This document shows positions 1 through 64,000 of a DNA stretch of 64,000 bases, piece by piece; positions within the stretch are counted from its first letter, which is position 1, and every line of letters begins with the position of its first letter. Source of the stretch: Planctomycetota bacterium (GTDB lineage Bacteria > Planctomycetota > Planctomycetia > Planctomycetales > Planctomycetaceae); assembly GCA_016872645.1 (NCBI GenBank), contig VGZH01000012.1, positions 1-64,000 on the forward strand. The letters are read 5' to 3'. Both the position numbers and the translations under genes were made by a program. Under the pieces are notes generated by a model that was not told the origin of the DNA, ran no database searches, and saw nothing but the letters and a program-made list of their open reading frames with translations.

Positions 1-4
1 CAGC

Positions 5-1333
5 CTATCGCACCAGTCGCCGAAACGCATCTTGCTGGCGGGGGCATTCGAGGAACGACTCGGCGTTGCCGCTCTCGATCGCTTGGCGGAGGATCGCGAA
101 GACCTCGCGAGCCGCTGCCGTCGTCTGCTCCAACTCCGCCGCTCCTTGAGCCGCGTTGAGGTAGAAGCTCGCGTAGCCGTGACAGCCACGCTTGGCCATC
201 TCCTGAATGAATAACGTTGCCAGAACCGGTTTCAGATCGGGCGACGCCGAGGCGAACTCCAAATGCGGATGCACGGCCAATCCGGAGCATTTCACCTCAA
301 GCCCAGTCTCTCTCGCGACGGCATCGAGTCGCGATTGCAGTTCATGACCGAATGACCAGAGTCCCTCCGATATGTTTCGACGTCGCAGTTCACGGATCGT
401 CGTCAGCGAGGCGGCCATGCCGATCGGATCGGACCAGTAGGTGCTGGAGATGAACATCCTCGCCGCCGGCTCCATCACGCTGCGCCGCCCGACGACCGCT
501 CCCATCGGATAACCGTTCGATATCGATTTCGCGAAGACCGCCATGTCTGGCGTCACGCCGACGTACCCTTGAGCCCCCTGCATCCCGAAGCGAAATCCCG
601 ACGAGACCTCATCAAAGATCAACACGGCCCCATGTTCCCGCGCCAGCTTTGCGACTCCCGCGAGGTATCCGTCCGTCGGCTTTTCAGACCGCAACGGCTC
701 CATGATGACCGCCGCGACTTCCCCTTTGTGATCGTCAAGCATCTGCCCCAACGCCGTGAGATCACCAAACGGAAACGGAAGAGCCGTTCCGGCCAACGCC
801 TTGGGCACGCCGATCGGTTCAATTCCGGGGAACAAGTGCGAATTCAAACTCTCTTCGGCCACAAGATTCGCCGCGAGATACCAGTCGTGCCAGCCGTGAT
901 AGCCGCAGAAAAGCACCTTGTCTCGACCAGTCGCTCCCCGAGCGATTCGAACCGCGATCGCGCACGCCTCGCCGCCACACTTGGCATAGCGAACCATCTC
1001 GGCACACGGAATCGTGCGACAGAATTCCTCGGCCAGTTCGACTTCAAGTTCGCTGCTGATCGACGTCGCGACCCCCTTGCCGATCTGTTCGCGCACCGCG
1101 TCGTCTACAACTGGATCGCAGTAACCGAGAATGATCGCCCCAATGCCACTGACCCAGTCGATGTACTCGTTCCCATCGACATCCCAAAAGCGTGCGCCCT
1201 TCGCTCGCGCGGCATACACTGGCGACACGCCATAGGCATACTTCGTCGGCCGACGGCTGAGCAACTGCGTCCCGCCAGGAATGAGTTCGTTGGCTCGACG
1301 ATACAGTTCGTAGGATTTTTCGACGCGGTGCAT
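5..1333 (-). CDS. Class-III PLP aminotransferase, glutamate-1-semialdehyde 2,1-aminomutase-like
   Basis: 442-aa ORF with class-III aminotransferase signatures (LIFDEVSSGFRFG, FAKSISNGYPMGAVVG). Confidence 0.85.
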   Translation of the reverse strand: MHRVEKSYELYRRANELIPGGTQLLSRRPTKYAYGVSPVYAARAKGARFWDVDGNEYIDWVSGIGAIILGYCDPVVDDAVREQIGKGVATSISSELEVELAEEFCRTIPCAEMVRYAKCGGEACAIAVRIARGATGRDKVLFCGYHGWHDWYLAANLVAEESLNSHLFPGIEPIGVPKALAGTALPFPFGDLTALGQMLDDHKGEVAAVIMEPLRSEKPTDGYLAGVAKLAREHGAVLIFDEVSSGFRFGMQGAQGYVGVTPDMAVFAKSISNGYPMGAVVGRRSVMEPAARMFISSTYWSDPIGMAASLTTIRELRRRNISEGLWSFGHELQSRLDAVARETGLEVKCSGLAVHPHLEFASASPDLKPVLATLFIQEMAKRGCHGYASFYLNAAQGAAELEQTTAAAREVFAILRQAIESGNAESFLECPRQQDAFRRLVR

Positions 1334-1341
1334 GACAGGCC

Positions 1342-1442
1342 TTTTGGAATGCGGTGTGTCAGCGCCGCTTTGGATGGTTTTATTTTCACGGCAAAACCCA
1401 CGGGAAATTCAAAGCGGTGCTGACACACCGCAGTTCCAAGGA
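1342..1442. repeat. Palindromic repeat family A, copy 1
   Basis: TTTTGGAATGCGGTGTGTCAGCGCCGCTTTGG ... CAAAGCGGTGCTGACACACCGCAGTTCCAAGG. Confidence 0.75.
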
Positions 1443-1444
1443 CG

Positions 1445-2266
1445 TTACTTGGGCGTCATTGACGGACTGCTGATCGAATCGCGGAGACAAAAGCCACCGT
1501 CCACGACTAGCGAGGTGCCGGTGATGTAGTCAGCGTCGTCGGAACACAAGAACGTTGCTGCTCGGCCGATGTCGGACGGTGTGCCGATGCGGCCCCACGG
1601 GAGTTTTGCTCCTTCTTCTGCGATCATCGCGTCGCCGAAGGTTTCGTGTTCGCCGGGGGTGTCGATCCAGCCGGGTTCGATGACGTTGACGTTGATCCGG
1701 TGTCGGATCAGTTCGGCGGCCATCGTGAAGGCCATGTGATTCAAACCCGCCTTGGCCGCGTTGTAGGCGACAGCACGAGCGTAGGGCCGTCGTGAATGGA
1801 CGCTTGAAATGAACAGGATTTTCCCACCGCCTCCGCGTTCAACCATGTGACGCGAGACGAACTGGCTCATGTGGAACCCGGCGGTCAGTGTGCCTCGCAG
1901 CGTCTTGTCGAAGACCTCCGGGTCGTAATCGAGAAAATCACCGCGCCGCGAGTACGCGGGGTTGCTGACCAGGATGTCGATCCGGCCGAATGCCGCGAGC
2001 GTCCGTTGCACGATGTTCTCGCACGAGGAACGCTCGAACGCATCGCCGTCGACGAGTAAGCCGCGGCGGCCGAGCGATTCGATTTCAGCGATCAGCGATG
2101 CAGTGTTGACATTTGGCTGCCGATCATTGATTGCAACGTCGGCCCCGGCGCGGGCCAGTTCCAACGCACAGCCTCGTCCGATCCCGCGAGCGGCTCCGGT
2201 AACGAGAGCGGTGCGACCGGACAGTTTGAGAGTATGCGACGCAATTGGCTGGGCAGGTTGAGGCAT
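1445..2266 (-). CDS. SDR-family oxidoreductase
   Basis: TGAARGIGRG cofactor motif, YNAAKAGL (YxxxK), C-terminal ITGTSLVVDGGF. Confidence 0.9.
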   Translation of the reverse strand: MPQPAQPIASHTLKLSGRTALVTGAARGIGRGCALELARAGADVAINDRQPNVNTASLIAEIESLGRRGLLVDGDAFERSSCENIVQRTLAAFGRIDILVSNPAYSRRGDFLDYDPEVFDKTLRGTLTAGFHMSQFVSRHMVERGGGGKILFISSVHSRRPYARAVAYNAAKAGLNHMAFTMAAELIRHRINVNVIEPGWIDTPGEHETFGDAMIAEEGAKLPWGRIGTPSDIGRAATFLCSDDADYITGTSLVVDGGFCLRDSISSPSMTPK

Positions 2267-2346
2267 GGTAACACCAAACTAACCCACGCAGTCTGCGAGC
2301 GAAAGGCGAGCCGCATCATTGGCACAAACCTGCGCTCCGCGCTCAC

Positions 2347-3141
2347 TCACAGCGGAAGCCGGAGTCCGTCGTAGGCCAACTCGACGCCAGCAGGCAAGCG
2401 AGCATTTGTGGCGTCGTAGTCGAGCTTGTGGGACACATGCGTGAAGAACGCTTGGCGCGGACGGAGCCGTTCCACGACCTTCAAACTTTGAGCGATGCTG
2501 AAGTGTGTCGGATGCGGATTGTCTTGCAGGGCGTCGAGGATCAGCACGTCCAGCCCTTCCAGCAGCGGCCAACTTTCCTCAGGGATGTGGCTGACGTCGG
2601 TGCAGAAAGCGACGTCATTGATTCGATAGCCGAGGATCGGCAACTGCCCGTGCAGCAAGCGGATCGGCTGCACTCGCTGGCCGAGCACGTCGAAGGCCTC
2701 GAGGCCAATCCGCACAAACTCCAATTTCGGAATCGCCCCCGGATGCAGGACTTGGGATGGAGTCTCGAAGGCGTAACCGAACGACGCGCGAAGCTGTCGC
2801 TCGACCCGCTCTTCGCAAAACAGCGGAATCGGCCGCGACAACTTCCAACCGCTGGTCCGCAGATCGTCGAGCCCAAAAATGTGATCGGCATGCGCGTGCG
2901 TGAACACGGCCGCTTCAATTAAACGGACTCGCTCACGCACCAATTGCAGCCGCAGTTCGGGGGGAGTGTCGATGACGAACACGCCGCGCGGAGTGTTGAT
3001 CGCGACACCGGTGCGCGTGCGATGATTCTTCGGATTAGTCGATGTGCAGACCGCGCAATCGCAGCCGATCATCGGCACACCGACGCTGGTACCGGTGCCA
3101 AGCAGGATCAGTTCGCCGCGAGATGAGTCAGGTTCAGGCAT
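2347..3141 (-). CDS. MBL-fold metallohydrolase (PhnP-like)
   Basis: LLGTGTSVGVPMIGCDCAVC and HAHADHIFGLDDLR motifs. Confidence 0.85.
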   Translation of the reverse strand: MPEPDSSRGELILLGTGTSVGVPMIGCDCAVCTSTNPKNHRTRTGVAINTPRGVFVIDTPPELRLQLVRERVRLIEAAVFTHAHADHIFGLDDLRTSGWKLSRPIPLFCEERVERQLRASFGYAFETPSQVLHPGAIPKLEFVRIGLEAFDVLGQRVQPIRLLHGQLPILGYRINDVAFCTDVSHIPEESWPLLEGLDVLILDALQDNPHPTHFSIAQSLKVVERLRPRQAFFTHVSHKLDYDATNARLPAGVELAYDGLRLPL

Positions 3142-3159
3142 GGATCATGGGACGGTAGG

Positions 3160-4605
3160 TCAAGGCGGACTCAGCAACTTCCGCAAGCGCTGCAGATCGG
3201 CCTGCAAGCGCTCGATCGGTTGAGCGGCAAAATCACGCGGGCTACGAAGCCCAGGCTGGAAGTTCAACGTTTCATTCATCGAGTCGAGCACAGCCTGAAT
3301 CTGGCGGTCCTGTTCTGGGTCTGTTTGCGTGCTGGCGACGATCGCGTGTTGCAGCGCGTTCAAGCTCAGAAAGAGTTGCGTGGCCGAATCCCAATCGCGA
3401 TTCACAAGGTTTAGGCCATCATCGGTCACGAAGGCGAGTCGCATCGCCGCGAGCGATTTCGCGGAGAGCACGTCCTTGGCTGCATCGTTGCGGTTGAATC
3501 GTTCAGCTGCCGAACGAAGTCCCTGCGCGATGGCGATGGCTTCGCGCGAGATCGCATCGGCTGGCAAGACTGGAGACTCAAACCGTGACCGCAGCTTCGT
3601 CAATTCGGATTGCGGGATTGAGTTCTCTGAACCGACGACTCGCCGAGCGAGCGGATCGAGCATCGCATACGGCCATGCGTTCCAGGCGAACGAACCTCGC
3701 GGGCGTTTCGCCGCGTCTTTCGACTGCCACCAGCTTGCGGATCGCAAATCGTGATGGCAGGCGAAGCAGTTCCATTCGGCAAGTTCTGGCCACCTGGCGG
3801 GAGTCACTTTCGCCAGCTCCGCACGCTGGCTGAGCAATTCCAAAGAACGCTGTGCCGCGACCGTCTGGCCGACAGTCCACAGCTTGGCCTCGAAGACAGA
3901 TCCTTTCTCGACGGCCGGATGCCGTTTCGCATCGACTTCGGCAGGCCAATGCTTAGGCCAGTTGGCGTGGAACGTGGAGAGTTCAAAAAACAGACGCGGG
4001 TGTCCGGCGGCGATCAAATCGTGATTGACGTCTCGGCCGGGGCCGCCGACATGGCAATCGGCACAGGCATTGGCTCGCGTCAGTACGTCGGTCAGGTCGC
4101 GATAACCTCGACGCTGTTTATCCGCCGCAGATCGCAGCTTCCAGTCGCTGCGGACATGCTCAGTCAGCCAGCGCTCTGCGGGACCGTGGCATTGCTCGCA
4201 ATCGACACCGGCGAGCGGAGTGCGACCGGAAATTGAAGTCAGCTTGGACTCAACGCTGGTTGCTGGCGAGTGGCAGTTCAAACAGACGGCAGACTCATGT
4301 GCCGGCTTCGGCAGGTTGAGCAGTGCGGCCATTTGTCGCGAGAGATCGTTTTCCAGGACCGAGTAGGCTCGGGAATGTGGGTCGCGCGCGGACCAGATCG
4401 GGAACTCAGAGCCAACGAATTTGTGGCCGGCGAGTCCGCCGTGACAGGCGGCAGTCGCACAGGAGGCGCTCCCGACGAGTTTGGGTGGCGCGTCTTCGGC
4501 AACGGTGTCATCGGCGCTGAGGCAGACGACAATGCAGAGTGCCGATTGCAGAGTGCAAAGTGCAAAGTGAGTGGCACGCGCGGCCATCACTCTCACATTG
4601 TTCAT
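3160..4605 (-). CDS. Secreted multiheme c-type cytochrome (cytochrome c554-like)
   Basis: Four CXXCH motifs (CLNCH, CEQCH, CADCH, CFACH) plus one CX4CH (CATAACH). Likely start at MNNVRVMAAR with a hydrophobic signal peptide. ORF track runs to 4701. Confidence 0.75.
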   Translation of the reverse strand: MNNVRVMAARATHFALCTLQSALCIVVCLSADDTVAEDAPPKLVGSASCATAACHGGLAGHKFVGSEFPIWSARDPHSRAYSVLENDLSRQMAALLNLPKPAHESAVCLNCHSPATSVESKLTSISGRTPLAGVDCEQCHGPAERWLTEHVRSDWKLRSAADKQRRGYRDLTDVLTRANACADCHVGGPGRDVNHDLIAAGHPRLFFELSTFHANWPKHWPAEVDAKRHPAVEKGSVFEAKLWTVGQTVAAQRSLELLSQRAELAKVTPARWPELAEWNCFACHHDLRSASWWQSKDAAKRPRGSFAWNAWPYAMLDPLARRVVGSENSIPQSELTKLRSRFESPVLPADAISREAIAIAQGLRSAAERFNRNDAAKDVLSAKSLAAMRLAFVTDDGLNLVNRDWDSATQLFLSLNALQHAIVASTQTDPEQDRQIQAVLDSMNETLNFQPGLRSPRDFAAQPIERLQADLQRLRKLLSPP

Positions 4606-4640
4606 TTTGCATTCTGCACTCTGCACTTTGCATTTCCTCT
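4531..4640. repeat. Heptad repeat inverted pair (TGCAAAG/CTTTGCA type)
   Basis: TGCAGAG TGCCGAT TGCAGAG TGCAAAG TGCAAAG ... TTTTGCATTCTGCACTCTGCACTTTGCATTT. Confidence 0.8.
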
Positions 4641-6196
4641 CACCGCACAAACGGGCCGTCCCACTTGTTCTTGGAGCGGTCGTGATAAACGTGGCACTCA
4701 ATGCACAACGTCCGAGCGCCGCGGTTTACGTTTGAGAGCAGGTCTTTCAACGATTCGTTTGGCGGTGCCTGTGGCGATTCCGATTTAGGAACGCTGTCGG
4801 CTTTGATTCCGTCGAGCCATTCGGCGGGGCGGTGAGCGTGACAGGCTCGACAAATGTCGATCGAAGGGATCAGCACGTCGCCGGTGTTTTTGCTTTGAGC
4901 CACATCGGCGTGGCAGACCGTGCAACTCAGCAGGCGATGTGGTTCGTGATGGAATTTGCTGTGCAGCAGCCAGCGCGACGGGATGTTCGTCGGGACAATC
5001 TTCCAATCTGCGATCGCAGTCGGAGATTTGTCGGCGACTGGTTCAACTTCGTGGCAGTAACGACAGCCGCCGGTGGCTTCGTAGCCGAATTGGCTGTGTC
5101 GATGCTGCTGAGCAATCTGCTCGGCCTTGGTAACGTCATCGAGAACGGCCTTGGCTTGATCCTTGGAGAGTCTCTGGAAGTCGCGATGGCCGGGGAGCGG
5201 GCGCGACGGCTCATCGCTCGGGAGTCCGACTTCCGACTTCCGACTTCCGAATTCCCTCAGCGTGTAGGTCTCTGTGAGGAATCCGCGGACGATGTCCGGC
5301 GTCTGGTGCGGTACGGCTTGGCCGGGGAAGCGTTCGTGGTCGAAGAGCAGCGGATGGCATTCACGACAGTGTCGCTCGAACGAGATCGGCTTGAGGAATC
5401 GCCCTTCCTGGTCCGGTTCGTGGCAAACTTCGCAGCTGCGAGACAGGTCTGTTAACTTGCGGTCCTTGCCGATCAGCCCGTGAATAAGTTTTCCATTCGC
5501 GTCGTATTCCGCCTTGAGATGCGCGGCGTGGTTGAAGCGAATGCGGCCTCGGTCCTGCCACCGCGAAGCCGCGTCACCGGGACGTTTGAAGTTCTCGATC
5601 GCGAGATTGACTCCGTGCTTGGCGTTTGGAGGCTCCGACGCCGCGTCCTTCAGCAGCGTCTTCAGTCGAAACTCGGGATGACCTTCGCGTTCATCGAATC
5701 GAATGACACGCTTTGCGAAGACCTCGCTCACGCCGTGAGTCGTTTTCAATTCGGTGTGACAGGCGATGCAGTGGCGACTGCTGGGCCTGGTGAGCATGTC
5801 GGTCCCTTCGTGCTCCTGATGGCAGGCCGCGCACGAGATGTCCTTGTGAGCCGGAATCTGATTGGCGTGATGCTCGGCGACACGGTGGCAGGTCTCGCAT
5901 TTCTTGTTGTCGATCGAATGGGCGTCGTCAGAGAACGCGACCAGTCGTTGCAGCGGAGTCCACGTCGTATGACAGCGCCAACATTCGTTCTCGATCAACC
6001 GATGCGGCGTGGTCACGTCACCGGCCTGATAGATCTGATTCTCCCCCTGCGAATGCTGGAGCATCAACCACATCAGCGAGCCGACGCCTGACCACAACGC
6101 CAGCCACCACGCCGCGCGACGCTGGCGGTTCGGCTGCCGATGCACGTTGATGTCCACGCGACTGGAAAGCTCGCGGCTGGAACGCAGCATCTTCAT
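4640..6196 (-). CDS. Decaheme c-type cytochrome
   Basis: Ten CXXCH motifs (CWRCH, CETCH, CAACH, CIACH, CEVCH, CRECH, CRYCH, CTVCH, CRACH, CIECH) and an N-terminal TM segment. Start chosen at the ATGA overlap with the upstream gene. Confidence 0.8.
   Translation of the reverse strand: MKMLRSSRELSSRVDINVHRQPNRQRRAAWWLALWSGVGSLMWLMLQHSQGENQIYQAGDVTTPHRLIENECWRCHTTWTPLQRLVAFSDDAHSIDNKKCETCHRVAEHHANQIPAHKDISCAACHQEHEGTDMLTRPSSRHCIACHTELKTTHGVSEVFAKRVIRFDEREGHPEFRLKTLLKDAASEPPNAKHGVNLAIENFKRPGDAASRWQDRGRIRFNHAAHLKAEYDANGKLIHGLIGKDRKLTDLSRSCEVCHEPDQEGRFLKPISFERHCRECHPLLFDHERFPGQAVPHQTPDIVRGFLTETYTLREFGSRKSEVGLPSDEPSRPLPGHRDFQRLSKDQAKAVLDDVTKAEQIAQQHRHSQFGYEATGGCRYCHEVEPVADKSPTAIADWKIVPTNIPSRWLLHSKFHHEPHRLLSCTVCHADVAQSKNTGDVLIPSIDICRACHAHRPAEWLDGIKADSVPKSESPQAPPNESLKDLLSNVNRGARTLCIECHVYHDRSKNKWDGPFVR
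5221..5258. repeat. Heptad repeat inside the decaheme CDS
   Basis: CCGACTT x3 then CCGAATT, exact 7-bp period. Confidence 0.8.
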
Positions 6197-7893
6197 CTCC
6201 CAAACGGAACCACGCGCAGTGACACGATGACGTGCGCGACAAACAAAACAAGCAACGCAATCGACGGTGGAATGTGCAGGATCAGCCACCAGTGCAGCCA
6301 GCGATGTAACCGCAACTGGGTGTTGAACTGCCGTCGCTCCTCGCAGAGGTCTTCGAGTTCTTGCAGCGAGTCGTGCAGTTCGGCCGGCAGATCAGATCGC
6401 AGTTGTGCGAAGATTCGCCGAGCGGAGATGTTGTCGTCCAACCGATGCTGCGGCGATCGGCCGTTGTTCAAGAAAGGTCGCACGACGCGAATATGAAAGT
6501 CACGGAACTTTGCCAACAGCGCGGGAGGCGTCGGCGCAGCGATCTTCGGTGGAGTGGCGGCGACAGGTTTCTCTGCGGTGGGCTTCACCATCGGCGCTGG
6601 CTTTTTGACCGCTGGCTTTTCGGCGGCGGGCGCTGCTGCCGTGGTTGGTTTTTCGGCTGTGAGTGGCTTGTGCGTGTCGGTCGCCGAGTCCGCTCCTGAA
6701 CCCTTCGCAACCGCGAGTTTGGCCTGCATTTGTTGCAACGGAGACAGCTTCATTTCGGGAGTTGCCGCTGGTGCAACCTCGGCAGCCGGTGCGGCCTCGC
6801 TGGGCGTTGGAGCGGACTTAGCAGCCATCTTGGCTCGCATCTGTTCGAGCGGAGACAACTTCTTCTCTTCGAGAGGAGCGGCAGGAGGGGCTTCGACAGA
6901 AGAAGTCGGACTTGAAGCCTCTGCATTCGGCTGTGCGGCTGATTTCGCGGCGGCTTTCGCACGCATTTGTTCGAGGGGCGAAAGCTTCTTTTCCGGCTCG
7001 GCCGCAGCGGAAGAAGTTGGATTCGCAGTCGTCGGCGCGGGAGCTTCACCACCTGCGGCTTTGGCAGCGGCTTTTTCACGCATCAGTTCGAGTGGGCTTT
7101 TCGGCTTCGTCGCAACGGGCGAATCTGGGACTGTGTCGGGTTCCGAGCCCTCAGCCGGTTTTTGGCCACCCTCTGCCGAGGGAAGAGGGGTGGTGTTCGG
7201 GAGAGTGGGTTTTGTGGCGATGATTTCGGCAGGAGCATGGGCTGCTGGTTTCTTGGCGTCTGCTTCGGGGAGCGGGACGTTGGCGTAAACCTTTGCCAAC
7301 TCCTTCGGGAAGTCGGACTCACGTTTCAGCACGCGTTGCTGTTTAAGGACTTCCTTGGCGAACGGCTTGATTGGTTCGAAGTCGATGTCGAGCGCTCCGG
7401 CTTGCTTGGCGACCAGTTGATCCGCGCGGAATCGCATCGTTTGTGACAAGAATGGAATCTGAGCAACCATCGTTTCCAACGGCACACGCATCGTCAGCAA
7501 TCGCGGGATGACTTGTTGCAGCGCGACTCCCGCGAAACCGGTCGCGACCACCAGTCCGAACGCGACCCACAGCAGATTCTCCAGCACGCCTCCCCAGTGA
7601 AAGCCGGCGTGAAACAGAATCAGCACGAAGCCCAGCGTCCCCAACCACAAATGCCCACGCAACCAAAACTGAGCCGAACCGACTCGCCAAGTTGGTAGCC
7701 GTTTGCGTACGGCCAGCAGCGCGGCGAAGATCATCAACAGCGAACCGGCGATGCCAAGAATCAAACCAAGGACACTTCCGCCCGTCGGGCCGTGAATCGA
7801 CCGCTTGTCGATCGCCCAATAAGCCGATGCCGCGACCGACAGCACGAGTGTGCTTCCAAAAATCCAGGGCTTGTGCGTCCGGTCAATCAGCAA
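6193..7893 (-). CDS. Membrane protein with His-rich TM segments (cytochrome b-like) and a long Ala/Pro/Lys-rich repeat insert
   Basis: N-terminal TMs with HLWLGTLGFVLILFHAGFHWGG, C-terminal LHRWLHWWLILHIPPSIALLVLFVAHVIV, central SPLEQMRAKAAAK-type repeats. Confidence 0.65.
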   Translation of the reverse strand: MLIDRTHKPWIFGSTLVLSVAASAYWAIDKRSIHGPTGGSVLGLILGIAGSLLMIFAALLAVRKRLPTWRVGSAQFWLRGHLWLGTLGFVLILFHAGFHWGGVLENLLWVAFGLVVATGFAGVALQQVIPRLLTMRVPLETMVAQIPFLSQTMRFRADQLVAKQAGALDIDFEPIKPFAKEVLKQQRVLKRESDFPKELAKVYANVPLPEADAKKPAAHAPAEIIATKPTLPNTTPLPSAEGGQKPAEGSEPDTVPDSPVATKPKSPLELMREKAAAKAAGGEAPAPTTANPTSSAAAEPEKKLSPLEQMRAKAAAKSAAQPNAEASSPTSSVEAPPAAPLEEKKLSPLEQMRAKMAAKSAPTPSEAAPAAEVAPAATPEMKLSPLQQMQAKLAVAKGSGADSATDTHKPLTAEKPTTAAAPAAEKPAVKKPAPMVKPTAEKPVAATPPKIAAPTPPALLAKFRDFHIRVVRPFLNNGRSPQHRLDDNISARRIFAQLRSDLPAELHDSLQELEDLCEERRQFNTQLRLHRWLHWWLILHIPPSIALLVLFVAHVIVSLRVVPFGR

Positions 7894-10147
7894 CTTCTCG
7901 CCTCCCGCTCAGAAAGAAATCTTGGGCGTGGACACGCATCGCGGCATCATGCGGGCAAGCATAAACGCACGAGGGTGACTGACTGGGTAACGAACTGCAC
8001 AAGTCGCAGACGACTGCTTGCTCGGTGATCGACTTGATTTCCGATTCGGTTCCGAGTGCTTCGCGAGCCTGTGCGCTCAGTTCGACCGGCTTGGTCAGCG
8101 GATTCATCTGGATCGAGCCGTAGGGGCATTGATCAGCGCACATGCCGCAGCCGATGCACCAATTCTCGATAACGATTTCTCCCTTGTCTCCTCGATGGAT
8201 CGCGCCGACCGGACAACCAATCATGCAGACCGGGTCAAGACACGACCGACATGAGATCGGCACAAGATAATTTTCAAATCGCGGTCCATCGAGGAACAGC
8301 CGTGTGCGGCCATCGTCGTGAGCGGCCACGCACGCCTCGACGCACTGGTTGCAGCGCGTACAGCGGTTCAGGTCGATCAGCATCAGCTTTTGACCTTGGA
8401 TCAATCCCAACTGTTCGAACTCCGGCGACTGCGTTGAGAAAAACAACCAGGCATCGGTCTTCGTCTGCTCGACCGATCGCTGTTTGCGCTGAGCGATCAC
8501 GGCCTCGACTTTCGCCTTCAGCTTCGGCGACGCAGCGACCAGGTCTTGGAATGCGGATTTGCTGATCTTCACCAATTCGACGCGCGATGGAACGGCTCCG
8601 GTGCGCGAGTCGGGGACTCGCTGATTGGCTCCGCCATCGGGATGATCGTAGGCGTAGACCGTCGCACTGCGCGGTTCGTTGGCGATGACTCCTATCTCAC
8701 CGAAGTAGTCGCCAAGGCCCAGATAACTGAGTGTCCGCCGAGGCCCGGCGCTCACCGCGCGGCGCGGCATGTTGGCAAAGACTAGTTCAAGCAGCAGCCG
8801 ATGGAACGTGCGTGACTCCAAATCCGACCACTTTTTCGGATCGTCTGGGAAATCGTTCATTGCCAAGGTGATGGCGACACTGTCCACCGCCATCGCCACA
8901 TCGGTTGTCGTCTTGCCGAACTGGGTGTGCAACTCCCCGTTGCAAATCAGCTCATTCAATCCGGCGATCAACGTCGCTTGATCCGCCTCACTGGCGGACT
9001 TCGTGGCGACGATCCGATCAGCCGCCTCTCGGACGGGTGATGAAAGAGCCGTAGCGACCTTTGATGCCAGTGCCGATGTTTTTGTGTCACTGATTTCTGC
9101 CGCAAGACCGGTCCACTGTGCCGCGGAAAACTCTGACGCACGAGCCTGCGTCCAGGCGTTGGCGACGACTTTCACCAAGCCGCCGCGAATGACGTAGAAC
9201 GCATCCGAAGAATCGAACTGCTCGAAGATGATCCCGCCGGTCGGGACTTCGATCAGTTCGATCGCCTCGCGAAGTTTGGCGAATTCCGAGTCGCTCAGAT
9301 TCTCGAAGATCGACAGCCGGCGGACGTGGTTTTCCAGGACTCGCTGCCTGTAGATCACATCCATCTGTTCCTTGTACGCTGGGTCGCTGTGCAGCATGTC
9401 GAGGACATTGCGGAGCATCTCCAGCATGTAGCACTCTTCGTCGGCCGCGACCGTCGCCGAGCGTGGCGCGCGGTTGATGCAGCTCATCTCGCCGAATAGG
9501 TCCCCCTCGTGCAGTGGAGCCATCTTGGTCGCCGCATTGACGTCGGCCCCGTCGATGGCAATCCACTTGGGCAGCTTGCGAGTCAATCTCCGTCCGGTCA
9601 GCCAGCGTGCCGCTCGCTGCCACAACGAACGGCGAGCCGCGTTGCCTTCCAGATTGACCAGCAGATGCGCGGTCGCCCGCTGCCGTAGCGAGACATTCGT
9701 CTTGCTCTCCGGGCGGTCCAACTCTTCGGCTTTGGGCCGCAACTGTTGAACCTCGCGGAGATATTCGTTTTCGAGTTTCGAGAGATCGTTCGCTGTCATC
9801 CGAGCATACTGCGGATGCAATTCCTCGCGTGAGCGTCCCGCCGCTCGATCCTCCAGTTCCTTGCGGATGCCCTTGATCTGGACTTCACGCAGTCTGAGCA
9901 CGTCGCGCGTCGTCAGAATTGTGAACGCCGTCGCGCCGGCGGCGCCCTGTTCGCAGAGCACACGGCCGGGATGGCACTTTCGCAGCAGCGTTGAACCGGG
10001 GAACTTCTCGAACGACGGCGCTTTCTTGAGCGACTCGAAGATCGACAAGACTCCCAGTTCTTTGGCTGTGAGCAATTCATCTTCCGGGCCGATGGCAGCG
10101 GCAATCTGTTCGAATTCGGCCGGAATGTTGGTAACGATCTTCGCCAT
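7883..10147 (-). CDS. Two cyclic-nucleotide-binding domains fused to a DMSO-reductase-beta-like 4x[4Fe-4S] ferredoxin
   Basis: Two CNB-like segments (GDLFGEMSCINRAPRSATV, LGDYFGEIGVIANEPRSATV), then CTRCNQCVEAC, CRSCLDPVCMIGCP, CIGCGMCADQCP, CDLC...CVYACP. Start chosen at MAKIVTN. Confidence 0.85.
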   Translation of the reverse strand: MAKIVTNIPAEFEQIAAAIGPEDELLTAKELGVLSIFESLKKAPSFEKFPGSTLLRKCHPGRVLCEQGAAGATAFTILTTRDVLRLREVQIKGIRKELEDRAAGRSREELHPQYARMTANDLSKLENEYLREVQQLRPKAEELDRPESKTNVSLRQRATAHLLVNLEGNAARRSLWQRAARWLTGRRLTRKLPKWIAIDGADVNAATKMAPLHEGDLFGEMSCINRAPRSATVAADEECYMLEMLRNVLDMLHSDPAYKEQMDVIYRQRVLENHVRRLSIFENLSDSEFAKLREAIELIEVPTGGIIFEQFDSSDAFYVIRGGLVKVVANAWTQARASEFSAAQWTGLAAEISDTKTSALASKVATALSSPVREAADRIVATKSASEADQATLIAGLNELICNGELHTQFGKTTTDVAMAVDSVAITLAMNDFPDDPKKWSDLESRTFHRLLLELVFANMPRRAVSAGPRRTLSYLGLGDYFGEIGVIANEPRSATVYAYDHPDGGANQRVPDSRTGAVPSRVELVKISKSAFQDLVAASPKLKAKVEAVIAQRKQRSVEQTKTDAWLFFSTQSPEFEQLGLIQGQKLMLIDLNRCTRCNQCVEACVAAHDDGRTRLFLDGPRFENYLVPISCRSCLDPVCMIGCPVGAIHRGDKGEIVIENWCIGCGMCADQCPYGSIQMNPLTKPVELSAQAREALGTESEIKSITEQAVVCDLCSSLPSQSPSCVYACPHDAAMRVHAQDFFLSGRREVAD

Positions 10148-10267
10148 TGCGGGTTCTACGTCCTGCGAACGGTGGCAACCAGGAAGTGACGGAAGAAAGG
10201 TATTCTGGTGCAGCATTCATGTGAAGCAACGAGAACGACCGAGTTTAACACTCGCTGAAAAACGCAA

Positions 10268-10307
10268 GAAAAAACTCTCGACCCCGTGCAACACGAAGTC
10301 GAGAGTC
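10268..10307 (-). terminator. Rho-independent terminator downstream of the slipin gene
   Basis: Minus-strand read ACTCTCGAC...GTCGAGAGT followed by a T-run. Confidence 0.65.
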
Positions 10308-10308
10308 G

Positions 10309-10374
10309 GTAGCCACGTTCGCCAGAACGTGGGTGTCGCGACGGATCGCCCATGCTCTGGCGAGCGTGGCGACG
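10309..10374. repeat. Palindromic repeat family B, copy 1
   Basis: GTAGCCACGTTCGCCAGAACGTGGG ... CCATGCTCTGGCGAGCGTGGCGAC; related to the copy at 16454. Confidence 0.6.
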
Positions 10375-10401
10375 GTCTTGAAACCGCTTGGGTGAGTCCG
10401 C

Positions 10402-11502
10402 CTAAATCATGTTGATGACGCGTTCCGCCAGCCCCTTCTCGCCGAGGACGATGTTGAGCTTGCCGGTCGATGCGATCTTCTCCAGGACTTCCAGCTCACG
10501 CAGACGCATGAGCGTCGGGTTGTCCTGAAGCAACTTCGCGGTGTTCGACTGGCTGCGGATCGCGGCCGTCTCTTCGCGACGCACGATGAGGTTGGCCTCG
10601 GCCGCCTTCTTGGCTTCCGTGACCTTGTTCATCAGATCTTTCATGTCGCCCGGCAGAATCACGTCGCGGATTCCGAACGAGACAACTTCCAGACCCAACT
10701 GTGCGGCTCGCGGACGGACGAGCTGCTCCAGCTCGCGCACGACCGATTCCTTGTCGGCCAGGAACGGGTCGAGTTCGCGCGTGCCGAGGATCGCTCGCAA
10801 CGCCAACTGAGCCTCGCGGTACAGAGCCTGACGGAAGTCGTCGGCCACGCCCAGCGCCTGCCGCACGTCCGTGACGCGAAACGTCACAACGCCGTTCAGA
10901 CGCAGCGTCACCTTGTCCGCCGTCATGATCTCCTGACCGCTGACATCCAGCATCGTCTCGCGAACGTCCACCGGGACCAGCTTGATCGTCGCGATGTTCT
11001 TCCAGAACGCATAACGCCCCGGCGACAACACCGCCACGATCTCGCCATCCTGAAACAACACACCCTGCTGACCCGCCTCAACGCTCAGCACGTCGAGAGC
11101 CTGGCCCACCAGCGTGGACTTCAAGATGACCGGCAAGTCCGCGTGCTCGAACCGCACCCGCCGCGCGTCGATCACCTCGACCCGCACGTCGCGGAACTTC
11201 GTCCAATACGCGAACTGCCCCGGCGGCAACACATGGCTGAACCGCCCATCAACCCACACCAGCCCGCGCTGGTAGTCCTTCAGGTCAACGACAACAGCTC
11301 GCCCGTCGAGCGCCCCCGACTTCACGATCACATCCAGCTTCTCATGCGTCAGCCACGGAGCCCGCTGCGACACAACATCGACGGTCACTCGACCGAGCGG
11401 ATCGAAGAAGCGATGCGTCCCCTCGCCGAGCAGCCCGACGAACTCCCCTCGCCGGAACAACAGCCCGACCTCAAAGCTGCGAATGAAGATCTTCTTGAAC
11501 AT
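10402..11502 (-). CDS. Slipin/SPFH-domain protein
   Basis: SPFH/band-7-like sequence with a C-terminal coiled region (KVTEAKKAAEANLIVRREETAAIRSQ). Confidence 0.8.
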   Translation of the reverse strand: MFKKIFIRSFEVGLLFRRGEFVGLLGEGTHRFFDPLGRVTVDVVSQRAPWLTHEKLDVIVKSGALDGRAVVVDLKDYQRGLVWVDGRFSHVLPPGQFAYWTKFRDVRVEVIDARRVRFEHADLPVILKSTLVGQALDVLSVEAGQQGVLFQDGEIVAVLSPGRYAFWKNIATIKLVPVDVRETMLDVSGQEIMTADKVTLRLNGVVTFRVTDVRQALGVADDFRQALYREAQLALRAILGTRELDPFLADKESVVRELEQLVRPRAAQLGLEVVSFGIRDVILPGDMKDLMNKVTEAKKAAEANLIVRREETAAIRSQSNTAKLLQDNPTLMRLRELEVLEKIASTGKLNIVLGEKGLAERVINMI

Positions 11503-11511
11503 GATGCCTCT

Positions 11512-11633
11512 CCTTTGGAGTGCGGTGTGTCAGCACCGCTTTCTCGTTTCTTTCTTTGGATTTCTCCAAACTTTTCAACCACCTCGAACAACCCAAAAAC
11601 AATCCCAAGCGGCGATGACCCGCCGCACTCGAA
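11512..11633. repeat. Palindromic repeat family A, copy 2
   Basis: TTTGGAGTGCGGTGTGTCAGCACCGCTTT ... AAGCGGCGATGACCCGCCGCACTC. Confidence 0.65.
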
Positions 11634-12045
11634 ATTTCAAACACCCTCGGGCGGCGAACCGCGCGACTGTCACAGACGATCTCGGCGGGAGGACGTTTTG
11701 AAAGGGCGCGCTGACTCGGACCCCGACCATGCTGGCGTCGCGTTCGTGTTTTCGTGGAGCACGAGTTCCTCGTGCTCTCGTTCAGACACGATCAATTCGT
11801 GCCCCACGGATTCGCGACGCGACACACGGCCGTTCGCCGAGCCTCACGCCAAATCAATATCGTCCCCTCAAAGCCCCGATCGCTGCTGCTGGTCTCATCG
11901 TCATGGCACTTCGTGACCCAGATTTCTCTGCGATCACGTCGCGCCTCAGATTGCGAGTCACGGAATGACTCGCCGACGAAACCAGCCGACAACCGTCCGG
12001 CCGCCTCCCTTGGGTTTTCTGGTAAACGCTTTACAGGCGTTTGGC

Positions 12046-12115
12046 CGTGTGGACGGGATTCGAACCCGCAACTTTCAGGTTAAGGGCCTGATGCTCTCCA
12101 ATGAGCTACCCATCG
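12046..12115 (-). tRNA. tRNA-like, anticodon CTT (Lys), mispaired acceptor stem and C33
   Basis: D-stem GCTC/GAGC, loop CCCTTAA closed by TCAGG/CCTGA, T-arm GCGGG-TTCGAAT-CCCGT; acceptor CGATGGG/CCACACG has three internal mismatches. Confidence 0.6.
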
Positions 12116-12213
12116 ATGCCGCTCCGTTATTAATCCAGTTAGGAACACGTCACGCTGACCGACCTCTCGGAGCCAACGCGCCCCTGGCCGGGCGTCATCA
12201 ACACGCTGCCTAC

Positions 12214-12266
12214 TCGTGGCCGACGCAGCTTGCGTCGGCTGCGGATGCTGGCAGCATCCGCCACGA
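12214..12266. repeat. Three-way-junction palindrome
   Basis: TCGTGG ... CCACGA enclosing two hairpins, CCGACGCAGCTTGCGTCGG and GCGGATGCTGGCAGCATCCGC. Confidence 0.7.
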
Positions 12267-12271
12267 AAAAA

Positions 12272-12336
12272 GATGCCGGTGAGAGTCGAACTCACTCAGT
12301 GCTGCTTTGCAGGCAGCCGCCAAACCGTTTGACATC
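12272..12336 (-). tRNA. tRNA-Cys(GCA)-like with shortened D-arm
   Basis: GCTGC-CTGCAAA-GCAGC anticodon arm, GTGAG-TTCGACT-CTCAC T-arm, acceptor GATGTCA/CGGCATC; only about 12 nt between acceptor and anticodon stem. Confidence 0.65.
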
Positions 12337-12347
12337 GGCGTCGGTGC

Positions 12348-12404
12348 ATTTTCGATTTTTGATTGCTCAATCACACTAAATCGAAAATCATCAATCAAAA
12401 ATTC
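12348..12404. repeat. Heptad repeat hairpin (TCGAAAA/TTTTCGA type)
   Basis: ATTTTCGATTTTTGATTG ... AATCGAAAATCATCAATCAAAAAT. Confidence 0.7.
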
Positions 12405-12411
12405 CAAAGGC

Positions 12412-12481
12412 GTCCTCGCCAGGAATCGAACCTGGTCCGCGACCTTCGCAGAGTCGCGTGCATCCGCCACACCCCAAGGAC
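12412..12481 (-). tRNA. tRNA-Arg(GCG)
   Basis: Acceptor GTCCTTG/CGAGGAC, D-stem GTG/CAC, loop CTGCGAA, T-arm CCAGG-TTCGATT-CCTGG. Confidence 0.75.
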
Positions 12482-12545
12482 ACATGAGTCGAGAGTCATG
12501 CAGCCTGCATCTGTCATAGCTCTCGTCTCTCAGCTCTCGACTGCA
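12482..12545. repeat. Heptad-like repeat hairpin (CTCTCGA type)
   Basis: GTCGAGAGTCATGCAG ... GCTCTCGTCTCTCAGCTCTCGACTGCA. Confidence 0.55.
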
Positions 12546-12547
12546 TT

Positions 12548-12617
12548 GCCCCACCGAGGAGTCGAACCTCGTCCGACAGTTTCGAAGACCGTCATGCGTC
12601 CCTCACACTCGCAGGGC
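12548..12617 (-). tRNA. tRNA-Arg(TCG)
   Basis: Acceptor GCCCTGC/GTGGGGC, D-stem GTGT/ACGC, loop CTTCGAA, T-arm ACGAGG-TTCGACT-CCTCG. Confidence 0.75.
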
Positions 12618-12663
12618 CCTGCCGAGGAATCGAACCCCGTTCCGCTGTTTACAGGACAGCCAT
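12616..12663 (-). pseudogene. Truncated tRNA-Thr(TGT)-like (anticodon arm, T-arm and 3' acceptor only), C33
   Basis: GCTGT-CCTGTAA-ACAGC and CGGGG-TTCGATT-CCTCG present; no D-arm or 5' acceptor between the upstream CDS stop and the anticodon stem. Confidence 0.6.
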
Positions 12664-12673
12664 GTCATGCAAT

Positions 12674-13483
12674 TCATTGATCGTCGGTCAGATGTTGTCG
12701 GTCGTAGCCTCGGCGGCGAACGGTCGTCGTCGTGATGAATTCGTCTTGCTCGCTCAGCGACACCGGTTCAACCGTGCCGAGCGGCACCGAGGCAACCATC
12801 ATCGAGTTCACGACTCGGCGTTTGTCATCGCACGGATTGACGATCGTCGCCGTGTGCAACACGCCTTGCCATGTCGTCCCGTCCTTTGACAACGCCGCCG
12901 AACTGTTGTTGATCAACAGCACCTGAGCGGCCTCGTTCGAGAACGCTTCCACGCGAGTCGCATACGGCCTGAGCAACTCTGCTCCAGGGCCGAACATCGG
13001 ATTGTGTTGTTCGAGGAACTCATTCGGCGTGAGCCGCATGTCGCGAGCACACCGCGAGTAATCCGCCAAGACGACCTCCGAACGGACTTCCGACGGTTCG
13101 TATCCGAGCACCAGAAAGCATTCGTCCGGCCCACCGTCCCGATGCAGTTTCGTCGTGGTCTGCTGATCGAATCTCGCCGCCGACAAGAACACCAGTTCTC
13201 GTTGCCGCCGCGCTTGATGAACCTCCTGCAATTGACGCTTCAACGAAACCATGAACCGACGCAACGACTCCGACGACGCGTTGCTTCCAAGATTCAGCAA
13301 GCAGAAACCGGGGCTCGAAAGGTCCGTTCGACAGACCAGCCGATACACGTCGTTCGCGAGTTCATCGGTCACGTTTCCCGACGACACGTCCCGAACGTAA
13401 TCGCGCGCCAGCCACGGAGTCGCCGATTCTGTGTGCATCACGTCACCCAATCGAAAATCACAAATCCTAAATCGAAAATCCAA
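12674..13483 (-). CDS. Hypothetical protein in tRNA array; possible 2OG/Fe(II)-dioxygenase-like fold. Likely start is the internal MHTESATPWLARD
   Basis: Long ORF with HRDGGPDECFLVLGYEP (HxD) and a later H-x11-R-x3-S (HTATIVNPCDDKRRVVNS) spacing; family not recognised. Confidence 0.5.
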   Translation of the reverse strand: MDFRFRICDFRLGDVMHTESATPWLARDYVRDVSSGNVTDELANDVYRLVCRTDLSSPGFCLLNLGSNASSESLRRFMVSLKRQLQEVHQARRQRELVFLSAARFDQQTTTKLHRDGGPDECFLVLGYEPSEVRSEVVLADYSRCARDMRLTPNEFLEQHNPMFGPGAELLRPYATRVEAFSNEAAQVLLINNSSAALSKDGTTWQGVLHTATIVNPCDDKRRVVNSMMVASVPLGTVEPVSLSEQDEFITTTTVRRRGYDRQHLTDDQ

Positions 13484-13484
13484 A
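13449..13484. repeat. Heptad repeat AATCGAA/AATCACA/AATCCTA/AATCGAA/AATCCAA
   Basis: Direct reading, exact 7-bp period. Confidence 0.75.
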
Positions 13485-13486
13485 GT

Positions 13487-13557
13487 GCCTCGCCTGGGAA
13501 TTGAACCCAGTCCGACGGATTAAGAGTCCGCTATGCCAACCGTTACACCCACAAGGC
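13487..13557 (-). tRNA. tRNA-Lys(CTT)
   Basis: Acceptor GCCTTGT/GCGAGGC, CGGA-CTCTTAA-TCCG, T-arm CTGGG-TTCAATT-CCCAG. Confidence 0.85.
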
Positions 13558-13594
13558 AAATTGTTTTGTGGCGCACGCAGCTCGCGTGCGAGGT

Positions 13595-13663
13595 GACAGC
13601 GTGAGGATTCGAACCCCATCGGGCGGCTTTGGAGACCGCTTGCTCTCCCAGGAGCACACTGCC
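13595..13663 (-). tRNA. tRNA-Trp(CCA)
   Basis: Acceptor GGCAGTG/CGCTGTC, D-stem GCTC/GAGC, GCGGT-CTCCAAA-GCCGC, T-arm TGGGG-TTCGAAT-CCTCA. Confidence 0.8.
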
Positions 13664-13667
13664 GAGG

Positions 13668-13753
13668 AATTTTCGATTTTTGATTTTCGATTTGGGATTG
13701 AAGACGAAGTCCTCAACCCCAATCGAAAATCGCCAATCGAAAATCACAAATTA
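13668..13753. repeat. Heptad repeat hairpin
   Basis: GATTTTTGATTTTCGATTTGGGATT ... AATCGAAAATCGCCAATCGAAAATCACAAAT. Confidence 0.75.
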
Positions 13754-14350
13754 GCGCAGCTCGACGTTCCAGTACGCCTCGCTGAGGAACTTCGACCAGC
13801 TTTCGATCCGCACCTCGTGTGAGGCGTAGAACGCTCGCCAGGCCGGTTGAGCCGGCTTGTGCTTGAGCTTGAAACCGGCCTGATCCGGCGTGCGATCGGC
13901 CTTGCGTGAGTTGCACGCGACGCACGCCAGCACGCAGTTGGTCCAGGTCGACTCGCCACCCTGCGAACGCGGGATGACGTGGTCGATCGTCAGCTCATCG
14001 CCACCCGGCTGAGCTCCGCAGTACTGGCAAGTGAAGTGGTCTCGCTTGAAGAGGTTTCTTCGCGAGAACGTCACCGCCTGCCGCGGCAGCCGGTCGTAAT
14101 GAGTCAACGTCACGACCTCCGGCACTCGCAGTCGGATGCGGCCTGCCTGGATGAACGGTTCCCCGTCGCACGGCCGCAGTTCCGACCAGTCGTCCCACGA
14201 GTACAACTGAAAGTCGCTCGGATCGACCACGCGAGCCGCCTTACCAAACACCTTCACCAGCGCCCGAGCCACCGTCGAAACCGTGATCGGCTGCCAGTTC
14301 CGGTTCAAAACCAGAGTCGGTCGAGTCAGCGTGAGTGATGCGGCAGTCAT
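13751..14350 (-). CDS. HNH endonuclease
   Basis: CQYCGAQ ... LTIDHVIPRSQGG ... NCVLACVACNSRKADRTP. Confidence 0.9.
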   Translation of the reverse strand: MTAASLTLTRPTLVLNRNWQPITVSTVARALVKVFGKAARVVDPSDFQLYSWDDWSELRPCDGEPFIQAGRIRLRVPEVVTLTHYDRLPRQAVTFSRRNLFKRDHFTCQYCGAQPGGDELTIDHVIPRSQGGESTWTNCVLACVACNSRKADRTPDQAGFKLKHKPAQPAWRAFYASHEVRIESWSKFLSEAYWNVELR

Positions 14351-14360
14351 GATTGATCTC

Positions 14361-14463
14361 CAAACGACGAATGACGAAATACCCAATGACGAAAGAAGCT
14401 CGCATGACCAATGACGAAAGGTGTGATCGAAGCCGATTTCGAAATTCGTGCTTCGTCATTCTC
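14361..14463. repeat. Heptad repeat (AATGACG/AAA type) with inverted half
   Basis: GACGAATGACGAAATACCCAATGACGAAA ... CCAATGACGAAAGG ... TTCGTCATTCT. Confidence 0.6.
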
Positions 14464-14467
14464 CAGG

Positions 14468-14541
14468 GTGTCCGACGGGAGTCGAACCCGTACTTCGGCT
14501 GTCACAGAGCCACGTGCAAATTCCGCTACACAACGGACACC
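14468..14541 (-). tRNA. tRNA-His(GTG)
   Basis: Acceptor GTGTCCG/CGGACAC with extra G-1:C73, TGGCT-CTGTGAC-AGCCG, T-arm ACGGG-TTCGACT-CCCGT. Confidence 0.85.
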
Positions 14542-14559
14542 ATCGAAAAACAACACAGT

Positions 14560-14632
14560 GGCCGAAGTGGGAGTCGAACCCACACACATCAGGCTCTCGA
14601 CCTGACCGCTTTGCCAATTTGCGTACCTGGCC
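14560..14632 (-). tRNA. tRNA-like, anticodon GAG (Leu) with short variable loop and C33
   Basis: TCAGG-TCGAGAG-CCTGA, 5-nt variable loop, T-arm GTGGG-TTCGACT-CCCAC, acceptor GGCCAGG/TTCGGCC. Confidence 0.65.
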
Positions 14633-14698
14633 GTTCAATTCACGAACGCGAAGCGTCAGCGAGGACGAACGCTTCACAAGACTCAACTCAAACCAGTA

Positions 14699-14764
14699 GC
14701 GGGTCCGGGAGTCGCACCCGGCCTCCGAGGTTTATGAGACCCCGCTGAGCACCCGCTCACCCGC
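14699..14764 (-). tRNA. tRNA-Met/Ile2-like (CAT) with short D-arm and atypical T-loop
   Basis: GGGGT-CTCATAA-ACCTC, T-arm CCGGG-TGCGACT-CCCGG, D-arm GAGC-GGGT-GCTC. Confidence 0.7.
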
Positions 14765-14765
14765 G

Positions 14766-14812
14766 TCATTTCTTCTGACCTCTGACTTCTGACCGCTGAC
14801 TTCTCTTCAATG
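14766..14812. repeat. Heptad repeat (CTTCTGA type)
   Basis: CTTCTGA CCTCTGA CTTCTGA CCGCTGA CTTCT. Confidence 0.75.
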
Positions 14813-14884
14813 ACCAAGGGGAGATTCGAACTCCCAGGCTCGGCGTTCTAAGCGCCGCGTGTCTGCCGATTGCACCACTTGGAC
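14812..14884 (-). tRNA. tRNA-like, anticodon TAG (Leu) with short variable loop
   Basis: CGGCG-CTTAGAA-CGCCG, 5-nt variable loop AGCCT, T-arm GGGAG-TTCGAAT-CTCCC. Confidence 0.75.
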
Positions 14885-15011
14885 GGGTGAGTCGATCGCC
14901 AGTCTCGAAAGCCTCGGCGCCTTGGGGCGAGGCTCTCGACTTTTCTCTTGGAACTTTCGACTCAGTGGGTCGTGGTCGACTCTCTACTCTGGACTCTCAA
15001 CTTCTCAAGGC

Positions 15012-15094
15012 GGAAGCCGTGGGACTCGAACCCACATGCGACAGAGTCGCCACCTGTCTTCCAAACAGGTTCCTCATCTGGCCGGTTGGCTTCC
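15012..15094 (-). tRNA. tRNA-Ser(GGA)
   Basis: Acceptor GGAAGCC/GGCTTCC, CCTGT-TTGGAAG-ACAGG, long variable arm GCGAC-TCT-GTCGC. Confidence 0.9.
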
Positions 15095-15333
15095 GTGATT
15101 CATCGCTTTCGATCTCGAACTGTGCGCCGACACCGACAAATTCCCATCCCAACGATTTCAGCAACGGCGTGAGTACCCCCGCGCGATTGCGTTGATTCAC
15201 GACGGCCACTCGATTTTCGTGGTCAGACGGTGATCGCTTCGGCCCTGGAGGATTGTCGTCAGAATTGGTCTCCTGATCGGCAGGCATGTTGGTTGTCCTT
15301 TCTGGATTGGTCCTGCGTTGTCGTGCCTTTGTC

Positions 15334-15495
15334 GGGTGGCCGGGTCCGGCCAAACGTGAGGCTCCATCGGAGTCGCTCTGGCGGTGCTCCCAGCGACCGT
15401 CAGGCGACGCGGAGGAACGAGGTCTCGCTCACGTTCCGTTCCGCAGCATCCCAATGGGCACAGTCGACCTTCCGCCGTCATCGCCCCGGCCACCC
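15334..15495. other. Structured non-coding element closed by an 11-bp perfect inverted repeat
   Basis: GGGTGGCCGGG (15334-15344) and CCCGGCCACCC (15485-15495) with further internal complementarity; orientation unknown. Confidence 0.5.
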
Positions 15496-15550
15496 GCCGG
15501 CATGCACAACGAATTCGTCGCTTGGCTCAGAGAGCCAAGCCAATTTCAGA

Positions 15551-15635
15551 GGAAGCCGTGGGACTCGAACCCACATGCGGCTCAACGCCGCGACCTGTTT
15601 TCAAAACAGGTTCCTCATCCGGCCGGATGACTTCC
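15551..15635 (-). tRNA. tRNA-Ser(TGA)
   Basis: CCTGT-TTTGAAA-ACAGG, long variable arm, acceptor GGAAGTC/GGCTTCC. Confidence 0.9.
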
Positions 15636-15645
15636 GTTGCTGACT

Positions 15646-15715
15646 TCGGGGAGAAGGATTCGAACCTCCATTGCCGGATTCAAAGACCGATGTCCGACCA
15701 TTAGACGATCCCCGA
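15646..15715 (-). tRNA. tRNA-Gln(TTG)
   Basis: Acceptor TCGGGGA/TCCCCGA, loop CTTTGAA, T-arm GGAGG-TTCGAAT-CCTTC. Confidence 0.85.
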
Positions 15716-15717
15716 GA

Positions 15718-15788
15718 GTGTCTTGTGGGAGTCGAACCCACCTGACCAGCTTGGAAGGCTGGCACCTCTGCCGCTCGGCCAAAGACAC
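15718..15788 (-). tRNA. tRNA-Gly(TCC)
   Basis: Acceptor GTGTCTT/AAGACAC, CCAGC-CTTCCAA-GCTGG, T-arm GTGGG-TTCGACT-CCCAC. Confidence 0.9.
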
Positions 15789-15842
15789 GCGTTTTCAAAT
15801 CACGAATTCCAAGAACCAAAACCTGACGCCACTCATCCAGGC

Positions 15843-15930
15843 GGAAGGAGAGGGAGTCGAACCCTCAAGACATCGCAGGACGCTCGACCGCTTTCGAGGC
15901 GGCTGCCATCGCCAGTTGGCTTGCCCTTCC
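15843..15930 (-). tRNA. tRNA-Ser(CGA)
   Basis: Acceptor GGAAGGG/TCCTTCC, GCCGC-CTCGAAA-GCGGT, long variable arm. Confidence 0.9.
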
Positions 15931-15948
15931 GTATTCCCAAACCAAAGC

Positions 15949-16018
15949 TCCGGAGCAAGGACTTGAACCTCAATCGTCTGGTTAACAGCCAGCCGTTCTA
16001 CCTTTGAACTACTCCGAA
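15949..16018 (-). tRNA. tRNA-Asn(GTT)
   Basis: Acceptor TTCGGAG/CTCCGGA, D-stem GTTC/GAAC, CTGG-CTGTTAA-CCAG. Confidence 0.9.
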
Positions 16019-16123
16019 ATGAGACCACCTACTCCTATATCACTTATTGGACTCATAAGATTTTGTCGGCGCATATTATCTGCGCAGACAAACACCAAGA
16101 TTTAAAAACAACATTAGCGCAGT

Positions 16124-16196
16124 CAGGACGGTGGGATTCGAACCCACGCTCTCCGGCACCCAAGGCCGGCGGATTTCCAGACTTTCCCACATCCTG
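16124..16196 (-). tRNA. tRNA-Pro(TGG)
   Basis: Acceptor CAGGATG/CGTCCTG, CCGGC-CTTGGGT-GCCGG, T-arm GTGGG-TTCGAAT-CCCAC. Confidence 0.88.
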
Positions 16197-16236
16197 ACGG
16201 TCAGACGAATTGTGCGAACAGAACTCTGCGAGCAGT

Positions 16237-16309
16237 CAGGGTGGCTGGATTTGAACCAGCACATTCCGGCAGCCGAAGCCGGCGGACTACCAGGTTATCC
16301 AACACCCTG
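16237..16309 (-). tRNA. tRNA-Pro(CGG)
   Basis: Acceptor CAGGGTG/CACCCTG, CCGGC-TTCGGCT-GCCGG. Confidence 0.9.
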
Positions 16310-16453
16310 AATGACTCCCGATTTGATCTCCAATTCCGCTAAGAGGCCCACAAACCTAACGGCCGACTCGCGAATTCGTCGCCGCGACCCGACCACTAAT
16401 CCCCGCCACCAGCCTTCCGGCGATGCGTCTCGCCGGTTGGCAACGGACTCTCC

Positions 16454-16532
16454 CGTAGCTGCGTTCGCCAGAACGCAGGCAAGACAGCTACCAATCTCTT
16501 CAAAATCCTGCGTTCTGGCGAACGCGGCTACG
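16454..16532. repeat. Palindromic repeat family B, copy 2
   Basis: CGTAGCTGCGTTCGCCAGAACGCAGG ... CCTGCGTTCTGGCGAACGCGGCTACG. Confidence 0.7.
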
Positions 16533-16553
16533 AAAACACCGAAATCAGTCCAA

Positions 16554-16589
16554 CAAAAAAGCCCGATGTCTTTGTGACACCGGGCTTTT
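16554..16589 (-). terminator. Rho-independent terminator, possibly bidirectional
   Basis: AAAAAAGCCCGATGTC tttgt GACACCGGGCTTTT. Confidence 0.7.
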
Positions 16590-16918
16590 GAAAGCTCCCG
16601 TCGGAAAAATAATCCGGTGTCATTGCCTGAGGCGATACGGGTGCGAATTCGTGTTGGAAATGGTTTCCATCATCTGTGATGGACAACCCACGACGGCGGC
16701 GGGCACCTCGACCGCGACTGCAAAAAGACTGCGCAGCCCTAACCGGGCTTGCAGACTTTGCAGTCCTGTCGCATCGAGTTTTTGCCAATCCCGTCTCACG
16801 ATTCTTCGCTCCCGAATCCCTGGCACAACACCTGGGTATTCAACACTCAGTATCGGCTACTCCACCGATCAATCGTTTGCCAATCTCAACAAAACACGCT
16901 CATTGAGCATGTTTGGGT

Positions 16919-16948
16919 ACAATATGCCAGACAGCGACCGCATGTCAA
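16919..16948 (-). promoter_or_regulatory. Putative sigma70-like promoter (TTGACA-N18-TATTGT)
   Basis: Minus-strand read TTGACATGCGGTCGCTGTCTGGCATATTGT. Confidence 0.4.
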
Positions 16949-17018
16949 TACGGCATCATGTCATTTTTTGAAAAAATCAGAAATACATACTCACATAATT
17001 CTCTGTCCATCAGCCACA

Positions 17019-17858
17019 TCATGTGGTGGTCTTATGCGTCGTTTGACCACCTTCCGCGACAGATCGCATCTTTTCCAGGCCCAGCTTGGCGACCTCGCGT
17101 GGGTCGCGTGCCCACAGGTCTTCGCGGAATAACTCCAATGATAGCCAGCGGCGATAGCCGACTTGCTTGAGGAGATCGAGGTAGCGGCGGAGGTCCATGT
17201 GGCCGTCGCCCGGCATGACTCGGCTGTGATCGTGCTGCTGTTCACGCGGCGGTGATGATGGTGTGTCATTGAAGTGCGAGATCGCGATACTCGATCCCTT
17301 GAGCTTGGCAATCGACTCGATGCCCTTGCCGCCACGGAAGCAATGGAAGGGGTCGAGCACGATCGTGGCTTGCGGATGCTTTGAGTGTTCAACGACTTCG
17401 ATTGCGGCGTCGATGCTGTTGATGTCATCGACGAAGCCGAGGTACTCGAACGCCGGCTTCACGCCCATTGCAAGTCCGAGATCGAGCAACTCGGCATACT
17501 TTGCACCGACGAATGCGTGCTCGCAGGCTCCCGGAGGCGGGCCAGAGATGATGTAGTGTGCGCCGACGGCGACCGATTGGTCCATGCGGCGTTTGCATTC
17601 GTCGAGTTCGACTTTGCGCACCGAGTCATCCGGTTCAGCCCAGCCTTTGAGGTAGATTGTCGTCGGCACTTCAAGGCCCTGATCGTTGACCGCTTTGCGG
17701 ATGTCGGTCAGTTGGCCTCCTTTCGAGAGGTGCAGGTCGATATCGTCGTGCCACAGTTCGATGGCGGCGTATCCGGTTTCGCCCGCGATGCGAATTTTGT
17801 CGAGGATCGGCGTTGGTCGAATCGTGCTGGAGTTCAGGCAGTAGATGAAGTCAGACAT
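17019..17858 (-). CDS. Sugar phosphate isomerase/epimerase (xylose-isomerase-like TIM barrel)
   Basis: TIM-barrel sequence (IELWHDDIDLHLSKGG ... VLDPFHCFRGG ... MPGDGHMDLRRYLDLLKQVGYRRWLSLELF). Confidence 0.8.
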   Translation of the reverse strand: MSDFIYCLNSSTIRPTPILDKIRIAGETGYAAIELWHDDIDLHLSKGGQLTDIRKAVNDQGLEVPTTIYLKGWAEPDDSVRKVELDECKRRMDQSVAVGAHYIISGPPPGACEHAFVGAKYAELLDLGLAMGVKPAFEYLGFVDDINSIDAAIEVVEHSKHPQATIVLDPFHCFRGGKGIESIAKLKGSSIAISHFNDTPSSPPREQQHDHSRVMPGDGHMDLRRYLDLLKQVGYRRWLSLELFREDLWARDPREVAKLGLEKMRSVAEGGQTTHKTTT

Positions 17859-17993
17859 GGTGATGAGCCAGTTGTGAGAGGATAGAAGGAAGTTCGGCGA
17901 GCAAATCGCCGTGACACGGGGAACACGCTATCGCGGTTTGTGCGAGTCGGCAAATGCGGCCAGGGCGGATGGCAGAACGATGGGGACAGGACG

Positions 17994-19340
17994 ATGAAAG
18001 CAACGACGATTGGAAGCGGGATGGTGATTCCGCTGTTGTGTGTGCTTATCGCATTTGAGCCAATCGTGCCGGTAGCTGCACAAGACGGTTTTCGTATTCC
18101 GGATGATCGACCGCTGCTGCCGATTACGGTCAAGCAATTGAATGAGGGAGGTATTGGAGTTTTTGAATCGAAGCGTCTGAGGTTGTTCACCGATCTCGAA
18201 GCCGAGGTCGCGAAGTCGCTGCCTCCGCTCATCGATCAGGCCTACGACTCCTGGGAGGAATTTTTTGGGAAGCTGCCTCCGGCTCGTGACGAGTCGGAGT
18301 TTCAAATCAACGGCTATCTGATGAAGGACAAGGACAAGTTCGAAAAGGCGGGGCTGCTGCGAGGCGAATTGCCAGATCAATTTCACGGGCGGCAAGTGGG
18401 ATACCAGTTTTGGATGATCGATCAGCCGCAGGACTATTACCGTCGCCACCTGCTGCTGCACGAGGCGACGCACGCTTTCATGTTGGCGATCGCGCGACTC
18501 GATGTCCCGGTCGCCTATCTCGAGGGAATGGCCGAGCACTTCGGAACGCACCAAGTGATCAGCGGCAAGTTGCAGGTACGTTTGGTACCAACTAATCGCT
18601 CGGACTTTCGCGGCCATGATCGGTTGTTCTTGATTCGGCGGGACGTAAAACAGCGGGGGATTCCAGGGTTGCTCGACATCAACGAATGGAAGGACATGAA
18701 CTTTCGGTTCTTCAATGAGTCTTACGCTTGGGCCTGGGGCATGAGCGTCTTCTTCGATCAAAACCCGCGCACGCATGAGCGATTTCGAAAGCTGGCGAAG
18801 TCGTTGACCAATCCGCTCGCCTGGAAAACATTTGAAAATGATCTACTGACGGATCTGCCGGAGATCGTCACGGAATGGAACTTATTTGCGGCCGATGCCT
18901 GGGAAGGCTTCGATTTTTTGCGGCACGCGATCGAATTCCACGAAGGTGAGGCTCTGACCAAACCGCGGCGGGTCGAAATCCACGCAGACCGAGGCTGGCA
19001 ATCGAGCCGTGTGTTCGTCGAGAAAGGGCATCGCTACGAACTGCTCGCGACTGGGCAATTCACGTTGGCCGAGAAACCCAAGCCTTGGGTCAGCGAAGCG
19101 GATGGCGTCACGATCCGCTACCACAACGGCCGACTGCTGGGGCAGTTGCTGGCCACGATTCGTCCCGAGAAACCGACAGACAAGGAACCGGAGCCGATGC
19201 GGGATGTGAAGCCGCTCGGAAACTCGTCCAGCTTCGAGGCATCACGAACCGGAACGCTGTACCTGCGACTCAACGATCATCCGGCCGAGTTGGTCGACAA
19301 TCGCGGCAGCGTGTCGGTCGAGATTCGCGATGCGAGGTAG
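17994..19340 (+). CDS. Secreted hypothetical protein with HEATH (HExxH) motif
   Basis: Signal peptide-like N-terminus; LLLHEATHAFML. Confidence 0.65.
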   Translation: MKATTIGSGMVIPLLCVLIAFEPIVPVAAQDGFRIPDDRPLLPITVKQLNEGGIGVFESKRLRLFTDLEAEVAKSLPPLIDQAYDSWEEFFGKLPPARDESEFQINGYLMKDKDKFEKAGLLRGELPDQFHGRQVGYQFWMIDQPQDYYRRHLLLHEATHAFMLAIARLDVPVAYLEGMAEHFGTHQVISGKLQVRLVPTNRSDFRGHDRLFLIRRDVKQRGIPGLLDINEWKDMNFRFFNESYAWAWGMSVFFDQNPRTHERFRKLAKSLTNPLAWKTFENDLLTDLPEIVTEWNLFAADAWEGFDFLRHAIEFHEGEALTKPRRVEIHADRGWQSSRVFVEKGHRYELLATGQFTLAEKPKPWVSEADGVTIRYHNGRLLGQLLATIRPEKPTDKEPEPMRDVKPLGNSSSFEASRTGTLYLRLNDHPAELVDNRGSVSVEIRDAR

Positions 19341-19458
19341 CCCTGTCGCTTCCCGACAGGACAGCCGATCACATCTCAAGATTAGATTGCGTCGCATTCG
19401 TCGATCGGACTGGTGGCATCGGTGATTCACGCGGCTTTGCTGCCTCGAAGCGACAGCG

Positions 19459-20007
19459 CTACTTTTTTGGCGGCAGCGCGTCGAAGACCTTTGGCACTTC
19501 GGTCTCGTTGATCGAGAGGTAGCCTTTGCTGAACTTCGCCTTGGCTCCGCCGGAGACGACGACGGTGATGTCGGCGTCGGGGTTGATGCCCAAGTTCTCG
19601 GGGCCGGTTTTCGTTCCGGAGAAGACGGACCAAGCGGTTCGTTCCGTCTTGAGCGACATGAAGGCTTTCGGCAAGTAGTCCTTTGACTTGTTGACGTCGT
19701 CGGTCAACCAGACGGCGACGATGTCGACATCAGCTCGCTCGGCCTTGAGTTTGTCGTCGAGCACTTTGATGAACCGCGCCATCGGCCGCGAGAATTTGTC
19801 GGCCAGCACGAACACGAAAACAGTCGGCTTCTCTTTGCGTTCGGTGACGAAATCCAATTCTTTGCCGGAGGACTCGCCCGCGACGACGGTGACTTGGAAC
19901 TTTACGATGGCGTTTCCTTCGCCGGGGCCGGAGGTGACGTCGGCTCGCGCAGAATAGGAAATCACAACAAGTAGAACGACGATGACGAGTGATAAGGCAC
20001 GGCGCAT
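19459..20007 (-). CDS. Secreted hypothetical protein
   Basis: 183-codon-scale ORF with signal peptide; no family recognised. Confidence 0.6.
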   Translation of the reverse strand: MRRALSLVIVVLLVVISYSARADVTSGPGEGNAIVKFQVTVVAGESSGKELDFVTERKEKPTVFVFVLADKFSRPMARFIKVLDDKLKAERADVDIVAVWLTDDVNKSKDYLPKAFMSLKTERTAWSVFSGTKTGPENLGINPDADITVVVSGGAKAKFSKGYLSINETEVPKVFDALPPKK

Positions 20008-20298
20008 GACAGGAACCCTCCGCGAAAGAGATTCGAATTGCTGCCATCGGTTTTCGGCCGACAGTCATCGGCCGGGCAGGATAACCTACACAATCGGAGG
20101 AGTGGTACCGTTACAGGACCGACCAGGCTGAAACTCAGGGACGGGTAAGAGTGTCCATCCTCCGGGGTTCGGACTTGAGGCAGACTGCGGAACGGCCAAT
20201 AATGCTACGCATTGGTGGCAGCCGATATGACTTGAGGCGACCACCACTCTCGCGATGGCTCGCCCGTCCAACTTGCCCGCCGAATCTGGAGAACGACC

Positions 20299-21675
20299 AT
20301 GCTGAAGATTGACGCCGGCTCTGCTCCGAACCCGTATTGTGATGGCCTGACTCGTCGCAGTTTCGTGCAGCTTGGAGTCGCCGGGATGGCAAGCGTCGGG
20401 ATGGGCGAGGTCATGCGAGCGAAGGCCGCCTCGACCAGCAAGAAAGACACCTCCGCGATTTTGATCTGGCTGGATGGCGGGCCGAGCCACCTCGATCTGT
20501 ACGACATGAAGCCCGAGGCTCCGTCGGAAGTGCGTGGCTTGTGGAGACCGATCCCGACTAACGTGCCGGGGATCGAAATCACCGAACTGTTCCCGAAGCA
20601 GGCAAAAGTCGCCGACAAGTTTTCCATCGTCCGCTCACTGCATCACGACACCGGCGACCACTTCGCTGGCGGGCATCGGATGCTGACGACGAAGGACATG
20701 AACGTGTCCGGCGCGCAGAACGCCGGCAAGTTTCCCGGCCTCGGGTCGATCATCGCTCGCGAGCGTGGCTCTCGGCATCCGTCGATGCCTAGCTACGTCG
20801 CCGTGCCGTATGCCTCGAGCATCGGACTCGTCCCCGGATACTTCGGCGGTAACTTTCTCGGAGTGCAGTACGACCCCTTCCAACCGGGGGGCGATCCGAA
20901 TCAAACAAACTATCAGGTGCAGAATCTGAATCTCGCGCCGGGCATGAACATCAACCGACTTGAAAGTCGTCGCGAATTGAACAAAGTGCTCGATCAAATT
21001 CCGCGCACGGTTGAGCGACGTGGCCTGTTCACCGCGATGGATCAATTCGATCGAGACGCTTTCGATTTCGTCTCTGGCTCGCGTGCCCGCAAGGCGTTCG
21101 ACATCGGCCAGGAAGATCCGCGACTGCGAGACAAGTACGGTCGACAGAATTGGGGACAGAGTACGCTGCTGGCTCGCCGGCTCGTAGAAGCCGGTTCGAC
21201 CTTCGTGACGGTTCACTACGGTGGCTGGGATCATCACTGGAATCTGAAAGAGGGAATGGACAACTACCTGCCGATGGTCGATGCGGCGGTCTCATCACTG
21301 CTAACCGACCTCGATGAGCGCGGGATGCTCGACACGACGCTCGTGATCCTGTGCGGAGAGTTCAGCCGCACGCCGAAGATGAACGACGGCGGCAACGGCG
21401 GGCCTCCGGGTAGCATGGGGACACCGGGCCGCGATCACTGGGGCAACTCGATGTTCTGTCTGCTCGCGGGGGGCGGCATCAAGAGCGGTCAGATCGTCGG
21501 CTCGACTGACAAGAACGGCACTCGGCCCGCGACACGCGCGGTGCAGCCGACGCATATCCATGCGACGATCTACAACTGCCTCGGCATCGATCCGCATCTG
21601 AGCGTGCTCGATCACGCCGGTCGGCCGAACCCGGTGCTGGAAGACCCAACGCCGATTCACGAACTACTGTCGTAG
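20299..21675 (+). CDS. DUF1501 domain-containing protein
   Basis: RRSFVQLGVAGMAS ... ILIWLDGGPSHLDLYDMKPEAP ... CGEFSRTPKMN ... GRDHWGNSMFCLLAGGGIKSGQIVGSTDKNG. Confidence 0.92.
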   Translation: MLKIDAGSAPNPYCDGLTRRSFVQLGVAGMASVGMGEVMRAKAASTSKKDTSAILIWLDGGPSHLDLYDMKPEAPSEVRGLWRPIPTNVPGIEITELFPKQAKVADKFSIVRSLHHDTGDHFAGGHRMLTTKDMNVSGAQNAGKFPGLGSIIARERGSRHPSMPSYVAVPYASSIGLVPGYFGGNFLGVQYDPFQPGGDPNQTNYQVQNLNLAPGMNINRLESRRELNKVLDQIPRTVERRGLFTAMDQFDRDAFDFVSGSRARKAFDIGQEDPRLRDKYGRQNWGQSTLLARRLVEAGSTFVTVHYGGWDHHWNLKEGMDNYLPMVDAAVSSLLTDLDERGMLDTTLVILCGEFSRTPKMNDGGNGGPPGSMGTPGRDHWGNSMFCLLAGGGIKSGQIVGSTDKNGTRPATRAVQPTHIHATIYNCLGIDPHLSVLDHAGRPNPVLEDPTPIHELLS

Positions 21676-21794
21676 GTCTCCATCGACCCTTCTCTCTTCG
21701 GGAAAAGGTGGTCAAAGGCCGGATGAGGGATTCAAGAACGGCCGTTTCCCTCACCCCGACACTCTCCCAAAGGGGGAGGGAAAAAGAATGATGA

Positions 21795-23015
21795 TTACCA
21801 CACGATGACTTCGATCGTGCTGCCGGGTTCGTAGGTTTGATCCCCGATGGGAAACAGCGCCATCGAGTTCGCGGCGACCGTTGCTCGGAGATCGCTGGAG
21901 CCGACCCATGGGACAGCGGTGACGATCGGGCCATCCGATTGCCACTCCAGCCGAGCGGGTTGATAAGTTGGTCGTTCCCCCTTGGTCGTGTGTGGAACGG
22001 TCAGTCGCGCTTTGACAGCAACCGATTCGGCGGGAGAAACGCCCATCATTCGCCGCAGAGCCGGGCGGACGAAGAGTTCAAAACAGACCAAACTGCTGAC
22101 CGGATTCCCTGGCAAGCCGAAGACCAAAGTCCGCAAGTTTGGCCCGCGATCGAGGACTCCGAACCAGATCGGCTTCCCGGGTTTGACGTTGGCTTTGTGA
22201 AAAACTTGCCGCACTCCGGCGGATGCCAGTTCGGACGGCACGAGGTCTTTGTCGCCCATCGAGACTCCGCCGGACAGCACCAGCACATCCGCTTGCAGTC
22301 CGATGTCAATTCGCTCGCGCAGATGAACTCGTTCGTCGCGAGCAATTCCCAACGGCACCGGTTCGGCGCAGGCTCGAAGAAGTTGTCCGCAGAGCATTGT
22401 CTCGTTCGAGTTCCGGATCTGTCCTGGTCCCAGCGTCTGTTCGACAGGGACCAACTCATCACCGGTTGCCAGCACGGCGACTCGCGGACGACGACGAGCA
22501 GTCACGTGCGAGAGACCACACTCCGCGAGCGTTCCCAATTCTTGCGGCCTCAGTTCCGATCCCGCCGCGACAACCAAGTCGCCAAGCTTCGTTGATGCTC
22601 CGCGCCGCAGAATGTTCGTACCCAGCTTCCAACTCGTGACACTGCTCGGCAACGCGACCAACGGTCTTTCATCTGCACCGATCGTTTGAGAAGTGTGTTC
22701 GACCGGTATGACCGCCTCGGCTCCGGCAGGCAGCGGAGCACCGGTCATGATTTGAATCGCGGCCGGACAATCGAGCAGTCGAGTCGGCACTTGTCCCGCC
22801 GCGACGATTTCAATTACTGGCAACGGCGTCACACAATCGGCTAACCGTACCGCGAAGCCATCGACAAGCGACTTGTCGAACGGCGGCGAGTCTTCATTGG
22901 CGCAAACATCCTCGGCCAAGACAAGCCCGAGCGCATCCAACAACAAAATCGCTTGCGGCTCGAACGGCCAGGTTTCCCGCAGTACCGCGGCGACGGCTTC
23001 AGAGACTTCCATCAT
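21795..23015 (-). CDS. moeA: Molybdopterin molybdotransferase MoeA
   Basis: DSPPFDKSLVDGFAVR, GGVSMGDKDLVPSEL, KPGKPIWFG, FGLPGNPVSSLVCFELFVRPAL. Confidence 0.9.
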   Translation of the reverse strand: MMEVSEAVAAVLRETWPFEPQAILLLDALGLVLAEDVCANEDSPPFDKSLVDGFAVRLADCVTPLPVIEIVAAGQVPTRLLDCPAAIQIMTGAPLPAGAEAVIPVEHTSQTIGADERPLVALPSSVTSWKLGTNILRRGASTKLGDLVVAAGSELRPQELGTLAECGLSHVTARRRPRVAVLATGDELVPVEQTLGPGQIRNSNETMLCGQLLRACAEPVPLGIARDERVHLRERIDIGLQADVLVLSGGVSMGDKDLVPSELASAGVRQVFHKANVKPGKPIWFGVLDRGPNLRTLVFGLPGNPVSSLVCFELFVRPALRRMMGVSPAESVAVKARLTVPHTTKGERPTYQPARLEWQSDGPIVTAVPWVGSSDLRATVAANSMALFPIGDQTYEPGSTIEVIVW

Positions 23016-23295
23016 GATTCGTGGGACTGACCGGTGAAGGTTTCGGAATTCGGAAGGGGCCGAGCAAACTCAACGCCCACGCGATGGGAACCCAAATTCC
23101 CAGCGAGAACAAGTCTACGCCTGGATGAGTCGCACCGGTGGCCGCGAAGCCGACGACGACACTCAGCAGCAACAAGCCTTGCGACACCCACCACGATGCG
23201 CGGTCACGGCTGGTCAGCGCGGAGGCCATTCCCAATACAAACAGCAAGGCCGCGAAGTCCCACAACGGTCGCCATATTGATAGCTCAGCCTGCAT
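22999..23295 (-). CDS. Small membrane protein upstream of moeA
   Basis: Hydrophobic ORF from MQAELSIWRPLWDFAALLFVLG; overlaps both neighbours. Confidence 0.5.
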   Translation of the reverse strand: MQAELSIWRPLWDFAALLFVLGMASALTSRDRASWWVSQGLLLLSVVVGFAATGATHPGVDLFSLGIWVPIAWALSLLGPFRIPKPSPVSPTNHDGSL

Positions 23296-24109
23296 GATCG
23301 GTCTCCAAGGTCGTTGGGGCGTGACGCGTTCGGAAGCAAGCAGTCGCGGCGACCACCAGCAGCAGCGAACCAAGTCCCAACGCGATCCATTGCTCACGAG
23401 CGGCAACATCTTCGACCTGTTGGGTGGAATTGTCGTCAGCCGTTCTTGCCGACCAGCCGGTTCGTTCCCAAGCATTCCGGAGTGCGGTTGCTCGCGGCCA
23501 CGCAGAGTATCGCGAACTGCGTGTCTTTCGTTGGGCTTCGTTCGCGATGACGTGTTCCCAAGTTCCGAGTAACAGCAGCACAACCATGGCCGAGATGCCC
23601 AGCACCAGCACTGGTTCGCGAGGAGACTCCACGTCATCCAGTGAGTCGTCACTGATTCGATTCCGCGTTGCACACCACTGAGCAACCGCAAGGCCTGAGC
23701 ACAACATTGCCAGCACGAGCAATGCCCAATCCCATGCCGATGCGATAGCCAGCGAGATCACGGCGCTGACGGCTGTGATCACAAAGTACTGGACGCGGCG
23801 AGCGATCGTCCCAGCGATGACCGCTTTCAAGGCGGCGATGAGTCCGATTCCACAAGTCGTCGACAAGGAACCGCTCCGCCAAAAACTTGGGCGAGCCTCC
23901 AGCGACAAGTCCGTCACCGCATCGATCCAGCGAAACAGCAGCAGGCTGACCGCGATTCCCAACAGCACATGACCGGCGAGATCAAACTTCCGCGCGCGCT
24001 GAATGATCTCCGCATCGACGACGGACGCCCGCAATGCAACAACGGAGATGAGCCCAAAAAGCACTATGGCCGCGGAAACTCCATCAAACAGCGGCTCACC
24101 CATCATCGG
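23285..24109 (-). CDS. Hypothetical multi-pass membrane protein
   Basis: Several hydrophobic segments. Confidence 0.55.
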   Translation of the reverse strand, partial: PMMGEPLFDGVSAAIVLFGLISVVALRASVVDAEIIQRARKFDLAGHVLLGIAVSLLLFRWIDAVTDLSLEARPSFWRSGSLSTTCGIGLIAALKAVIAGTIARRVQYFVITAVSAVISLAIASAWDWALLVLAMLCSGLAVAQWCATRNRISDDSLDDVESPREPVLVLGISAMVVLLLLGTWEHVIANEAQRKTRSSRYSAWPRATALRNAWERTGWSARTADDNSTQQVEDVAAREQWIALGLGSLLLVVAATACFRTRHAPTTLETDHAG

Positions 24110-24311
24110 CACCTTTTCAAGAACGCTGGAATCCACCCGAACACGAAGGTCGTGTCTATCGGAGTCCTGCCGGAATCGCAACCTGCCCTACGGTAGGTGA
24201 CATGATTCTGACCACCGGGAAGGGCGTGGTTACGAGGGTCATTTACCGTTCACACACCCTTCTCGATGTTCAGCGCGTGCCACTCAGTTTGAAAAACAAG
24301 CAGGCCATGTG

Positions 24312-25385
24312 TCAGAAGAGTCGTCGCTGCCCAGAGCTTGGTGTTGGGTGCTGAAAGAATCGTGTTTCGAGCGGCGGGACGGTCCGGTCGAGATCGTACT
24401 TTTTGGCGAAGACTCGAAACGTCTGCGCAATCTGTTCGGCGATTGGTCCTTCGCCGAGCCGGCGACGCCCGAATTGTGAGTCATTCATTTCGCCACCGCG
24501 ACACAGGCGGATCAACGATTCGATCTTGTCCTTTTTGGAGGGCAGCGCTTTCGCCAACCAATCAGTGAACACCGGCCGCACGGTCAGCGGCAATCGCAGC
24601 AGGACATACGAGGCCATCACTGCTCCCGCCTCTTTGGCGGCTTGCAGGATCGCCGGAATTTCGACGTCGTTCAGGCCGGGAATCACCGGCCCGATCATTA
24701 CGCCGACTTCAACACCCGCTGCGGACAGCTCACGAATCGTCCGCTGACGAGCTTCCAGAGAACTGGTGCGCGGTTCGAGTGTCCGAGCCAACTCCGCGTC
24801 GAGCGTCGTGATGCTCAGCATTACGCGCACGGTTCGTCGCTCGGCCATCGGCTGCAACACGTCGAGGTCGCGTGCGACGAGTGCGTTCTTTGTGACAATT
24901 CCGATCGGCTGACCGCACTCGGCCGCGACTTGCAGGCAACGGCGAGTCAACTCGAACTTCCGCTCGCACGGTTGATAGCAGTCGGTCACGCCGGAGAACG
25001 CGATCCACTCCGGCTGATATTCGTCACGAGCCAGCCAGTCACGGAGCAACTCTGGTGCGCGTTCCTTTACCAGGATGCGGCTCTCGAAGTCCACTCCCGC
25101 GTTGAAGCCGAGATATTCGTGAGTTGGCCGCGCGTAGCAGTACGCGCAGCCGTGCTCGCAGCCTCGGTAGGGATTCACACTGTAGCGAAACGGAATGTCC
25201 GGGCTGTCGTTCTCGCTGACGATCGACCGCGAGTGATCGACCAGAAACTGCGTCTTGACCGGACGCTCGTTTAGCGACTCGTCGTCCGCGAGCTGCTCCC
25301 AATCACGTTCGGCATGCACCGCCTCGAACCGATTCGGCGGATCAGTCTGAGCACCCCGGCCATGACGATCGAGTTCCGGTGACAT
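24312..25385 (-). CDS. PA0069-family radical SAM protein
   Basis: YSVNPYRGCEHGCAYCYARPTHEYLGFNAGVDFESRILVK. Confidence 0.9.
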   Translation of the reverse strand: MSPELDRHGRGAQTDPPNRFEAVHAERDWEQLADDESLNERPVKTQFLVDHSRSIVSENDSPDIPFRYSVNPYRGCEHGCAYCYARPTHEYLGFNAGVDFESRILVKERAPELLRDWLARDEYQPEWIAFSGVTDCYQPCERKFELTRRCLQVAAECGQPIGIVTKNALVARDLDVLQPMAERRTVRVMLSITTLDAELARTLEPRTSSLEARQRTIRELSAAGVEVGVMIGPVIPGLNDVEIPAILQAAKEAGAVMASYVLLRLPLTVRPVFTDWLAKALPSKKDKIESLIRLCRGGEMNDSQFGRRRLGEGPIAEQIAQTFRVFAKKYDLDRTVPPLETRFFQHPTPSSGQRRLF

Positions 25386-25470
25386 GACAGCGACCTCCGT
25401 GGCAGACGCCGATGGACAGAGCTATTCTGCCGTCGACTGCTCCGCCACCCCGATCTTCACGAGGCTCGCC

Positions 25471-25761
25471 ATGACTTTCAACAACGTGGTTGTCACCGTC
25501 AAAAATGAACTGGACGTCCCGGAAATCCGTGAACTGCTCTTGGAGCAAACACGGCTATCACGCATGGAACCAGGTTGCGAACGCTTTGAGTTGTACCAGT
25601 CGCAGACTGACGCCAAGGTCTTCATTCTGGTCGAACGTTGGAGTTCGCAAGAAGCGCTGGATCTGCATCGGCTCGCGAAAGCGTACACGGAAATCTACAA
25701 GCCGAAGGTGCTGCCGAAGGTCGATCGCACCCCGTACCCGTGCGACTTGCTGGAGCCGTAA
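25471..25761 (+). CDS. Antibiotic biosynthesis monooxygenase (ABM)-like protein
   Basis: MTFNNVVVTVKNELD... EPGCERFELYQSQTDAKVFILVERWSSQEALDLH. Confidence 0.8.
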   Translation: MTFNNVVVTVKNELDVPEIRELLLEQTRLSRMEPGCERFELYQSQTDAKVFILVERWSSQEALDLHRLAKAYTEIYKPKVLPKVDRTPYPCDLLEP

Positions 25762-25795
25762 TCGCGAAGATCATTGGTGGTGATTCTGACCGCCA

Positions 25796-26389
25796 TCACT
25801 CATTTGATCCCGCCAGAGACTGCTCGGACCAAAACGAGTACGCCACCAGCATTCCCGTCCCTATAACCAGAAACACGTCCGCGAAATTGAAGACTGGCCA
25901 GGGCCAGTTGCCGAACGTGAAGAGCAAGAAGTCCCGCACGGCTCGATACGGCTCGCCAGTGTCGGGATTCTTGTAGCCGTACAACCCCAGCCGGTCATAA
26001 AGATTGCCGAGCGTCCCGCTGAGCACCAAACAGAGAGCGACAGTCAGCCAATTGATCCGGCCGGCCGATGTCTTCAACAGGCAGTACACGATGACCGCGA
26101 CCGCTACGATGCTCAGTGCGGCGAACAACCAGGTCAGACCTTGGCCGACTCCCCATAAGGCTCCTTCGTTGAAGCTCGTGTAGAGCTGAAAGGTTGAGAG
26201 TCGACCGAGCCACTGATGCACCGGCCCCTGTCCGCGCGGGTAGCCCAGCCGATCAAACACAGTCGACTTGGAATACAAATCCCACCACACGCACACGACC
26301 GTCAACGGCAGGATCAAGCCCAGCCTTCGGAAGTTGAATGGCGTTGTGCGAGTCGATGTGGATTGTGGTTCGTCCATGAATTCCTCCAA
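25796..26389 (-). CDS. lspA: Lipoprotein signal peptidase (signal peptidase II)
   Basis: GTLGNLYDRLGL and NWPWPVFNFADVFLVIGTGML catalytic-Asp regions, four TM segments. Confidence 0.88.
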   Translation of the reverse strand: MEEFMDEPQSTSTRTTPFNFRRLGLILPLTVVCVWWDLYSKSTVFDRLGYPRGQGPVHQWLGRLSTFQLYTSFNEGALWGVGQGLTWLFAALSIVAVAVIVYCLLKTSAGRINWLTVALCLVLSGTLGNLYDRLGLYGYKNPDTGEPYRAVRDFLLFTFGNWPWPVFNFADVFLVIGTGMLVAYSFWSEQSLAGSNE

Positions 26390-26482
26390 GCCGGAACCGT
26401 ATGGTTCCCGCCGCGATCAACGCTAGTCGAATTCGAGCGGACAACGTCGTCGGGTCCCCGAAAATCCCTCCAGACCGGCAAT

Positions 26483-26513
26483 GAAAAAACCCCGGCTGTT
26501 TTGGCCGGGGTTG
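26483..26513 (-). terminator. Rho-independent terminator of the DUF1573 gene
   Basis: Minus-strand AACCCCGGCC aaaa (c)AGCCGGGGTTTTTTCAT. Confidence 0.8.
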
Positions 26514-26544
26514 TCGTGTCACATGACGAATCGACTCGCTGACT

Positions 26545-27564
26545 CTATCCCGCTGGCGGTTCGGAGACTCTCCCACGTGCTTTGAACGTCACCGGCTCCG
26601 GCCGTCCATTGACGGTAATCGAAAATTCTTCAGAAAGATCACCGGGCTTGTCGGGAGCAGTGATTGTCATCGGCAAGACATGCACTTGAGCAGCAGTCTG
26701 CGGCAGGCGAACCTTGAACAGGCCGTTGTCCGTATCGCATTCCACTCTGTCGATTTGGAAGGGCTGACGTCCCTTGATGACGACGTTGAACTGCTTCGCC
26801 TCACCCGGCTTCAATACCCCCAGCGACACGATCGCGGGAGTGACCGTCACGTCGGCTTCGACATTCGCCTCGACGAGCAACGGGACTTGCGGGCTGGTCT
26901 GATCGTCGGTGATCAGCGTGAGTTGCTCGCGAACAGTTCCCGGCGGAGTGTTCGGAGCCAACGTCACGACGATGTCGTAATCCACTCGGCCATTGCTGCG
27001 AACGGTCTCGACCGCTTTCGCGACGACGGATTCGTTGCGGCTCTTGATCTCCTTGATCTGCCATTCATTGCGGCCGGCGTATTGCAGCTTGATTGTGCGT
27101 GTCGCTTCCTTGCCATGCTCAACCGCCCCAAAGTTGACAGAACCGGGATCAAAGACCACGTCGGTCCGAATGTACGCGGTGATCGGAATGCGAACCTCTT
27201 GGAACAGCGGAGCGTCAAACGTGATGATCACGTTCGAGTCCTTTCGGCGGGTGAATTTGCGAGTATCCATCGTCACTTCGATGTAGCCTTCTTCGAGACT
27301 CTCGAGCGACGTTTTGCTCGGTTTTCCGGCCGAGCAACCGCATGTCGTGCGGACGTCGGAGATGTGCGCAACTTGCTTGTAAAGGTTGGTGATCTTCACG
27401 CGAGCGACGGCATCCGAGCCACGGGCCACGACACCGAAGTCGATGGTCCGTTGATCGAACATCTTCTCGGCCCAGTTCAATTCCTGAGCCGATGCGGAGA
27501 CCGCGTAGCACACTCCAAAAACCAACGCCAAACACAAGCGAGGCAGCCGGGCATTCAACATCAT
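26545..27564 (-). CDS. DUF1573 domain-containing secreted protein
   Basis: IDFGVVARGSDAVARVKITNLYKQVAHISDVRTTCGC ... VNFGAVEHGKEATRTIKL. Confidence 0.85.
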   Translation of the reverse strand: MMLNARLPRLCLALVFGVCYAVSASAQELNWAEKMFDQRTIDFGVVARGSDAVARVKITNLYKQVAHISDVRTTCGCSAGKPSKTSLESLEEGYIEVTMDTRKFTRRKDSNVIITFDAPLFQEVRIPITAYIRTDVVFDPGSVNFGAVEHGKEATRTIKLQYAGRNEWQIKEIKSRNESVVAKAVETVRSNGRVDYDIVVTLAPNTPPGTVREQLTLITDDQTSPQVPLLVEANVEADVTVTPAIVSLGVLKPGEAKQFNVVIKGRQPFQIDRVECDTDNGLFKVRLPQTAAQVHVLPMTITAPDKPGDLSEEFSITVNGRPEPVTFKARGRVSEPPAG

Positions 27565-27864
27565 GGTCACTTGCTCCAGGTGTGCAGCGTGGTCCAACCC
27601 AACGCCACGACCACAAAGACGGCTCACGCAACCTCCTGGTGAGCCACAAACGACGACCCTCGCACGCGGGAGAGACGACACACAACCCAATCGTGGGGTT
27701 CATCGCCAACGGCGACCGGCTGGACCAAAGCTCCAGGGAAGGACGCCACTTCGATGCCTGTTCCCATCGGCAGATTTTGCCGCGCGAGGTTAGTTGTGCT
27801 TTTCGGAAAAGTCAACGAGCGGTTTTCTGCACCGCTCAACCCTTGCGCGACCCGCAAGTTCGTC

Positions 27865-28734
27865 TCAACCGGACGGGTTCGAGGCGGCAAGTACTCCCTC
27901 GTCTGGCCAACATTCGGTCGCACTTTGGGCACCAATGCGTTCGAAAATCCGACCCCCAATTGCCAAGATGAGAACTGCCGAAATGATTGGCAAGCCTCCT
28001 CCAACCAGTCCGCCAAAAACCGCGGCGGCACCCTGGTTGTTTCCGTTACGCACCTGACGATTCATCGCTTCCAGACCCGAAAACAGCAAAATCATTCCGA
28101 ACAAGAACAGAGCGACGAAGAGTCCTGCTCCCGATCCAATCAGCCACCATTTCAGCAGATTCGATTCTGGACTAAGCCGTGATCTCGATCGAGGCGGCCA
28201 TTCGTCACGACGTCGAGAATCGGAAATGCTTCCGGAAATCCAAACCTTGACGTTCCGATACCAAGCCAAGACGACGGACAGTATCGTGATCAGTGTTGCA
28301 GCGACGAAGCTCATCATCCACATGCCCATGCACGCCAGGACTTCTGGTTGCATCACCCGTCCGGGGTCGGGACCTTTTGGCGGCGGAACCCCTCTTCCCT
28401 CCACCGCGACCACAAACATGATCGCGACAAACATCAGCCCAAAACTCCACAAGCAGACACGCCACATCCCGCTTGCAAAATAAAACAGCGAGCAGACGTC
28501 TCGACGTCGCGGAATCAGATCTCGCCGCCGTAGCCAAATCGAGGTCCGAAAATCATTCCAGCCGAATTTCAAACACAGCACGCTGACTCCGACCGCCGGA
28601 TGCGCGGTCAACTCGGTGACGACGACGGCGACGGTCAGAATCAGCCACCACGGAAGGTGTGCAAACACGCCGCCGGAGTCGGTCGGCTCAATCTCAAACA
28701 CCTCGTCCGGATGAGCGTCGTCGTTCACGATCAA
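27865..28734 (-). CDS. Hypothetical membrane protein
   Basis: Four or more hydrophobic segments; ATGA overlap with upstream aminotransferase. Confidence 0.6.
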
Positions 28735-29915
28735 TTCTTTGCGTAAAACGCATTCGCTGCTGCGACACTTGCGCCTGGCGCTAGCTTGTAGCCGCGATCG
28801 GTCAGACAGCGTTCCAGCGCAGCGAGGAACAGAAGCACGTTGCGCGGTGAACTGGCTTCGCCCATCAGGCCGATGCGCCAGGTCTTTCCTTTCATCGGGC
28901 CGAGGCCGCCGCCGATTTCGATGCCGAATTCGTTGAGCAACTGGCCGCGCACTGCCGCGTCGTCGATCCCGTCCGGAATCAAGACGGCATTGAGCATCGG
29001 TAGCTGATGGCCTTCTGCGACGGCGTATTTGATTCCGATCGCGGCGAGGCCCGCCTTCAACGCCTTGTGGTTTTTCAGATGCCTTGCGTGCCGGGCTTCC
29101 AAACCCTCTTCGAGGACAATCCGCAGCGCTTCATGTAAGCCATAGTTCATATTGATGGGGGCCGTGTGGTGGTACGCACGCGACTGACCCCAATAGTTGC
29201 GGACCATCGTCAGATCGAGATACCAACTGGCCACCTTCGTCTTGCGAGCCTCGATCGCCGCGACGGCGCGCGGGCTGAACGTGACAGGCGCGAGACCTGG
29301 CGGGCAACTCAAGCACTTTTGCGTGCCGCTGTAGACGGCGTCCAATCCCCAACCATCCACTTCGAGCGGCACTCCCCCTAGCGATGTCACGCAATCGGCC
29401 AGCAGCAACGCGCCGGCGTCATGCACGACATTCGCGATTTCTTCCAGCGGCTGCCAAGCTCCGGTTGAGGTCTCAGCATTCACAATGCCGAGGACTTTGG
29501 GCTGCACTTTCTTGACGATGTCTGCAACCTCGGCGGTCGAGAAGATTTCACCGAATGGCCGTTCGATGATCGTGACCTGCGCACCGCTGCGAGCGGCGAC
29601 ATCGGCCATGCGTCCGCCGAAGACTCCGTTGACGCACACAATCATCTTGTCGCCAGGTTCGATGAGGTTGACTATGCACGTTTCCATTCCCGCGCTGCCG
29701 GTACCACTGACAGCCAGCGTCAGTTCGTTGGTCGTGCGGAAGACCTGCCGCAGCATGGCCTGCATCTCGTTCATGATTTGCAGAAAGTACGGGTCGAGGT
29801 GCCCGACGGTCGGTGCGGCGAGTGCGGCCCAAACTCGCGGATGAATGTCGCTGGGACCGGGCCCCATCAAAATGCGTCGCGGTGGATTCACCGCAGCGGG
29901 AAACAGAGTCGTCAT
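28731..29915 (-). CDS. Class-V PLP aminotransferase (alanine-glyoxylate/serine-glyoxylate type)
   Basis: [18 protein letters not shown] ... [41 protein letters not shown]. Confidence 0.9.
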
Positions 29916-29999
29916 GGCGTTCGATCTTCGTTGGAGAGTGCGAGGAAAAGTCGCGCGGCATTGCAGCGAACGTGGGACAGGATTTCAACCGGCCCCCTC

Positions 30000-30088
30000 T
30001 TGGAGTCCGGTGTGTCAGCGCCGCTTTGGATGTTTGGATCGACAAACAAGTTTCAATCCCAAGCGGCGCTGACTCACCGCACTCCAAC
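30000..30088. repeat. Palindromic repeat family A, copy 3
   Basis: TTGGAGTCCGGTGTGTCAGCGCCGCTTTGG ... AAGCGGCGCTGACTCACCGCACTCCAA. Confidence 0.7.
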
Positions 30089-30089
30089 A

Positions 30090-31187
30090 TTAGAACAGCG
30101 TCCCTTGGCTTGGCGCCTCTGGAATCGCGATGCCGAGATGTGCCAGCGCGGCACTTGTCACGACTCGGCCGCGCGGCGTCCGTTGCAGAAAACCGACCCG
30201 CAGCAGGAATGGTTCGATCTCGTCTTCGAGTGTGTCGGACGGGCAACTCATGCTGTGAGCGATCGCGGTCAGGCCGGCGGGCCCTCCGGCGAAAATATTG
30301 ATCAACGTCAGCAAATACTTGCGGTCGAGTTCATCCAGGCCAACGTGATCGACTTCGATCATTTCGAGAGCCAACTTGGCGACGTCGACGGAAATGCGGC
30401 CTTTGGCGCGGCTGTCGGCGTAGTCTCTGCACCAGTACAGCAAGTTGTTCGCTTTGCGCGGAGTGCCTCGACTCCGCTTGGAAATCTCGGCAGAAGCGTC
30501 GGATTCGATCTCTGTGCGCAGCTTGCGAGCGTTGCGATCCACGATCTCGGCGAGGTCGTCGTCGTCGTAGAAATCGAGATGCAGCCGATTCACGAAGCGG
30601 TCGCGCAGCGGAGCGGTCAGCAAGCCGCTGCGAGTCGTCGCACCGATCACCGTGAATTTTTTCAGCGGCATGTTGATCGTCCGAGCGTTCATCCCTTCGC
30701 CAAGCGCGATATCGACTCGGAAGTCTTCCATCACCGGATAAAGAAACTCTTCGACGGCAGGTGGCAGGCGATGGATCTCATCGAGAAACAACACCGAGCC
30801 GAAGCTGGCGTTTGTCAGATACGGCAGTACGTCTTTCGGAGCCGTCAGGGCTGGGGCCGACGCGATCTGAAAATCGACTCCCAGTTCTTTCGGGATCACC
30901 GTCGCGAACGTCGTCTTGCCGAGACCGGGCGGGCCGTCGAACAGCAGATGGCCGAGCGGTTCATTGCGCTTCTTGGCGGCGTCGAGCATGATCCGCAGCC
31001 GCTCGACCGCCTTCCGCTGGCCGACGACATCGTCGAGCTTCTGCGGGCGGAGTTCGTCGTCGTGCTTCTCGTCGTCGGGTCGGAACTCAATCGCTGGTGG
31101 TGCGGGAGGCTTGCGCGGTGGTTCGTCGGATGATGCGGATGTCTTTCGTGATTCGTCGTCGCCGTTGATGATTCGTTGCCGCGCCAT
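30090..31187 (-). CDS. ruvB: Holliday junction branch migration helicase RuvB
   Basis: [18 protein letters not shown] ... [15 protein letters not shown] ... [24 protein letters not shown] ... [17 protein letters not shown]. Confidence 0.95.
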
Positions 31188-31202
31188 GCCACTCGACTCC
31201 GT

Positions 31203-31943
31203 TCACGCTGACGTCAGCTCGTCCGGCAGGTTCACATTCGTGGTCACGGTTTGGATGTCATCCAAGTCTTCGAGAGCCTCGATGAATTCCAGCACCAGCT
31301 TCCCGGTGTCGACATCAACCTCCACGGTTGTGCTCGGGATTCGTTGGAGTTCCGCGACGTCGGTCGGAATCTTCGCCGCTTCGAGCACTTCGTTGAGTTG
31401 CTGAAAGAGACTCACTTCGCAGAGGATCTCGAAAGAGTTGCCCACTTTTTGCACGTCATCGCCGCCGGCTTCGAGCACGATCTCAAACAGGCGATCTTCG
31501 TCAACGTTTTGAGCCGGAACGACGAACACTCCTTTGCGAGTGAACAAGTACCCGACACAACCGGTGCTGCCGAGGTTTCCGCCGTGAACTTTGAACGCCT
31601 CACGCACCTCACCGGCAGTGCGATTGCGATTCTCGGTCAGAATGTCGCACAGCACGGCCACGCCACCCGGAGCGTAACCTTCGTAGACCATTTCTTCGTA
31701 CTGCTCGTCACCAGATTCGCCGGTCCCCTTCTTGACGGCCCGCTCGATGTTTTCCTTGGGCATGCTGTTCTTGCGAGCCTTGTCGAGGGCGTATCGCAAC
31801 GGGAGGTTGCTTGCCGGATCACCGCCGCCGTTGCGAGCGGCCACGATGATCGCACGGCTGAGCTTGCCAAACAGCTTGCCTCGCTTCTTGTCCTGCGCAC
31901 CTTTCCGGATGGCGATGTTCGCCGAATGGGAATGTCCTGCCAT
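31203..31943 (-). CDS. YebC/PmpR-family regulator
   Basis: MAGHSHSANIAIRKGAQDKKRGKLFGKLSRAIIVAAR. Confidence 0.95.
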   Translation of the reverse strand: MAGHSHSANIAIRKGAQDKKRGKLFGKLSRAIIVAARNGGGDPASNLPLRYALDKARKNSMPKENIERAVKKGTGESGDEQYEEMVYEGYAPGGVAVLCDILTENRNRTAGEVREAFKVHGGNLGSTGCVGYLFTRKGVFVVPAQNVDEDRLFEIVLEAGGDDVQKVGNSFEILCEVSLFQQLNEVLEAAKIPTDVAELQRIPSTTVEVDVDTGKLVLEFIEALEDLDDIQTVTTNVNLPDELTSA

Positions 31944-31959
31944 GGGTCGTGATTTGCTT

Positions 31960-32050
31960 CGTAGGGTGGGCCAACCATCGGGGGGCCCACCAAGGGAGTA
32001 TTGACGATTACGGTGGGCCGGCGCTCGAAATGAGCTTGTCCCATCCTACA
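31960..32050. repeat. GTAGGGTGGGC-type palindromic repeat
   Basis: CGTAGGGTGGGCCAACC...GGGGGCCCACC ... GTGGGCCGGCGC ... GACAAGCTCATTT (opposite strand) ... CCCATCCTACAA. Confidence 0.6.
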
Positions 32051-32051
32051 A

Positions 32052-34328
32052 CTATTTCTGCTTCAGCTTCTCTTCGATCTTTTCAATCAATTTCGCGTCG
32101 GGTGTCTTGTCCGCCTTCGCATCCTTGAGTGCCTTCTGCCAATTCTCGATCGCCTTATCCTTCTGACCTAGTGCATGCTGGCAGTCACCGAGATGGTCAA
32201 AGATCGTCGCATCGGTACCGCGCGGAGTTTGAACGGCCTTCTCCAAGAACGGGATCGCTTCCGCCGGCTTGCCGAGCTTGAACAGAACCCAGCCCATGCT
32301 GTCTTGATAGGCGGAGTTGTCCGGTTCAGCTTTAAGCGCCTTTTCGATCATGCCGCGAGCTTTCTCCAGGTTCTTGCCTTGGTCGGCGTAGAGGTAGCCG
32401 AGGTCGTTGTTGACCGAAGGATCATCCGGGGCTTCGACGAGCACTTTTTCCAAGATTTCTTCCCCTTTGCGGATGTCACCCTTCTGCACGTAGATGTTGG
32501 AAAGGCTGAACTGGCACTGCCGCGAGAGTCGATGGCCGGGGTTCTTCTCGATGAATTTCTCGAACAATGGCACCGCTTGGTCCCACTGGTGCGCGTGATA
32601 GTGAATCCACGCCTCTTGGAAGAGGAACAACGGGTTGTCATCGCCGGCGAGCTTGCGACCTTCACCGATCGCGGCCAACGCGCCAGCGGTGTCTCCCGCC
32701 ATTTCGCGTGCTTGAGTTTGCAAGAACCAGAATGCCGCGCGATTGTTCTTCAGCGACGGTTCGTTGATCGCGTCGTCGAGGACTTTGACCGCCTCAGAAA
32801 ACTTACGAGCTTCCAAAAGCATTCGCGCGAGTTCGTCGTACAAGTTGGCAGCTCGGTCGCGGCGAAGTTTGATCCCCAGGCGATAGAACTTTTCGGCGGG
32901 ATCGTACTGCTTGTTCTGTGTCGCGATCTTGGCGAGCAACACGCTGCTCGCGAAATCGAGCTTGGGTGAATCTCCCTCGGATTGCTTCGTGCCGACTTCC
33001 AGCAGTCCGGCCACCAGTTTTTCGTCCGCGCCAACGGCTTGCAGTTCTCGTTCAAGATCCTCTGCGGCCTTCTCCAGTTCCGCTTCACGCGCGAATGCCT
33101 GTGACAGTGCTTGCAGCAGTTCGGCCGGCTTATTCTGCCGGCGGTACAAGGCCGCGAGTCCGATGTACCCCTCGATTCCCTTCTCGCGTTCAAGCGTCTT
33201 CTTGAAACGCGACTCCGCATCGTCAAAGCGATTCGCGTCGACGTACTGCCGCGCCAAAAAGAACTGCAGCGTCTGATTGTGCGGATCCTTCTCGGCAAGC
33301 TGCTCCAGTCGCGGGAGCAGATCGTCCGACTTGCCTTGGACCTTGAGGATATCGGCGAGCAGTTGATACGCCGCTTTCCCTTTCGATTGCAGTTGCGCGT
33401 CAAAGTAGGTCTGCAAATATTCAAGCGATTTGTCAGGCCGCTCGGTCATCAAATAGGCCTGCGCGAGACTGAAGCTGATGTTCCCTGGCTTTGTCTTCTT
33501 CGCAGAGGCAGCACGTTCCAGCGCGACGATCGCCCGGTCTGGCCGTTTGGCGTCGAGGAAGACCTGGCCGATCGCCTCGTAGGTCGTCCGCTGATGTTTC
33601 TCAAGTTCCGATTTCATCTGGAAGTCGAGGTGAAATTTCTCCGGGTTAGTCTTGGCATCGAAGACGACTTCAAAGGCATCGGCGGATTTTTCAATCTGGC
33701 TGGTAATGAGGTACAGAAAAGCGAGATCGCGCATGATCGCCACGTACTGCCCGGACAACTTGTCGAGCTTGGTCGACCGTGAGGCTTGCTCGATCAGCCG
33801 AATCGCTTCGGGGACTTTGTCTTTGGTCGCCAGATTGATCCCGACTCGTTGCAACAACAGAAAGTCGTCGGGCATGAGTTCGATCGCTTTCAAGGCATAG
33901 TTCATGGCCTTGTCGGCCTCGTTGAGTCCGAACGCCAACGGGATCAATGCCCGATAAACTTCGGCGGCACCGGGATCGATCTGCACGGCCTTTTCGTAGG
34001 CTTCGAGAGCGGCTTTGAATTCCTCACGCTGTTCGAGGAACCGGCCCTTCATGAACCAGCCCATCGCATCAATACGCTTTTGACCTTCGGCTCCCCGTTC
34101 CCGAGCCGGCTTGAGTTGCTCTGGCAGACTTGGCGGTTCGGAAACGTCGAATCGAGATTCGCTGCGACGCGGAATTCGATATGAGGGATCTGTTGGAGAT
34201 ACGGAGTCCTGTGCCAGCCGCCGGGAGGCCGACGCAGAGGAACTACACAGGAGCATCGCGCTCAAGGCGATGCTCAATACAAAGCCGATCCATCGTGCAA
34301 GACCGATCCTTCGTGGCGATTGTGTCAT
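32052..34328 (-). CDS. Tetratricopeptide-repeat protein
   Basis: Many TPR units (e.g. AALEAYEKAVQIDPGAAEVY; ARGMIEKALKAEPDNSAYQDSMGWVLFKLGKPAEAIPFLEKA). Confidence 0.88.
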   Translation of the reverse strand: MTQSPRRIGLARWIGFVLSIALSAMLLCSSSASASRRLAQDSVSPTDPSYRIPRRSESRFDVSEPPSLPEQLKPARERGAEGQKRIDAMGWFMKGRFLEQREEFKAALEAYEKAVQIDPGAAEVYRALIPLAFGLNEADKAMNYALKAIELMPDDFLLLQRVGINLATKDKVPEAIRLIEQASRSTKLDKLSGQYVAIMRDLAFLYLITSQIEKSADAFEVVFDAKTNPEKFHLDFQMKSELEKHQRTTYEAIGQVFLDAKRPDRAIVALERAASAKKTKPGNISFSLAQAYLMTERPDKSLEYLQTYFDAQLQSKGKAAYQLLADILKVQGKSDDLLPRLEQLAEKDPHNQTLQFFLARQYVDANRFDDAESRFKKTLEREKGIEGYIGLAALYRRQNKPAELLQALSQAFAREAELEKAAEDLERELQAVGADEKLVAGLLEVGTKQSEGDSPKLDFASSVLLAKIATQNKQYDPAEKFYRLGIKLRRDRAANLYDELARMLLEARKFSEAVKVLDDAINEPSLKNNRAAFWFLQTQAREMAGDTAGALAAIGEGRKLAGDDNPLFLFQEAWIHYHAHQWDQAVPLFEKFIEKNPGHRLSRQCQFSLSNIYVQKGDIRKGEEILEKVLVEAPDDPSVNNDLGYLYADQGKNLEKARGMIEKALKAEPDNSAYQDSMGWVLFKLGKPAEAIPFLEKAVQTPRGTDATIFDHLGDCQHALGQKDKAIENWQKALKDAKADKTPDAKLIEKIEEKLKQK

Positions 34329-34514
34329 GACCTGCTCTTCCCTGGGTGGCGACGAAATTCCGAGCGTGACCCTCACGCGAACTCGCACGACAAATGATAG
34401 CGAGCGACCGGATTCCGACCAAACCTCGTTTTCAGGCGTCGCGTGTGCGTCTTACTTTCAACAACCGCCCTTTTTGTCGCGAGACCTGTCCACCAGAATC
34501 CGAACGGATGCCCA

Positions 34515-35366
34515 TCAGCGAGGCTTCTTCTTTTTCGCTGTGCTTGGCTTTGGCTTTGCCTTTGCCTTTGCTGCGGACTTCGCGACAGGCTTGGCTGCGG
34601 CCTTGGACTTCGATGCCGCCGGCTTCTTCGCAGCGGGGGCGGCCTTCGCCTTCTTCGCGGTGCGCAATACCGCTTCGACCCGAGTCAGCATGTCGTCGAG
34701 ATCAAATCCTTCTTCCGGCGGCTTCGTCTTGGCGAAAATCTGAGTCAGGCGATCGTCGAGCGCAAGGCAGCGGCCGTACTCGCAGAAAATGGCGGTATCG
34801 GCCTTCATCACCGCAGACTTCAAAAACTCGGCGACTTCCACGGTTGAAGAATGGGGAGGAGCCAGTCCTAGCCAGACTGCGGTGTCGCGCAGTCGATCGT
34901 CCACCGGTACCATGTGTGCGCCGAGCGACTTTTGCAACGTGTAGAGCTGGATGAACGAACTGAGAAAGCGAATCTTCTGCAACTGCTTTTCGGCGAGCTC
35001 CATAGTCTTGCGGCGCAGCGGCTCAAAGTCGAAATCGAAATTAATTTCAAACACGTATTGCAGGATGGATCGCACGCGAGCCGCGCGAGCATCCGGTTCG
35101 GACATTCCTTCGAAGCACTCGGCCAATTCGGCAAACGTGCTGACACGGATTTCGTTGTAGTCGTGGAACGACTCGTGCAACCGTTCAAATGCGGCATCAG
35201 CTTGCTCGTTCGTCGCATTCTCCAGACAAACGGCGTACAGCATCGTTTCCAGCACCGCCTTGTCCTTTTTGTGGCTGGCGGGCTTGTAGTGCTTCTTCAA
35301 CAGCGCGACGAGCTTCTTGCAAAGAGAATGCAGGTCGGACGCTTTGGTCTTCTTAACGACGGCCAT
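34515..35366 (-). CDS. Endonuclease III-like (HhH-GPD-type) protein with Lys/Ala/Pro-rich C-terminal tail
   Basis: MLYAVCLENATNEQADAAFERL ... VPVDDRLRDTAVWLGLA; tail KKAKAAPAAKKPAASKSKAAAKPVAKSAAKAKAKPKPSTAKKKKPR. Confidence 0.6.
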   Translation of the reverse strand: MAVVKKTKASDLHSLCKKLVALLKKHYKPASHKKDKAVLETMLYAVCLENATNEQADAAFERLHESFHDYNEIRVSTFAELAECFEGMSEPDARAARVRSILQYVFEINFDFDFEPLRRKTMELAEKQLQKIRFLSSFIQLYTLQKSLGAHMVPVDDRLRDTAVWLGLAPPHSSTVEVAEFLKSAVMKADTAIFCEYGRCLALDDRLTQIFAKTKPPEEGFDLDDMLTRVEAVLRTAKKAKAAPAAKKPAASKSKAAAKPVAKSAAKAKAKPKPSTAKKKKPR

Positions 35367-35445
35367 GAGCAACGTGCCTGTGGGTTCGGTGTGATCGGAA
35401 ATGGAGAATTGCAAAACGAGGTTGATCGGTCGAACTCAACGCGAG

Positions 35446-35907
35446 TCATCCGTTCGGAGGGGCCTCTTCGTCTGCAGCCTCATCTTCAGGTTCATCTTCA
35501 TTATTGTTGGTATCTGCCTCGTCATTGGCTGAATCGGTATCGTCGTCCTCGATCTTGATTGACGTCCCCTCTGCTTCCAGGAAGCTCTGCGACGTAGCGG
35601 TCAGGTGATCGAGCCAGTTCGGTTCCAAGACAAATTTGAGGATCGGGGTGTATCGAGTTTCCAGGCGCTCCGCGATTTTCGATTGAAGAAATCCACGTGA
35701 CGACTCGAGACCATGCAGCGTGAGTGACTGAACTTTCGCGTCGCCACGCACACCGACTCGCACTTTGCAGGCTTTGAGGTCATCCGTCGTCTCGACATTC
35801 AGGATCGTCACATTCTTCACGCGCGGATCACGCAGCTCAAACAAGATCGCAGAGCTGAGCGCTTCCAAAATGGCTCGGTTCACTTTGGCAATCCGACGTG
35901 AGGGCAT
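35446..35907 (-). CDS. rbfA: Ribosome-binding factor A
   Basis: [51 protein letters not shown], position in nusA-infB-rbfA. Confidence 0.88.
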
Positions 35908-35916
35908 GGGGGACAG

Positions 35917-35995
35917 TCCGAAACTCAAAATCCGAAACCCGAATTGGAAACCTCCGATTCCCGAAATTCGGGTTTCGAGTTTCGGGCTTCGGACT
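35917..35995. repeat. Heptad repeat hairpin (CCGAAAC/TTCGGGT type)
   Basis: About eleven consecutive 7-mers: CCGAAAC TCAAAAT CCGAAAC CCGAATT ... TTCGGGT TTCGAGT TTCGGGC TTCGGAC. Confidence 0.85.
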
Positions 35996-35998
35996 TGA

Positions 35999-38863
35999 TC
36001 AGTCGATTGTTCGTTTCACTTCCTCAATGCGATACGCCTCCAGCAGGTCTCCTTCTTTGACGTCGTTGAAGTTTTCCAATCGGATACCACACTCCATCCC
36101 TTCGCGGACTTCCTTCGCGTCGTCTTTGACGCGTTTCAGAGACGCGAGGGGGTAATCGTTGAGAACCTTTTGGTCGCGAATCAGTCGTACGCGGTTGTTG
36201 CGCTCAATGGTACCGCTCAGAACTCGACAGCCAGCGACTGTGCCAACTTTGCTGATCGCAAACGTTTGCAAGACAATCGCGCGGCCGGTCGAAACTTGCT
36301 TCTTCTCGGGGGTGAGCAGCCCTTCCAGCGACAGCTTGATCTCGTCGGTGACCTGATAAATGATCTGATACCGTCGAATGTCGACCCCCTCTTTTTCGGC
36401 AAGTTGAACGGCTCGATCTTCGGCGATGACGTGGAAGGCGACGATGATCGCGCCTGATGCGCTGGCCAAGTATACATCGCTTTCGTTGACGCCGCCGACC
36501 GCTGCATGCAGCAAATTGATCTTCACTTCCGGGTGAGCAAATTTTCCGAGTTCGTGCTTCAGGGCCTCGATCGAGCCGGGTGTGTCAGCCTTGATGATGA
36601 GCGGCAGTTCTCGGACTGCTCCACCCTGAACCGCGACGAGGATGTCCTCCATCGTTCGTTTGCGTCCGCGAGTCGACAGCGTTTGCGCACGACCACGTTG
36701 CTGGCGGATCTCAGCGATTTCGCGGGCGGCATCGAGGTCGTCCATCACAAAGAACTGGTCGCCCGCGTTCGGGACAAGGTCGAGTCCGGCGACTCGAATC
36801 GGTGTCGACGGCGGAGCTTCGGTGATCTCTTCGTCATGCTCGTTGTACATCGCGCGGATGTTGCCGTGTGATCCACCGCACAGCAGGATGTCGCCGACGC
36901 GCAGCGTTCCGTTCTGAACCATCATCAATGCGATCGGTCCGCGCCCTTCGTCGCGGAATGCTTCGATGCACACACCGACCGCCGAGCGATTCGGGTTGGC
37001 TTTAAGTTCATGGACCTCTGCCGTCAGCAGTAAAAGCTCCAACAATTGGTCGATGCCCGTTCCAGTGAGTCCGGACGTGCGGACCATTTCGATGTCGCCG
37101 CCCCATTCCTGCACGAGCACGCCATGCGTCGCGAGATCGCTGAGAACTCGCTGTTCATTGCGGTCAGGCAAATCAATCTTGTTGAGTGCGACGACAATCG
37201 TCGCATTTGCAGCCTTCGCGTGCGCGATGCATTCAATAGTCTGCGGCATGACGCCATCGTTGGCCGCGACCACGAGCACAATGATGTCGGTGCAGTTGGC
37301 TCCGCGAGCACGCATCTCGCCGAACGCCGCGTGGCCCGGAGTGTCGACGAATGTAATTTTGTGGCCGTTGTGATCGATCTGGTAGGCGCGAACGTGCTGG
37401 GTGATACCGCCCGCTTCGCCCGCAGCGACGTTGGTCGACCGAATCTTGTCCAGCAGCGTCGTCTTGCCGTGGTCGACGTGACCCAGGATCGTGACGATCG
37501 GTGGCCGAGTGACCAAGCTTTCGGCCGGATCGGCGGCCAACAACGCATCCTGCAATTCTTCTTCGAGGTCTTTCTCGCGAAGGATGGTCAATTCGACGCC
37601 GACTTCCATCGCCAGTTCGAGCGCGAGTTCTTCGTCGATCGTGTCATTGATTTGGAGCATCTTGCCCTGCTTGAACAAGATGCTCATGAACGTTTTGACC
37701 GGCCGTCCCATCGCCTCGGATAATGTGCGCAGAGAAATCGGCACTTCAACCTCGGCATGAGTTTTCAGCTCCGGCTGTCCGGCCATCTTCGAGCGATACG
37801 TCTTGATGTTGCGACGACGGCGTGCAACTTCTTCGTCTTCCGTGGTGACGTCGACTCGCGAGTGTCGCTGCTTACGGCGTTCGTCGCGTGATTCCATTAA
37901 GCCGCCGGGATGCGCCTTGCCACCCTTACCGGAAATAATTTTCTTGTCGCCATCGTCGTCGATGACCTGGCCACGTTTTTTAGAACCACCACTGGCGGGA
38001 TGTCCCTTGTCCCCTTTCACCACTTGGCTCACTCGACCCGCCAAGGGGCCCGCCGAGTCGAAGTTTTCAGCCGTAATCTTGATGTCGGGCCGCTGAGCCT
38101 TACCTTCATCTTTCTTCGATTTGACGACCGGAGCATCCGGAATTGCGGCCAATTGTGGGAGATTCGGTTTGCTTTTCCGAACGGTTCCCGTCGCCCGCAT
38201 GTCACCCGTCGAACCGATCGGCCGCATCTCGCGCGTCCGTGCCGTCGCACCGTGCGGACCAATGTAGTCTTCGCGCCGCAACGCCGATTTTCCGTCGTCG
38301 GGAGATTCCGAAAGATCGGTCGGTGGTTGGTCTGTTTGCGCTGCCGCAGTGTCAGTCGGCAACGTGGGGGCGGACACCTCCTGAGAAGCAACGGCGGACA
38401 CGTCGGCACTACGTGGTTTTTCCGGTTCGGCGGTGTGAGCGGGCTCCGCTGGCGGCAACTCCGGTTCGCGGGCGGGTTTCGCCGGCCGGGAGATGGGAGC
38501 CATCGTCCGAACGGGCATCGACTTTCGTGCCTTGACCGCGACATCGGTCACGACGTCATCGCGAGTGATTGCCTTCTTTTCCGGTGCGGGTTTTGCCGTC
38601 TTAGTCTTGAGATATTCCAACACGACGTCGCGCTCGGCCGGCGAGATGCTCGCTAGCGCCGACGCTTTGACGGGGATCCCAGCATCGTTGGCATGCTGGA
38701 TCAGGACTTTGCTGTCCATCCCCAATTCTTTCGCCAAGGCGAAGATTCGAACCTTGAGCGTTTTGTCCTCGGCCAGTTGTTCGGTCAAAGGATTCCTCGG
38801 TGTTGGAAAGACGAAGGACACGCAGCCTCGCGCGAGACGTCTCTCGCGCGAAACGGCGATCAA
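35999..38863 (-). CDS. infB: Translation initiation factor IF-2; true start probably inside the ORF, near [21 protein letters not shown]
   Basis: [67 protein letters not shown]. Confidence 0.95.
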
Positions 38864-38887
38864 ACAGATTGTGCCCCGGACGCTTCA

Positions 38888-40261
38888 TTATTCAGCGGCC
38901 TGAGCGGGAGGTTCAGATTCTGGATTGGTAGGTGGTTCGGTTTCCGAAGCGGCAGGTGCGGACTCCGCCTCCGCCGCTGCTTCGGCTGCGGGAGCGCCTT
39001 CATCCAATGGTGGCGAGCCATCCTTCGGAGGTGTTTCCGCCGCGGAGCGCGCGTCAATTTCTCTTTGCAGTTTTATTTCCGCTTTGCGACGGTTGTCTTC
39101 GATTTCTTGTTTTTCGCTTTCAACGTCAGCGTGGGCGACGATCTCTTCGACCTGCTCCGAATTCAACCCGCTCATTTCTTCCAACTGGTCCGGCTCAATG
39201 ACCGATAAGTCATAGAAGCTAAAGAAACCTTGAGACACCAAACTCTCGGCCAATTCTTCGGTGATGTGCGGTACTTGCGAGAATGCGGCGACCGACTTTT
39301 CGAGCTGCTCATTCAATTCGTCACGAGTCATCACCTCGATATCCCAGCCGACGAGCTTCGAGGCCAACCGCACGTTTTGTCCGCGTTTGCCAATCGCTAG
39401 CGAGAGCTGATCTTCTCGCACCAGCACAATCACGCGGCCGAGCATCGGGCAAAGAATCACATCTTCGACTTCCGCGGGCTGCATCGCGTTCGGCACGAGC
39501 ACCTGTAACGAGTCGTTCCAACGCACGATGTCGATTCGCTCACCCGCTAACTCATCGACAATGTTCTTAATGCGAGCTCCGCGGACACCGACACAGGCGC
39601 CGACACAATCGATCTTCGTGTCGGAACAAGACACCGCGACCTTTGAGCGGTAACCCGCCTCGCGAGCGAGCGAACGAACTTCGATGATCCCCTCTGCGAC
39701 TTCCGGGATTTCCGTCTTGAAGAGTTCCAGCACGAGATCGGGATGCGTCCGCGACAAAATGATCTTAACGCGACTGCCGGCTTTGCGAACCTCGATCACG
39801 ACGGCTCGAATCCGCTCGCTGATGCGATGCGATTCACCCGGAATCTGTTCGCTCTTTGGCAGAAATCCGTCGATCTTGCCAAGTGCTACGAGTGCCGATC
39901 CACCTTCAAATCGAGTGATCGTGCCCGTGACAAGTTGGCCTTTCAGATCTTCGTACTCGTCGAAAATGGAATCTCGCTCCGCTTCGCGGATGCGCTGCAT
40001 CAGCACTTGTTTAGCGGTCTGCGACGAAATGCGCCCCAGAATCTCTCCCAGCATGTCCGGTTCAATTTCCTTACCGTTACACAGCACGGTGGGTTTGCCG
40101 CTGACCGGATCAATGGCGACCGTGACCTCAAAGTCTTCGCCATAATGCTTCTTCGCCGCCGACAACACCGCCTGTTCCAGAGCCTCGAAGACAATGGACT
40201 TGTCGATATTCCGGTCGCGATGCAGCGCATCGACGAATCGTAGGACGTCCGCCCCGTTCAT
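38888..40261 (-). CDS. nusA: Transcription termination/antitermination factor NusA
   Basis: S1 and KH regions ([54 protein letters not shown]). Start chosen at [16 protein letters not shown]. Confidence 0.95.
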
Positions 40262-40979
40262 GCTGTTCCTTTCGCCGCGATCGTCGTCCTGTTTGTCGGC
40301 ACGACGCTCTTTTCCCACGCGACGTTTCGTACCGCCATCCGATCCACGTTGTTTTGGTGGAGTCGCACGACGTTTCCTCTCCGGGTGGTCACCAGCGCCG
40401 TTCTTGTCATTCAATTCACTTTGGTCAATCAGGTCTTGCTCCGCAGTGACCGATTGAAATGGCCACTTTGGAATCAGACTTCGCACGGTCCCGAAACAAA
40501 AAAAGCGGGCACGAGACCCACTTCTCTCACCGTTGCCGCGAGCGACAACGGACTCAGCCACGAAGGCCAGCCATCGAAAGACGAAGCCAAGAAACCCTGG
40601 CGAACGTCCCTGAACCGACACGTTAATTCATCGACGACCTCACGCGAAATCACGCGGTGCTGCCAAAATCCAGAACAGTGTCGAGGTGTCCAAAGTCGCT
40701 TGCGAGACGACCTTCGACGGCCTAAACGCCCCCATCCTGCTGAGCGGGACAAGGACATTACTTTTGACCACTCACAGTGTCAAGGAGCACACCGCAGCCT
40801 CGCCCGTTTGATCGCATTTAGTTCGTAGCTTTCTCCCTTTGGGAGAAGCTGGCAGAACACCGAATACAGGATTCATCGTCGATCGAGTCACCGACATCAG
40901 GCCCCGCAACCAAGAGGGCAAACGACAGGATTACCACCTTTTCGTTGAATCGACCTTGGTCAGTTCGCCAGATCGATCT

Positions 40980-42095
40980 TCAGGCCTTCAGACTCTGACG
41001 CTTCTCCCCGATCAGCTTTAGTAACGCCTTGTGCGGGTCAGCGAATTTCTGAAGCCCCTCGGACATCAGCGTCTCTTCGAGATTCGTAAAATCGACCAAC
41101 CGGTCGATCTCGGCCATGACGTCGGCCGGCGGCAATTGATCGACACGGCGTGAAAAGATTTTTCCGGACATCGCCTGTACGGCGGCGTTTGTTGCAGGCG
41201 GATTCGTCTGAATGTCCGAACCCGCTAACGCAGCGACGTACTTGTCGGGCGAGTCGGCCGGGTCTTTCGTCCCAGTGCTTGCAAAGATGATCTCCTGCTT
41301 GAGCGGCAGTCGCTTCTCCGTCCACCAGCGTTCGTTCTCTTGCCAGATGCGTTGCACGTTCAAAAGTCCAACTTGCCCTTGCGCCGCCGGCGAAAGCTGC
41401 GAGACCTTCTGCTTCGTGTACACGTCGATCCGGCTGACGAAGATGCTGTAGACGGATTTGAAACTAGCGAGCGACTTCCGCCGCTGCGCCCCGCGCCACA
41501 CCGCCTCACGAGCCAGACGGTACTGCCGTTCCGAAAAGATCAACGTGACATTCAAAGTGATCCCGGTGGCCGTTAATTCTTCCAACGCTCCCAATCCTCC
41601 GGGGGTCGCGGGAACTTTGATCATCCGGTTCGTGTGTCCTGTCGACCATTTCTTCCCTAGTTCAACGTACCGTGCAATTTTGTCTGGCAAGCTGAGCGTG
41701 CATGCGGCATCCTCCAGCAGCGGGTCTAACTCAAACGACACGTATCCGTCGTTGCCGTGAGTCTCCGCCCAAACAGGGGCGAATACCTCTTGAGCACCGC
41801 GCACCAATTGATCGGTCACTTGCCATGCGACCGCCTCGTCATCGAGCCCTTGTTTCATCAGCAAGGCCAATCGGTCATCGAACCGGCCGGTCTTAATGAG
41901 GTCCGACACGATGATCGGATTCGACGTCGCTCCCGTCGCGCCCTGCTCGCGGTTTAGCCGCACCAAATCCGGGTCAATACTGTCGAGCCAGAGTTTCGTC
42001 CCTGAAGCGATTAACGATTGCAGCGGCGTAGACATTACGAGTGCTCCATGAGCGTGGGCCAGACGAGACGAAAGAGTAATCGCCTCGCGAAGCAC
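40980..42095 (-). CDS. tal: Transaldolase
   Basis: [33 protein letters not shown] ... [32 protein letters not shown] ... [14 protein letters not shown]. Confidence 0.9.
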
Positions 42096-42126
42096 TCGCT
42101 ATGAAGCTCAAAGATCGCCACTTGAT

Positions 42127-43599
42127 TTAAGCCAATACCTCTGTGACAACTCGGCACGGCTCCACACCAGTCAGTCGCTGATCGAGTCCCTGATACTTGT
42201 ACGAGAATCGCTCGTGGTCGAAGCCGAGCAGGTGCAGCACGGTCGCGTGGAAGTCCCGAATCGGGACCGGATCTTTAACGACGTTGTACGAGAAGTCGTC
42301 GGTCTCACCGTAAATCGTGCCACCCTTTGTGCCTCCGCCGGCCATCCACCAGGTGAAGCAGCGCGGGTGATGATCGCGGCCGTAGTTCTGCTTCGAGAGC
42401 CCCCCCTGCGAATAAATCGTGCGTCCGAACTCACCCCCCCAAATCACCAGCGTGTCATCGAACAGACCGCGTTGCTTGAGGTCTTGAATGAGCGCGTGGC
42501 ATGGCTGATCGACATCTTTGCATTGCGACGGCAGCCGGCCGGCGACGTTGCCGTGCGTGTCCCAGTTGTTGATGTAGACTTGCACGAACCGCGTTCCGCG
42601 CTCAACGAGTCTTCGCGCCGTCAGTACGGTGTTGGCGAACGTGCCGGGCTTGAGGACTTCGTCGCCGTACATCTTTAATGTCGCTTCCGATTCGCTGGCA
42701 AGGTTTGTCAGTTCCGGGACGCTCGCCTGCATTCGGAAGGCGAGTTCGTAGTTCTCGATCCGTGTTCGAGTTTCTGGATCGCCGAGTTGTTGCAGCGTCA
42801 GCTCATTGAGCTGTTTCAACCCGTCGAGCGTCTTGCGGCGAATCTCGGTCGGCACACCGGGCGGGTTGTTGATGTAGAGGATCGGATCGCCCGCAGAACG
42901 AAAACTTGTGGCCGCGTGCTCACCCGGCAGATAGCCTGCTTGCCAGAGCCGCGCGGAGATCGCTTGTACCTGCTCGGTGTTCGTCGGTTTCGCGACCATG
43001 ACCACGAACGCGGGGAGGTCTTCGTTCAGCGAACCGAGTCCGTAGCTGGCCCACGCTCCGAGGCACGGCCGGCCGGTCACCTGGTTGCCGGTCTGGATGA
43101 AGCTGATCGCCGGCTCGTGATTGATCGCCTCGGTGTTCATCGAGCGGATAAAGACCATGTCATCGACCATCTTGGCCTTCCACGGCAGCAATTCCGAAAG
43201 CCACATGCCGCACTCGCCATGCTGCTGGAACTTGAACATCGATGGAGCGATCGGGAATCGGGCCTGTCCGCTGGTCATCGTCGTCAGCCGCTGTCCCCTG
43301 CGAACGGACTCCGGAAGGTCTTTGTCGTACCAATCATTCATCACCGGCTTGTAATCGAACAGGTCCATCTGCGGCGGACCTCCGACCATGTGGAGGTAGA
43401 TGACATGCTTGGCCTTGCCGACGTAATGCTGCAAGTTCGTTTTCGGCAGCGCTGTTGCGTTGCTGGACTCCTCCGCCCCAGCGACTCCGGGTGCTCGTCC
43501 CATCAGAGACGCGAGCGACGCCCAACCAAGCGCGTGCGATCCCTGCGAGAAGAAGTAACGACGAGTGACGTTGCGTTGGTATTCCTGAAGAAGATCCAT
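42127..43599 (-). CDS. DUF1501 domain-containing protein
   Basis: RRYFFSQGSHALGWASLASL ... VIYLHMVGGPPQMDLFDYKP ... GGEFGRTIYSQGG ... GRDHHPRCFTWWMAGGGTKGGTIYGETDD. Confidence 0.92.
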   Translation of the reverse strand: MDLLQEYQRNVTRRYFFSQGSHALGWASLASLMGRAPGVAGAEESSNATALPKTNLQHYVGKAKHVIYLHMVGGPPQMDLFDYKPVMNDWYDKDLPESVRRGQRLTTMTSGQARFPIAPSMFKFQQHGECGMWLSELLPWKAKMVDDMVFIRSMNTEAINHEPAISFIQTGNQVTGRPCLGAWASYGLGSLNEDLPAFVVMVAKPTNTEQVQAISARLWQAGYLPGEHAATSFRSAGDPILYINNPPGVPTEIRRKTLDGLKQLNELTLQQLGDPETRTRIENYELAFRMQASVPELTNLASESEATLKMYGDEVLKPGTFANTVLTARRLVERGTRFVQVYINNWDTHGNVAGRLPSQCKDVDQPCHALIQDLKQRGLFDDTLVIWGGEFGRTIYSQGGLSKQNYGRDHHPRCFTWWMAGGGTKGGTIYGETDDFSYNVVKDPVPIRDFHATVLHLLGFDHERFSYKYQGLDQRLTGVEPCRVVTEVLA

Positions 43600-43656
43600 G
43601 ATCGCCTCCGATTCAGATCGGTGATTTGAGTTCAACCGGCAGCAGTTGGTTTGAGT

Positions 43657-46600
43657 TTACTTGTTCAAAACTTCATCGAGGTTCAGCACTTCGTTCGTCA
43701 GCATTGTCCAGGCGGCGAGCGTCGCGGGATCGAGTCTGTCGTCGGGCTTCGATTCACCGAACGCGATGAGTTGCTTCGCATCCTCGCCGTGAGCTTGGTA
43801 GTACGCCGTGAGTTCAGCCAGCGATCCCTTCACGACCGTTAGCTCCTCTGAGCGCAACGACCGAGCGAGCAGTCGTTTCGCCAGCAGATCCGCTCGCGAT
43901 TCAAACGACTCGCCGCCGATCTTGAGCACGACCTGGGCGAGTGTTCGCGCCGCTTCGACGTGCTGCACGTCGTTGAGCGTGACGAGCGCTTGCAGCGGCG
44001 TGTTCGTGCGGTCGCGGCGGACGACGCAGGTTTCGCGGGCAGTCGCGTTGAAGATTTCCAGCGATGCGGGCGGAGCTGCTCGCTTGATGAATGTGTACAG
44101 GCTGCGGCGATACAGGTTCTCGCCAGCGTCTCGTTTATAATCGCGCGTGTTGCTGCCGATCATCGCGACTGCTTCCCAGACGCCGTCGGGCTGATATGGC
44201 TTGACGCTTGGCCCGCCGATCTTCGGAATCAACAGGCCACTTGCCGCCAGCGAGTAGTCGCGGATCATCTCGGCATCCATGCGGAAGCGTGGGCCGCGAG
44301 ACAGCAACCGGTTTTGCGGATCACGTTCCAGTTTTTCGCGGGTCACGACGGCGGACTGCCGGTAGGCATTCGACATCAGCACCTGCTTGAAAAACTTTTT
44401 CATGTCCCAGCCGGACTCGCGGAAATCGACCGCCAGCCAATCGAGCAGTTCGGGATGCGACGGCAATTCGCCTGTGATGCCGAAGTCTCCCGAGGTCTTC
44501 ACGAGTCCGCTGCCGAAGACTTCTTGCCAGAAGCGATTGACAGTGACGCGTGTTGTCAGCGGATGTTCCGGTTGCAGCAACCACTTTGCAAAACCGATGC
44601 GGTTCTTAGGCGCTGCATTCGGGAAGGCTGGGAGTGCGGCCGGAGTTGCGGGCTTCACTGGGTCGCGGCGTTTGTCGTACTCACCACGAAAGAGGATATA
44701 GGCCATCGCCTCTTCCGACTTTTCGTTCATGACGTGAGCAATCGTGCCGCGCGATTTGAGAGCGATCTCTTCCTGCTGAGCGGTCGCGATGTGGCCGTTG
44801 AGTTCCTGAAACGGCTTGTCCATCGTCACCAGCCACCAGTCGAAGAGTTCATTGACCTCTTGCGGCGTCCGCTTGTCGGCCGGCTTCGCGAGCAGTTCCA
44901 CCGCCTGCGGCGTCCGGTTGAGCTGTTCGATCTCGCTGTTGGCCAACGCTCGGCCGTAAACGCGAGCGTCTTGTAGGACGACATTTTGCAGCCGCTCGGA
45001 TTTGCTCCGTTGTCCGACAGTGAGGGGGACATTCGTCTTGATCGTCGATTGGAGTTGATCCGCTTCGACATCGACCGGCTGCTGCACGCCGTTGACGAAG
45101 ACTCGCACGCCGGTCGCCTTTCCTGAACCGTCGTAAGTCACGCAGACGTGGCTCCATTGATTCGGCTGCAGCGGTGTCTTGCCGACGACCTTCAATGCGT
45201 CGTCCTGCCACTTGTTGATGATGTGCATTCCCGGCCGATCCGCTTGCAACCACAGATCCCAGCCTCGGTAGTTGTTGTCGTTGTCCATGCGAGCGAGGAT
45301 CGCCCCGGATTGATTCCGCTTCGTGACTTTCACCCACGCCGACGCGGTGAAGCCCTGATCCTTTTCGAAGTCCCCGGCTTCTGGAATCTGCAACGGGTCG
45401 CCGATTTTGATCGCGAAGGCCTTCGCGCCGACCTTACCTGCACCGACCCAATCGAAGCCGGAGGCGACGTTTGCGGATCGCTCTTGGCCATCGACGATCA
45501 ACTTCAACGCTTTCCCGTCCCCTTCGTTGAGCGGCATGTGCAGCTTCAAACCTTGGGTCGGAATGAGTGCGGCAAGCTGCTCGACCTTCGCTTCGGCCAG
45601 CCACTTATCGTAGTCGGCCCGAGCTTCCTTCTTTCGAGTCTCCAGCTTGGCGCGCATTTCCTTCAATGCGGCGGAGACTGCTTCCCACTTCTCACGATCC
45701 TCCGGTTTCGGGACGGTGATGATCGGCGGTGTGTTCGGAATGTTGCCGTCCATCGCGGCCTGCGTCGTGTTATTGAAGAACGCCGCCATCGAATAAAAAT
45801 CCTTCATCGTCAGCGGGTCGAACTTGTGGTCGTGACAGACCGCACAGCCGGCCGTCAGCCCCATCCAAACTTGCGAGACAGTCTCCGTTCGATCGCGCGT
45901 GTACGAGACGAGAACTTCTTCGGCGATCGAGCCCCCTTCGTTCGTCGTGATGTTGCAGCGGTTGAAGCCCGACGCGATCTCCTGATCGAGTGACTTGTTC
46001 GGCAACAGGTCTCCGGCGAGTTGCTCGATCGTGAACTGATCGAACGGCATGTTGCGGTTGAAGGCGCTGATGACCCAATCGCGGTACGACCACATCTCGC
46101 GGAAGTTGTCGAAGTGAATGCCGTGCGTGTCCGCGTAGCGGGCTGCATCGAGCCAGTACCGACCGCGATGCTCGCCCCACTGCTTCGAGGTCATCAGCTT
46201 GTCGATCAGCTTCTCGTAAGCGTTATCCGACTTGTCAGCCACGAATTCATCGACCAACTCAACGCTTGGCGGCAGACCAGTGATGTCGAGATTGACTCGC
46301 CGAGCCAATGTTCGCCGATCCGCCTCAGCCGCCGGAGTCAGTCCCGCCGATTCAAGCTTCGCGAGCACAAACCGGTCGATGGGATTCTTGGCCCACGCCT
46401 CGTTTTTGACCTTCGGTAGCTCCGGTCGGGCAGGCGCGATGAACGACCAGTGAGCCTGATACTCGGCCCCGCTGGCGATCCACTTTCGCAGCAACTCCTT
46501 TTGCTTCGCCGTCAGCGTTTTCTTGATGGCCGGCGGCGGCATGATCTCTTCCGCATCGGCGGAAAGGATGCGCCGTATCATCTCGCTCTCGTCCGGCTTG

Positions 46601-46812
46601 CCCGGCACAATGACCTTCTTGCCGATCGCGTCCTCTCGGCGATCCAATCGGTAGTCCCCCTTCCGAGCCGCACTATCCGGCCCATGACACGGAAAACACA
46701 TGTCGGTCAAGATCGGCCGAATGTCGCGGTTGTAGAAAATCGCGTCGTCGGCCCGGCTCGATGAGATCGTCAACAGGCACAGACTCAACGTGAGCAATTC
46801 CGTGAATCGCAT
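43657..46812 (-). CDS. PSCyt1/DUF1549/DUF1553 protein with LamG-like insertion
   Basis: CFPCHGPDSAARKGDYRLDRREDA, DUF1549 and DUF1553 sequence, internal LamG-like segment (FTASAWVKVTKRNQSGAILARMDNDNNYRGWDLWLQ). Confidence 0.9.
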   Translation of the reverse strand: MRFTELLTLSLCLLTISSSRADDAIFYNRDIRPILTDMCFPCHGPDSAARKGDYRLDRREDAIGKKVIVPGKPDESEMIRRILSADAEEIMPPPAIKKTLTAKQKELLRKWIASGAEYQAHWSFIAPARPELPKVKNEAWAKNPIDRFVLAKLESAGLTPAAEADRRTLARRVNLDITGLPPSVELVDEFVADKSDNAYEKLIDKLMTSKQWGEHRGRYWLDAARYADTHGIHFDNFREMWSYRDWVISAFNRNMPFDQFTIEQLAGDLLPNKSLDQEIASGFNRCNITTNEGGSIAEEVLVSYTRDRTETVSQVWMGLTAGCAVCHDHKFDPLTMKDFYSMAAFFNNTTQAAMDGNIPNTPPIITVPKPEDREKWEAVSAALKEMRAKLETRKKEARADYDKWLAEAKVEQLAALIPTQGLKLHMPLNEGDGKALKLIVDGQERSANVASGFDWVGAGKVGAKAFAIKIGDPLQIPEAGDFEKDQGFTASAWVKVTKRNQSGAILARMDNDNNYRGWDLWLQADRPGMHIINKWQDDALKVVGKTPLQPNQWSHVCVTYDGSGKATGVRVFVNGVQQPVDVEADQLQSTIKTNVPLTVGQRSKSERLQNVVLQDARVYGRALANSEIEQLNRTPQAVELLAKPADKRTPQEVNELFDWWLVTMDKPFQELNGHIATAQQEEIALKSRGTIAHVMNEKSEEAMAYILFRGEYDKRRDPVKPATPAALPAFPNAAPKNRIGFAKWLLQPEHPLTTRVTVNRFWQEVFGSGLVKTSGDFGITGELPSHPELLDWLAVDFRESGWDMKKFFKQVLMSNAYRQSAVVTREKLERDPQNRLLSRGPRFRMDAEMIRDYSLAASGLLIPKIGGPSVKPYQPDGVWEAVAMIGSNTRDYKRDAGENLYRRSLYTFIKRAAPPASLEIFNATARETCVVRRDRTNTPLQALVTLNDVQHVEAARTLAQVVLKIGGESFESRADLLAKRLLARSLRSEELTVVKGSLAELTAYYQAHGEDAKQLIAFGESKPDDRLDPATLAAWTMLTNEVLNLDEVLNK

Positions 46813-46881
46813 GGAAGTACATCTCCGGGTGAGGGTGATCTTCTGTGTGTGAAAGTTTAACAATCCCACGACCGACTGTCC

Positions 46882-46979
46882 GGCTGAAAGCCGTGAGCCG
46901 GTGGCCGAAAGCTGTTATCCTTTTTTAAACACGCAAAAAGGATAACGGCCAACAGCGTTCGGCTCACGACTGACGGCCC
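46882..46979. repeat. Heptad repeat hairpin (GGCCGAA/TTCGGCT type)
   Basis: GGCTGAA AGCCGTG AGCCGGT GGCCGAA AGCTGTT ATCCTTT ... AAAGGAT AACGGCC AACAGCG TTCGGCT CACGACT GACGGCC. Confidence 0.8.
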
Positions 46980-47001
46980 GATTGTCAGGGGAGGTGCTGT
47001 G

Positions 47002-48762
47002 ATGCTCTGTCGGGTGTTGTGGTTGTTGTGCATCGTCAGTTGGAGTTGGCCCTTGAATGGCGCGGAGCGCAACATCGCAGAGCGCTTGCAACGAGAGATG
47101 TGGATTAAGGAATCACGCCTGGTCCGGTCAGCGATCGGGGTCACACGGCCTGAGACGCCGATTCCGTGCTGGATCGACACGGCAGAACTCGCTGAGAAGC
47201 CGGATCGTTATCATGTCTGGCTGATCGGAGGGCTCGACGGCACGGACCAGAGCGTCGATCACACAATCGCAGTGTTGCGCTGGTTTCACACCTCGGAAGA
47301 AGCGACGAGTCTGCGTGCGACGATGGCGATGTCGGCCGTCTTGATCGCAAATCCCGATGGCTGGGCGAATCAACTTGGCGGCAAAAATCTTTCCGGTGGC
47401 GACTTGTTGCGCGGGTATCCGCCGCCAGTCGATGGATATCAGAGTCAGGAAGTTCCCGAGGCGCAGTACTTGTGGCGCTGGCTCGGAACACAAGCTCCAG
47501 ATGTCATCTTCGATGTGCGACACCACTCCGATCCGAAGCGGGCTGGAATTCAAGATGGCTCGGATGCGGACGATGACCTCACTTCTCAACTCGCCCGGCA
47601 GTCGGTCGCGGGAATGGGAAAGCTCGTCGCCGTGCGCTGGAACATCGACAAGCCTGGCATCCAGTCGGATAACCTCCTGCCGCAACACTTGAAGAAGCTA
47701 GCCAGCACAGGCAAGTCCATCGACGTCCACAGCGAGGCGCGTCAGGAAAGGCTGCGGCGAATTCGCCGTTCGCCGATCGAAGTCGCGGAGCAACTCGCCC
47801 AACGATACGGGCACTCTTTGAAGACAGTGCAGTACATCCCGGCCGTTGCGGTGATCGGCCGCATTCGGCTGAGCGAACTGACGAACGATCCGTCGCCTCA
47901 GCAAGACGCGGAACGAATCGTCGAGCCGTATCTGTCTGGGAAGCAAAAGGCGATCAGCGACAATCCGAGCGGCAGCGACTTTGCCGGGCATCTCGTCTTT
48001 GGTGAGTTGGCTCTGCGAATCAAGGACGAGCCGACGAAAGCCAAGCTGATCTCGCTCGCGAAAGCTGCCGCCGATTTCGGATTCGATGCCGACGGTCAGC
48101 CGCGTAAAGCCATGCCATCGCACGTCGAGATGTCGGATGCCGTCTTCATGTCCTGCCCGATCCTTGCTCAAGTCGGTCGGCTGACCAGCGACGTGAAGTA
48201 CCACGACATGGCCGTGCGACATCTCGCGTTCATGCGGAAGCTGTGTGCTCGTCCGGACGGGCTGTACCGCAACTCGCCGCTCAACGACGCCGCATGGGGA
48301 CGCGGCAACGGCTTCCCGGCCCTCGGCCTCGCGCTGACGCTGACCGATCTGCCGGCCGAACATCCTGGCCGAGCCGAAGTCCTCCGCGCGTTTCAGCAAC
48401 ACCTTGCCGCACTGCGAACTCACCAAGACCCGACCGGCATGTGGCATCAAGTTATCGACGTCGAGGGAAGTTATCGCGAGCTGACCGCAACCTGCATGAT
48501 CACGTTCGCAATGCTGCGAGGCATGAAGCACGGCTGGCTCGACCGAGCGACTTACGAACCGAGCATCCGCCAATCCTGGCCCGCGATTCTGGCTCGCATC
48601 GCGGCAGACGGTTCGCTGATTGACGTTTGTGAAGGGACTGGCAAGCAAACCAGTCTGCGAGCGTATCTCGACCGCAAGGCGATCCTCGGCCCCGACGACC
48701 GCGGAGGCGCGATGGCATTGCTCGTCGCGACCGAGATGGCGGAATTCATGTCCGCCAGGTGA
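47002..48762 (+). CDS. Secreted protein: M14-carboxypeptidase-like N-terminus plus GH88/GH105-like C-terminus
   Basis: VLIANPDGWANQLGGKN...PDVIFDVRHHSDP; RPDGLYRNSPLNDAAWGRGNGFPALGLALTLTDLP ... DPTGMWHQVIDVEGSYRELTATCMITFAMLRG. Confidence 0.6.
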   Translation: MLCRVLWLLCIVSWSWPLNGAERNIAERLQREMWIKESRLVRSAIGVTRPETPIPCWIDTAELAEKPDRYHVWLIGGLDGTDQSVDHTIAVLRWFHTSEEATSLRATMAMSAVLIANPDGWANQLGGKNLSGGDLLRGYPPPVDGYQSQEVPEAQYLWRWLGTQAPDVIFDVRHHSDPKRAGIQDGSDADDDLTSQLARQSVAGMGKLVAVRWNIDKPGIQSDNLLPQHLKKLASTGKSIDVHSEARQERLRRIRRSPIEVAEQLAQRYGHSLKTVQYIPAVAVIGRIRLSELTNDPSPQQDAERIVEPYLSGKQKAISDNPSGSDFAGHLVFGELALRIKDEPTKAKLISLAKAAADFGFDADGQPRKAMPSHVEMSDAVFMSCPILAQVGRLTSDVKYHDMAVRHLAFMRKLCARPDGLYRNSPLNDAAWGRGNGFPALGLALTLTDLPAEHPGRAEVLRAFQQHLAALRTHQDPTGMWHQVIDVEGSYRELTATCMITFAMLRGMKHGWLDRATYEPSIRQSWPAILARIAADGSLIDVCEGTGKQTSLRAYLDRKAILGPDDRGGAMALLVATEMAEFMSAR

Positions 48763-48861
48763 CGAGACTTGACCACAACGACGCGCCAGCGACTATTCGA
48801 CCGGCGATCAATCATGCACTCGCTGACGCATCGTGCCGGTTTCCCAATCAGCCCGAAGGCT

Positions 48862-51366
48862 TCAACGCACCAGCAAGAAGTCGCGACTGTTGAGCAAACT
48901 CCACATCAAGTCTTGAGCCGCGTCGGTGCGTTGTTGGTCGCCGTAACTGGCGAAGTGCTTCTTGGCGACTTCGACTTCTTTCACGGTCGGTCGTCGTGAG
49001 AGCGACCAGAGATAGAGGTCTTCGATCAATTGATCTTCAGTCGGTGCGGGGTTCTGTCGCAGCAGTTGAGCGACTCGTCCATTAGCGTCGGTGACTCGGC
49101 GAAGGATTGACTGGCCGTTGATCAGGTGCAGCGCCTGAAGCATGTTGCTGTCGCCGTCCCGCTCGCATTCGCAGGCTTCGGCTCGTTGAGGTTTTCCGAA
49201 GAGGTTCAGGAACTCGCTGGTGATTTCGGCGTCAGGAAGCTGTGCGGCGGAGAATCCCGCCGGTGCGCCGCCGAAGTTTTCTCGCACGCCCGTCGCTTGT
49301 ACGAGCGAATCGAGCAGCGATTCGGCGGAAATGCGGCGCGGGATCGCGTGCGAGAAATTCTGCGTATCGTGCCGATTGCTGTCGTTGGCGATGCTGCTCC
49401 GCTGGTACGTCTGCGACGTGACGATCGTCCGCATCAAATGGCGGACGTCAAATTTGTGTGCGAGGAAATCCTTCGTCAGCGCGTCGAGCAGTTCGGGGTT
49501 GATTGGCGGGTTCGTCGTCCGCAGGTCATCGACCGGATCGATGATGCCGCGTGAGAAGAAGTAGCTCCAGAAACGATTCGCGAGACTGCGCGCGAACATC
49601 GGGTTGTCGGGAGCGGTCAGCCAAGTCGCGAATGGAACTCGGCGATCGGTCCCGATCGAGACGGGCGGTTGAATCCCGCCGAGGAATCGTGGCGGCTGTG
49701 CTTGTCCCGATCGCGGATTCGTCGCGAAGCCAGCCGCAAGTTGCAGGCTCACCGCGCGAGCGTTCGGAACGCCGACCATTCGCGGATCGTTCTTCGCCGT
49801 CACTTGATTAAAAAAGCTGGCGAGGCCGTAGTAGTCCTCTTGCGTCCAATTCTCCAGCGGATGCGTGTGGCAGCGAGCACACAACATGCGGACGCCGCAG
49901 AAGACTTCGGCGACTCGTTCGAGCGTGTCGTTCGTGTCCTTGCTGACCGCGAAGTACGCCGCCGCCGGGTTGTCGGCCGCTCCCCCCTTGCTGGTCAGCA
50001 ACAGCCGAGTCATTTCGTCCAGCGGCATGTTCGCTGCGACCGCGCTCCGTATCCATTCGCGGAACCCGTACATCGCCGGTTCGCTCAGTCGCACGCGCGA
50101 GTTCTGTAACAAGTCTCCCCATTTCAGCGACCAATGATCGACAAACTCCGGCCGCGCAAAGAGCGAATCGACCTTCTTCGTCCGCTTGGCGGGATCCGCG
50201 TCGGCGAGAAACGCTCGCACTTCCTCCGCTGCCGGCTGCAACCCGATCAAGTCGATCGACACGCGCCGCAAGAACTCTTCGTCGCTGGATAACTCCGACG
50301 GCTTAATTTTCAAATCGTTGAGCTTCGCCACGACATGCTGGTCGATGAAGTGCTCGGTCGGAATCGGCGACGGCTGAAAGTCCGACTTGCGATTCAGCAC
50401 GATCAGCCGTGCCGCCGCGAACTTCCGTTCGTACCGCGCGACGACGGCCGACTCACCGACATCGCGAGCGGTCACCAGCCCCACCTCATCAACGTCAGCG
50501 ACCCCTTCGGTGTTGACGTTGAAGATCGCCAGCTTCGTGACATCGCGGGTCGTCCCGTCCGTGTAATGTGCAATGAGCTGCAACCGATGCTTCATCCCCG
50601 GTTCAACGACAAATCGTTCCGGGAAGACGCGGACGAATTCGACCTCGGCCTTGTCCTCGAAGTCCGACCTCGCCCCTTGCTCGATCCACGTCTGCAGAAT
50701 CTTGTGCGACAGCGAACCCTTCGCCAGCCGAATCCCACCCCGATGTGGCACCTCGCCGATCGGCTTGGTGATCAACAAACTTTCGCTCGGCTTGACGAGA
50801 CTGATCCGCCGCCCGAACTGATCACCGAACACCGCTTGGTAGTCCTGTGTTGCTTCACCGCCGCGCAGCGACAGCTTGAACCCGTTCTTGCCGAGCGAGT
50901 ATCCGTGACACGCTCCCATGTTGCAGCCACCCTTCGACAGCACCGGCATCACCTCATGCCGAAAACTGTAAGGCCGCTCGGCCGGAGGCAACTCCACCGC
51001 CACCGGCACATTCACCGTCTGCCCCGCCGCCTGCACCACAATCTGCGTCTGCCCCGACTTCAACGGCTTCACCCAACCGTTCTCGATCGTGGCGATACTC
51101 GGGTCGCTGCTGGTCAACGTCGCCTGAGCCGACAAATCGACCGCGATGCCATCGGCAGTCTTACCGCTGACGATCAGCGAATGCTCATAGCGGTGATGAA
51201 TCAACTTCAACGCCGACGGTGCGACCTGAATGTTGCCGGAGACACTGATTGACTGCGGCGGTTCGCCTTTGATTGAGGAAGCGAACAAGGCACACAAAGA
51301 CAGACTGGCAAAAAAATGGGGGGCAAAAAAATCTGGAGAATACCGCGTGGTTATCTTGCGCTTCAT
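48862..51366 (-). CDS. DUF1549/DUF1553 protein with N-terminal Ig-like domain
   Basis: VMPVLSKGGCNMGACHGYSLGKNGFKLSLRGGE, DEEFLRRVSIDLIGLQPAAEEVRAFLADADPAKR, MLCARCHTHPLENWTQEDYYGLASFF. Confidence 0.9.
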   Translation of the reverse strand: MKRKITTRYSPDFFAPHFFASLSLCALFASSIKGEPPQSISVSGNIQVAPSALKLIHHRYEHSLIVSGKTADGIAVDLSAQATLTSSDPSIATIENGWVKPLKSGQTQIVVQAAGQTVNVPVAVELPPAERPYSFRHEVMPVLSKGGCNMGACHGYSLGKNGFKLSLRGGEATQDYQAVFGDQFGRRISLVKPSESLLITKPIGEVPHRGGIRLAKGSLSHKILQTWIEQGARSDFEDKAEVEFVRVFPERFVVEPGMKHRLQLIAHYTDGTTRDVTKLAIFNVNTEGVADVDEVGLVTARDVGESAVVARYERKFAAARLIVLNRKSDFQPSPIPTEHFIDQHVVAKLNDLKIKPSELSSDEEFLRRVSIDLIGLQPAAEEVRAFLADADPAKRTKKVDSLFARPEFVDHWSLKWGDLLQNSRVRLSEPAMYGFREWIRSAVAANMPLDEMTRLLLTSKGGAADNPAAAYFAVSKDTNDTLERVAEVFCGVRMLCARCHTHPLENWTQEDYYGLASFFNQVTAKNDPRMVGVPNARAVSLQLAAGFATNPRSGQAQPPRFLGGIQPPVSIGTDRRVPFATWLTAPDNPMFARSLANRFWSYFFSRGIIDPVDDLRTTNPPINPELLDALTKDFLAHKFDVRHLMRTIVTSQTYQRSSIANDSNRHDTQNFSHAIPRRISAESLLDSLVQATGVRENFGGAPAGFSAAQLPDAEITSEFLNLFGKPQRAEACECERDGDSNMLQALHLINGQSILRRVTDANGRVAQLLRQNPAPTEDQLIEDLYLWSLSRRPTVKEVEVAKKHFASYGDQQRTDAAQDLMWSLLNSRDFLLVR

Positions 51367-51408
51367 ATTTCTACTCCAAATCTTTTTGCCAACTCGCCCC
51401 TTTGAATC

Positions 51409-53934
51409 CTAATTCGCCGCAGCCGGTGCAACCAACTTCACAATCAATTCGGTCTCCGTCCGAATCGGCTGGTTACCAGTGAGCGGATCGGGTGGGCCGG
51501 TGGCGATCAGTTTAATCCCTTTGAGCTCTCCGGCTGCGAAGTTGGCGGGAAAGCGGAGTTCGAGGGCGAAGTCGGTTTGATCGGCTTTCACGGCGGCGTT
51601 GGTGATGGCGACTCCACCGGGCTGGCCGGTGAGCGTCAGGTTCGCGTCCCCTTTGAAGTTCGCGAGCCGTTCGATCTTGCCGGTCACCTTCACGACGGCA
51701 CCGGTCTTTGGATCAATCGTTTGCTCGATCGTGGTGGAACCTGTCAGCTTCACGGCGAGCGGATTGAGTACCGGCAAGCGACGCACCGTCGAGTACGCGG
51801 TTCGCAAGACCGAGTTGCGTTCGGGATTGAGCAGTTCGGCTTTGATGGCGACGTCGCAGGAACTCTCAGGCAAGACCGACGGCACGACGAGCGACAGTTG
51901 GCTCTGGGAATTGGCTTTCGCTTCGGCGTCGCGGACTGCGGCTTCGGCGGCGGTCTTCTTCGTAGTGAGATCGGCGACCTTCGCGTCGGCTGCAACTTTG
52001 GCGTCGCCTTGAGCCGCCGCAGCTTGCTTGGTCGCTTCAGCGAGTTGTGTATTGATCGCGTTCAGCGAGTCGATCGCTGCTTTGACCGGGGGATCGACAG
52101 GGACTTCCACAACTTGCTCCGGTCGCACCGCCAGGATGAGGTTCGGTTGATTGTTGACTCGTGGTTCAAGCTGCGAGGTCACGAACGTCAGCCGTATCGG
52201 GCCGAGCATTCCGCTGGGCCGCACGAACTTCAGAGGGATCGCAGTCTTGCTCATCTGGACCAGTTGCGACATCGGCTGTGCGTCGGCCCAGGCGACTTGA
52301 AACGGCACCGGTTGTTTCGGAGCGGCCGCGATGCCGAACGATTCGCGCAACCACACGGGCGAGCGGTCATCGGCCGGTGCTTCGGTGCGGGCTCGCGCGG
52401 CGATCGCTCCGTCGGGCGATTTCGCGGTGAGCGAAGTCACTGCTTGTGCGATCGCGTCGCCGGTTCCGGTCAGCGTCAGCAATGTCCCGCTGGCTCCGGC
52501 GGAGATGTCGGTCCCCGTTGCAGTGATTCCAGTCGGCAGTTGGCCAAGGCTCAGTTGCAGCGGGCCGTCGTAGCCTTTGCGAGTCACATTCACTTCAAGC
52601 ACTTGCGAGTCACCGCTGGCGATGTTGGCAACATCGGCCTTCGCCGAGACGCTGATCTCCGGCGGCGATTTGTCGCTCGGCATGACGACCAGCCGATAGA
52701 TCGCTTGCTCGTTGGCGATGTCCAGCGAATCGCGCAACGCGAGGATGATCGTGTCGATGTTCGCCGGGACGGTGAACTCCAATCGCGGATCGGTCGAATT
52801 CGGCCCGTCGTCGTTCGTTGCGAGCACTCCGCCGTCCTTGTTGCGAACTTCCAGCACCGCGTCGATGCGAGAACCAATCCGTTCGGCGAAGAGGTCGAAG
52901 GTCAACTTTATTCCCGGTGTGACAATGAAGCGGTACTGATCGAGTTGACCCGGTGCATCGAACCGGCCGTTGATCGCGACCGGGATCGTCGACACAGCCG
53001 GTTCACCGGTGCTGCTGGCTTGATTGGCAACAGGTGATCCGCCCGCCGCCACGATCGCTTCCACCAACTCCGGCAATGGCGACAACAAGACGCTCGGCGG
53101 AGCACCACTGGACGCTTGCGGATTCGGCAGCAACAGCGGGATCACATCGCTGTCGCCGATCGCCTTGAACGACAACTTGGCTCCAGGCGTGGAACCCAAC
53201 AAATCGATCGCGACTTCTTGTCCGCGAGTCACCGCCGCCGGAAACGCCAAGTCAGCGAATTGCCATTGGCCAATCTTAAGCCGAAAGAAACTGACTCCCG
53301 GCGGAGCGTATTGCAGGTCGTGAAGCTCGACCGTGTATTCCCCATCGCGCGGCAGCTTCGCGCTGAGCCGGCAATCTCCCGCCAACGTCCGTGACGGCAT
53401 CGCCCAGGCCACCTGAGTTCGTTGAGCATCGAACAAATGCACGACCGGCCGCAGCTTGCTGCCGAGTCGCTTGGCTTCGATCTCGATCAACACATCGTCA
53501 CCTGCTTTGCCGGTGAACGATGTCTTGGAACTCCCGCTGCCGGGAACCGAACCATGCAGGCTGACCGGCAGCACGGCGACCGTTTGCGAGATCGGCAACT
53601 GCGGCATTCGGTCGAGTGCGACTACGACGCTGTTCGAGACACCTTCGTTCGTTGCCAGTCGCAGTTGTGCAAGTCCGGGAATTGTTTCGTTGGATAACGT
53701 CGCCGTCAGCACGATTCGATTCGCGTTGCTCTGCTTGTCATCAAGCGTCACGGCCACGGCGTTCGCACCAAGCAACAACTTCGGAGCCGGCAGCAAGTCG
53801 ACTCCATCAATCGTCACGACCGTCGGCTGCCCGATCTGCAACCCGCGCACGTTGACGCTGCGAATTTCCGGTGGGCGAGCGAACGCCGTCGAAGTGATGA
53901 GCGCAATGATCAGGAACGTGACGAGGCGAGGCAT
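51409..53934 (-). CDS. Large secreted protein with PPC-like (bacterial pre-peptidase C-terminal) domains
   Basis: Repeated beta-rich segments (GRFDAPGQLDQYRFIVTPGIKLTFDLFAERIGSRIDAVLEVRNKDGGVLATNDDGPNSTDPRLEFTVP). Start chosen at MPRLVTFLIIALITSTAFA. Confidence 0.75.
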   Translation of the reverse strand: MPRLVTFLIIALITSTAFARPPEIRSVNVRGLQIGQPTVVTIDGVDLLPAPKLLLGANAVAVTLDDKQSNANRIVLTATLSNETIPGLAQLRLATNEGVSNSVVVALDRMPQLPISQTVAVLPVSLHGSVPGSGSSKTSFTGKAGDDVLIEIEAKRLGSKLRPVVHLFDAQRTQVAWAMPSRTLAGDCRLSAKLPRDGEYTVELHDLQYAPPGVSFFRLKIGQWQFADLAFPAAVTRGQEVAIDLLGSTPGAKLSFKAIGDSDVIPLLLPNPQASSGAPPSVLLSPLPELVEAIVAAGGSPVANQASSTGEPAVSTIPVAINGRFDAPGQLDQYRFIVTPGIKLTFDLFAERIGSRIDAVLEVRNKDGGVLATNDDGPNSTDPRLEFTVPANIDTIILALRDSLDIANEQAIYRLVVMPSDKSPPEISVSAKADVANIASGDSQVLEVNVTRKGYDGPLQLSLGQLPTGITATGTDISAGASGTLLTLTGTGDAIAQAVTSLTAKSPDGAIAARARTEAPADDRSPVWLRESFGIAAAPKQPVPFQVAWADAQPMSQLVQMSKTAIPLKFVRPSGMLGPIRLTFVTSQLEPRVNNQPNLILAVRPEQVVEVPVDPPVKAAIDSLNAINTQLAEATKQAAAAQGDAKVAADAKVADLTTKKTAAEAAVRDAEAKANSQSQLSLVVPSVLPESSCDVAIKAELLNPERNSVLRTAYSTVRRLPVLNPLAVKLTGSTTIEQTIDPKTGAVVKVTGKIERLANFKGDANLTLTGQPGGVAITNAAVKADQTDFALELRFPANFAAGELKGIKLIATGPPDPLTGNQPIRTETELIVKLVAPAAAN

Positions 53935-53940
53935 GACGAC

Positions 53941-54098
53941 CTTTGGAGTGCGGCGATGTATCGCCGCTTTCACTTTCGGCGAAGCCGCTTTGTTTTCGCG
54001 GAAAAATGCCGAATGAATTTGGGTGAGGCTTATTGGCGGGAAAATGGAAAGCGGCTCCGTCGCGATCCAAAGCGGCGATGCATCGCCGCACTCCAAAA
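53941..54098. repeat. Palindromic repeat family A, copy 4
   Basis: CTTTGGAGTGCGGCGATGTATCGCCGCTTT ... AAAGCGGCGATGCATCGCCGCACTCCAAA. Confidence 0.75.
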
Positions 54099-55484
54099 TT
54101 ATCCAAACAACTGCTGAATCGGTTCCGCTTCGACCAATCGAATTGGGCGGTTGCCGGGGCCGGGCATCATGGTGGTTTCCAGGTCGATGCCCATCGCGTG
54201 GTAGATCGAGGCGAGGATTTGCGGCGGTTCGATTGGGTTATTTTGCGGGCGGGCTCCTTGTTTGTCGGAGGAGCCGATGACTTGGCCCCCTTTGATGTTT
54301 GCGCCGGCCATGAAATTGGTCCAGACGCCGGGGTGGTGGTCTCGGCCGCCGCGAGGGTTCAGAGACGGCGTTCGACCAAACTCACTCAGAACACAAACCG
54401 CGGTGTCATTCAACAAGCCGCGGTAAGAAAGATCTTCGATTAGCGCCGTGAAGGCCCAGTCGAATTGCGGGCAGAGGAGGCGTTCGTAGTCGGCGTAGGT
54501 ATTGTTCAAGCCGCCGCCGTCGGCGTGCATGTCCCAGCAGGAGATGCCGAAGACGGTGTCGAAGTGGTTGATGGTGACGTAGCGGCAGCCGCGTTCGATC
54601 AGCCGCCGAGCCATCAGGCAGCTTTGGCCCAGCGAGTTCTGGCCGTAGCGGTCGCGGAGCTTCGGCGTCTCTTGCGTGAGGTCGAAGGCTTGCTTGGCTT
54701 CGGGCGAGGTCAGCAGGTTGAAGGCTCGCGCGTAGGCCGTGTCGCGGCCCACCTCCGGGTTGGTTTCGGCTTTGCGTTGCACCTCGTCGATCTGCGAGAG
54801 GAGTTGCTTGCGAGCGTTCAGCCGGAACTCGGTCTGCCCGGCGGGAGGTTGCAGGTCCGAGACCTTGAAGTCCGAGCGAGCCGGATCGGAGCCGAGGAAG
54901 AACGGCTCGTGCCCGCTGCCGAGATACGCGGCCGTCTGCCCGTGGAGCGGCCCGGCTCCGGTGTTGCCGATCTTGTACGGCAGGATGACCGACGCTGGCA
55001 GCGTGCCGCGATTGCCGAAGACTCGCGAGATCACCGAGCCGCTGTACGGCTTCATGCTGTCCGGGTTGAAGTCGTGCCCGGTCATCATCCACCGCTGGCC
55101 ATTCTCGTGAGTCGCTCCCGTCTTGTGATGCAGACTGCGAATCAACGCGACCTTGTCCATCATCCGAGCCATCAACGGAAAGTGCTCGCAAATTTGAATG
55201 CCGGAGACGTTCGTGTCGATCGGCCTGAACTTCCCCCGAATCTCCGCCGGAGCCTCCGGCTTCATGTCCCACGTATCCAATTGCCCCGGCGATCCGACTA
55301 AGAAAATCGTGATGCAGTTGCGAATCTTCTGCTGAGCCTGATCGACCGCCCCACTCGCCTCAAGCGACATCCAACTCGGCAGCGACAAGCCAACGAGTCC
55401 CGCCGACCCAGCCTGCAAGAAACTGCGCCGAGTCGATCCGTGACCATCACAGAGCGAAACTTTTTCATTGCCGATACCAAGCAT
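54099..55484 (-). CDS. DUF1501 domain-containing protein
   Basis: STRRSFLQAGSAGLVGLSLPSWMSL ... IFLVGSPGQLDTWDMKPEAPAEIRGKFRPI ... SEFGRTPSLNPRGGRDHHPGVWTNFMAGANIKGGQVIGSSDK. Confidence 0.92.
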   Translation of the reverse strand: MLGIGNEKVSLCDGHGSTRRSFLQAGSAGLVGLSLPSWMSLEASGAVDQAQQKIRNCITIFLVGSPGQLDTWDMKPEAPAEIRGKFRPIDTNVSGIQICEHFPLMARMMDKVALIRSLHHKTGATHENGQRWMMTGHDFNPDSMKPYSGSVISRVFGNRGTLPASVILPYKIGNTGAGPLHGQTAAYLGSGHEPFFLGSDPARSDFKVSDLQPPAGQTEFRLNARKQLLSQIDEVQRKAETNPEVGRDTAYARAFNLLTSPEAKQAFDLTQETPKLRDRYGQNSLGQSCLMARRLIERGCRYVTINHFDTVFGISCWDMHADGGGLNNTYADYERLLCPQFDWAFTALIEDLSYRGLLNDTAVCVLSEFGRTPSLNPRGGRDHHPGVWTNFMAGANIKGGQVIGSSDKQGARPQNNPIEPPQILASIYHAMGIDLETTMMPGPGNRPIRLVEAEPIQQLFG

Positions 55485-55737
55485 GGCGGTCTCCTGATCC
55501 CGTAGTCGTTGTGACAGGTGGGTTTGTCTGGCTATTTCGTTTGTTGGATTACGTCGATCTTTCTTCCATTCAGGCTGCAAGAGTGACAGCTTGCCATCGT
55601 CTTGTTCTTTCGAATCGATTCAACGCTGCAACGGACGCATCGCTTATCGACGGAAGCGGAGTAAGGTCAGCCACCGCCGGCTATTCGTGAATCACGTCAC
55701 ATCATCGGCAGGCAGGAGCCTGCCCTACTCAAATTTG

Positions 55738-56047
55738 TTACCCGACTGTGTAGGCCACTTTGTTCGAGACCTCGACGAACTTGCTCTGCGTGAAGTTGCC
55801 ATCTTTGTCTTTGGCATAGCCGTCGTACTTAAACATCTGCAGAACAACTTCGTATTGGCCGGGAGTCGTGTCGGGGTGCTCGTACGAGGCGTCCGAGCGG
55901 GCGGGGACTTGAGCCACCACTTGCCCGTTGCGACGGACCTCCCACACCAACTGCGATCCCCAATCGTTCGTGACGTCGCCGCGCGTCAGCTTGCGGCCTG
56001 CGAGTTGGATCTCGGCTTTCGGAGTTCCTTCAAACTTCTGGTCCATG
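55738..56047 (-). CDS. Small hypothetical protein
   Basis: Compact ORF from MDQKFEGTPKAEIQLAGRKL with Ig-like beta pattern (TTPGQYEVVLQMFKYDG). Confidence 0.5.
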
Positions 56048-56199
56048 TCTGCCTCCCGAAGAGTGGCGATTGACTCGACATTTCGTTTCACCGCGACTTC
56101 CGCGGAGCGCGGGCCAGACGCGCTCCTCGGAAGTTGGGGTGAACGACAACATATCAAAGTCAACTGGTGTGACCAAGCAGGAATCCGCATGCTCCTGCC

Positions 56200-56300
56200 C
56201 GGCCGATGGCTGTAGGCCGAAATCCGATGGCCGTGAACTTTTTTACTTCGTCGCGACGAAATAGGAACTTTGGCTTTCGGCTCACGGCGATCGGCCGAGC
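56200..56300. repeat. Heptad repeat hairpin
   Basis: GATGGCT GTAGGCC GAAATCC GATGGCC GTGAACT ... TTCGTCGCGACGAA ... GGCTTTC GGCTCAC GGCGATC GGCCGAG. Confidence 0.75.
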
Positions 56301-56346
56301 GTTCGCGTTGGCTGTCATCGATGTGGCGGCGTGATATGCTCGGTTC

Positions 56347-57426
56347 ATGTCATTCATCCGACCTGATATCGACCGCATTGATGGCTACGTTCCGGGCGAG
56401 CAACCGCAGGACTCCGGCTGGACGAAGCTCAACACCAACGAGAACCCGTACCCGCCGTCCCCGCGAGTCGCTGAGGCGATCACGCGCGCGGCCAACGGGC
56501 GGCTGAATGTGTATCCCGACCCGCTTGGCACGCAGGTTCGTAAGCAAATCGCCGAGCTGTTCCACGTCGATCCCGACTGGGTCATCCCTGCCAACGGCAG
56601 CGACGAGAACCTGACGATCATCACCCGCACGTTCTGCGACGCGACCGACCTCGTCGCGTATCCGTACCCCAGCTACATCCTCTATGAGTCGCTGGCCGAC
56701 ATACAGGGAGCCAAGCACGAACGGATTCTGCTCAACCCCGATTGGTCGTGGAATTGGCGAGTTGCCGAACCAATCATCCAACGAGCGAAGGTCTTGTTTG
56801 TTCCGAATCCGAACTCGCCGTCGGGCAATCGTTGGCCGCCGATCGACATCGTCAAACTTGTACCGCCAAACGGAGTGCTGGTGCTCGACGGAGCATACGC
56901 TGACTTCGCCGACGAACCTTCTAAAGCCGAGTTCTTGAGTCACGAACGGCTCGGCCGCCGCATCATCGTCACGCGCACGCTCAGCAAGAGTTACAGCCTC
57001 GCCGGTATCCGCTCCGGTTTCGCGATTGCGCATCCCGATTTGATTACGGCGATGCGGAAGGTCAAAGACAGCTACAACTGCGACAGCCTGACGCTTGCCG
57101 GGACGTTGGCCGCGTTGCAGGATCAGGATTGGATGCTCGCCAACGTTGCCCGCATCCAAGCAACTCGTGCCCGTTTAACGACCGCGTTGCAGCAACTTGG
57201 GTTCGAGGTCGTTCCCAGCCAGGCGAATTTCGTCTGGGCCACGCGAGCGACGAGAAACCACAAAGAGATTTACGAGAGCCTCAAGTCTCAGAAGATCCTC
57301 GTCCGCTACATGCGCTTCCCGGATGTGCCGTTCGCGCCGAACGGGCTGCTCGACGGTCTCCGAATCACCGTCGGCACGGACGCCGAAATTGATCGGTTCT
57401 TGGAAGTCCTCAAGGCGTTGGTCTAA
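56347..57426 (+). CDS. hisC: Histidinol-phosphate aminotransferase
   Basis: KLNTNENPYPPSPRVAEAI ... PNPNSPSGNRWP ... VTRTLSKSYSLAGIRSGFAIAHPDLI. Confidence 0.92.
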   Translation: MSFIRPDIDRIDGYVPGEQPQDSGWTKLNTNENPYPPSPRVAEAITRAANGRLNVYPDPLGTQVRKQIAELFHVDPDWVIPANGSDENLTIITRTFCDATDLVAYPYPSYILYESLADIQGAKHERILLNPDWSWNWRVAEPIIQRAKVLFVPNPNSPSGNRWPPIDIVKLVPPNGVLVLDGAYADFADEPSKAEFLSHERLGRRIIVTRTLSKSYSLAGIRSGFAIAHPDLITAMRKVKDSYNCDSLTLAGTLAALQDQDWMLANVARIQATRARLTTALQQLGFEVVPSQANFVWATRATRNHKEIYESLKSQKILVRYMRFPDVPFAPNGLLDGLRITVGTDAEIDRFLEVLKALV

Positions 57427-57538
57427 GCTGTCTTCCAAAGGATCTTGTTGTCATCTCTGTGCTCTCCGTGTTTCAAAACAGTTTCAACACAGAGACACAG
57501 AGGGCGCGGAGTATATCGCGACCGGTGGAGTTGGGCCG

Positions 57539-60500
57539 ATGCGAGTGGTGCCTCAGTTTCTTCTAATACTCAACGTCTTCGCACTGACGGGTTTCGCACC
57601 GGCAGACGAACCGCAGTCGGTTGAGTTTTTTGAGAAGCGCATTCGGCCATTGTTCGCGGCCCGATGCTTCGATTGCCACGGGGCTGACCAAGCCGAAAGC
57701 GAACTGCGGCTCGATTCGCGAGCGGACATGCTGGAAGGTGGTTCGCGCGGGGCGGCGCTTATGCCCGGTGATCCCGACAAGAGCCTGCTGATTCGAGCGG
57801 TCAATCACGCCGACACGCTGGCGATGCCTCCCAAAGAAAAGCTGTCGCAGCGTGAGATCAACGACCTGACCGCGTGGGTCAAGGCCGGTGCGGTTTGGCC
57901 GGAAGGCGACAAACCAAAAGCTGCGACGAAGAAGCCGAATGCAAAAGCGGCGGCGACCGCGATGCAGTTCACTGACGAGCAAAAAAACTTCTGGGCGTTT
58001 CAGCCGATGACCGTGCCCCCTGTTCCCAAAATCCAAAATCAAAAAACAAAAATCGAAACTCCCATCGACCGCTTCATTGTCAGCGAACTCGAAACACGCG
58101 GCTTGCAGCCGGCTGACCTCGCCGACAAACGAACGCTGATTCGTCGGGCGACCTTTGATTTGATCGGCATCCCGCCGACGCCAGATGAAGTGGCTGAGTT
58201 TCTGGCCGACAACGAACCGGATGCATTTCCGCGCGTGATCGATCGGTTGCTGGCATCGCCCCGTTACGGCGAACGTTGGGGGCGGCATTGGCTCGACGTC
58301 GCGCGGTACGGTGACTCGAACGGGCTGGATGAGAATCTCGCGCACGCGAATGCGTTTCGTTATCGCGACTGGGTGATCTCGGCCTTTAATCGAGACCTGC
58401 CGTATGACGAATTCGTCCGCGAACAAATCGCCGGGGACTTGTTGCCGCCTGACGGCGATCCGAACGATCCGGTCGTCGCGGCTCGGCAAAACGATCGGCT
58501 GACGGCGACAGGATTCCTCGTCATTGGAGCGAAGATGCTGGCCGAGGACGATCCGCTCAAAATGCAGATGGACATCGTTGATGAGCAAGTCGACACGATC
58601 GGCAAGGCGTTCATGGGGCTGACGCTGGGGTGCGCTCGCTGTCACGACCACAAGTACGACCCGATCCCGATGGCCGATTACTACTCGCTGGCCGGCATCT
58701 TCAAAAGTACGAAGACGATGAACAACTTCAGCGTCGTCGCGCAGTGGCAAGAGCGTCCGCTGGCCTCGCCCGCTGTGTTGCAGCAGATCTCTGAGCAAAA
58801 ACAGCACATCGCCGCGAAGCAGGGCGAGGTCAATCAACTCGTCGCGAAGTCGAACGAGCAGTTGCTCGACGAAGCCCGCGCGCGAGTTGCCGAGTACGTC
58901 CAGGCTGCCGCTCGCGAGATTTATCTCGACAAGACGTCCCGCTCGTTCGGTGCCGAGTTCGACAAGCGAGCCGACAAGACCGCTCCTCCGCCCGACGGCG
59001 TGCAGATCATCGAGGCGGAGAACTATCAGCGCGGCAACGCAATCAAGCTGAGCACCGGTTACGGCGAGGGGATCGGTGTGATCCTCAGCAACGGCAACGG
59101 CGAATGGACCGCCGAGTACGATGTCACCGTTCCGACCGCCGGGATTTATCAAATCGAAGTGCGCTACGCCGCCGCCGACTCGCGGCCGACGCAGTTGTCG
59201 CTCAACGGAAACGTCCTGAAGCCCGACGCTCTGCGCGACGTGACCGGAAGCTGGCACCCTGACACGCAACGCTGGCACGTCGAAGGGAGTCATGAATTTA
59301 AAGCCGGCGCCAACGTCATCCGCCTCTTCCGCCGCCCGCCGCTGCCGCACATCGACAAACTGCTGATCGCGCGTGTTTTCAGCAGCACGGCCCAAGCCGC
59401 CGGTCGTGGACCGGACAAACTCGATCAGTCAGCGGTGGCTAGTGCCGCGCCGCTCAGTCCGTTGCGTCCAGCGTTCATTTCACAATGGCGGCGACTGCTT
59501 GAGAAAACGCTCGACGACGCGACCACTCCATTTGCCGACTGGCGAGCGTTACTGATGTCGCTCGAACAGGCCGACGCCGCAAAGCGCATCGAAGCCGCAC
59601 CGTCGTTGTTGTCGCTCGCCGACAAAATAGCTTCCGAGTTGTCTGCCGTGCTCACCGCGTGGAAGGAATTGAAAGCGACCGATGCCGGAAAATCCGCGAC
59701 CGAACTGCCGGACGTTCGGCAAGAGACGCTTCGCAAACTGTTGTTCAACACCGTCGAAAGCTCGCCGTTCGCGTTGCCGAAGAATGCCGAAGAGTATTTC
59801 GCTGACGATGCCAAGACGTCACTCAAGTCACGGCGCGACGAAATCAAGCAACTGGAAGCCGCGATGCCGAAGCTCCCCGAAGTCATGGCGGTCAGCGAGG
59901 GAGTCATCGAAGACCTGCCACTCCACCTGCGGGGCAACCATACGACGTTGGCGAAGGACAAGCAGCCGCGGCGCTTTCCACGCATCATCGCGGGAGAACA
60001 ACAGAAGGCACTCGCCGCTGACCGCAGCGGCCGCCTCGAGTTCGCTCGCTGGCTCACGGAACCAACGCACCCGCTGACCGCTCGCGTCGCGGTGAATCGC
60101 ATTTGGCAAGGTCACTTCGGCGAGGCGTTTGTGCGTTCCCCCGATAACTTCGGACTGCTCGGAGACAAGCCGACGCATCCTGAACTGCTCGAATGGATCA
60201 GCCAGCGATTCATCGCTGCGGGCTGGTCGATGAAGTTGTTGCACCGCGAAGTCATGCTTTCATCGGCGTATCAAATGCAGACGACGTTCAGCGAAGCGGC
60301 GTTCCTGGCCGATCCCGACAATCGGCTATGGTGGCGACGCAATCGCCGACGGCTGGAAGTCGAAGCGATCCGCGATTCGTTGCTGGCGGTGAGCGGCCGG
60401 CTTGAGAATTCGATGGGCGGTACATTGCTGCCGTCACCGAATCGAGGCTACGTCACCGGCACGGCCAATAATTATCCGCAGATTTACAACTCGAATCGCC

Positions 60501-60901
60501 GGTCGGTGTATCTGCCTGTAATCCGCAGTGCCCTGTACGAGCTGTATCAGGTCTTCGACTTCGCGGAACCCAGCGTGATGAACGGCAAACGGGACTCGAC
60601 GACCATCGCGACTCAAGCACTCTTCATGCTCAATAGCCAAATTGTCGCCGAGCAAGCTCGCGAGCTGGCACTGCAGCTTCTCGCGCAGCCAGACCTCGAT
60701 GACTCTGCCCGCATCCGCAAAGTGTTTTTCACCTGCTATCAGCGCGAGCCGCTCTCGTCAGAGACGAGCCGCAGCCTGGACCTCCTGAATCGACTCGAAG
60801 CCGCGCAGCCCGAGGCTGCTCCCGCCGACCGCCGGCTCGCCGCCTGGCGCGGCCTCTGCCGCACACTGCTGGCCGCGAACGAGTTTCTATTTGTCGAGTG
60901 A
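57539..60901 (+). CDS. PSCyt1/DUF1549/DUF1553 protein with CBM6/35-like insertion
   Basis: RIRPLFAARCFDCHGADQAESELRLDSRADML; LGCARCHDHKYDPIPMADYYSLAGIFKSTKTM; internal VQIIEAENYQRG ... GIYQIEVRYAAADSRPTQLSLNG. Confidence 0.92.
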   Translation: MRVVPQFLLILNVFALTGFAPADEPQSVEFFEKRIRPLFAARCFDCHGADQAESELRLDSRADMLEGGSRGAALMPGDPDKSLLIRAVNHADTLAMPPKEKLSQREINDLTAWVKAGAVWPEGDKPKAATKKPNAKAAATAMQFTDEQKNFWAFQPMTVPPVPKIQNQKTKIETPIDRFIVSELETRGLQPADLADKRTLIRRATFDLIGIPPTPDEVAEFLADNEPDAFPRVIDRLLASPRYGERWGRHWLDVARYGDSNGLDENLAHANAFRYRDWVISAFNRDLPYDEFVREQIAGDLLPPDGDPNDPVVAARQNDRLTATGFLVIGAKMLAEDDPLKMQMDIVDEQVDTIGKAFMGLTLGCARCHDHKYDPIPMADYYSLAGIFKSTKTMNNFSVVAQWQERPLASPAVLQQISEQKQHIAAKQGEVNQLVAKSNEQLLDEARARVAEYVQAAAREIYLDKTSRSFGAEFDKRADKTAPPPDGVQIIEAENYQRGNAIKLSTGYGEGIGVILSNGNGEWTAEYDVTVPTAGIYQIEVRYAAADSRPTQLSLNGNVLKPDALRDVTGSWHPDTQRWHVEGSHEFKAGANVIRLFRRPPLPHIDKLLIARVFSSTAQAAGRGPDKLDQSAVASAAPLSPLRPAFISQWRRLLEKTLDDATTPFADWRALLMSLEQADAAKRIEAAPSLLSLADKIASELSAVLTAWKELKATDAGKSATELPDVRQETLRKLLFNTVESSPFALPKNAEEYFADDAKTSLKSRRDEIKQLEAAMPKLPEVMAVSEGVIEDLPLHLRGNHTTLAKDKQPRRFPRIIAGEQQKALAADRSGRLEFARWLTEPTHPLTARVAVNRIWQGHFGEAFVRSPDNFGLLGDKPTHPELLEWISQRFIAAGWSMKLLHREVMLSSAYQMQTTFSEAAFLADPDNRLWWRRNRRRLEVEAIRDSLLAVSGRLENSMGGTLLPSPNRGYVTGTANNYPQIYNSNRRSVYLPVIRSALYELYQVFDFAEPSVMNGKRDSTTIATQALFMLNSQIVAEQARELALQLLAQPDLDDSARIRKVFFTCYQREPLSSETSRSLDLLNRLEAAQPEAAPADRRLAAWRGLCRTLLAANEFLFVE

Positions 60902-60926
60902 AACTGGCGATTCGTGGATGGCGTTC

Positions 60927-61373
60927 TTAATGCCACCTTGAGTGTTTGATGTGGTCTTGCGTTCGAATCGCGCCATCCAAGATTTCGACTTCGATTGAGC
61001 CGGAACTATTGGATTCGATGTAGCATTCGACGATCTCTCGTTGAGGCTTGCCGGAAGAAGCCTTGAACTCTATTTCGAGATGTGACTCGCTTGTCACACG
61101 AACGCGCTGGCGGACAGTCTGATCAATGGCGATCTCGCCAACTCGATATTTCGCGCCGGTGACATGGATCACAACGTCTCGCATCGGCGATGGACTGTGG
61201 TTGACCAGAAGTACTTCAACGCCCGCTGGCGATTCCATAAACAACGATCCGATTGCAGCCAGAATGAGGACGACGGCAAGCCAATAGACGACTGTGAGCG
61301 CACTGCGCCAGGCTACTCTGGCTGGTTCTTTTCGATCATTCGAAGCATCCGCGATCCTTGTTCGGTTATTCAT
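60927..61373 (-). CDS. Hypothetical membrane-anchored protein
   Basis: Single TM ([21 protein letters not shown]) and beta-rich remainder; overlaps the end of ilvD. Confidence 0.5.
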
Positions 61374-63042
61374 CAGTCACGCAGCCCTCCGAGGCGTTCT
61401 TAACATTTTTGATGTACTTGTAGAGCGTGCCGCGGGTGTGCTTGAGCGGCGGGGTTTTCCAGGCGGCCTTGCGTTTGGCGAGTTCTTCGGTGGAGACGTC
61501 CATGTTGATGACGCGCTGTTCGGCGTCGATCGTGATTTTGTCGCCGGTTTGGACGAGCGCGATCGGGCCACCCTCTTGAGCTTCCGGCGTGATGTGGCCG
61601 ACGATGAAGCCGTGTGAACCGCCGCTGAAGCGGCCGTCAGTCATCAGGGCTACGTCTTTGCCGAGACCGGCGCCCATGATGGCCGAGGTCGGCGTCAGCA
61701 TTTCCGGCATACCGGGGCCGCCTTTCGGACCTTCATAGCGGATGATGATGACGTCACCTTTCTTGATCTTGCCTTGTTCGAGCGCGTGCAGCATTGCCAC
61801 TTCGCCGTCGAAGACATTGGCGGTGCCGGTGAAGACGAGCCCTTCCTTGCCGGTGATCTTGGCGACGGCTCCTTGGGGTGCGAGGTTGCCGCGCAGAATT
61901 TGGATGTGGCCGGTCGACTTAATCGGCTGGTCGAGTGGCTGAATGATCGGCTGGCCCGGAGTGAGTCCCGGCAGCGATTCGAGGTTCTCGGCGACCGTCT
62001 TGCCGGTGCAGGTGAGGCAGCTTCCGTCGAGCAGGCCGTTCGCCAGCAGATACTTCATCAACGCGGGCGTGCCACCGATCTGTTGCAGGTCGGCCATGAC
62101 ATACTTGCCGCTCGGCTTAAGGTCTGCGATGAACGGGATGCGATCGGAAGTCTTCTGGAAATCGTCGATGGTCAGGTTCAAGCCGGCCGAGCGCGCGATC
62201 GCGATGAAGTGCAGCACGGCGTTCGTCGAGCCACCCGTCGCCATAATCACCACCAGCGCGTTCTCGATCGACTTGCGGGTGATGATGTCGCGCGGCTTGA
62301 TGTCGTTCTCCAGCAGATGGCGAATCGCCGCGCCCGAACGGAAACACTCATCCAACTTGAGGGGGTCTTCGGCAGGAATCGACGAACTGTACGGCAGCGA
62401 CATTCCCATCGCCTCGATTGCCGAGGCCATGGTGTTGGCCGTGTACATGCCGCCGCAAGCGCCGGGACCGGGGATGCTGCAACGCACGATGCCTTGCCGC
62501 TCGTCGTCTTTCATGCGTCCGGCGATGTATTCGCCATACGCCTGAAACGCGCTGACAATGTCGAGCTTCTTGTCCTGCCAGCATCCCGGCTTGATCGTGC
62601 CGCCATAGACCATGATCGCCGGCCGGTTCAGCCGAGCCATTGCCATGATGCAGCCCGGCATGTTCTTGTCGCAGCCGGGAAGCGAGATGTTCGCGTCGTA
62701 CCATTGCCCGCCCATCACGGTCTCGATGCTGTCCGCGATGAGATCGCGCGACTGCAACGAGTAGCACATTCCCTCGGTCCCCATCGAGATACCGTCGCTC
62801 ACACCGATCGTGTTGAACCGCATCCCGACCAACCCGGCCGCCGTCACGCCCTCTTTGACCTTTGCGGCCAGCGTGTTGAGGTGCATGTTGCAGGTATTCC
62901 CCTCCCACCAAACGGACGAGATGCCGACTTGGGCCTTGTTCATGTCCTCTTCGGTGAGCCCGGTCCCATACAGCATCGCCTGCGATGCCCCCTGCGACCG
63001 AGGTTGAGTGATGCGGGAACTGTACTTGTTGAGCTGTGTCAT
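61366..63042 (-). CDS. ilvD: Dihydroxy-acid dehydratase
   Basis: [32 protein letters not shown] ... [30 protein letters not shown] ... [30 protein letters not shown]. Confidence 0.95.
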
Positions 63043-63056
63043 GGTTCTCTTTGAAT

Positions 63057-63192
63057 GTTTGGAGTGCGGTGTGTCAGCACCGCTTTGGTTGTTGAATGAG
63101 CGGATGGAGATCAAATTCTCACGCGCGAGCCGTATCGAGAGTCAAATTTTTCTGAGAACGATCCAAAGCGGTGCTGACACACCGCACTCTGA
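63057..63192. repeat. Palindromic repeat family A, copy 5
   Basis: GTTTGGAGTGCGGTGTGTCAGCACCGCTTTGG ... CCAAAGCGGTGCTGACACACCGCACTC. Confidence 0.8.
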
Positions 63193-63260
63193 AGCAGTTT
63201 GGCGTCGATGTCGGATGGCTGCCAGCGAGTGGCCAGTCCCGCAATGCATCGTGGGCACGA

Positions 63261-64000
63261 TCAGGGAGCCTTCACCGTCAACAGCACCTTCGTTTCAGAA
63301 ATGACCGGATAGCCATTTCGCAACGTCGCGGCTCGGATGACGAGCGGTTGTTCGCCAACGAGTTTGGCATCGTTGGCGATTCGCACGACGAACGTCGTTT
63401 CTTTTTGTCCGGGAGACAATTGGATTGGATCGGCGGCCAGCAAACTGGATTGATCGTCGGATGGCATGACGGTGATCTTGATGGGATCCTTCAACTCGGT
63501 TGCCAGGGACAGCGCCAGCGGGATGCGAACTTCGCTGCCGAGCGTGACGGTCGGCTCGCCGGCGGAGTGACTGAGCTTCATCAACGCACCTTCGGGGAGG
63601 ATGCCGACTCGGAGTTCTTGTTTTTGCAGCAGTGTGCGGACGTTCCCTTTTGGGTCGGCGACCTTCACGGCTCCGTTGACAATCATGCGGCTGGTCTTGG
63701 TGGTCTCCATCCACTCGGGGACGAAGATCGGGTACTCGACCCGCTTGGCTTCTGCCGAAACGACGAGTTCATCACTTGAGAGACCCTGTCGATGCCGCTG
63801 CTGTTTCGCCGTCATCTCCAGGGTGATCGGTCCTGCGAATCCTTCGAGCCGTTCGATGTTGAAGGGGAACAGATGCGTGCTGCCGCGATGGACCTTGCTG
63901 ACGTCATCGAGTCCTTCGGGCGTGAGCTTGATGCGCGGCTTCATCGTGATCGCGAGCAGCACCCGACCCGCTAGACGCGGTGACGGCTGACCGTTGAGCG
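63261..64000 (-). CDS. Hypothetical secreted beta-sandwich-type protein, truncated by window end
   Basis: ORF open to the window edge; similar in style to the PPC-containing protein at 51409-53934. Confidence 0.5.
   Translation of the reverse strand, partial: LNGQPSPRLAGRVLLAITMKPRIKLTPEGLDDVSKVHRGSTHLFPFNIERLEGFAGPITLEMTAKQQRHRQGLSSDELVVSAEAKRVEYPIFVPEWMETTKTSRMIVNGAVKVADPKGNVRTLLQKQELRVGILPEGALMKLSHSAGEPTVTLGSEVRIPLALSLATELKDPIKITVMPSDDQSSLLAADPIQLSPGQKETTFVVRIANDAKLVGEQPLVIRAATLRNGYPVISETKVLLTVKAP

Follow-up and report, generated by a model that had tools for sequence, protein, structure and literature searches.

What is a compact set of cytochrome and iron-sulfur genes, controlled perhaps by cyclic nucleotides, doing in a planctomycete genome, and between which partners would it carry electrons? 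The locus lies in the window analysed here, the first 64,000 nucleotides of contig VGZH01000012.1. The initial annotation described four packed, partly overlapping genes on the minus strand, and all of them are found, on that same strand:

7883-10147, minus strand: FeS-CNB gene (gene 1), 754 amino acids counted from the conserved MAKIVTNIP start
6193..7893, minus strand: di-heme cytochrome b-like membrane protein (gene 2), five hydrophobic, helical segments read as five TM helices
4640..6196, minus strand: decaheme c-type cytochrome (gene 3), ten CXXCH motifs and an N-terminal membrane anchor, predicted to be periplasmic
3160 to ~4605, minus strand: pentaheme cytochrome (gene 4), one CX4CH and four CXXCH motifs, signal peptide

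Gene 2 overlaps gene 1 by 11 bases and the gene 3/gene 2 junction is an ATGA overlap. The list of open reading frames runs genes 3 and 4 too far, to 6289 and 4701, respectively. The four genes probably represent the inner half of a cNMP-switched trans-envelope conduit that would lead from the cytosol to an extracellular acceptor. The layout of this conduit is well supported by comparative genomics.

The gene order is kept in eight other loci, one of them from a Phycisphaerae, and the decaheme gene is retained in 8/8 of these. Among 392 Planctomycetota genomes surveyed, 23 carry the FeS-CNB gene and every one of these 23 also carries the membrane gene (1.4 expected, p 3e-36), on the same contig in 20 cases. 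Because of this synteny and of the phylum-wide co-occurrence, the gene set is not a chance assembly. The gene set and its co-occurrence also support, as a proposal from sequence, the electron route from cytoplasm through membrane to periplasm that had been suggested for this locus.

The putative entry point is the FeS-CNB protein. It has neither a signal peptide nor a TM segment, and is therefore cytosolic. Two CNB domains, each split by a helical insert, precede a 4x[4Fe-4S] domain; Pfam recognises cNMP_binding in three stretches (5.8e-19; 68.3 bits against a gathering score of 27.5) and Fer4 domains above the cut-off. The relevant features are:

9449..9496, minus strand: CNB1 phosphate-binding cassette, FGEMSCINRAPRSATV, near-invariant in 8/8 close homologues
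8657..8704, minus strand: CNB2 phosphate-binding cassette, FGEIGVIANEPRSATV, Glu and Arg invariant among close homologues
7955..8362, minus strand: four-cluster ferredoxin region, 16 Cys, from C596 to C731

The tandem CNB fold is PKA-R/PKG-like (Foldseek, E 1e-10), and the phosphate-binding cassette (Gly-Glu ... Arg) is intact as a sequence motif. Across the phylum, the Glu and Arg of the CNB1 cassette (motif FGEM[ST]C..PRSATV-like) are kept in 22/23 homologues, more than the CNB2 motif, which is present in 16/23. The initial annotation would have given up its reading had the genes failed to co-occur in other genomes or had the CNB domains lacked this cassette; the genes do co-occur and the cassette is there. 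The protein shares tandem fold and cassette residues with the PKA regulatory subunit and PKG. However, each CNB here carries a long helical insert, and the tandem pair would act on an electron-transfer domain in place of a kinase or DNA-binding domain. The CNB domains would probably switch electron entry, their ligand being a cNMP made by the cell's own class III cyclases, of which three domains are encoded in the genome. It is possible, if somewhat unlikely, that the CNB domains have a structural role or a ligand other than cNMP, in which case the electron route would stand without cNMP regulation. CNB folds that do not bind cNMP exist, cAMP-independent Trypanosoma PKA-R structures being among the fold matches of these very domains, and the lesser conservation of CNB2 points the same way. 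Against this, the CNB1 residues are nearly always retained, and the cassette is also intact on a second protein of this genome, an NDH-2-CNB fusion.

The 16 cysteines are spaced to hold four [4Fe-4S] clusters. The best solved relatives of this region, whose predicted structure is of low confidence, are HycB3 and HycB4 of hydrogen-dependent CO2 reductase (HycB3 at 1.1e-15); HydN is likewise close by sequence. A further likeness is to the NuoEFG diaphorase, since NuoG-like N-terminal domains and NuoE/F fusions are seen among relatives of the FeS-CNB protein. These known proteins serve formate dehydrogenase, hydrogenase and complex I, whereas the FeS domain described here shares its polypeptide with tandem CNB domains and has cytochromes as its gene neighbours.

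The membrane protein would receive electrons from this subunit. Two of its helices each carry a pair of histidines:

7609..7653, minus strand: helix 3 with H81 and H95, 14 residues apart, invariant in 19/19 homologues
6232..6276, minus strand: helix 5 with H540 and H554, 14 residues apart, invariant in 19/19 homologues

A variable Pro/Ala-rich linker lies between helices 4 and 5. Two helices with two histidines each, at a spacing like that of di-heme four-helix cytochromes b (~13-14), form a di-heme cytochrome b signature, and from it we infer that these residues ligate two hemes, one close to the cytosolic and one close to the periplasmic side of the inner membrane. Pfam matches of the family are weak: Ferric_reduct (best 2.8e-4, in 4 of 16 members), DUF4405 (in 6) and Ni_hydr_CYTB. 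A PDB profile search and an NCBIfam search gave no match. The structure model is mediocre (pLDDT 71), and Foldseek retrieved nothing with it at E <= 0.001; a likeness to STEAP1 was dropped, its VIA-align Z of 6.7 being within the noise among helical bundles.

Which donor would feed this pair? The initial annotation saw no catalytic oxidoreductase subunit in the cluster. That none is linked to it is not supported once relatives are considered: in several of them the FeS-CNB protein adjoins or is fused with NuoG/NuoEF-type NADH-dehydrogenase modules, NuoE/F subunits standing beside it in loci L052, L055 and L098, and in others an NDH-2-CNB fusion gene adjoins the FeS-CNB gene. NuoE/F genes are absent from the cluster in the window; NDH-2-CNB is encoded elsewhere in its genome. 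The four-cluster FeS subunit would thus receive electrons from ferredoxin or from NADH, the latter via NuoEF/NuoG-like or NDH-2-CNB partners as in relatives.

Known conduits begin at the quinol oxidases CymA, CbcL and ImcH (PMC6295460). By this precedent, the module might be a quinol:cytochrome c oxidoreductase with a CbcL-like entry, in which the di-heme b protein meets the quinone pool and the FeS protein serves as a sensor or as an additional input. NDH-2, which normally reduces quinone, is present here and linked in relatives, and would fit such an arrangement. We nevertheless regard it as unlikely: the cytosolic four-cluster FeS subunit is kept in 23/23 genomes and, together with the NuoG-like domains and adjacent NuoEF of some relatives, points to direct cytosolic input. 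CbcL, ImcH and CymA carry their c-hemes and their membrane helices on a single polypeptide. Here these are split over separate proteins, the membrane protein containing no CXXCH and the c-type cytochromes being polypeptides of their own.

From the cytochrome b, electrons of the proposed conduit would pass to the anchored decaheme and the pentaheme cytochrome in the periplasm. The latter matches Cytochrome_C554 (Pfam, 1.3e-12). Beyond this point the initial annotation had left the terminal partner blank, and candidates for it now emerge from the survey. A conserved, LVIVD-repeat-containing decaheme cytochrome occurs in 38/392 Planctomycetota genomes overall and in 22/23 of those with the FeS-CNB gene (2.2 expected, p 9e-25), G044 being the sole exception. 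In 15 of the 16 genomes that have only the LVIVD cytochrome, a more distantly related FeS-CNB protein is encoded, in several of them on one contig with the LVIVD gene. A barrel-like gene stands directly beside the LVIVD gene in 13/14 inspected loci with a visible upstream side, the barrel co-occurrence being counted from inspected loci. The C-termini of its products are beta-signal-like (xFxQLxLxY), so that it probably encodes an outer-membrane barrel. Sequence searches of Pfam, NCBIfam and PDB left the barrel unassigned, and a strand-alternation statistic gave no clear signal either way. The two genes adjoin the FeS-CNB module in many genomes of several families. In the genome under study they directly adjoin each other on another contig, C119. 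The periplasmic cytochromes would then deliver electrons to this barrel and to the secreted decaheme LVIVD cytochrome, and thence to an extracellular acceptor.

The separation of the two halves on different contigs in this genome, and the kinship of the pentaheme protein with cytochrome c554, could also mean that the module serves a soluble periplasmic reductase, the co-occurrence with barrel and LVIVD genes reflecting a shared lifestyle. This is quite improbable, as the halves are directly adjacent in several families and co-occur almost completely (22/23), and no catalytic periplasmic reductase was seen conserved with the module.

The trans-envelope conduit is best read as belonging with the known porin-cytochrome conduits and differing from them in its entry. 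Like the Mtr/Pcc systems (PMC6295460), it would combine a redox entry in the inner membrane with multiheme cytochromes in the periplasm, a probable barrel in the outer membrane and a multiheme cytochrome that is secreted. With CymA, CbcL or ImcH, however, the Mtr/Pcc systems start from a quinol-oxidising c-type protein or b/c fusion (PMC6295460), unlike the cytosolic FeS-CNB subunit and separate di-heme b protein found here. The barrel also differs in being of an unassigned family; kinship with MtrB/OmbB or MtrA/OmaB was looked for in Pfam, NCBIfam and PDB searches, in which the barrel has no match. In Geobacter, the ExtHIJKLMNOPQS cluster encodes cytochromes with 12 (ExtM), 10 (ExtN) and 5 hemes (ExtKL), a cytochrome b (ExtP), a Rieske-type FeS protein (ExtO) and a porin (ExtI) (PMC5877670). 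The parts lists of the two systems are similar, with porin or probable barrel, several multiheme cytochromes including 10- and 5-heme ones, a cytochrome b or b-like protein of the inner membrane and an FeS protein, whereas the published Ext cluster has neither the CNB domains nor the 4x[4Fe-4S] cytosolic subunit present here (PMC5877670). The LVIVD heme region resembles the ExtM model in 5/5 members (best 1.2e-29). Membership of the Ext families, raised by this match, was rejected on the curated cut-offs (ExtM 82.8 against 800 bits); ExtN (26.9 against 200) and ExtO (26.6 against 200) also fall short. Among the models contained in NCBIfam, neither the barrel nor the membrane protein matches an Ext family. 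In Verrucomicrobia, of the related PVC group, a conduit predicted from genomics has adjacent porin and multiheme genes as here (PMC5615132). Likened by description, its periplasmic partners have eight hemes, and the part of that account drawn on contains no CNB/FeS entry and no LVIVD protein (PMC5615132).

Porin-cytochrome conduits can operate in both directions (PMC6295460), and sequence alone does not fix the direction. Electrons from extracellular Fe(II) or reduced humics might conceivably flow inwards to cytosolic carriers. No proton-driven subunit is recognised among the module genes, and reduction of NAD+ or ferredoxin from the usual extracellular donors is uphill, both of which make such reversal quite improbable. 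We infer that the conduit points outwards.

The Gram-negative conduits known so far draw on the quinone pool, and expression-level control is their main regulation. A bolder extension, doubtful at present, is that Planctomycetota perform a quinone-bypassing extracellular respiration fed by NADH or ferredoxin, with cNMP bound directly by the entry subunit and gating the current of a single trans-envelope wire allosterically and not through transcription. If true, an entry that is cytosolic, in some relatives linked to NADH, and built on cyclic-nucleotide sensors would amount to a distinct wiring plan. The conduit, if true, would also predict extracellular electron transfer in Planctomycetota beyond the anammox group, and its genes offer handles for probing second-messenger gating of electron flow. 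In literature text searches, we found no published description of such a module, and no paper pairing a CNB domain or LVIVD repeats with multiheme cytochromes.

Two neighbouring genes were weighed as possible members, and both were rejected. For the MBL-fold gene downstream (2347-3141), adjacency to the module is limited to close relatives, and in loci L008 and L009 no such gene was found nearby. Upstream (10402-11502), the SPFH gene accompanies the module only in L004 and partly in L006, and stands behind a terminator-like hairpin. Two hairpin features complete the description of the locus:

10273..10307, minus strand: terminator-like hairpin at the boundary between the upstream SPFH gene and the gene set, by consensus match only
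4533..4640, minus strand: palindromic dispersed repeat at the junction of genes 3 and 4, strong hairpin (z -4.1)

Some of the signal peptide of gene 4 is encoded within the dispersed repeat.

The four genes of the module are consecutive on the minus strand, and their ends overlap or almost abut: gene 1 runs 11 bases into gene 2, and an ATGA is common to genes 2 and 3. The starts of genes 3 and 4 were set at internal ATGs that match the starts of homologues; the ORF list makes both genes too long. A terminator-like hairpin is found between gene 1 and the SPFH gene upstream. Three tRNA genes lie close together upstream of the latter (window 12045-12481, minus strand).

Features of the module (window coordinates)
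7883-10147, minus strand, FeS-CNB gene (gene 1), ORF call
6193-7893, minus strand, membrane protein gene (gene 2), ORF call
7150-7200, minus strand, repeat-like insert in the linker part of the membrane-protein gene, a CCTCTTCCCTCGGCAGAGGG palindrome, in-frame, PLPSAEGGQKPAEG
4640-6196, minus strand, decaheme gene (gene 3), start set by homologues
5223-5255, minus strand, repeat-like insert of GGAAGTC repeats in the decaheme gene, in-frame, peptide SRKSEVG
4533-4640, minus strand, palindromic dispersed repeat of the TTTGCACTTTGCACTCTGCA type, strong hairpin between genes 3 and 4
3160 to about 4605, minus strand, pentaheme gene (gene 4), start set by homologues

The initial annotation treated these genes as one module, and they do co-occur in other genomes. 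Gene order is the same (FeS-CNB, membrane protein, decaheme, pentaheme) in eight other loci, among them a Phycisphaerae contig with about 31-44% identity across the first three proteins. Among 392 Planctomycetota genomes, 23 carry the FeS-CNB gene (E <= 1e-60); the comparison draws on draft metagenome assemblies. It is present in 10 of 12 genomes of the window's genus and mostly missing from the remaining genera of the family. The membrane gene exceeds 230 bits in 24 genomes, including all 23 with FeS-CNB (1.4 expected, p about 3e-36); the next matches score 99 bits. In 20 of the 23 FeS-CNB genomes a single contig carries both genes, no more than about 16 kb apart; the exceptions include two highly fragmented assemblies. 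Three public contigs titled Candidatus Kuenenia stuttgartiensis (L005, L006 and L010) carry a module about 85% identical to that of the window; these appear to be relatives of the window organism under a wrong name, not anammox genomes.

The gene 1 product matches cNMP_binding (68.3 bits, cut-off 27.5) and several Fer4 models of Pfam. Its AlphaFold model, which has two beta-rolls with a helical insertion in each, resembles the tandem CNBs of PKA-R/PKG (Foldseek E about 1e-10), and PKA regulatory subunits are the nearest solved sequences to the CNB part. HycB3/HycB4 are nearest to the FeS part, which is modelled with low confidence. The C-terminal region C596 to C731 contains 16 Cys, enough for four clusters, all of them invariant in eight homologues. 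Control by cyclic nucleotides had been proposed, with loss of the phosphate-binding cassette as the argument against it. CNB1 of the window protein reads FGEMSCINRAPRSATV, and across the phylum the Glu/Arg cassette motif of CNB1 is kept in 22 of 23 relatives and that of CNB2 in 16; this argument therefore does not apply. The sole FeS-CNB genome without the CNB1 motif (G044, locus L041) is also the sole one without the LVIVD cytochrome described below; its FeS-CNB copy may have been repurposed.

In gene 2, H81, H95, H540 and H554 are found without exception among nineteen homologues. They form pairs on two helices, with a spacing of 14 residues within each pair, a pattern like that of the ferric-reductase/b561-type di-heme cytochromes b. 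Pfam matches to the cytochrome b group are weak (Ferric_reduct, the best at 2.8e-4, DUF4405 and Ni_hydr_CYTB), and the model, of a quality too low to assign the fold, has five membrane helices. The His pairs, probable heme ligands, and the positive-inside charge suggest one heme close to each membrane face. The window protein is 566 aa long, that of the Phycisphaerae relative 304 aa; the linker that joins helices 4 and 5 accounts for this difference and is therefore dispensable for the core. About four copies of an (L)SPLEQMRAKxAAK motif, which may be a docking peptide, occur in the linker (window 6700-7100, minus strand) and are missing in the short homologue.

The gene 3 product has an N-terminal anchor and ten CXXCH motifs, while that of gene 4 is c554-like, with four CXXCH plus one CX4CH. 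The TTTGCACTTTGCACTCTGCA-type repeat between them (matched 17 times in the genome and not once in a reversed control) codes for part of the gene 4 signal peptide and is arranged alike in four other loci (L004, L005, L006 and L010). The positions of the two in-frame inserts in genes 2 and 3 differ between relatives, as for palindromic elements inserting into reading frames.

The terminal partner, given as unknown in the initial annotation, now has a candidate. A ten-heme cytochrome with LVIVD repeats is encoded upstream of the module in L011 (Phycisphaerae) and L009 (marine Planctomycetaceae), and in L009 its gene adjoins that of a probable outer-membrane barrel. In the window's own genome the two genes are adjacent on another contig, C119. 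This cytochrome, of 1299 aa with a signal peptide and 10 hemes, is 56% identical to the L011 protein, and the barrel is 66% identical to that of L009. Of the 392 genomes, 38 encode the LVIVD protein; these include 22 of the 23 FeS-CNB genomes (2.2 expected, p about 9e-25). Where it occurs without a strong FeS-CNB match, a more distant CNB-FeS relative is present in 15 of 16 genomes, several of these relatives being less than 20 kb from the LVIVD gene; some such genomes have 15- and 18-heme cytochromes instead of the decaheme. At L101, L103, L104 and L105, 18-heme and 15-heme cytochromes stand beside FeS-CNB and membrane genes, close to the LVIVD gene. The barrel gene is immediately upstream of the LVIVD gene in 13 of 14 inspected loci with that side visible. 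The predicted barrels from several families carry a C-terminal beta-signal-like xFxQLxLxY; sequence searches of Pfam, NCBIfam and PDB gave no match to the barrel family. The Geobacter ExtM model matches each of five LVIVD proteins compared with it (best 1.2e-29), with scores far under the ExtM cut-off. A second large multiheme cytochrome of the own genome (925 aa; L069:5588-8362, contig C15) is a distant relative of the heme region of the LVIVD protein.

In the path that we propose, the four-cluster FeS subunit would be reduced by NADH or ferredoxin, two predicted b hemes of the membrane protein would take electrons over the inner membrane, the decaheme and pentaheme would span the periplasm, and the barrel and LVIVD decaheme would let electrons reach the outside. 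A cyclic nucleotide that binds the CNB domains of the entry subunit would switch this path open or closed. As judged from sequence, the module and its outer half probably belong functionally with the porin-cytochrome conduits (Mtr, Pcc, Ext). Known conduits of this kind start from quinol oxidases (PMC6295460); the present one is predicted to be independent of quinones. The parts list resembles that of the Geobacter Ext cluster (PMC5877670), with the window-genome proteins falling under the Ext orthologue cut-offs. The conduits that He et al. predicted in Verrucomicrobia (PMC5615132) appear analogous and are described without a CNB or FeS entry. No link of CNB domains or LVIVD repeats to multiheme cytochromes was found in open-access text, which is weak evidence.

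Of the possible cytosolic donors, NADH has the best support for the FeS-CNB family, because several divergent members have NuoG-like N-terminal domains (Fer2_4 plus ferredoxin domains), NuoE-NuoF fusions are encoded beside divergent FeS-CNB genes in L052, L055 and L098, and the gene for an NDH-2 fused to a CNB domain (NDH-2-CNB) adjoins the module in L011, L038 and L039. For the window module ferredoxin is equally possible, since its cluster contains no NuoEF genes. The own genome encodes an NDH-2-CNB with an intact cassette on contig C129, as well as three class III cyclase domains, which could be the source of the cyclic nucleotide.

Follow-up and report, generated by a model that had tools for sequence, protein, structure and literature searches.

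A predicted Fe(II)/2-oxoglutarate oxygenase of an unnamed sequence family, probably carried as cargo in a planctomycete tRNA array

The window, that is, the whole 64,000-nt stretch of planctomycete DNA analysed here, contains a tRNA array on its minus strand (positions 12045-16309), in which a tRNA search recognised at least 17 tRNA genes, all in one orientation. These tRNAs are low-scoring, and 46 further tRNAs are found elsewhere in the same genome. A protein gene is embedded in the array and flanked, as first described, by tRNA-Lys(CTT) on its upstream side (13485-13557, minus strand) and by a shortened tRNA-Thr(TGT) downstream (12616-12667, minus strand). The latter is a 3′ remnant, a pseudogene in which about 17 nt of the 5′ part are missing, just after the stop codon of the embedded gene; the tRNA-Thr(TGT) gene is intact in the genomes G003, G005, G006 and G010. 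Beyond tRNA-Lys lie tRNA-Trp(CCA) (13592-13663, minus strand) and the HNH endonuclease gene of the array (13751-14350, minus strand; PF01844, E 5.8e-16), a gene with homologues in 163 out of the 170 genomes from the same bacterial family. An SPFH/Band_7 (slipin-like) gene (10402-11502, minus strand; PF01145, E 9.1e-26) is a neighbour of the array. Its place next to a tRNA array is conserved in G010, G005 and G380, and it recurs on a 94-kb contig (L184) that has been classed as viral. Two minor features of the array concern its repeats: positions 15012-15100 hold a partial second copy of tRNA-Ser(TGA), probably a tRNA relic, which shares a 49-nt repeat (88%) with 15589-15637, and ATTTTCGATTTTTGATT-type repeats occur in several spacers (12348-13751) as well as in the Lys-Thr spacer of G005, which lacks the gene.

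The embedded gene was initially taken as a minus-strand open reading frame at 12674-13483, and in its translation the HRD motif and HTATIVNPCDDKRRVVNS are both present at the positions claimed for them. The frame itself stands, but not its TTG start at 13483: the most likely start is the ATG at 13438, the Met with which L006, the relative in G003, also begins, and for this reason a coding sequence of 254 aa (12674-13438, minus strand) was adopted, on the basis of the ORF, its homologues, dN/dS and the common start. The TTG, which adjoins the 3′ end of tRNA-Lys, was rejected as an over-extension, the resulting protein of 269 aa gaining 15 residues from a stretch of spacer (13439-13483, minus strand) that is a copy of the array spacer repeat. 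The G003 relative is 79% identical to the window protein, with a dN of 0.13, a dS of 0.78-1.08 and a dN/dS of about 0.12-0.17. Given this relative and its low dN/dS, the presence of family members in 28 of the 170 genomes from the host's bacterial family, and the retention of four putative catalytic residues, the frame is a real gene under purifying selection and not a chance ORF.

Three of these residues would bind iron. The putative HxD motif is encoded by codons H99-R100-D101 (13136-13144, minus strand) and the putative third ligand by codon H195 (12854-12856, minus strand), within a predicted strand at residues 194-199. The fourth, R208, a putative ligand of the 2-oxoglutarate (2OG) carboxylate, opens the stretch R208-V-V-N211-S212 (12803-12817, minus strand), 13 residues after H195 and at the start of a predicted strand (209-218). 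In the alignment of the 57 sequences compared, H99, H195 and R208 are invariant, D101 is kept in 56 and replaced by E in one distant relative, and N211 and S212 are each conserved in 56; R89, Q93, G112, E114, D126, N177 and N178 are likewise invariant. The family would thus possess the HxD/E...H iron triad of the Fe(II)/2OG superfamily throughout the 57 sequences, and R208 would supply the Arg or Lys that holds the 2OG carboxylate from strand VIII. In the AlphaFold model of the window protein, H99 falls in a bridge that precedes a core strand, and the succession of H99, the H195 strand and the R208 strand is the order expected of the superfamily. Only the spacing between the motifs had been set too wide in the first-pass annotation (110-125 residues), as 96 residues separate H99 from H195 and 109 separate H99 from R208.

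Structure prediction points in the same direction. AlphaFold modelled the window protein with a pLDDT of 89.9 and a pTM of 0.88, and a relative with 32-35% identity to it with a pLDDT of 93.7 and a pTM of 0.90. Foldseek searches of the PDB with the window model returned almost exclusively Fe(II)/2OG dioxygenases (CarC at E 8.6e-6 and CsiD at 4.7e-5, probability 1.00); with the relative's model, for which CsiD reached 6.2e-6, all of the best 50 matches were known or putative 2OG dioxygenases. The types matched are CsiD/GlaH, CarC, clavaminate synthase and AtsK, and the TM-scores are moderate (0.4-0.56). The two models therefore agree on a predicted double-stranded beta-helix, the fold that had been put forward for checking by structure prediction. 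With the conserved HxD...H...R set and two independent models that match almost only 2OG dioxygenases, the original guess of a 2OG/Fe(II) oxygenase is borne out, and the assignment to the Fe(II)/2OG-oxygenase class, although predictive, is well supported. That the protein is instead a beta-helix which has given up Fe or 2OG binding, or else a relative of the cupins with some other chemistry, appears highly improbable: HxD is replaced by HxE in one distant relative, but the ligand set is otherwise invariant in the 57 sequences, and HxE is a known iron-binding variant, present in clavaminate synthase.

Sequence searches, on the other hand, left the protein without a family. Searched as a single sequence, the window protein had no match in Pfam, NCBIfam, PHROGs or the PDB; none of 11 family members tested scored above the cut-off of any Pfam model, NCBIfam had no model for the window protein, and profile searches of the PDB found no match for the family. 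CsiD/GlaH, the glutarate 2-hydroxylase (PDB 6gpe, 8cdf), is the best structural match of the relative's model and the second of the window model, and shares with the oxygenase its HxD...H iron ligands, the downstream Arg and the character of a small soluble 2OG hydroxylase; however, GlaH has 325 aa and is encoded beside lhgD and gabD, while the window protein has 254 aa and its gene lacks conserved neighbours. No similarity emerged when hhalign was run against GlaH and TauD of E. coli, a weak comparison because the templates were single sequences. CarC, the best match of the window model, and clavaminate synthase (PDB 1nx4, 1drt, 1ds0) have the same fold, and CarC is also of similar size (247 aa), but no sequence similarity to either was detected and the homologues of the oxygenase are not set in a conserved gene cluster. 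The TauD/AtsK alkylsulfatase-type dioxygenases have the fold, the facial triad and the Arg in common with it, but not a detectable TauD sequence similarity, nor does any Pfam model match the oxygenase. Because of the missing Pfam, NCBIfam, PHROG and PDB sequence matches and the negative alignments to GlaH and TauD, the oxygenase is, by these sequence comparisons, a separate and unnamed family within the superfamily, rather than a member of TauD or CsiD. In other words, it is a new unnamed branch of a well-known kind of enzyme in an unusual location.

What such an enzyme would do can be sketched from its superfamily. H99, D101 and H195 would hold Fe(II), and R208 the 2-oxoglutarate; the reaction of O2 with 2OG would yield succinate and CO2 and leave an Fe(IV)=O species to hydroxylate or desaturate the substrate. 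The substrates of CsiD, CarC, clavaminate synthase, AtsK and BBOX are small carboxylates, amino acids or sulfates. These are the nearest folds, and by analogy with them, from which the substrate class is read, the most likely substrate would be a small polar metabolite, placed for oxidation by the invariant R89, Q93, E114, D126, N177 and N178. We consider it probable that the protein is a soluble, single-domain, acidic small-molecule 2OG oxygenase, with a predicted double-stranded beta-helix of the CsiD/CarC/clavaminate synthase/TauD type, which landed in the array as cargo, even if the moderate TM-scores and the missing sequence-level link to CsiD or TauD count against this explanation.

The family is distributed in a patchy manner. 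Apart from the 28 genomes of the same bacterial family, it is found in 58 of 398 genomes sampled from the class, in three Verrucomicrobiales genomes and in one viral record, usually as a single copy per genome and in a few cases with an in-frame stop; the 32 sequences checked are acidic (pI 4.6-6.2). A conserved 2OG oxygenase family that spans two bacterial phyla and a phage is thus covered by none of the family libraries searched, and naming it makes it accessible to assay. The viral record (IMGVR_UViG_3300020172_001601, 340 kb; L175/L181-L183) gives 55 tRNA matches, 52 of them above the cut-off, and also encodes GlnRS, Ro60-type, SPFH and gp32-like proteins. Its oxygenase is 54% identical to the planctomycete copy of G395, which points to an exchange of the gene between phages and bacteria. 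From here it could be argued that the oxygenase is a horizontally moving gene useful to or against phages, with an auxiliary metabolic or counter-defence role, brought into the genus by a phage-borne or phage-like tRNA array, and the patchy spread as well as the similar HNH and slipin genes that accompany tRNA arrays on contigs classed as viral would fit this. However, just one viral contig with the oxygenase was found and the phage and plasmid collections searched held no copy, while the 94-kb 'viral' contig with a relative of the window array may be host DNA, so that we regard this account as quite unlikely. As a separate observation, in G447 a NUDIX domain is fused in frame to the oxygenase (L033 531-1670, minus strand); being the sole case among the loci examined, the fusion was set aside as a clue to the substrate.

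The position of the gene had led the first-pass annotation to suggest an array-linked, tRNA-modifying role, and the genomic context of the family does not support it. In a survey of 59 oxygenase loci from 59 genomes or records, two lie in a tRNA array, those of the window and G003, which belong to one genus and share the same site between tRNA-Lys and tRNA-Thr; across lineages, the association with arrays (2/59) is therefore not a recurrent one. In G010, G006 and G005 the gap from tRNA-Lys to tRNA-Thr measures 41, 47 and 87 bp and is devoid of the gene. Elsewhere, G590 has a single tRNA-Arg(TCT) 50 bp upstream of its oxygenase gene (L139 1149-1961, minus strand), two further loci have a single tRNA at 2.6-4.8 kb, and almost all of the others are without a tRNA within 1.5-10 kb; in the bacterial family, the flanking stretches examined from the remaining 26 carriers are free of tRNAs. 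The supposition that homologues never found near tRNAs would disprove the idea thus comes out nearly, though not strictly, with 57 of 59 loci outside arrays. Gene neighbours are conserved in close relatives only, the signals obtained being close-relative synteny and reverse-frame artefacts. As for the enzyme itself, the top 50 PDB matches include, for neither of the two models, any AlkB or JmjC (TYW5-like) protein, the types known to act on tRNA; the nearest folds are those of small-molecule oxygenases.

A tree of the HNH protein sets G000 apart as outgroup to the compared members of the genus (support 91/97, short alignment), which suggests that the oxygenase in the array was either present early and lost several times, or moved between arrays. 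The array association is essentially one event, and by itself the position of the gene gives no support to a tRNA function. In the cargo explanation, a free-standing gene, patchy in planctomycetes and Verrucomicrobia and present also in one phage, would have entered the tRNA-Lys/tRNA-Thr spacer of a mobile-type array, once or by exchange between arrays. As it has the same orientation as the array, it would probably be co-transcribed with it, without acting on its tRNAs, and the array would be a mere landing site and perhaps a transcription unit. The site also shows that tRNA arrays take up extra protein genes. Two facts were counted against the oxygenase as cargo, namely that its position is kept across a deep split in the genus, and that a related array has RNA-processing genes.

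Both facts were also taken in favour of another reading, by which the oxygenase acts on tRNA, a translation factor or a ribosomal protein and owes its place to that function, being one of the repair or modification enzymes of an array that serves as a translation-stress or anti-tRNase island. The gene is embedded and co-oriented in the arrays of two genomes deeply split within the genus, related arrays carry the HNH gene, and the array of G380 has RNA ligase (PF09414) and DUF4291 genes among its tRNAs. Moreover, the slipin gene beside the array recalls Anabaena, where a repressed 26-tRNA operon, inducible by translation stress, is under a repressor that also controls rtcB, a slipin gene and an HNH gene (PMC10272220). 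The tRNA array units and this trn operon resemble the window in their long runs of co-oriented, low-scoring tRNAs, the embedded HNH gene and the nearby slipin, but what is available of these sources reports no oxygenase and does not cover planctomycetes (PMC5966550, PMC10272220). The 340-kb phage, with about 50 tRNAs and its GlnRS, Ro60-type and SPFH proteins, could be added to the same side. On the other side, tRNA arrays hold only two of the 59 loci, the gene is missing from sister arrays, the main tRNA cluster of the phage (70-106 kb) is more than 100 kb from its oxygenase, the members sampled are acidic, and the nearest folds are small-molecule enzymes, all of which makes this reading unlikely. 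In a broader form, a new 2OG oxygenase family would respond to tRNA-damaging stress by modifying or repairing tRNA or some other component of translation, and would be carried by tRNA-rich mobile elements, both bacterial tRNA arrays and jumbo phages; to this we assign a small chance. A tRNA-modifying role of the oxygenase is possible but unproven, and the RNA-metabolism cargo of G380, the Anabaena operon and the tRNA-rich phage may serve as leads for a role in translation.

The array of G380 deserves attention on its own account. In L086 (G380:C44:19000-30000), the DUF4291 and RNA ligase genes (3282-3875 and 3973-4749) lie among the array tRNAs, in the same orientation and between tRNA-Ser(GGA) and tRNA-His, and they are stronger candidates for tRNA-repair cargo than the oxygenase. 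Since an array so near in the tree carries an RNA ligase, array cargo becomes a place where tRNA-repair or anti-tRNase functions can be sought and tested.
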